Shown here: positions 1 to 23,375 of the stretch, one piece after another
Layout: each line of letters begins with the position of its first letter
Position numbering within the stretch: position 1 is the first letter of the stretch
Origin: a virus
IMG/VR virus record: IMGVR_UViG_3300031730_000021
Span: 1 to 23,375 of that record
Direction: 5' to 3' (one strand)
Length of the DNA stretch: 23,375 nt
The notes under the pieces: model-generated
The model's input: only the letters and a program-made list of their open reading frames with translations
What the model was told of the DNA's origin: nothing
The model's database searches: none
Program-made: the position numbers and the translations under genes

Positions 1-17
1 GGGCGCGAACGGAAGGA

Positions 18-560
18 TCATGCCGTGTCCCCGCCAACCAACCACACGTCGCTGCCGAGGTAGGTCAGGATGATGGAGGAATACTGAGCACGCGCCGCCA
101 GCGTTCCGGCCGTGTTCAGCGTGACGCCTGCGCCAGCGGCCACGCTCGTGATGCCAGCTCCGAGCTGCGGAATCTGGATCGCGGTTCCGGTGAGCCAGGC
201 CTCCGCCGAATGAGGCGGCACCGTGACGGCATTGGCCGCCGCATTGTCCATGGAGACGATACCCTGTGAGCTTGACGAAGCCGGAGCATCAGTCAGCGCG
301 AGCGTATAGGCAGTCCCGGTTTGCGGGTTGTATGCGGGCGGGTTTCCGCCGGATCCGCTGGGCGCCGCCCACTTGACGCCCAGCGTCTGCGTGCTGTCAG
401 CCGTCAGGACAAACGTGTCCGTTCCGACTGGCAAGCGCGCGAGCGCGGGCGTTCCGTTCTCCACGAGAAGATCGCCCTTCGTGGTCGCCGGGCTGATCAA
501 CGGCGCGGAGCCGTTGATGGTTGCGACAACGAGATTGTCGGCGTGGAAATCGATGGTCAT
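18..560 (-). CDS. Tail-fibre-associated structural protein (180 aa), function uncertain
   Basis: This is the last gene of the fibre block. Its ATG directly follows the TAA of the preceding fibre gene, so the two are probably translationally coupled. The N-terminal third carries the motif TTKGDLLVENGTPALARLPVG and then VLTADS...GVKWAAP, which recurs as a collar or linker segment in many phage tail-fibre and appendage proteins. The C-terminal half is rich in Ala, Gly and Thr and contains TVPPHS, GAGITSVAAGAGVTLN and a closing W-L-x-G-G-D-T stretch, all typical of beta-structured fibre-tip domains. No enzymatic motif or membrane segment is visible. Family similarity is recalled from memory. A role as a fibre tip, fibre accessory protein or receptor-binding subunit is inferred from position and composition. 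Confidence 0.7.
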   Translation of the reverse strand: MTIDFHADNLVVATINGSAPLISPATTKGDLLVENGTPALARLPVGTDTFVLTADSTQTLGVKWAAPSGSGGNPPAYNPQTGTAYTLALTDAPASSSSQGIVSMDNAAANAVTVPPHSAEAWLTGTAIQIPQLGAGITSVAAGAGVTLNTAGTLAARAQYSSIILTYLGSDVWLVGGDTA

Positions 561-2678
561 TTAGACTCCCTGGAAGCCCTGGGCGTTGTAGTAGACGTTT
601 GCGGAAGTCGTCCCCAGCTGGATGTTCATCGCCGTTGCGGCCGTTCCCCGGAGCGGGGTTGGGAAGTTGACTTCCAGATCAACGACAGGGAGGGACGCCG
701 TCGTCGCCGGGAGAAATCCGGCCCATATCACCGTCGATCCATCAAGAATAGTCACCGTGGTGCTCACGGTGGCGGACGTGTTGTACAGCTGAAGTGCGGT
801 GACGTAGTTCCGGACGCCCGCGGCCCCTGCCGCCTTCAGTTGGGTGGATGTCGTGGTCGCCAGCGCGGTAAGGCCGCTGGAGGCCTGCCAATCGACGGCG
901 CCATCGGCGTAGGGCTTCTGGATCAATTGCCCAGAAGACGACATGAACGCATCGCATGCGTCACCCGCGACAAGCGTTGTATCCACCGCCGTATTCACCC
1001 GGCCGCCGATGCGAATCGGCGAACCCGTTGATGCGGCGCTGTGAGCAGTCTGCCCGCTGGAAAGCAGCGACAGGTTGGAGACGGTTCCGAGAACACCGGA
1101 ACTCCCGACAAGCTGAACTCCAAGAGCTTGGTTGACGCTCTGAGCCTCCACGCCAATAAGCGAAACCTGCTGAGGGACGAACGAGTCCATCTCCACGAAT
1201 CCCACGGTAACGGTGGTCGTGGATGCGGGTGCGGTAGCGAGGTTTCTGACACGAATCTGCCAGCGAAGAACCGTTTGATCTTCCGGAACGTTGCGGACGC
1301 TCGAAGCGCGCTGGGTCAATTCGACAGTGGTGGAGCTTGCGGACAGTTGATCGAAGTAAGCCGCCTTCGCGGCATCCGTCGTCAGAACGCCGATGTGACC
1401 GGTCGCCGTCGTGTTGATGGTGGTGGCGGAATCGCCGGCAGTCCACCCGTTTCGCTGGGTTCCGTAGAAGTTCGAAGTGGCCGTCGTGCCTTGGTAGTAC
1501 GCGTGATGGAAATTCCACCCGAAGAGCGAGCAAGTCCCGGTTCCCGTCGCCGCAAATCCGGCCCCTGTGAAAGTCACATCATTGCCGGAGATCGACGCAA
1601 TGGTGGCCCGCTGGTTCAAGCTGGAGGCAACCGAGATTGCCCCGATGAAAACGCCCTGGCCCACATTCGAGGCGGTGAACGGATTGCTTGGTATCGTGAC
1701 GGTGACACTCGTCGCCGAGTTGTGCACGATGGTGAGCCCGTCTCCGATCACGTCAACGAGTTCGAGGTAGACTTCGCAGTTGACGATTCTCTGGGACAAC
1801 GTCACGCTATATCGTGATTTCCACGCCCCCATCCAGGACTGGGTGGATCGGAGAATCGTCTCTGAGTATGCCGTCGTTCCCGTCGTGATGACAAGGCTGC
1901 CGGCAGACTGCGAAACCGCTATACCAGCGCCGTTTGCGATGGCGGTGAAGAACGCGGTATCCGGGCCTGATGCGACGATTGCGTCAAAGCCAGATCGCCA
2001 TGTGCGTTGGGGGGCCTGGGTCACCGGAAGTGCTGCCGTTGCCTCCACCGGCAATGCGCTGATGAGATTGCTGGCGATGGTGACCGGAACCGCCGAGGCG
2101 CGGAGCTGGGTGTCCGTCAAGCCCTGCGCGTTCTGCGCCGCGATGAATTGCGCATTGGTGATCGGCCCCGTAACTGGCATCGCGCCGCCGGATAGGGCAG
2201 GGATCTTGCCGTCGATGCTGGAAAGTGACGCATTGCCCGTAGTTTGGGCTGCGGAAGTGCTTGCCCCGGCCGGCAGAGGCAATGCGGCGGCGCTGACGGG
2301 TTGCGTTGCCTGAAAGAACGCCCCCGACACGGGAACCGCCCCTCCCACCAAGTCCGGAGTCTTGGTGTCTATGCTCTGAGCTGCCGTCTTAACGAGAAGC
2401 TGAGTCGTCTCAGTCGCCACCCCCGCATTCGGGGCAATCGCGACAGCCACCATGGGCGGCGTCGGAACCCATGCTGTTCCATCAAAGTTTTCGTAGACGA
2501 AACTCACCGTCCCGGTGGGGCCCACGGTTTCCCTCCTGATGCCCTGGGCGTTCGTGGAGTCCTGGACGATCAGGTCGGAAATGCTGTATCCGGCAGACCC
2601 TCCGCCGCCACCTCCGCCGCTTACCACATAGACGGGAATCGCCCCGGCGGGATTGCTTTGGTCATTCGGAAAACTCAT
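561..2678 (-). CDS. Modular tail fibre-like protein with glycine hinge (705 aa)
   Basis: A large protein rich in Ala, Thr, Ser and Val, with the composition of phage fibres. The ATG at 2678 is preferred because GAAGGG lies six bases upstream; an in-frame TTG two codons earlier is the alternative. Residues 20-28 form a Ser-Gly hinge with seven consecutive glycines. Two copies of a degenerate segment follow at about residues 88-119 and 139-171, sharing S-I-D-x-K-x-P-x-L-x-G-G-A-x-P-V-x-G with a 52-residue period. The centre contains a Val/Thr/Ser-rich Ig-like stretch (SATSVTVTIPSNPFTASNVG). The C-terminus is beta-rich with no recognisable enzymatic motif. Position after the baseplate genes suggests a host-binding appendage, although a baseplate-linked structural protein cannot be excluded. 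The SID-type repeat is familiar from many phage structural proteins. Confidence 0.75.
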   Translation of the reverse strand: MSFPNDQSNPAGAIPVYVVSGGGGGGGSAGYSISDLIVQDSTNAQGIRRETVGPTGTVSFVYENFDGTAWVPTPPMVAVAIAPNAGVATETTQLLVKTAAQSIDTKTPDLVGGAVPVSGAFFQATQPVSAAALPLPAGASTSAAQTTGNASLSSIDGKIPALSGGAMPVTGPITNAQFIAAQNAQGLTDTQLRASAVPVTIASNLISALPVEATAALPVTQAPQRTWRSGFDAIVASGPDTAFFTAIANGAGIAVSQSAGSLVITTGTTAYSETILRSTQSWMGAWKSRYSVTLSQRIVNCEVYLELVDVIGDGLTIVHNSATSVTVTIPSNPFTASNVGQGVFIGAISVASSLNQRATIASISGNDVTFTGAGFAATGTGTCSLFGWNFHHAYYQGTTATSNFYGTQRNGWTAGDSATTINTTATGHIGVLTTDAAKAAYFDQLSASSTTVELTQRASSVRNVPEDQTVLRWQIRVRNLATAPASTTTVTVGFVEMDSFVPQQVSLIGVEAQSVNQALGVQLVGSSGVLGTVSNLSLLSSGQTAHSAASTGSPIRIGGRVNTAVDTTLVAGDACDAFMSSSGQLIQKPYADGAVDWQASSGLTALATTTSTQLKAAGAAGVRNYVTALQLYNTSATVSTTVTILDGSTVIWAGFLPATTASLPVVDLEVNFPTPLRGTAATAMNIQLGTTSANVYYNAQGFQGV

Positions 2679-2714
2679 TTTCAACCCTTCAATGTTGCGC
2701 GAATTGTCGACCCA

Positions 2715-3854
2715 TCACCAGCCGATGGCAATCCAGGAGATTTGATTGGCGGCTACGCGGACATTGAAGTTCGCCGTCGTGAACCCATCCACCTCCAGAG
2801 CCGCGCCCTGGTTGTTGCCTGAGCACACCACGGCAAGGCAAGCGTTCGGAAAGGCATGCGGGAACGTCACGGCAGTGGAGCTGTTCGGAGTGATCGCGCG
2901 CGTCCCGCCCTGCAGATACAGCCCATTGCCTGGGCCTGGGCCTGGGAAGGCTTGATACCCAGGATTCGCCAGGGACAGGTAGGGCGCCTGAAACGACGTT
3001 GACGGCACCGCCCCGACTTGGCCGGCGGTGTAGTCGCCGGTCTGCGCCGTCACTGCGCCAGATCGGCCATTGAACGATGTGACGGCTGCCGCCGCCCACG
3101 AGATGACTCCTCCGATGAACGCAAGAACCTGCCCCGCTACGGTGGGGGCCGGGACGAACCCGGTTGTTCCCGGTGCCGTCTGCTTGAGCATCTGATTCGC
3201 CGCGCCGCCCGCAACACTGCCGGCCGTTCCGGAGGCGGGGTTCGTCATGACATAGGCGCCCAGGCCATCAACCCACACAAGCTCGATGGGGAAGTCCGCC
3301 GCCGGAATGTCGCCCGCGTTGAGGGACGATCCGCCGTATTTCAGGATGTCATGCGCCGGAAGCACCGTGGAGCCAAGTGTAAGCGTGAGCGTAGCTGGGC
3401 CAGTATTTTCCGCCGCCGCCTGGACGGTGAACATCATGAGATTCGGGATCGCTGTGAGGCCCGAGTTCAGTGTTGCCGTCAGGCTGTTGGCGGAGCCCGA
3501 TGCAACGCACGAGCTGTATACGGCCTTTTGCAATTGATCAGGCTGCACCATCCCCCGAGAATCACCTGCCGTCACGAGCTGTGCCGCAAGGTCTCCAGCG
3601 TTCCAGGCGCGCGCTGTCGTGCCTTGCTGACCGCGAACGATGGTGATCGTGTCCCCCGCCCGCGCCGTCACCAGAACGATCTCCTTCGTCTGCTGCGTCG
3701 AAGCATCCAGGAACGTGGTGAAGTAGGCCTCGCCGCTGGCAGGGTTCGGGAACAGCGATCCGGTGCCGGCCGCGAGAACTGCCGTAGTCGCGCCAGCGCC
3801 AATGCCGCTCTGCAGCGTCGTGGAGGCGTCGTTCGAAAAAAGAAGCGTGGTCAT
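2715..3854 (-). CDS. Tail fibre protein with Gp53-like C-terminal domain (379 aa)
   Basis: The ATG at 3854 overlaps the TGA of the preceding gene in an ATGA tetranucleotide and is preferred to an upstream in-frame start. The N-terminal ~110 residues (MTTLLFSNDASTTL, then VTARAGDTITIVRGQQGTTA) are clearly homologous to the N-terminus of the adjacent short gene at 3851-4390. The middle contains TSFNGRSGAVTAQTGDYTAG, a motif common in phage tail fibres. The C-terminus runs through VTFPHAFPNACLAVVCS to a final WIAIGW, which matches my memory of the Gp53-like C-terminal fibre domain. A short Pro-Gly run (PGPGPG) lies just before that domain. The arrangement suggests N-terminal attachment to the baseplate or to another fibre and a C-terminal receptor-binding tip. 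Function is inferred from domain type and gene position. Confidence 0.85.
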   Translation of the reverse strand: MTTLLFSNDASTTLQSGIGAGATTAVLAAGTGSLFPNPASGEAYFTTFLDASTQQTKEIVLVTARAGDTITIVRGQQGTTARAWNAGDLAAQLVTAGDSRGMVQPDQLQKAVYSSCVASGSANSLTATLNSGLTAIPNLMMFTVQAAAENTGPATLTLTLGSTVLPAHDILKYGGSSLNAGDIPAADFPIELVWVDGLGAYVMTNPASGTAGSVAGGAANQMLKQTAPGTTGFVPAPTVAGQVLAFIGGVISWAAAAVTSFNGRSGAVTAQTGDYTAGQVGAVPSTSFQAPYLSLANPGYQAFPGPGPGNGLYLQGGTRAITPNSSTAVTFPHAFPNACLAVVCSGNNQGAALEVDGFTTANFNVRVAANQISWIAIGW

Positions 3855-4390
3855 ACGGAAACCCCGGCGGCATTGACCCACACATTCGGGCCGGTGGAGA
3901 AGCACCAGATCGGCTGGTGCAGATCAGTGTCGAAGTATTGATCGCCGACGCCTGGAGATGCAGGTCGGGAGGCTGTGTTCCCATGCGGCCCGCTGAGTGT
4001 CGTCACGCGGGCGGAGCCGCCCGTGATCGCCACCGCATTCGCGTTCTGCGAGGCCATCGTCCCCAGCGCTCCGGCGCTCTGCAGGAACAGCGCAGCCGTG
4101 CCGGCGGTGATGAAGTTGTTCGCGAAGTCGCCCGTCGTCCATGGAACTGCCGTCGTTCCCTCCTGGGCGCGCGTCACAGTAAGGGTGTCGGCGGCGCGCG
4201 CCGTGCATAACATGATCTCGTTGATATTTCCGGTCGCCGCGTCCGTGAGCGACAGCGTGAACGCCTGGCCGCCGCCTGGCGACGGGAACAGAGCCCCGGT
4301 GCCAGCCGTCAATTCAAGCGTTGTGGCGCCACTGGAGATCGGCGCCGCGAGCGTGGAACTCGCGTTGTTTGCGAATAGATACGTTGTCAT
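3851..4390 (-). CDS. Short tail fibre/adaptor protein, paralogue of the next gene's N-terminus (179 aa)
   Basis: The start codon overlaps the stop of the upstream DUF2612-like gene (ATGA), and its own stop overlaps the start of the longer fibre gene. Residues 1-100 (MTTYLFANNASSTL, SGATTLELTAGTGALFP, TARAADTLTVTRAQEGTTA) align along their length with the first 100 residues of that longer fibre, so the pair looks like a tandem duplication of a baseplate-attachment module. The C-terminal ~45 residues carry RPASPGVGDQYFDTDLHQPIW and a closing W-V-N-A-A-G, a short motif common at the ends of phage fibre proteins. It may be a fibre adaptor or a short fibre. Homology between the two genes is visible directly; attachment function is inference. 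Confidence 0.8.
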   Translation of the reverse strand: MTTYLFANNASSTLAAPISSGATTLELTAGTGALFPSPGGGQAFTLSLTDAATGNINEIMLCTARAADTLTVTRAQEGTTAVPWTTGDFANNFITAGTAALFLQSAGALGTMASQNANAVAITGGSARVTTLSGPHGNTASRPASPGVGDQYFDTDLHQPIWCFSTGPNVWVNAAGVSV

Positions 4391-5079
4391 ATTTGCACCG
4401 AGAATGAGTATTGGAACGGCAGCAGCAGAATTCCGGAGTTTACAGCCGCCTTCAGCGCCGAAGCGAGTGCAGTGGGGGCGTGCGTGCTGCCCTCGGTCTG
4501 CACCTGATTGAACGCCGCGCCCAGTCCATTGAAGTTCTGTGCGTTGTAGAACGGGCCGCCCGTGAGAATCTGATTCGTCTCCGATACGGATATCAGAACT
4601 GACGTATCCGTGGGGAACGACACGCTCACCTCGTAGGTTTCATCGGGGAAGATTTCACCCCGCAGAAACCGCTCAACCCGGCGCTTCAGCCAGCGGATCG
4701 AGAACTGGTAGCCATCACCCTTGAACGTGTTCCACTGGATGATCCGCTGGTAGGTCAGATCGTCCGCGATGAAGTTCGTAGAGCTGTTGATCAGCCTGAA
4801 GCCATCGAAGGGGTCGGCGTTGAATGCAAACGTGTCATACGGCCCGATGGGTCGCGGGCCACCCGATGAAAGGCTGGGGCGAAAGATCCCGTAGATGCTC
4901 GACGCCGCCCAATCCAGCAGTGCGCCAGATTGATTCAGATAGATCGGCAGTTGATATTTGTTGATGTCGTCTAGATTCGCCTGACTCATCAGGTTATAAG
5001 ACGCGAAAAACGCCGAGATATTCACATCATCGGAATACTGCGTGTATACGTAGGATTTGATGGTAGACGTGATATTCAC
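4387..5079 (-). CDS. DUF2612-like baseplate protein (230 aa)
   Basis: The N-terminal pattern resembles the DUF2612 family of phage structural proteins as I recall it: YTQYSDDVNISAFFASYN, then LPIYLNQSGALLDWAASSIYG followed by RPS. The gene lies immediately after the gpJ-like wedge gene (three-base gap) and overlaps the first fibre gene. This is the position of the protein that completes the baseplate wedge and presents the fibre attachment site, analogous to P2 gpI. The middle (FKGDGYQFSIRWLKRRVERFLRG) is more basic, and the C-terminus contains the hydrophobic segment LPFQYSFSVQI. Family assignment rests on the sequence pattern; the wedge or fibre-anchoring role is inferred from order. Confidence 0.8.
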   Translation of the reverse strand: MNITSTIKSYVYTQYSDDVNISAFFASYNLMSQANLDDINKYQLPIYLNQSGALLDWAASSIYGIFRPSLSSGGPRPIGPYDTFAFNADPFDGFRLINSSTNFIADDLTYQRIIQWNTFKGDGYQFSIRWLKRRVERFLRGEIFPDETYEVSVSFPTDTSVLISVSETNQILTGGPFYNAQNFNGLGAAFNQVQTEGSTHAPTALASALKAAVNSGILLLPFQYSFSVQI

Positions 5080-5082
5080 GGC

Positions 5083-6279
5083 TCAGCCCTGCACCACCGA
5101 GATATCCGCCGTAGTCGCGAAGAAGAACGCTTCCGGGTCGCCCGCGATCAGGGTTCCGCCAGTCGGCGGATTCACCACGATGCTGTCGATGGTGACGATA
5201 AATTGCAGCTTGGAGATTGCCGCCTCCGGGATCGATCCCGTCACGGCCGCAATGAACACGTCCTGGAGCTTGAGCAGGCTGATCGGCTGGCCTACCGTGA
5301 TGCTGTTGATGTATGCGACCATCGCCGGCTGCACCAGCGCAATGACGATGGCGTTCGAGACGAAGTTCGCCGTCGCCACCGTGTTCCATGTGACGGTCAT
5401 ACCCACATCCTGCTGAGCAGGAACAACGAAAACGATCTCGTAGGTATCCGGGAAATCATTGATCGCGATGGTTTCCGTGGCTCCCAGCGTAGCCGCCGGC
5501 TGCAGATCCTGGATATTGAACAAGGACTGGAAGATCGCGCCCGCAACCTGGTACGGATCTCCGCCACCCACGATGATCTGCCAGCCGCCGCCGGTCTGGC
5601 GCATCGACACCAGGCGCGCCTGCACGCCAGAAACCTTCTGGATGGTGGTCTTCGTGAACGTCGGCGTCCCGGTCGCCACCGCGAGACCGGCCTGGATTAC
5701 CTGGGCCTGGTAGGCTGGCAGCGTCTGCGGATCACCGCCAGGGATGCCCGTTGACGGGTTGGACAGCGTGCATGTGATCGTGCTTGGAATGCTGGAGATC
5801 GGCTCCGTCACGGTGGCGGCCGGGATCGCCCAGCTTCCCGGGTCAACTGCCAAGCAGAATGTCGGCAGGCTGGATCCCACTGGGCCGGGGCCGGAAATGA
5901 TGGCCGGATCTTGCGTGACGTACTGGTGCGTTCCGTCGCTGACGGTGAACCCGGAATTGATCACGAACCCAGGCGATCCCGAGAAGACCACATACACGCT
6001 CGTGTTCGACCCGATGCCCCGCCGCACGCCGTAGACCTGACCGAGCTGGTAGAGAATGAACTCGTTCGCCGTCAACGGGGAAACGCTGTTGATCAGATCG
6101 ACGGCCGCCTGATCCTGCACTACGAGCGCGCCCGTTCCGGTGCTGGATAGGTCTTCGATCAGCGCGCCGGGGAGCGTTGTGGTCAAGCCTGGCGCGAGCG
6201 CCACGGCGCCCGCCACAAGTTCGGCATTCAGCGTTGCAGGGGACGACGGGACGGCGCCGGCCGAGGTGATCAAAGGCAT
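5083..6279 (-). CDS. Baseplate wedge protein, gpJ-like (398 aa)
   Basis: This corresponds to the baseplate J-like family (P2 gpJ, T4 gp6 analogue), which forms the wedge ring around the hub. The start ATG abuts the TAA of the gp25-like gene, and the gpJ-like gene following a gp25-like gene is the standard order in contractile-tail modules. Features that fit are the N-terminal segment LPGALIEDLSSTGTGALVVQDQ, the helix LTANEFILYQLGQVYGVRRG followed by a beta-rich stretch (NTSVYVVFSGSPGFVINSGF), and a C-terminal helical portion with INSITVGQPISLLKLQDVFIAAVTG. The C-terminal half also carries PDTYEIVFVVPAQQDVGMTV. At 398 residues the length is normal for the family. No truncation or frameshift is seen. 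Confidence 0.9.
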   Translation of the reverse strand: MPLITSAGAVPSSPATLNAELVAGAVALAPGLTTTLPGALIEDLSSTGTGALVVQDQAAVDLINSVSPLTANEFILYQLGQVYGVRRGIGSNTSVYVVFSGSPGFVINSGFTVSDGTHQYVTQDPAIISGPGPVGSSLPTFCLAVDPGSWAIPAATVTEPISSIPSTITCTLSNPSTGIPGGDPQTLPAYQAQVIQAGLAVATGTPTFTKTTIQKVSGVQARLVSMRQTGGGWQIIVGGGDPYQVAGAIFQSLFNIQDLQPAATLGATETIAINDFPDTYEIVFVVPAQQDVGMTVTWNTVATANFVSNAIVIALVQPAMVAYINSITVGQPISLLKLQDVFIAAVTGSIPEAAISKLQFIVTIDSIVVNPPTGGTLIAGDPEAFFFATTADISVVQG

Positions 6280-6600
6280 TTAGGTCGCTACCTTGCTGTT
6301 GATGGCCTGGCCGTTCTTCATGATGGCCTGGATGCTGTAGGACGGCTGCAGGGCGCCCGGGATGGCTTGAACGACGAGGCTGGCGAAGAACCCGATGTAC
6401 TGCGACTGCGTGCGCGCGACGGCCGCGTCCGGCGCGATCTGCGAAATCACGGATTGCTGCGCCGGAATGCCGTAATTCGCATAAAACGGGCTCTCTCCCT
6501 GGCCGAGGCGGAGGGTCTGCACAAGCGTGGCGAGCCACACCGACCCCGTATCCGTGATCTCGACCCACGCACCAGCAGAATCGCGTCCCCACGTCCTCAA
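6280..6600 (-). CDS. gp25-like baseplate wedge/sheath initiator (106 aa)
   Basis: A small protein of the size expected for the T4 gp25/P2 gpW family, which caps the wedge and nucleates sheath polymerisation. The proposed start is a TTG at 6600 whose last two bases overlap the TGA of the spike gene (TTGA), with GGGGGTG just upstream as a likely ribosome binding site. An upstream in-frame start would give an N-terminus that reads like an out-of-frame shadow of the spike gene. The conserved-looking part is WLATLVQTLRLGQGESPFYA followed by NYGIPAQQSV and ISQIAPDAAVARTQSQYIGF. Position directly before the gpJ-like gene supports the call. The non-ATG start is the only unusual point. Confidence 0.87.
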   Translation of the reverse strand: MRTWGRDSAGAWVEITDTGSVWLATLVQTLRLGQGESPFYANYGIPAQQSVISQIAPDAAVARTQSQYIGFFASLVVQAIPGALQPSYSIQAIMKNGQAINSKVAT

Positions 6601-7391
6601 ACGACACCCCCGGATTGGTTGATGATCTGCGTACTGCCGGCGTGATAGGTTCCCGCCGAATGGATGTGTCCGAGGTACGGATGGCCGCCGATGGTCAACG
6701 ATCCGAACGAGCCCAGGCCCACGCACGCCATTGTCGCGCAAGACACCGCGCCAGCGACAGCGGCATTTACTCCGACCGACAGGTTACCCGAGATGGTAGC
6801 GTCCCCGTTGACGATCACGTCGCCATTGAACGTGGAATCGGTGGCATTGACCACCACATGATCGGCGGTGACGGTGACGACGCCACCCGTGATCTCCACC
6901 GTCACGTCGCCCTGCGTGATCTTCACCTGGTTGGTGTCCACGATGATCTCGGACGCGCCGTTGTCGGTGAGGATCTTCGATCCGTTCGGCGCCTGAATCA
7001 CAACGGCGTCCGGGTCGATTGTTGACCAGGCCTTGTTCCCCAGCGGGACGAACACGAGGCCGCCGAGATTCGATGGTTCGGAGATCGGCGCAAGGCCAGC
7101 GCCCAGGCCCGTGACGCCCCCCAGGCGCGCAGTGGCCGCCATCGCCACCCCCTGATCGCCTGCGCGGATCGGGAGGCGCACATAGCGGCTTTCCGCGATG
7201 GGGCAGATCACTTGCGGCAGGGTGAACTCGCTGGCGACGTTGAACGTGATCGTGACGATTGCGCCGGCCACGCTCACAACCGTGCAGGGCCACTCCTGGC
7301 CGTCGATGAACTTGCCATCCAGGATGCGCTCGCGCATCGCGCGCGGGAGCGACGTGTTCAGCGGCTTTTTCGTGTTGATGCTGCCGCTCAT
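6597..7391 (-). CDS. Membrane-puncturing spike, Gp138-like (264 aa)
   Basis: The ATG at 7391 overlaps the hub gene's TGA (ATGA); in-frame starts further upstream lie inside the hub gene and give shadow sequence. The N-terminal ~100 residues (DGQEWPCTVVSVAGAIVTIT and VRLPIRAGDQGVAMAA) resemble the OB-fold domain of Gp138-type spikes. Residues about 130-235 are a Val/Thr/Asn-rich run of short repeats (VKITQGDVTVEITGGVVTVT and TFNGDVIVNGDATISGN), as expected for a trimeric beta-helix. Near the end lies G-H-I-H at about residues 241-244, matching the HxH metal-binding tip known from P2 gpV and phi92 gp138. The protein would sit below the hub at the tip of the tail tube and pierce the outer membrane on contraction. 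Confidence 0.9.
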   Translation of the reverse strand: MSGSINTKKPLNTSLPRAMRERILDGKFIDGQEWPCTVVSVAGAIVTITFNVASEFTLPQVICPIAESRYVRLPIRAGDQGVAMAATARLGGVTGLGAGLAPISEPSNLGGLVFVPLGNKAWSTIDPDAVVIQAPNGSKILTDNGASEIIVDTNQVKITQGDVTVEITGGVVTVTADHVVVNATDSTFNGDVIVNGDATISGNLSVGVNAAVAGAVSCATMACVGLGSFGSLTIGGHPYLGHIHSAGTYHAGSTQIINQSGGVV

Positions 7392-8356
7392 GAGGTGGTC
7401 TTCGCAGGGGTTGTGGAGTACGTGTCGATCACCGAAACCCAGGCCGTCGCCGAGTTCTGGCGGCTGTTTCCGAGGTGCCTGATCGCCTTGATCATGAACG
7501 AGCCCTGGAACGCCGTCTCGTCGCGGAATCGAGAGAAGCTGGCGCCCGTGTTGATGACGTTCGCTCCCTTCGGCATCGTCACCACGTCGCCCACCTTCAG
7601 GTCGGCGCGGAGAACCGTCTGGAACTGCATCGTCCCCGCATCGATCCATGTCGGCTGCCCGATCAGGTCAAGGAAGCTGATCTCCTTCGCGCCCGGCGGC
7701 GACGTGCCATCGAACAACAGGAACCCTTGCGGGTTCTGCGTGATCTGCGCGCCAATATAGGCGGCGGCCGGAATGATCACCTTGCTCGTGTCCAGCAGGT
7801 AGCGAGAGAACTGCGCGAGCGTCTGATAGGCGAAGGGCTGATCCTCCGGATAGACCAGATCCGAAGAATACGATCCCGAGACGGTTACGCCAGGGTAGGC
7901 AATCTTCAGCGCCTGCGCGACGGCCTCGCCCATTGGCTGACCCTTCGTCCAGTGATAGGCCAAATTCACCGGCCTGTCGGTTGTCCCGGCGCGGGCGTAG
8001 CAGATCAATTCGAGAGAGGTCTGATTCCCCTGCCAGTTTCCCCATGCCTGGAAAATGGTTCCACGAAACAGGACGCCAGCCTGAGCTGGATTTGCCAGCG
8101 GCAAGCCCTTCGCCATTCCGCCGTAGACAGTGATGTCCGCGTCATTGAGATTGTTCGCCTGCCGGATGTCGGTGTAGTTGACGCCCGACAACTTCAAGTA
8201 GACGTTGCCCGCCGGGTCGCCGTAGGAATAGGCGGGGATGTCGAACTCGAATTGAAGCGCGGCCCCGTTGGTTGATCCATCGGGATTGAAGCTCGTGTAG
8301 AGAGCCAGGACATCATTTGTCCCGGGCTTGGTGATCCGAACGAAGTAGGCGCGCAT
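7388..8356 (-). CDS. Baseplate hub protein, gp27/gpD-like (322 aa)
   Basis: This gene sits between the plug gene and the spike gene and overlaps the latter by ATGA, the position of the hub that joins tail tube to spike. Its beginning is beta-rich (MRAYFVRITKP and LQFEFDIPAYSYGD). The middle contains KGQPMGEAVAQALKIAYPG followed by VSGSYSSDL, similar to the linker region seen in phage hub proteins. The C-terminus (LKVGDVVTMPKGA, then FMIKAIRHLGNSRQNSATAW) has the pattern of the final tube-like domain of gp27/gpD-type hubs, which often end with a phrase about local coordinates and His-Gly or His-Leu-Gly. The length of 322 residues fits. I assign function mainly from order plus these patterns. 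Confidence 0.8.
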   Translation of the reverse strand: MRAYFVRITKPGTNDVLALYTSFNPDGSTNGAALQFEFDIPAYSYGDPAGNVYLKLSGVNYTDIRQANNLNDADITVYGGMAKGLPLANPAQAGVLFRGTIFQAWGNWQGNQTSLELICYARAGTTDRPVNLAYHWTKGQPMGEAVAQALKIAYPGVTVSGSYSSDLVYPEDQPFAYQTLAQFSRYLLDTSKVIIPAAAYIGAQITQNPQGFLLFDGTSPPGAKEISFLDLIGQPTWIDAGTMQFQTVLRADLKVGDVVTMPKGANVINTGASFSRFRDETAFQGSFMIKAIRHLGNSRQNSATAWVSVIDTYSTTPAKTTS

Positions 8357-8358
8357 GG

Positions 8359-9366
8359 TCAGAAGTTCGGGAACGGGGCCGTGGGCGGATTGAAATTGGC
8401 GGTGTAACGCGCCACGCCCTGAGTCACGCGAAGCTCGGCGATGTAGCCATAGAACGAATCATCGAAGCCGCCGCTTGCGTGGCGCCCGATGCGGGCATAG
8501 CCGGCCCAATTGCTGCGCACGGCACTCGGGGCAGTTCCGACCAGCACACCGTCCAGGAACAGGTATAGCGTCGTTCCGAACTTCACTTCAGCGATGAAGT
8601 GCCATGTGTTGAACGACAGCGCCCCGGGGCCGGTCTGAGCCTGCGAAAGGTTGTCCCCGTCGTGATCCTGCTCCGACGCCACAAGCGCCTCCGTCGCATA
8701 AACACCGATGTTCGTGCGTCCCAGCGACTGATCAAGGAACGAGGAATACATGATCGCCAGATCAGTGAAGCCCGCATCATGCTGCATAAATACCCAACCC
8801 TCCACGGTGTAGTCGCCACCCTCCAGATTGAGCGACGATGCCGTGGAATCCAGATAATTCCCGGGGCCGTAGAGATAGATCGAGGACTCCCCGAACTTCG
8901 CCTCTGCCGTGCTTGTCTCTGCTGCGCCGTAGCCGATCACGGTCTGGTTGAACGAACTGGAATCGGTGAATGTTCCGCCACCGTTCGTCCCCTGCCCATG
9001 CAGGAGGAGAACAACGTTCGCCCAATACGGATCGCCTGATGCAGGCGCGGGCGCGGGAGGAGCCGCCGGCCGGGCAGGGAACGGAAGCGCCGCAATTCCT
9101 GGTATTTCGAACGACTGGCTGGCCTCGCGATAGATGATGCTGGTATCGAAGTACCCGGCCGCAAGATCTACGTTGTAGAACGTCGGCGAGGCAATGACAG
9201 GCCGCGCGAAGATCAAATTCCCAACGAGGTCATAGACGTTCAGGTAATACCTCTGTCCGTATGCGTTGAACGTGCAAATGCAGTTGTACGGCGATCCGTC
9301 GAGAGATGCCTGGAACTCAAAGTTGGCGCTGTCGCTTGGCGTGAATGGGGTGATCTGTTGAGCCAT
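8359..9366 (-). CDS. Baseplate plug protein fused to a LamG-like lectin domain (335 aa)
   Basis: The ATG at 9366 is chosen because it lies seven bases after the stop of the previous gene; in-frame sequence further upstream is a shadow of that gene. Residues 1-92 (FTPSDSANFEFQASLDGSPY, then CTFNAYGQRYYLNVYDLVGN) match the pattern of the small Pam3 gp18-like plug proteins that close the tail tube beside the hub. Residues 93-112 are a Pro/Ala linker (PARPAAPPAPAPAS). Residues 113-335 look like a concanavalin/LamG-type jelly roll: VVLLLHGQGTNGGGTFTDSS, AKFGESSIYLYG, GGDYTVEGWVFMQ, LYLFLDGVLVG and AELRVTQGVARYTANF. Plug proteins are usually about 100 residues, so the second domain is an addition. 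It may bind surface glycans. Confidence 0.82.
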   Translation of the reverse strand: MAQQITPFTPSDSANFEFQASLDGSPYNCICTFNAYGQRYYLNVYDLVGNLIFARPVIASPTFYNVDLAAGYFDTSIIYREASQSFEIPGIAALPFPARPAAPPAPAPASGDPYWANVVLLLHGQGTNGGGTFTDSSSFNQTVIGYGAAETSTAEAKFGESSIYLYGPGNYLDSTASSLNLEGGDYTVEGWVFMQHDAGFTDLAIMYSSFLDQSLGRTNIGVYATEALVASEQDHDGDNLSQAQTGPGALSFNTWHFIAEVKFGTTLYLFLDGVLVGTAPSAVRSNWAGYARIGRHASGGFDDSFYGYIAELRVTQGVARYTANFNPPTAPFPNF

Positions 9367-9373
9367 GACGGGA

Positions 9374-10018
9374 TCAGTTGATGGACGGGCTTGTGGAGTT
9401 TCCGCCGATGGATGTTCCGACCCCACTGTTCGTCGGCGGATTGCCAACCGGAAGACCGCCGGCAAGTTTGCTGTACAAGTTGTTGTAGACCTGGGCCGCC
9501 GCCTGCTGAGTAACCAGCGGCTGCACGAAATCCCACTGGAAGGCGCCCTGAACCTTTTTGTCACCAGCGCCACTCACGTCTCGTAGGGCGATCAGCAGGC
9601 AATTCTCGTAGATGGTGGCCGGCGTTGCGACGGTGAAAGTTCCGCCCGCGAGGATGTGCGCGGTCAACTGCTGGCGAATTCGCGTGATCGTCGTGAGGAT
9701 GCTGGGATAGCTGTTCGCGCCGTCGCGCGCCGGACACGTCATCTGGAGACTGATCTTCAGCGCGTTCTGCACCATCGAATTGGCCGCCATCGCCATAGAC
9801 GCAAACGGATACTCCGATGGCGTGAAATCCACCAGAGTTCCGCCAGACATTGGCCTGAAGTGCGCGAAATAGTCGGAGTCCTCCGCATGCCTCACCGTGT
9901 CGCTTCCCTCCGTGAGCGTCAACACGGACATTGTGTTTCCCGCCAGGCCCGAGGCGATGCCACCGACAAGCAGGATCGGGGAAAGCTGGTAGTTCTGCTT
10001 GAACTGCTGGATCGACAT
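9374..10018 (-). CDS. Putative tail tube initiator / baseplate-proximal protein (214 aa)
   Basis: The ATG at 10018 lies four bases after the tape measure stop, and in-frame sequence before it is a shadow. The protein lies between the tape measure and the plug/hub/spike group, the usual place for the adaptor that joins the tube to the hub. Visible features are SPILLVGGIASGLAGNTMSV, a TPSEYPFASMAMAANSMVQN stretch, a helical ITRIRQQLTAHILAGGTFTV segment, and LLIALRDVSG. The C-terminal ~30 residues are Gly/Ser/Thr/Asn-rich and probably disordered. I do not recognise a named family with certainty; tube initiation is a positional inference. Confidence 0.65.
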   Translation of the reverse strand: MSIQQFKQNYQLSPILLVGGIASGLAGNTMSVLTLTEGSDTVRHAEDSDYFAHFRPMSGGTLVDFTPSEYPFASMAMAANSMVQNALKISLQMTCPARDGANSYPSILTTITRIRQQLTAHILAGGTFTVATPATIYENCLLIALRDVSGAGDKKVQGAFQWDFVQPLVTQQAAAQVYNNLYSKLAGGLPVGNPPTNSGVGTSIGGNSTSPSIN

Positions 10019-10022
10019 GGTG

Positions 10023-11795
10023 TCAATGCGCCAGGGCTGCGACGGTGGCCTGTGCACTGCCGCCCGTCTGGTTTTGGATCAGCACCCGAACGCCCGCGTC
10101 CGTGAAGTTGCTGCGGCCGTTCTCCTGCTTCGTGATCGCGAGCACCAGCTTCACCATCTGATCAATGTTCGTTGGATCGATGGCCTGATCTGCGCCGAGG
10201 CCGGTGCGCTTCGACACGTTCGCGATGTAGCCAGCCGTGTTGTTCTCGTTCCCGGGCGCGTACTTGCTGATGATGCCTCGGATGGTGCGCAGGCCATCGC
10301 GGTTTTCATAGAGCGCGATCTGGTGCGATAGCGCCTTGATCCCCTCGTCATCGTTGGCAAAGGATTGAAATCCGGTGGTCGATCCAGGAATCCGCAGGTT
10401 CCCGGGATTGTGGTTTCGCTCGGCCAACGGAACATTCCCTCGGAGGTGATCCCACACGGCGCCATAGACGCCGCCGGCAGCCTTGAGTCCGGCCATGAAA
10501 CCATGCTGGGTTCCGCCTGGGGCTGGCATGGTGGAAACGGTGCCCTGCGCCGTCTCGGCCGCCACCTGGGACTTCGGAAACAACTTGCCCAGATAGGTCG
10601 CCATCGTGTGAATGGCGCCCATGAACGTCTCCACGTCGTCGGCGAAGTCCTTGCTCCCGAGATAGGCCCCGAGCTTCTGCAGCGCGCCGCCCACCTTCTC
10701 GATCCACGCCTGGAGGCCGCCGCTCGACACGAATGCATCGATAGCCTTCGCGATGCCCTCGGCGAACTGCGTGAGGTACGGCGTCAGCTTCGTCAAGCCT
10801 TTCAGGAGGGACACCTCGATCTCCTGACTAACCCTGTGCAGCGAAACGAGGAAGTCCTGCCAGGCGCGGCCGGTGTCGTCACCCTCCAGCAGGCTCGCGC
10901 GATCACGCTTGTATGCGTCGATGGTGTCGGATAGCTCCTTCTCCGTCAGAGATGACAGGCGCCGGAGGTCATCGATCCCCACAAGCTGATCGAGCCCGCG
11001 CGCCTGGGCGCCCTGCAGCGTGCTTCCGCCGGCCCGGAAGGCCTGCACCAGCTTCGGCAGCAGCTCGGGCAGGATGTCGCCCGCATTCTTGCCTGCGGTG
11101 TTCTCGCCGAGCGCGTTGAAGATCCAGCGCTTCGACAGGTCGGATTGAGCGCCTGCGATGTTGCCCAGCGTGGACTCGGGATCGATGTACTTCCCGAAGT
11201 TCACCGATGCCGCGCGCAGCTCGCCCGTGTTGACACCCAGGCCTTGGGACTGGCGGCGCATGGTGGCCGCGTTCGCCGCCAGACCGCCGAGGCCGAAGCC
11301 CGAGGCGACAGCGGAGAAGGCTGCCCACTTCGCGATCCCGTAGGCCGCGCTCGCCACGTTGCGCGCGATGTCGGCCGTCCACTTCGCCGAGTCGCGGAAC
11401 CCCTTCATGGACTCGGCGCGCTCTTTGCGCGCGTCGTCTCGATCCTTCGACACGCGAGCGAAGCGCTTCCGTTCTTCGTCCCAGGCCTTGCGCTTGAAGT
11501 CGTCGCTCTTCTTCTGCTCGGCCGCCACCTTCGCGCGCGCGCGCGACTCCAAATCCAGCTCCGTGCTCTGCTCTTTTGCCCGCTTCGCCATCTTCTCGTC
11601 CTGGGCGAGAATTTCCTTCTTCGCCTTGGCGATCTTGGCATTCTGGACGGCGACATCGGCAGTCGCGTCGGCCGCCTGCTCCATCTCCTTCGGGAGATCC
11701 TTGACCCCAATCTTGAACTTCGCGAACTCGGCGACAAAGGACTTCCACTTGGAATCCTGGATGTCTATCTCGACTACCGATTTTCTGTTCGTCAT
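10023..11795 (-). CDS. Tape measure protein with C-terminal NPGNLR-type domain (590 aa)
   Basis: This gene follows the tail assembly chaperone, the standard tape-measure position. Residues about 30-130 are highly charged Lys/Ala/Glu/Arg heptad-like sequence consistent with a long coiled coil. Residues about 140-180 are hydrophobic and Gly/Ala-rich (AAYGIAKWAAFSAVASGFGL), as in tape measures that insert into membranes during DNA ejection. The central part is helical. Residues 461-468 read NHNPGNLR and are followed by GFQSFANDDEGIKALSHQIA and IISKYAPGNENNTAGYI, a module found in virion-associated and lysin-like phage proteins that is thought to act on peptidoglycan. At roughly 1.5 Å per residue the tail would be under about 90 nm. 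A Pro/Gly/Met segment (STMPAPGGTQHGF) separates the two parts. Confidence 0.85.
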   Translation of the reverse strand: MTNRKSVVEIDIQDSKWKSFVAEFAKFKIGVKDLPKEMEQAADATADVAVQNAKIAKAKKEILAQDEKMAKRAKEQSTELDLESRARAKVAAEQKKSDDFKRKAWDEERKRFARVSKDRDDARKERAESMKGFRDSAKWTADIARNVASAAYGIAKWAAFSAVASGFGLGGLAANAATMRRQSQGLGVNTGELRAASVNFGKYIDPESTLGNIAGAQSDLSKRWIFNALGENTAGKNAGDILPELLPKLVQAFRAGGSTLQGAQARGLDQLVGIDDLRRLSSLTEKELSDTIDAYKRDRASLLEGDDTGRAWQDFLVSLHRVSQEIEVSLLKGLTKLTPYLTQFAEGIAKAIDAFVSSGGLQAWIEKVGGALQKLGAYLGSKDFADDVETFMGAIHTMATYLGKLFPKSQVAAETAQGTVSTMPAPGGTQHGFMAGLKAAGGVYGAVWDHLRGNVPLAERNHNPGNLRIPGSTTGFQSFANDDEGIKALSHQIALYENRDGLRTIRGIISKYAPGNENNTAGYIANVSKRTGLGADQAIDPTNIDQMVKLVLAITKQENGRSNFTDAGVRVLIQNQTGGSAQATVAALAH

Positions 11796-11800
11796 GGCCG

Positions 11801-11813
11801 GGATTCTCTCAGG
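11801..11813 (-). promoter_or_regulatory. 13-base leader upstream of the tape measure start (copy 1)
   Basis: The minus-strand sequence CCTGAGAGAATCC ends five bases before the tape measure ATG. The same 13 bases occur four bases before the portal ATG. GAGAGA could act as a Shine-Dalgarno-like site. Confidence 0.45.
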
Positions 11814-12533
11814 CTGGAGGCTTGCGGGCCAGCGCGCGGATTAGGTGCCGCTGGCGGAACTGCTGCGCGTCGTCGAAGCCCCGAGCCTTCGTCTCGGTCA
11901 GGGCCTCGAACCACTCAGTGGCGAGCAGGGTCAGGCAATGATCGAGGACTGACTCAGCTCGTCCGATGGCTTCTCCGACGTGTCGTCCAGCGTCGATTTC
12001 AGCCAGGAGTCGAGAAATTCCGTACAGGTCATCGAGCCATAGACCCAGCCGAGTGACTGCTGGATGATCGGGAGCATCGACTCGGCCAACGGCTTCGGTG
12101 CGACCTTGCAGGCCGCCGTAAAAAAAACGAGGCTGTTCAGCACCTCCAGCGACTCGTCCGCGTCCAGGAGTTCTCGCTTCTGAGCCACGGCGAGTGGCAA
12201 GGTCTTCCAGCCGGCGCCGTCCGGGTCGGCGTAGCTGATGGAGGTCAGGCGCACGATCTCGGACACGAGCCCGAGCTGCACACCTCCAGGCTTGTCCCAG
12301 GTGCGCGCGTTCATGGAATACGATTTGAGCGCGCTGTACGCGATCTGCGGGCCGACAAGAGCAAGGTGGATGGCGGTGTCGTCGTTGCCGTAGCAGGCCT
12401 TGAAGACGGCGCCAAGCTCGGCGAAGTACAGCTCGAACGTGTCGCGCGTGATCGGCGAGCTGTACACCAGCACGGTGCCCAGCTTCTCCGTCTCGAACGG
12501 AAAGCCTAGGCGCAGGTCTTTCGTGATCTTCAT
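11809..12533 (-). CDS. Candidate -1 frameshifted long form of the tail assembly chaperone (241 aa)
   Basis: The -1 frame is open from upstream of the chaperone start down to a TGA at 11809, beyond the zero-frame stop at 11931. The 120 bases between those stops hold no other gene and no in-frame ATG or GTG that could start one. They encode a plausible helical segment in the -1 frame (LLATEWFEALTETKARGFDD and RQRHLIRALARK). Slippage on the T TTT TTT heptamer at 12120-12126 would join residues 1-138 of the short form to about 103 residues of the second frame. Tail chaperones are well known to use such -1 slips (lambda G/GT, P2 E/E'). The site lies about 60 codons before the zero-frame stop, further than usual, and the overlapping part of the second frame looks less protein-like, so the exact slip position is uncertain. 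Confidence 0.55.
11931..12533 (-). CDS. Tail assembly chaperone, short form (200 aa)
   Basis: Located between the tail tube gene and the tape measure gene, the place of the lambda G / P2 E type chaperones that bind the tape measure during tail assembly. The ATG at 12533 is preceded at short distance by GGAT. The protein begins MKITKDLRLGFPFETEKLGT and has a mixed alpha/beta appearance with FELYFAELGAVFKACYG, LALVGPQIAYSAL and, near the end, ESMLPIIQQSLGWVYGSMTC. Its C-terminal tail is polar (STLDDTSEKPSDELSQSS). A run of eight T codes for part of VFFT at residues 136-139. The family was not identified by name; the call rests on position, size and the overlapping -1 frame. Confidence 0.72.
   Translation of the reverse strand: MKITKDLRLGFPFETEKLGTVLVYSSPITRDTFELYFAELGAVFKACYGNDDTAIHLALVGPQIAYSALKSYSMNARTWDKPGGVQLGLVSEIVRLTSISYADPDGAGWKTLPLAVAQKRELLDADESLEVLNSLVFFTAACKVAPKPLAESMLPIIQQSLGWVYGSMTCTEFLDSWLKSTLDDTSEKPSDELSQSSIIA
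12120..12127 (-). other. Putative slippery site (T8) in the chaperone gene
   Basis: On the coding strand the zero-frame codons here are GTT TTT TTT ACG, giving the slippery heptamer T TTT TTT. After a one-base backward slip the next codon is TAC in the frame that stays open to 11809. Directly downstream, ACGGC can pair with GCCGT about 21 bases later, and a GGCC inside that loop could pair with a later GGCC, so a small stem or pseudoknot is possible. No other heptamer of the X XXY YYZ form was found between here and the zero-frame stop. A sequencing error in the homopolymer is the competing explanation. Confidence 0.5.
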
Positions 12534-12547
12534 GGGGTATCCAATTG

Positions 12548-12573
12548 AAAAAGCCCCGGCGGGGCCGAGGCTT
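12548..12573 (-). terminator. Intrinsic terminator after the tail tube gene
   Basis: On the minus strand AAGCCTCGG pairs with CCGGGGCTT (nine pairs, one a wobble) around a five-base CCCCG loop, followed by a T tract that starts in the stem. It lies 25 bases after the tube stop and before the chaperone start. It probably attenuates rather than ends the transcript, giving more tube and sheath than chaperone and tape measure. Confidence 0.8.
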
Positions 12574-12597
12574 CATTGTCTCGCAGAACGAGCCGGA

Positions 12598-13038
12598 TCA
12601 GCTCGCCGTCCAGAGATCGCGATTCGTGTAGTAGATGCCCTGGATCCGCACCGTGAAGGTGGGATTGTTGCCGTCGAAGGCGCCGGGTGCTGTGGACAGG
12701 AGCTGGCAGTTTTCAAGCTGCCAGTTCTCCATCGCTTCCGAGTCGCCGATGACGTTGATCGACCCCAGACGGTTGTTCGTCTCGATCTGGTTTTTGTAGG
12801 CGTTCGCGAGCGCCTGCGTCTTCAGGAGGTGGATCTCCACCGTGGCGATCTGGTAGGGCTCCGGGGAACCCACGCCGCCCGTCAGCGTGGGCAGGAGGTG
12901 GCCCGCATCGCCTTCGAAGGCGATCGAAATCGCCTCCTTCGACAGGAACGGGGTAGTGACACCGAGGGCGGGCAACGTCGCGAAAACGACGGATCCCCGC
13001 AGCCGATTCAGATTGCCTTGATCAACTGGTGCGACCAT
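12598..13038 (-). CDS. Tail tube protein (146 aa)
   Basis: The gene directly follows the sheath gene (three-base gap) and precedes a terminator and the chaperone, the canonical tail tube position in contractile phages. The 146-residue protein fits a tube subunit. It is beta-rich with VRGSVVFATLPALGVTTPFL-like hydrophobic strands near the start (residues ~14-32), then EAISIAFEGDAG, QIATVEIHLLKTQALANAYK and a C-terminal pair of strands (TFTVRIQGIYYTNRD). The segment with a strand, a helix with Gln-Ala-Leu-Ala-Asn-Ala-Tyr, and a G-S-I-N-V strand resembles tube proteins of Bcep781/E217-like phages. No clear Shine-Dalgarno is visible, so translation is probably coupled to the sheath. Membership in a specific DUF family is not claimed. 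Confidence 0.83.
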   Translation of the reverse strand: MVAPVDQGNLNRLRGSVVFATLPALGVTTPFLSKEAISIAFEGDAGHLLPTLTGGVGSPEPYQIATVEIHLLKTQALANAYKNQIETNNRLGSINVIGDSEAMENWQLENCQLLSTAPGAFDGNNPTFTVRIQGIYYTNRDLWTAS

Positions 13039-13041
13039 GTT

Positions 13042-14361
13042 TTAGCTCGATGCGATGTTGGAAACCGTCAGTTGGACGACGATCTGCTGGAAGCCCCGCG
13101 CTGGGGTGAACGACAGCGCCAGGCCGGCGTATTTGCCGATGGCGTAGTCTCCGGGCTCCTGGGCCACGTAGGTGGTGAACGGGATAGCCGTAACCGTTGC
13201 CTTCGGCGAGTTCAGAACGAGGCCGAACGAGACGCCGTTGTTGACGACGGACTGCGCCACCTTCTGCAGGCGGTTGATACCGTCCTGGTTGTAATAAAGC
13301 GGATTCGTCGGGTTGTTCGAGCCGTTGATCACGGCGCCCGAGAGCGCGAGATCCTGCTGGATGATCATCCAGTCCACGGAGTACCAGTAGTTCCACGGGT
13401 TGAGGTCGCCGAATTGGCCGTTCACGATCAACGTGTTCGAGATCCCGCCCTCCGCGCCCGTTCCGATCCAGTTGAGGCCGGCGGCCTTGAACGTGGTGAT
13501 CTGCGTGGGCGTGAGCGTGCTGTACGGCGTGACGCCGAAGACGTAGCGGAACGACAGCGGTGCCACGAGGCTGACCGGCCCAGGATCGGCGGACAGCGTG
13601 TCGTAGAGCACGGCCGCAGCGGAGAACTCGGTCGCGGGGGCACTCGGGCTCTGGATCATCAGGAACGTGGACTTGCACGGGAGCGTCGTCCAGTTCGCAT
13701 AGGTCGCGGCCGTCGTCGTCACGTAGAAGTAGACGGACGACGTGGGGCTCTCGTACTGCCGGAACAGTGTCGGCGCCGTGTTCTCCGCGTCCCACGTCTG
13801 CGGGATCAAGTAGCTGTAGAACTTGACGGGCGCCGGATTCGCCAGGTATGTGCCCAGCGCGGTGACGCCATCTGCCGGCGTGCCAATTCCGAGTTCCAGC
13901 ACATAGACGGCCTGCTGCGAACCCTGGGCGAAGAAGGTATCGCCCATTGCCTGCAGCTCGGCCACGGATTCGAGCTGAAAGGTTCCCGGCGTCGTCTCCG
14001 ATCCTGGGTTCGCCACCAGCGGGTAGGTGAACGTGCTCGCCCCGGTGGAGGTGACGGCGAACGTCCCGGAGTAGCCACTCGGAACCTGGCCGATGAGCTG
14101 ACCCTGGACGGTCTTTCCGACCGGGATTCCATGGGCCGCCGCCGTCGTCACGGTCGCCACACTGGAGGCCCAGGCGATCGAGGTGACAGCGATGGGCGTC
14201 TTCAGGATAGCCGTGAGGTCGGCCAACTCGGTGACAAGCGCGACCGATCCGGCGGCACCGGTAGTGGCGCCCTGCGAGACGAACGCCCCCGTCCGCTGCA
14301 GCGTGGACGGCGTGGAAGCCACCTGCTGGCTGACGTTGACGATGACGATATTGTTGCTCAT
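13042..14361 (-). CDS. Tail sheath protein, DUF3383-like (439 aa)
   Basis: The contractile sheath subunit. GGAGG about ten bases upstream of the ATG is a good ribosome binding site. The start (IVIVNVSQQVASTPSTLQRT), the middle (FYSYLIPQTWDAE, then FRQYESPTSSVYFYVTTTAA and TEFSAAAVLYDTL) and the C-terminus (GVSFGLVLNSPKATVTAIPF, then PGDYAIGKYAGLALSFTPA with RGFQQIVVQLTV) match the pattern of DUF3383-type sheaths of Bcep781/E217-like phages. The final domain is the strand that interlocks neighbouring subunits. Residues about 59-128 (SIAWASSVATVTTAAAHGIP, SGYSGTFAVTSTGASTFTYP) look like an inserted Ig-like domain placed after the N-terminal strand. The adjacent tube gene confirms the context. 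Confidence 0.9.
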   Translation of the reverse strand: MSNNIVIVNVSQQVASTPSTLQRTGAFVSQGATTGAAGSVALVTELADLTAILKTPIAVTSIAWASSVATVTTAAAHGIPVGKTVQGQLIGQVPSGYSGTFAVTSTGASTFTYPLVANPGSETTPGTFQLESVAELQAMGDTFFAQGSQQAVYVLELGIGTPADGVTALGTYLANPAPVKFYSYLIPQTWDAENTAPTLFRQYESPTSSVYFYVTTTAATYANWTTLPCKSTFLMIQSPSAPATEFSAAAVLYDTLSADPGPVSLVAPLSFRYVFGVTPYSTLTPTQITTFKAAGLNWIGTGAEGGISNTLIVNGQFGDLNPWNYWYSVDWMIIQQDLALSGAVINGSNNPTNPLYYNQDGINRLQKVAQSVVNNGVSFGLVLNSPKATVTAIPFTTYVAQEPGDYAIGKYAGLALSFTPARGFQQIVVQLTVSNIASS

Positions 14362-14378
14362 GGGGCTTCAGCCTCCAG

Positions 14379-14762
14379 TTACTGGTAGCTGATCGACACC
14401 ACACCGGCCGTTCCGACCGTCAGGCAGAGGCCGACACCCAGCGGGACATCGATGTCGTAGACGCCGACGGTGTTCGGGATGACGCACACCAGGTTTGCGG
14501 CGGCGGCGGCACCGGTAGTGGCGCAGTCGTTGATCTGCGTGGTTCCACCGCTGGGGGCAGTGGTGACATAGACCTTCGCCAAGCGGCCAACACCGGTCTT
14601 GACGATGCTGGCGCCGGCCACCTTGTTCAGGGCCGTCTTGAGGCCCTTCCCCGTCAGCATGGCGCCATCCGCCGAGGCCAGCGCCGGAGCGGCGGAGAAC
14701 GCGGTGGCGGCGAGGGAGGTCGCGCGCGAAACGATGGCGGCGAGGAAAGGGCCTTGAGGCAT
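14379..14762 (-). CDS. Small structural protein before the sheath (127 aa)
   Basis: The ATG is preceded by GGAG eight bases upstream. The N-terminal ~30 residues are Ala/Ser/Leu-rich (MPQGPFLAAIVSRATSLAAT) and might look like a signal sequence, but the context is virion assembly and the segment is broken by Arg. The remainder is beta-rich: GVGRLAKVYVTTAPSGGTTQ, LVCVIPNTVGVYDID and GLCLTVGTAGVVSISY. A pattern of G-R-L, G-T-T-Q-I-N-D, I-P and G-L-x-L-x-V-G-T is familiar from small phage proteins of unknown function, often next to sheath or capsid genes. It could be a tail or neck component or a decoration protein. Function is not assigned. Confidence 0.65.
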   Translation of the reverse strand: MPQGPFLAAIVSRATSLAATAFSAAPALASADGAMLTGKGLKTALNKVAGASIVKTGVGRLAKVYVTTAPSGGTTQINDCATTGAAAAANLVCVIPNTVGVYDIDVPLGVGLCLTVGTAGVVSISYQ

Positions 14763-14766
14763 TGTG

Positions 14767-15711
14767 CTACTCCGTGGTGATGGTGATGAAGGCCGACTCG
14801 ATCAGCTTGCGCGCTTCTTCCCTGGCTCGCGCCTGGTAGTAGTTGACTTGCAGATCCATCGTCTTCTGTTGGGCGATGATCCCGAACTCCGATTGTGGCT
14901 TTTTTCCGTCCGTTGGAACAGGAATGTTCATGACCGCATAGGACTTGTCTTCGCTGGCATCGCCCGAATTCTGCAGTAGAGCACGCTGGAAGTCCAACAC
15001 GCCGTTGCCCCGGACGCCGTAGAACGTGAATCGGACGGTTTCCATGACGAGCTGGGACTGCGAGTAGTCCGGGCCGTACAGGGGCGAAGCGCCGATGCCG
15101 TCCGTGGATCCGATGTCGGCGGCAACGTATGGGGGGATCGCGTTCTGCGGCACAAGGAATGATGGGTAGACCGGCAGCGAATCGGTGGACATCGCCAGCC
15201 AGAACGGCAGCGAGTTCGACACCACGTTGTCGGACGGGATGTCGTCTGGGCTCGCGATGAACTGCGAGGCCTCGTAGGGCAGCAGCGCGCGCCCGGTGTA
15301 GTGCCAGATCGCCGCCGGGTCGTAGCGCTTGCGCTGGCCGTTGAACGCGGCCAGTGAGCCATTCGGCAATTCGAACACGTAGAGGAGGTCGGGTTCGAGC
15401 TGCTCGAACTCCACCACCTTGGTTTCCGTCGTGAAGATGACATCCTGGCGGGAGTAGGCCTCGGCCACGTCCTGGATGGTGGTCTGCGACAGGTGCAGGC
15501 TCCCGAGCGTCGTGAACGACAGGGCAGGCGTCGTGATCGGTGGCGTCACGCTCGCGGCCGGAGCGTAGAACACGAACCCATCGGCCGGGAGAACGAGGCG
15601 CTTGTACAGCGTGAACGTGAACTCCTGGCGCTCGGAAAGCTGCGCGATGCCCGCGCGCAGGGCCGCGCCCATGCCGGCATTCGGGGAGCCCGAGGCTTCG
15701 TCCAAACTCAC
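14767..15711 (-). CDS. Neck / head-tail junction protein (314 aa), family uncertain
   Basis: Starts with a GTG overlapping the upstream TGA (GTGA). It lies between the connector genes and the sheath, where tail terminator, collar or gateway proteins are encoded. The sequence contains QEFTFTLYKRLVLPADGFVF, LGSLHLSQTTIQDVAEAYSR, and VVEFEQLEPDLLYVFELPNG followed by the stretch RKRYDPAAIWHYTGRALLP. The C-terminal part has VRFTFYGVRGNGVLDFQRAL, FGIIAQQKTMDLQVNYYQAR and a final helix. This resembles a conserved but poorly named protein of Bcep781/E217-like phages. The end segment with an FGI-type strand and a basic helix hints at a gp12/terminator-like fold in its second half. A role at the head-tail junction is inferred from order. 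Confidence 0.7.
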   Translation of the reverse strand: MSLDEASGSPNAGMGAALRAGIAQLSERQEFTFTLYKRLVLPADGFVFYAPAASVTPPITTPALSFTTLGSLHLSQTTIQDVAEAYSRQDVIFTTETKVVEFEQLEPDLLYVFELPNGSLAAFNGQRKRYDPAAIWHYTGRALLPYEASQFIASPDDIPSDNVVSNSLPFWLAMSTDSLPVYPSFLVPQNAIPPYVAADIGSTDGIGASPLYGPDYSQSQLVMETVRFTFYGVRGNGVLDFQRALLQNSGDASEDKSYAVMNIPVPTDGKKPQSEFGIIAQQKTMDLQVNYYQARAREEARKLIESAFITITTE

Positions 15712-16157
15712 GATTCACCGCCTTCCGACGATGCGTCCACCCAGGCCGTGGTCGCCGCACGAAGCGTTCCCGTGTCGATGAACGATGGCCGGCGCGCGCC
15801 CTTGTTCTTTTTCAGTCGATGATTCACGCCTCTCAGCGCGGCCTCGGTGGGCGTGCCACGGACGCCAATCTTCTCGATCTCGGACGTGTCCAGATAGTTG
15901 ATGAAGTCGCGCGCCACCGCCTGCTCCGCGCCCGCGAACGGGTTCTCCGGAGCCGGTGCGCCGGCCACCATGTTGTCGATGGCATCCGCCAGGCTTTCAG
16001 CCACTTGCTCCTCGATCTTCTCCAGGTTCGCATCGAGGAAGACGCTGTAGAGCCCGTAGCGGCGCTCCAGGATCTCGGCCAGGTCGCCCGTGGTCAAGCC
16101 CGTTTTCTCGCCGCCAGGGTGCGGCAGTTCCAGGACGCCCAGGTGAAGCGTCGTCAC
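15708..16157 (-). CDS. Head-tail connector / tail completion protein (149 aa)
   Basis: The GTG at 16157 overlaps the previous TGA (GTGA) and has TGGGG about eight bases upstream; an in-frame GTG at 16169 would add four residues. The N-terminal part is helical and acidic (LTTGDLAEILERRYGLYSVF, then LEKIEEQVAESLADAIDNMV). The C-terminus has ARRPSFIDTGTLRAATTAWV, the R-x-S-x-x-D-T-G-x-L motif shared by virion morphogenesis and HK97 gp10-like tail-completion proteins. Together with its place between the adaptor and neck genes this suggests a connector subunit at the head-tail interface. The exact family is not certain. Confidence 0.72.
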   Translation of the reverse strand: MTTLHLGVLELPHPGGEKTGLTTGDLAEILERRYGLYSVFLDANLEKIEEQVAESLADAIDNMVAGAPAPENPFAGAEQAVARDFINYLDTSEIEKIGVRGTPTEAALRGVNHRLKKNKGARRPSFIDTGTLRAATTAWVDASSEGGES

Positions 16158-16603
16158 GATAGACCCCACAGGGAGCCCAGCGCCATGAGCGTGGAGATGG
16201 CGTTTCGGCCGTAGGGGTCTTTGATCCGCTGCAGATCAGCCAGGCTCAGGTCGGACATGGACTTGCCGAGCGTCATCGTCACGGACGTGGCCTCGTCGGC
16301 GTCCGACGAGATCGCGCCGGCCACGAGGTTGTAGACCCCGAAGGCCTTGCGCTTGTCGTTGAAATAGGTCTGGCCGCCCTGATCCTGCTGGAACTGCAGG
16401 AGCACGGACACCCCCCAATCGTAGACGCAATAGGTGTACAGGGTGGGGCTGACGGTGCAGAGCTGCAGCGGGATCCACTCCATCGCGATGGCAAACCACA
16501 GCGCGAAGCCGGGATCGTTCAACGGCATCACCGTAGTGGTGATGCCAACCGGGTTTCTGCAGTAGGCCTCGAACCCGGCCAGCGTCGGAGTGGTGTCGGC
16601 CAT
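16154..16603 (-). CDS. Head-tail adaptor, DUF4054-like (149 aa)
   Basis: A small protein after the capsid gene and a short accessory gene, in the place of the DUF4054-type connector. It begins MADTTPTLAGFEAYC and has ALWFAIAMEWIPLQLCTVSP followed by a Tyr-rich segment (TLYTYCVYDWG), FNDKRKAFGVYNLVAGAISS, and a C-terminal part with ATSVTMTLGKSMSDLSLADL then QRIKDPYGRNAISTLMALGS. DUF4054 proteins share the idea of a helical bundle ending in a substrate-surface-residue pattern close to 'T-x-x-x-S-x-G', then a flexible helix with K/D-P-Y-G. The match is from memory, not from a search. The stop overlaps the next gene's start. No clear Shine-Dalgarno is visible. Confidence 0.7.
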   Translation of the reverse strand: MADTTPTLAGFEAYCRNPVGITTTVMPLNDPGFALWFAIAMEWIPLQLCTVSPTLYTYCVYDWGVSVLLQFQQDQGGQTYFNDKRKAFGVYNLVAGAISSDADEATSVTMTLGKSMSDLSLADLQRIKDPYGRNAISTLMALGSLWGLS

Positions 16604-16609
16604 GCCGGG

Positions 16610-17149
16610 TCAGCCGCGCGCGGCCCGGTTCGCCTGCGTTCGCGAACGGCTGGACACCGGACGATCCGGCCGCTGAACCTGGATGAGCGATTTGTTCAGG
16701 TCGCTGGGGTTGTCGCCGGGCTTGCCCTGCTCGGTGATCTCCACCTCCAGCGAGCCAACGCCCGTGCCGGCCTCCTGGGCCAGCTTCGCCACCTTGTCAT
16801 CGGCCGAGATCGCTCCACGCTGATGCTCCTGGAGCGCGCGGTCGATGGCCGATTGCTCGTCCTCGCTGAAGCCGTTGCGCATGGCCTCCTCGCTGATCGG
16901 CTTCTCGGAGTAGATCAGGCCGGAGAATCGCTTTCCATCCTCGCGCTTGATTGCGTCACGGGAAACGGCGCCGTAGCCCTCCAGTTGCTTGATCACGTAG
17001 GCGATCTCTTCGGGGCCTCGATGTTGCGGGGGAAGCTGCCACTGCGTTCCGGCGGGGATGCTGTGATCGAACAGCTTCATCACCTCGGGGACGCGGTAGT
17101 GGAGGTGGTGGTTCCGTGTCGTGGCGTTCGCGATGTAGAGCGTTTTCAT
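16610..17149 (-). CDS. Conserved phage structural-region protein (179 aa), function unknown
   Basis: The ATG at 17149 is preferred because AGGA lies seven bases upstream; another ATG two codons earlier is too close to that site. The start MKTLYIANATTRNHHLHYRV, followed by PEVMKLFDHSIPAGTQWQL, resembles a family of phage proteins next to the capsid gene that begin MKTLYVAN. The C-terminal half is charged and low in hydrophobics (GFSEDEQSAIDRALQEHQRG, then VEITEQGKPGDNPSDLNKSL) and ends in a basic Arg/Ser tail (RPVSSRSRTQANRAARG), suggesting a disordered, possibly nucleic-acid- or capsid-binding end. It lies after the capsid terminator. No function is assigned. Confidence 0.7.
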   Translation of the reverse strand: MKTLYIANATTRNHHLHYRVPEVMKLFDHSIPAGTQWQLPPQHRGPEEIAYVIKQLEGYGAVSRDAIKREDGKRFSGLIYSEKPISEEAMRNGFSEDEQSAIDRALQEHQRGAISADDKVAKLAQEAGTGVGSLEVEITEQGKPGDNPSDLNKSLIQVQRPDRPVSSRSRTQANRAARG

Positions 17150-17200
17150 GGACATTTCCTGTCAGGTTGCTGGAGGCTCAATCCTACATCAACCTCATGT

Positions 17201-17229
17201 AAAAACGCCCCGGGGTTGAAGCCGGGGCG
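17201..17229 (-). terminator. Intrinsic terminator after the major capsid gene
   Basis: On the minus strand CGCCCCGG and CCGGGGCG form a perfect eight-pair stem with an eight-base loop, followed by TTTTT. It lies about 50 bases after the capsid stop in one of the two longest spacers in the window. It likely reduces read-through into connector genes, which are needed in far fewer copies. The rest of the 17150-17277 spacer shows no gene and no clear promoter. Confidence 0.88.
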
Positions 17230-17277
17230 AAGTCCACCCGCTGCCCAGGGGTGGAGGAGACAAGCGGTCAGCCGGGC

Positions 17278-18297
17278 TCAGTAGGTCGCCGTGATGATGG
17301 TGATCGTCTCGGGGCGGATGCCCCATCCGGAGGTCGAGCGCAATTCAGCCAGCACGTCGGAGGCGCCGCCGGGAAGCGGGCATTGGATCTCCTTCGGCGC
17401 CACCATGTCGCAGAGCTGGACGGCCGCGCCCGTAAGGGACGGCTGCAGGTCGGCGAAAATGTTGGTGTTGATCCGGTTCTGGCTGGCCGGCTTCTTCACC
17501 TCGGGCATGTTGATGATGATGTAGTCGGCGCCACCGCTGGCTGCACCCTTCAGCGTGTCGTCCACGGTGAACGTCACCTCGTCGCCCTGGCGCTTGGCGA
17601 TGTCGGCCACCATGCCGGCCGTCGTCTCCACACCCGCGCCGTTGCGCTGGAACTGCGTGAGCTGCACCACGCCCTGGTAGTCCCACGCGGCATCGATCTG
17701 CTGCGAGGTAAGGATGTTGATGCGAACGCCCATCCCCATCAGGTTGGTTCGCACCTTCAGCGCGGCGATCTGCGACAGCAGGAACAGGGCCATCTGGCCA
17801 TTGTCGTAGGTCGAGATCGTGGTGTTCCCGTTGCTGTCCGCCGGCAGGTTGACCGTGGTGGCACCGGCCGTGTTCAGCAGGCCCTCGCCGGTCGCGCCGG
17901 AACCGAACAGGGCCGCCGTGCGAACCTGCTGGAAGATCGCTTGGCGCATACCCATGCGCTGGGCTTCGGCGAGCGCGACACCCCACTGAGCCGCCTGGCT
18001 CATATCGTGGTGGTCGTACTCGGCACGGACGCGCCAGAGGTAGGTCGGCGTCGAGAACTGGTGCGCCACCAGCGTCACGCTCGGCAGAGCGTTGTAGGCC
18101 ACCTGGCCGCCCGCGACTTGCGTACGCAGCTCCAGGGCCTTGCCGTAGACGGCGAGATCGCCTTCGCCCAGGCGCGGAAGCACCTCGCGGCCGGCCAGCG
18201 ATTCAGCGAAGCCGGAAGCCTGCTGATACTGCAGCACCACCTCGGGCATCATGAACGACGGGTGAGCCTGGACGTAGGCGGGAAACACGTTTGCCAT
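17278..18297 (-). CDS. Major capsid protein, DUF2184-like (339 aa)
   Basis: The main shell subunit. The gene follows the protease/scaffold and cement genes and has the strongest ribosome binding site seen (AAGGAG eight bases upstream) plus a downstream terminator, both expected for the most abundant protein. Features consistent with an HK97-fold coat are an N-arm (MANVFPAYVQAHPSFMMPEV), the spine-helix region around DHHDMSQAAQWGVALAEAQR, and the P-domain strands and helix with MGVRINILTSQQIDAAWDYQ. Near the C-terminus are ADYIIINMPEVKKPASQNRI and IRPETITIIT. This pattern matches the DUF2184-type capsid proteins of Bcep781/E217-like phages as I recall them. No internal stop or frameshift is present. 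Confidence 0.9.
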   Translation of the reverse strand: MANVFPAYVQAHPSFMMPEVVLQYQQASGFAESLAGREVLPRLGEGDLAVYGKALELRTQVAGGQVAYNALPSVTLVAHQFSTPTYLWRVRAEYDHHDMSQAAQWGVALAEAQRMGMRQAIFQQVRTAALFGSGATGEGLLNTAGATTVNLPADSNGNTTISTYDNGQMALFLLSQIAALKVRTNLMGMGVRINILTSQQIDAAWDYQGVVQLTQFQRNGAGVETTAGMVADIAKRQGDEVTFTVDDTLKGAASGGADYIIINMPEVKKPASQNRINTNIFADLQPSLTGAAVQLCDMVAPKEIQCPLPGGASDVLAELRSTSGWGIRPETITIITATY

Positions 18298-18303
18298 GCT
18301 GTT

Positions 18304-18311
18304 GGCTCCTT
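18304..18311 (-). promoter_or_regulatory. Strong ribosome binding site of the capsid gene
   Basis: On the coding strand AAGGAGCC precedes the capsid ATG by six bases of spacer. It is the closest match to the consensus in the window, where most other genes rely on stop/start overlap or weak GA-rich sites. High capsid expression is the likely reason. Confidence 0.8.
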
Positions 18312-18312
18312 C

Positions 18313-18918
18313 TTAGATGATGACGATGGCCGCCGCGTTTCCGCTGCGCGTCCACGTTGCTGCGTTGGTGCCGTCGAACGCCACCGTCATGACCTGCGCC
18401 GTCTGGATGGACAGGATCTTGATCGGCAGGGCGGCCACGGTGTCGTAGGCGACGATGCGCTGGTTCGTGAAGTCCCACGAAACCTGTTGCGTGATCAGGC
18501 CGCCGTCGTCGGACACCAGCGCCGGGTCGATGGCGAGCGCCAGCTTCGCGCCCGAGCCCAGGCGGAAGAAGTTCACTTGGCCGCCGCTCAGCGTCTGCGG
18601 GACGGGCGACTGCGGCGAGCTGATGGCCGCACCGTTCTGGTTGAACACCGAGAAGCCGGTGAGGTTGGCTTCCGTGGTGGCGCGCTTGATCTGCGAGCCA
18701 CGCGGGTCGTTGCCCGAGGCGGGGATGTATTCGCCGATGGCGACACCACCCCACATGGGCAGAGTCTCCGATGCGGCGAGCACGCCACCGGACAGCGCGA
18801 ATCGCTTTGCCGGATCATCGAAGAACGTACCAGCGACGAGGCCGGCGGCCGTCGTCAGGAAAAGGCCGGCCGCGACCGTGGTCGCGAACGGGTTGAATGC
18901 GATGCTGTTCGCGCTCAT
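18313..18918 (-). CDS. Head cement/decoration protein (201 aa)
   Basis: Starts in an ATGA overlap with the protease/scaffold gene and ends 15 bases before the capsid start, the usual place of the structural cement protein. The sequence is beta-rich: MSANSIAFNPFATTVAAGLF, then MWGGVAIGEYIPA (a pattern like the M-x-G-G-V-x-I-x-E motif in cement proteins of related phages), LTGFSVFNQNGAAISSPQSP, VNFFRLGSGAKLALAIDPAL and a terminal hydrophobic stretch (SGNAAAIVII). No enzymatic motif is visible. Function as a capsid-stabilising protein is inferred from position and recalled family resemblance. Confidence 0.78.
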   Translation of the reverse strand: MSANSIAFNPFATTVAAGLFLTTAAGLVAGTFFDDPAKRFALSGGVLAASETLPMWGGVAIGEYIPASGNDPRGSQIKRATTEANLTGFSVFNQNGAAISSPQSPVPQTLSGGQVNFFRLGSGAKLALAIDPALVSDDGGLITQQVSWDFTNQRIVAYDTVAALPIKILSIQTAQVMTVAFDGTNAATWTRSGNAAAIVII

Positions 18919-19673
18919 TGCTTGTCACCCTTGTTGAAGTGGATGAGGCCACGCACGGGGGCGCGGAAGTCGTCCATCCAGCCACCGGCCGGGCCGACGA
19001 ACGTCGTGATGTTGTGGCCGGTGTTGTCGTCGCGGCGACGGATCGCACGCGGCGAGCGCGGGGCGCCGGCTTCGGTCAGCGGGGCGTGCGAGGCGGCAGC
19101 GGCGTCGGCCAGGATCGTCTCCTCGGCGATCTTGAGCGCCACGGAGTCGGTGATCGCCGACAGGTCGGCGCCCTTCCAGGCCGGCGAATGCGGCTGCAGC
19201 TTGCGCAGGAGGCGCGTGCGGTAACCCAGCAGGCGCTCGCCGTCCATCTTGCGCGGGGCTGTCAGGCCGTGCATCTGGTAAACGGAGTCGGCGCGCGCCT
19301 GGCAGTCGGCCATCGCTTCAGCTTCCTCGGCGTCCTTCTTCGCGGATTCCTCGGCATCCTTCATGGACTTCTCCTTCTCTTCGGCCGAATCCTTCTCGGC
19401 CTTCTCGAACGCGTCTTTCTTCGCCTGCTCTTCGGCAGCGTCCTTCGCGGCCTTTTCCTCGGCGTCCTTGCGGGCGCTGTCGGCGGCGTTGAGGGCCGGG
19501 GCCGGCATGTTCTTCTCGGCCGCATCCATGCGCGAGCCGAGGGCGCCGACGGAGCCGGCGATTCCCTTCACGAGGGCCATGATCTCGGAGAGGCTGGGCT
19601 GGGAGTCCGCAATGGCGGCATCCTTCTTCGCCTTCTCTTCGGCGGCGATCTTCGCCTTCTCTTCTTCGGTCAT
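18915..19673 (-). CDS. Nested in-frame scaffold protein from internal start (252 aa)
   Basis: An ATG at 19673, codon 371 of the larger protease gene, has GAGGT five to nine bases upstream, which is a far better site than that of the full-length start. Translation from here gives only the charged part: MTEEEKAKIAAEEKAKKDAA, further Lys/Ala/Glu repeats up to about residue 150, and a C-terminal globular-looking part that ends with TGHNITTFVGPAGGWMDDF. A protease gene with an in-frame 3' scaffold gene is well known (lambda C/Nu3). The nested product would be the internal scaffold, cleaved or released during maturation. The start site and SD are visible; use of the site is inference. Confidence 0.65.
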   Translation of the reverse strand: MTEEEKAKIAAEEKAKKDAAIADSQPSLSEIMALVKGIAGSVGALGSRMDAAEKNMPAPALNAADSARKDAEEKAAKDAAEEQAKKDAFEKAEKDSAEEKEKSMKDAEESAKKDAEEAEAMADCQARADSVYQMHGLTAPRKMDGERLLGYRTRLLRKLQPHSPAWKGADLSAITDSVALKIAEETILADAAAASHAPLTEAGAPRSPRAIRRRDDNTGHNITTFVGPAGGWMDDFRAPVRGLIHFNKGDKQ

Positions 19674-20783
19674 CGATACCTCGATTGGTTGATCAACTTG
19701 CACACCCTCGGAAGGGCCTTCTTTATCCCACACTCCACGCTCGCAGATTGCGAGGTGATCTATCAAATATGGATTGCCTTCGATCAGGATCGAAGTGTCA
19801 CCGTCGAGCGGAACTTTAACACTGCCACTCGCGGCGTCAAATACAACGCCAGGAGACGTGCTCCAAGTCGCTCCCGGGCGAGCCATTTCGGCGCCGGCCA
19901 CCATGTCCAGAATGCGCGCGATACCCCACACCTCGCCGTCGCCTTCCGGCGTGGTGGCGTGGACGAGATACGGCAGCAGGATGGCGCCGACGTTCGACTC
20001 CGCGTAGCTGGCGGTGTCGAGCTTGTTCTTCTCCGGATGCTGCCAGACGACGGGCAGGCCGTTGCAGCGCGCCAGAAACTCGTCATTCATGTACAACGAT
20101 GCGTCCCGGTGCGCGAACTCGCCGAGCTTGCCCGGCTCTTTCTCGCGCTGCTCTTCGCTGGCCCAGCGGAACACCTGGCCCGTGCCCGTGATGCGCAGGG
20201 CGAACAGCATGGAGTTCCCGAATACCTGGGGCGACGGCAGGTCGCCATCGCGGATCAGGCGCGCCACATCCAGCTCGGTGTGCGCCGCCGCAACGCGGAA
20301 CGCAACCCTCAGGCCGGGATGCAGTGGCTCCGGCGCTTCGTCGGGCTTGCACCAGACGAATCCGGTGGACTCGTCGCAGATCGTGACTTCGAACTTTTCC
20401 ACTCCACGGGCGACGAACGTAGAAAATTGGCCATCGCTGCAAAGCAACGCGAGGGGGCCTTCGTAGGCGAAACCGGATTCTTCAAGGGCTTCGCGTCGTG
20501 CGGCTTGCTCATCGGTTTCTCCCTCCTCCAGGTGGCCGCCCGGCAGGCCGAAAGTGCGCGGGAAGTCGCCGCCGTCGCCGCGCCGCAGGAGCAGCGTCTC
20601 GCCTTCGTCGGTCAGGAACAGGATTCCGGCTGCGCGGCCGAGCGGGCCAGCCTTCGGTGCGATTGGCATCTCGTCGGCCTCGGCGAATTCCCTCCCCACC
20701 GCCTGAGAGACTCCAGCTACGCCGCCGGGGGTATGGGCTGCGGCCTCCATTAGGCGGTGCTGGGCTGGCGAGACGGTGGGCAT
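18915..20783 (-). CDS. Nudix domain - DUF2213-like prohead protease - scaffold fusion (622 aa)
   Basis: The ATG at 20783 follows the MuF-like stop by 16 bases; upstream in-frame sequence is a shadow of that gene. The ribosome binding site is weak (GAGG, 14 bases away). Residues about 50-165 form a Nudix domain with a near-complete box at 83-105 (G, E89, R97-E98, E101-E102, G104), so the metal-binding glutamates are intact. Residues about 190-370 match DUF2213: RDASLYMNDEFLARCNGLPV, then S310 in TSPG and H343 in DHLAICERGVWDK, candidates for the protease Ser and His. Residues 371 to about 520 are Lys/Ala/Glu/Asp repeats expected to form a scaffold coiled coil; the C-terminal ~100 residues probably touch the capsid. 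The protease/scaffold pairing is standard; the Nudix addition is unusual. Confidence 0.88.
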   Translation of the reverse strand: MPTVSPAQHRLMEAAAHTPGGVAGVSQAVGREFAEADEMPIAPKAGPLGRAAGILFLTDEGETLLLRRGDGGDFPRTFGLPGGHLEEGETDEQAARREALEESGFAYEGPLALLCSDGQFSTFVARGVEKFEVTICDESTGFVWCKPDEAPEPLHPGLRVAFRVAAAHTELDVARLIRDGDLPSPQVFGNSMLFALRITGTGQVFRWASEEQREKEPGKLGEFAHRDASLYMNDEFLARCNGLPVVWQHPEKNKLDTASYAESNVGAILLPYLVHATTPEGDGEVWGIARILDMVAGAEMARPGATWSTSPGVVFDAASGSVKVPLDGDTSILIEGNPYLIDHLAICERGVWDKEGPSEGVQVDQPIEVSMTEEEKAKIAAEEKAKKDAAIADSQPSLSEIMALVKGIAGSVGALGSRMDAAEKNMPAPALNAADSARKDAEEKAAKDAAEEQAKKDAFEKAEKDSAEEKEKSMKDAEESAKKDAEEAEAMADCQARADSVYQMHGLTAPRKMDGERLLGYRTRLLRKLQPHSPAWKGADLSAITDSVALKIAEETILADAAAASHAPLTEAGAPRSPRAIRRRDDNTGHNITTFVGPAGGWMDDFRAPVRGLIHFNKGDKQ

Positions 20784-20799
20784 GGGCGTAGATTGTGCC

Positions 20800-21618
20800 T
20801 CAAGTGGGCGGAAGCGCGTACATGCCTGCCTTCGTGAGCATGTCCGCAGGGATCTTTCGCAACGCGAAAATGTAGGTGGCCCAGCATGAGCAGAACACCT
20901 CCTCTCCCACATGCGTCACCTCGTCGTAGTAGCCCGCCGGCCCGACCTTCATCTTCCCCTGAGCGAGCGCCCAATTTCCCCGGATGGTGTACACGAGCTG
21001 ATCGCGCGCCTTGTGATCGGGTCGGAAGTCATAGCCCGGTCGGCGGAATGGCGAGTTCCAAGTGAGCGCGAGCGCGTCGTTCCCCGTCGCCACGATGTCA
21101 TTGATCGTCGCCACGAGCTTGTGCGTCTGGTCGATCACCACGCGCCGCTCCTGGAAGGGCATTTGCCCGAGCGCCTTGCGGATGTCGGCCTTCTCCTCCT
21201 TCACGTCCACCGCGCGCGAGCCTCCAGGCCCGATGGACGTGGCCCAGCCCTGGAAGCGACGGAGCGTCGTGTCGATGGCCGCCTCGCGGTTCAGCTTGAT
21301 CAGGTTCGCGCTCGCCATGATGCGGCGATCCAGCTCGGCCCGGAGCTTCGGCTTCACGCGGTCGATGTTCACGCGCTTCAGCTCGGGCATGTTGCGTAGC
21401 ACGCCGCCCTGAGTCACGAGGCCGCGATAGCGGTCGGTCAGAACGCGCTTCAGCTCGCGCTCCGTCTCGGCCGGCGTGCGGAGCTGCAGGAGCGCCGAGC
21501 GGCGCAGGCGCGCCACCCACTGATCGAGCTGGGCCTGAGAGGTGAAGCCGTACTGCTTGAAGTGGTTGACGGCCTCCGTCACCTCGGCGAAGAACGTGGG
21601 GGCGTTACTCCGCGCCAT
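20800..21618 (-). CDS. Minor head protein, phage Mu gpF-like (272 aa)
   Basis: The ATG at 21618 overlaps the end of the portal gene by 14 bases; an upstream in-frame start gives an N-terminus that is a shadow of the portal gene. The helical N-terminal part (FFAEVTEAVNHFKQYGFTSQ, LRRSALLQLRTPAETERELK) resembles MuF proteins. The conserved C-terminal region from residue 187 has PDHKARDQLVYTIRGNWALA (200-219), then DEVTHVGEEVFCSCWATYIF and ALRKIPADMLTKAG, the D-H/R, V-T-x-x-G-E-E-V-x-C-x-C pattern of the family. These proteins are packaged in the head with the portal and are required early in head assembly. The order portal, MuF, protease is standard. Confidence 0.88.
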   Translation of the reverse strand: MARSNAPTFFAEVTEAVNHFKQYGFTSQAQLDQWVARLRRSALLQLRTPAETERELKRVLTDRYRGLVTQGGVLRNMPELKRVNIDRVKPKLRAELDRRIMASANLIKLNREAAIDTTLRRFQGWATSIGPGGSRAVDVKEEKADIRKALGQMPFQERRVVIDQTHKLVATINDIVATGNDALALTWNSPFRRPGYDFRPDHKARDQLVYTIRGNWALAQGKMKVGPAGYYDEVTHVGEEVFCSCWATYIFALRKIPADMLTKAGMYALPPT

Positions 21619-23050
21619 CGCCCGAGTCCTCATCGCCACCGTCCTCGCCTCCACCATCACCGCCCGGCGCGCCCGGCTGCGGCGGCTCGTAGCTCGCCAG
21701 GGCCGCCAGATCGATGACGAGCGTGTTCGTGAAGAATTCGGGCATGTCGGCCATTGCCTGCGAGAACCACTCCACGGCGTTCGCACGGTTGATTGGATCG
21801 AGCGACGGGAGCAACGTCTTCAGGACTTCGACCATCGCCTTCAGCTTGTCGGCGTTGCGCTTGACCACCTCGGACTTCGGCTCCTGGATCAGCGTCGGCC
21901 ATTCCGTCGTGAATAGCGCCTTCATGTCGTAGAACCACTGTTCGTAGCTCACTCCCTTCAGCTCGGGAATATCGTTCTGCAGAGCAGCGTAGAAGTCCGG
22001 ATTCCAGGCCCTGTGCATCACGATTCGGTCGAAGAAAGCATGCGCCGGCTGCAATTCGTTGCGGATCGAATCGATGTACTGCACCACCGCGAGCATGTCC
22101 TGATCGCCGCTGGCGAGACCCTTCGCGAAGCTTTCGTCCTTGATCAAGATTGCGGGAACGTCCGTCGCGGCAGCGATGTCGCTGATGATGTTGTCGCGCG
22201 CCACCGTCATTGCCTTGTCGGTGTTCTGGAGGTTGATGGATTCGATGGATTCCGTGATACCGATGGTGAGCGTGTTGTTCGTCTTTCCCATGTTCAGAAG
22301 CGAGCGCTTCCAGCCGGAGATCTTCGCGGCTACCTTGTTCACCACCGAGCCGCCCTGCTCCATCTTCGCGATGATCAGGCCGGCTTTCAGCGACACCATG
22401 TCGTTCACGATCATGGTCTGGATGAAGGACTTCATCGGGAACAGCGCGCGCAGGAACACCGATCGGCCCGAGAAGCTGAAGCTCGAACTCTGAAAGCTCA
22501 GGTAGATCGGCGTCCCGTTGAACAGCAGCACCGAGCGCGATTTGTGGTAAGGCTGGCCGGCGGCCGTGATGTCCTGCCACGCCTTCTGGTAGTCGGGCGC
22601 GTTCGGATTCTGGTTCGTCACCGCCGAGCCCGAGAGGTTCAGTGGGTCGAAGATATTCACGTACAGGTCTTCGACCTTGTAGAGCGCTTCCAGCGGGATC
22701 GGCTTGTCCGTGGGGTAGTTCGGCGCGCCGTAGATCAGGGCGCCCAGGCCATACGCGCGCGAGACGTGCGCGAGGTCACGGATGTAGCGCGTGGCCTCCA
22801 GCTTGTCCCATTCTTCATTGAACGCCTTCACGAGCTGTTCTTCGGTGGCGCTGGGGATGTTGATCTTCCGGCGTTGTCCGAGCGCGAGCGCGATGGGCTT
22901 CTCGACCACCTTGCCGGCCAGCGGGTGAAGTTCCCAAAGCTGCTTGCACAGCTCGTAGCTCGCGGGCGCGCCGGGGACGATCTCGTTCGCATCGAGGATT
23001 GCCATCAGGCCGTTCGGGACGGTGGAGCTGGAGATTTCGATATTGCTCAT
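21605..23050 (-). CDS. Portal protein, DUF1073-like (481 aa)
   Basis: Forms the dodecameric DNA entry and exit ring at one capsid vertex and docks the terminase. The gene lies 32 bases after the terminase stop. The N-terminal core (CKQLWELHPLAGKVVEKPIA, then RYIRDLAHVSRAYGLGALIY) and the central strands fit the DUF1073 portal family. The stem-region motif TDVPAILIKDESFAKGLASG (P299 within it), followed by DQD, corresponds to the family's conserved P-x-x-x-L/I...G...G-x-x-D segment. The C-terminal ~25 residues are Pro/Gly and then Asp/Glu-rich (GGDGGGEDGGDEDSGDGAE) and probably disordered. The start is preceded by a CCTGAGAGAATCC leader that recurs before the tape measure gene. Confidence 0.92.
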   Translation of the reverse strand: MSNIEISSSTVPNGLMAILDANEIVPGAPASYELCKQLWELHPLAGKVVEKPIALALGQRRKINIPSATEEQLVKAFNEEWDKLEATRYIRDLAHVSRAYGLGALIYGAPNYPTDKPIPLEALYKVEDLYVNIFDPLNLSGSAVTNQNPNAPDYQKAWQDITAAGQPYHKSRSVLLFNGTPIYLSFQSSSFSFSGRSVFLRALFPMKSFIQTMIVNDMVSLKAGLIIAKMEQGGSVVNKVAAKISGWKRSLLNMGKTNNTLTIGITESIESINLQNTDKAMTVARDNIISDIAAATDVPAILIKDESFAKGLASGDQDMLAVVQYIDSIRNELQPAHAFFDRIVMHRAWNPDFYAALQNDIPELKGVSYEQWFYDMKALFTTEWPTLIQEPKSEVVKRNADKLKAMVEVLKTLLPSLDPINRANAVEWFSQAMADMPEFFTNTLVIDLAALASYEPPQPGAPGGDGGGEDGGDEDSGDGAE

Positions 23051-23054
23051 GGGC

Positions 23055-23067
23055 GGATTCTCTCAGG
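23055..23067 (-). promoter_or_regulatory. 13-base leader upstream of the portal start (copy 2)
   Basis: The minus-strand sequence CCTGAGAGAATCC ends four bases before the portal ATG and is identical to the copy before the tape measure gene. It lies in the short spacer between the terminase stop and the portal start. Confidence 0.45.
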
Positions 23068-23082
23068 TGATCGGGCGTGATG

Positions 23083-23375
23083 CTATCCGATGGAACTGGC
23101 ATCAACCAGCGACAGCGCTACGGCGTAGGTGAAGCAGTCCAGCAGGTCATCGGCTCGTTTATAAGCGTCTTTGTCGGCCATGCGGAAGGATTCAACCTGA
23201 TGCATAAGATGGTTCTGGCTCCGACCCTTCCAGTCGATTACCTTTTCGAAGCACTCCACGCTGATTTTGCAGCGGCGCGCGTAGACGGCACCGCCCGTCA
23301 TAAACGCGCGCTCGTCCTTCCCCTTCGCCATGAGTTCGGAAGGGATCGCAAACATCGGCCAGCCCTGGACGGCCG
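23083..23375 (-). CDS. Terminase large subunit, C-terminal end (partial, truncated by window edge)
   Basis: The frame is open to the right edge of the window, so only the last ~97 residues are visible and the first ATG inside (23355) is not the true start. The visible part reads on through PMFAIPSELMAKGKDERAFM to YARRCKISVECFEKVIDWKG and ends with KRADDLLDCFTYAVALSLVD. The D-D-x-x-D-x-x-x-Y-A pattern at the end corresponds to the last acidic motif of the RNase H-like nuclease domain of terminase large subunits. Position just before the portal gene is canonical. The ATPase domain lies outside the window, so the call rests on the last motif and gene order. Confidence 0.82.
   Translation of the reverse strand, partial: AVQGWPMFAIPSELMAKGKDERAFMTGGAVYARRCKISVECFEKVIDWKGRSQNHLMHQVESFRMADKDAYKRADDLLDCFTYAVALSLVDASSIG

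Follow-up and report, generated by a model that had tools for sequence, protein, structure and literature searches.

A Nudix hydrolase domain on the head protease and scaffold of contractile-tailed phages: a candidate cargo enzyme of the procapsid

Results

A gene in the head cluster of a contractile-tailed phage joins a Nudix domain, predicted to be an active hydrolase, to a putative DUF2213-type head maturation protease and to a scaffold that has a nested start. The chance is about even that this domain serves as an active cargo enzyme, entering the procapsid with the protease-scaffold and probably acting at infection. The gene lies in the window, the whole stretch of 23,375 nucleotides that was analyzed, which is a 23-kb viral fragment; the record search found no near-identical phage records.

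Gene organization

The gene (18915..20783, minus strand) is open throughout, from its ATG at 20783 to its stop at 18915, and encodes 622 residues in a single frame. The profile of PHROG 6216 matches nearly the full length of the protein (residues 51-617 of 622, E=9e-136). From the N-terminus, the protein contains a short motif, MPTVSPAQHRLMEAAAHTPGGVAGVSQAVGREFAEAD (residues 1-38; 20670..20783; PHROG 16759, E=2e-6), a Nudix domain whose box is complete (residues 48-159; 20307..20642), a putative, divergent DUF2213-type head protease (residues 166-365; 19689..20288) and a coiled scaffold (residues 371-622; 18918..19673), all on the minus strand. The first-pass annotation had described the Nudix box, protease and scaffold in one frame; the separate short motif is a refinement of it.

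The neighboring genes are encoded on the same strand. The portal protein (21605..23050; PF06381; PHROG 146, E=2e-45) and a MuF/SPP1 gp7-like head morphogenesis protein (20800..21786; PHROG 324, E=1e-13) precede the fused gene. A small head protein (18313..18918; PHROG 6268), whose position between protease and capsid is also seen in PdC23, Chronis and Bcep1, and the major capsid protein (17278..18297; PF09950, E=1e-10; PHROG 264 major head protein, 3e-10) follow it. This order is normal for a contractile-tailed phage, an assignment drawn from the tail sheath (13042..14361, minus strand; PHROG 205, E=1e-30) and the baseplate proteins encoded downstream.

The Nudix domain

The Nudix domain matches PF00293 far above the Pfam cut-off (E=9.8e-15; 55.2 bits versus 21.1 bits), and its box, GHLEEGETDEQAARREALEESGF (residues 83-105; 20469..20537, minus strand), fits GX5EX7REUXEEXGU exactly. 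The AlphaFold2 model, with a pLDDT of about 90-97 in this domain, matches many solved Nudix structures with a probability of 1.00. The catalytic Arg-Glu and Glu-Glu pairs, which the first-pass annotation had read as intact, are present as R97, E98, E101 and E102. They are kept in 134 of 135 aligned Nudix domains, an alignment that takes in the portal domains, the Bm1 domain and a second protease clade. Loss of the glutamates, named beforehand as evidence against an enzyme, was thus found once, in L104. In this Acetobacteraceae genome (L104:5833-7641) the box is degenerate, making it a naturally occurring and probably inactive variant. In all ten pairs compared, dN of the Nudix domain is well below dS (e.g., 0.09/0.73 and 0.04/0.85), which points to a domain that is under purifying selection. 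A chance occurrence of the box is ruled out by the Pfam match (E=1e-14), the fold match and the conservation, and a decayed domain by dN/dS and conservation, degeneration being confined to L104. An active hydrolase is the best explanation of this domain, as predicted from its sequence.

The nearest solved structures are MutT-, NUDX1-, NUDT15- and Ap4A-hydrolase-like. ADP-ribose-type Nudix enzymes carry a proline at +15/16 after the box. In the window protein this proline, sought 15-16 residues past the box, is absent and the positions are occupied by Phe15-Ser16, a weak test given that T4 NudE itself is not classified in this way. In vitro, T4 NudE acts on nucleotide-diphosphate compounds of this kind (such as an ADP-ribose derivative, an NAD derivative or diadenosine polyphosphate). 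This phage enzyme is encoded among virion and late genes, nudE adjoining the internal-protein genes ipII and ipIII, and is matched by the HMM of the present family at 44 bits; unlike the present protein it is standalone and unfused, and its region past the box differs. Iyer et al. 2022 (PMC9503650) place head-fused Nudix domains in a T4 NudE-like clade. An aromatic residue (F/Y) stands at +18 after the box in 128 of the 135 aligned domains, and a Tyr in the region after the box is described in PMC5389931, after Dunn 1999, as marking ApnA (diadenosine polyphosphate) hydrolases. The +18 aromatic, near that position, is a lead to the substrate, with no assignment made.

The protease domain

The window protein itself gives no match to Pfam DUF2213 (PF09979), but relatives exceed the Pfam cut-off at the equivalent region (PdC23, E=2e-9; Rac-SA53, 5e-8; Chronis, 8e-8; YenM, 9e-8). 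The AlphaFold model covers residues 1-369 with a mean pLDDT of 84.9; values are close to 90 or higher across the Nudix domain and most of the protease, with disorder at residues 19-47. It matches viral predicted models in BFVD named DUF2213 protein and prohead serine protease with a probability of 1.00; searches of solved structures with the protease part gave no match. The relatives and the model matches agree with the earlier reading of this region as a DUF2213-like protease. The invariant residues are H249, S308-T-S310-P and D342-H343 (H249, S308, S310 and H343 in sets of 53 and 73 sequences). The invariant His and Ser residues are catalytic candidates and, together with the family annotation, are the basis of the putative protease activity. 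An hhalign comparison of one-sequence profiles of the protease and canonical DUF2213 was uninformative (probability 0.5), with STSP aligned to LSCGY. The junction between Nudix and protease is modelled as a short, confident stretch with almost no linker.

The nested scaffold start

The scaffold begins at M371 (MTEEEKAK...), at the protease/scaffold junction, and a Shine-Dalgarno-like GAGG lies at -9 to -6 of this codon (19679..19682, minus strand). Among 80 non-redundant fused relatives, such a motif is present at the junction Met in 74, versus 60 of 1075 (5.6%) other internal Mets, a count in which the relatives are not independent and the P value is not literal. The scaffold is a separate ORF in L064, L078, L080, L084-L088, L090, L091, L094-L096 and L098. 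At these split loci the protease ORF stops at the junction; an overlapping ATG, mostly in the form GAAAATGACTGA, opens the rest of the scaffold in another frame. In L084:4496-5866, L078, L064 and others, the split falls exactly at the nested start of the fused gene. By these signals, the scaffold has its own conserved in-frame internal start and could be made alone; the Nudix domain would thus be carried by the long, protease-bearing product only.

Lambda gpC/Nu3 is organized alike, the scaffold being made from an in-frame internal start and sharing its sequence with the protease C-terminus. Unlike in lambda, the protease belongs to an unrelated family and an enzyme occupies the N-terminus. 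The nested start is new here, being absent from the available part of the account by Iyer et al. 2022 (PMC9503650).

Translation starting downstream of the Nudix part had also been named as evidence against the fusion; between residues 39 and 371, none of the candidate starts has a good ribosome-binding site. An untranslated Nudix domain is ruled out, given that the only ATGs with a Shine-Dalgarno motif up to the scaffold are M39, which retains the Nudix domain, and M371, which gives the scaffold alone. M39 (window 20667-20669), with a GAGG upstream, is a possible alternative start, and its product would be a Nudix-protease-scaffold protein that lacks the N-terminal motif.

The N-terminal exchange slot

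Ahead of the Nudix domain, relatives have one of two short motifs, of SPAQ type (PHROG 16759) or PLEEGSS type (PHROG 2423), and sometimes more. The additional domains include an ADP-ribosyltransferase (PF03496) with visible R, STS and ExE motifs (L061, E=3e-18; L146, 3e-21), the polyvalent-protein domain LPD3 (PF18798; L147, 1e-16), DUF6321 (L055, L096, L042, L092 and L200) and a PHROG 25904-like insert (L059/L134); L053 and L060 have no insert. Identity between L059 and L061 is 95-100% upstream of the gene and 97-100% in the scaffold half, but falls to 76-79% in most of the Nudix domain, and the two inserts bear no relation to each other. Between these near-identical phages (L061:5266-7782 and L059:5161-7782) the ADP-ribosyltransferase and the PHROG 25904-like insert form a sharp-edged cassette swap. 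Contigs from several samples, three of the L061 type and two of the L146 type, count against misassembly. From these comparisons, the N-terminal end of the gene is an exchange slot; the cassette exchange is new here and absent from what is accessible of the account in PMC9503650. The swapping of other enzymes into this end suggests a loading slot for head-carried proteins.

Both short motifs are also free small genes in head clusters: the SPAQ-type motif is a standalone ORF of 52 aa between the portal and capsid genes of Stenotrophomonas phage BUCT555, and in KPP22 such a gene is annotated as a virion protein. The PLEEGSS-type motif is found on Acinetobacter head proteases as well. Further free small ORFs are L128:4001-4159, L126:2614-2820 and L125:1916-2080, which in two of the phages lie within the head cluster. 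The 54-aa 'NUDIX domain-containing protein' of Cronobacter A24 is mislabelled, being just a short tag motif. PHROG 595 (head maturation proteases), which L061:5266-7782 matches, has a C-terminal part resembling the L061 ADP-ribosyltransferase, and effector fusion to head proteases may thus extend beyond this family.

Distribution of the fusion and other Nudix layouts

Scans of IMG/VR gave overlapping counts: 6 relatives in the first, at least 334 candidate loci when an alignment was searched, of which the best 80 were kept, and 272 in the fourth, which started from a relative. A Nudix domain is present in 102 of 111 non-redundant family members, and 9 (about 8%) are without it, so the domain is not required for head assembly as such. 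Among contractile-tailed phages, this kind of fusion is a common feature of one group. The first-pass annotation had considered the linkage of the enzyme to the protease unusual, which does not hold, given the number of IMG/VR loci, the proportion of relatives with the domain and a report from 2022. That report (Iyer et al. 2022, PMC9503650) describes Nudix domains fused to MuF, portal and capsid-processing peptidase and proposes packaging and injection; the basic idea and the architecture are therefore already known.

The cultivated members of PHROG 6216 (Klebsiella Chronis gp4, Pantoea PdC23 gp04, Shewanella QDWS gp44 and the Yersinia YenM phages) have the same Nudix-protease-scaffold order between the MuF and capsid genes, but are only about 40% identical to the window protein. 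The N-terminal motif of 38 residues is shared with QDWS, whereas the enterobacterial members lack it. Contigs of Caballeronia, Paraburkholderia, Serratia, Kluyvera and Raoultella also carry copies, which are presumably prophage-borne.

In a second group (L014, L109-L116 and L124), the Nudix domain is joined to a canonical DUF2213 protease. These head maturation proteases (PHROG 3778; L113 and L014 clade) likewise carry the Nudix domain N-terminally, but their protease is canonical (L113, E=6e-41) and the similarity to PHROG 6216 is limited to the Nudix part. The link between Nudix and protease thus arose or moved more than once. In the Bcep781 group, a related Nudix domain (47-50% identity) also sits on a head component, in this case the portal (PHROG 15528), whereas the protease is a separate gene. 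Bcep1 carries it on the portal C-terminus; Bm1 encodes the Nudix domain on its own, in a gene flanked by those for MuF and protease. Protease-scaffold proteins without Nudix include those of Rac-SA53 and L102. Two labels appear to be wrong: the 'nudix'/TolA protein of Rac-SA53 (L005:6010-7302) has no Nudix domain, and the 'glycosyl transferase' of YenM 29.18 (L004:5986-7617) is a Nudix-protease-scaffold protein.

Discussion

The cargo reading proposes that one frame would give two products, a short scaffold from residue 371 and a long protein with Nudix, head protease and scaffold. The scaffold part common to both would pull the long product, and hence Nudix and protease, into the procapsid. 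The Nudix domain would sit in an N-terminal cargo slot, in which relatives place an ADP-ribosyltransferase, LPD3 or DUF6321 ahead of it. The earlier claim that the enzyme is built into or trapped in the procapsid gains from the in-frame fusion, the intact and conserved catalysis and the scaffold tail, which should place the enzyme inside; entry into the procapsid is likely on these grounds. Subsequently, the Nudix domain, alone or as a Nudix-protease piece, would be retained in the mature head and act at infection, with a nucleotide-diphosphate compound as its substrate, for instance an ADP-ribose derivative, an NAD derivative or a diadenosine polyphosphate. For retention and ejection, the chances are about even. 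As a rule, the propeptides that head proteases remove are expected to exit the head (PMC10052503), and maturation could therefore eliminate the Nudix part. On the other hand, the model has hardly any linker, and thus no obvious cleavable one, between Nudix and protease, and a Nudix-protease piece may stay joined. Literature searches found no virion proteomics for such a fusion or for any member of the family. The intact catalysis, the scaffold tail and the effector-type domains in the slot together support a cargo enzyme, as do the tie of Nudix to head genes in other layouts (the Bcep1 portal and the Bm1 standalone gene) and the place of T4 nudE next to ipII and ipIII, and Iyer et al. 2022 argued for packaging and injection from comparable evidence; the relatives without Nudix and the missing ADP-ribose-type proline count against it.

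The exit of propeptides (PMC10052503) also suits an enzyme that works only in the producing cell or procapsid, its targets being, for example, nucleotides close to the assembling head or a late-infection signal, and that is cut up and cleared at maturation and never delivered. The conserved catalysis and the expression as a late product of the head operon agree with this, which is nonetheless rather unlikely: it gives no account of the tie between the enzyme and the head protease, and the same slot holds an ADP-ribosyltransferase and LPD3, domains known from injected polyvalent proteins (PMC5512222, PMC9503650). It is improbable that an ordinary nucleotide-pool or metabolic Nudix enzyme landed by the protease gene and is tolerated there as a passenger, its position and cargo status being meaningless. 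The dispensability of the domain (9 of 111 relatives) fits such an accident, and so does the second lineage on canonical DUF2213, in that fusion by neighborhood appears easy. Against it stand the repeated association of Nudix with portal, MuF-neighborhood and protease genes, its long-term retention at one N-terminal place and the fact that other effector-type domains were inserted there more than once. Less probable still is a non-enzymatic fold with a structural or ligand-sensing role, by which the protease would be positioned or regulated. Some Nudix domains are sensors, NrtR for example, and the modelled direct join to the protease could serve such a role; yet the catalytic residues are kept in all aligned domains except one, and protease-scaffold proteins without Nudix exist (Rac-SA53 and L102).

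The cargo reading can be extended, tentatively and at somewhat less than an even chance, to the N-terminus of the protease/scaffold as a general and fast-exchanged loading dock. Fused enzymes (Nudix, ADP-ribosyltransferase, LPD3 and others) would enter the procapsid on the scaffold at the copy number of the protease and, as an interchangeable counter-defence set, be delivered together with the DNA, and the nested start would keep the dose of cargo low.

With the architecture itself reported before, further work should focus on the nested start and the swap slot, and several cultivated phages carry the slot, which makes it directly testable. If true, this would be a natural scaffold-guided cargo route, distinct from the capsid-targeting peptides of T4 and from MuF fusions. 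If the slot loads enzymes into heads, inspecting the fusions upstream of the head protease would be a rule for finding proteins that are delivered at the first moment of infection.
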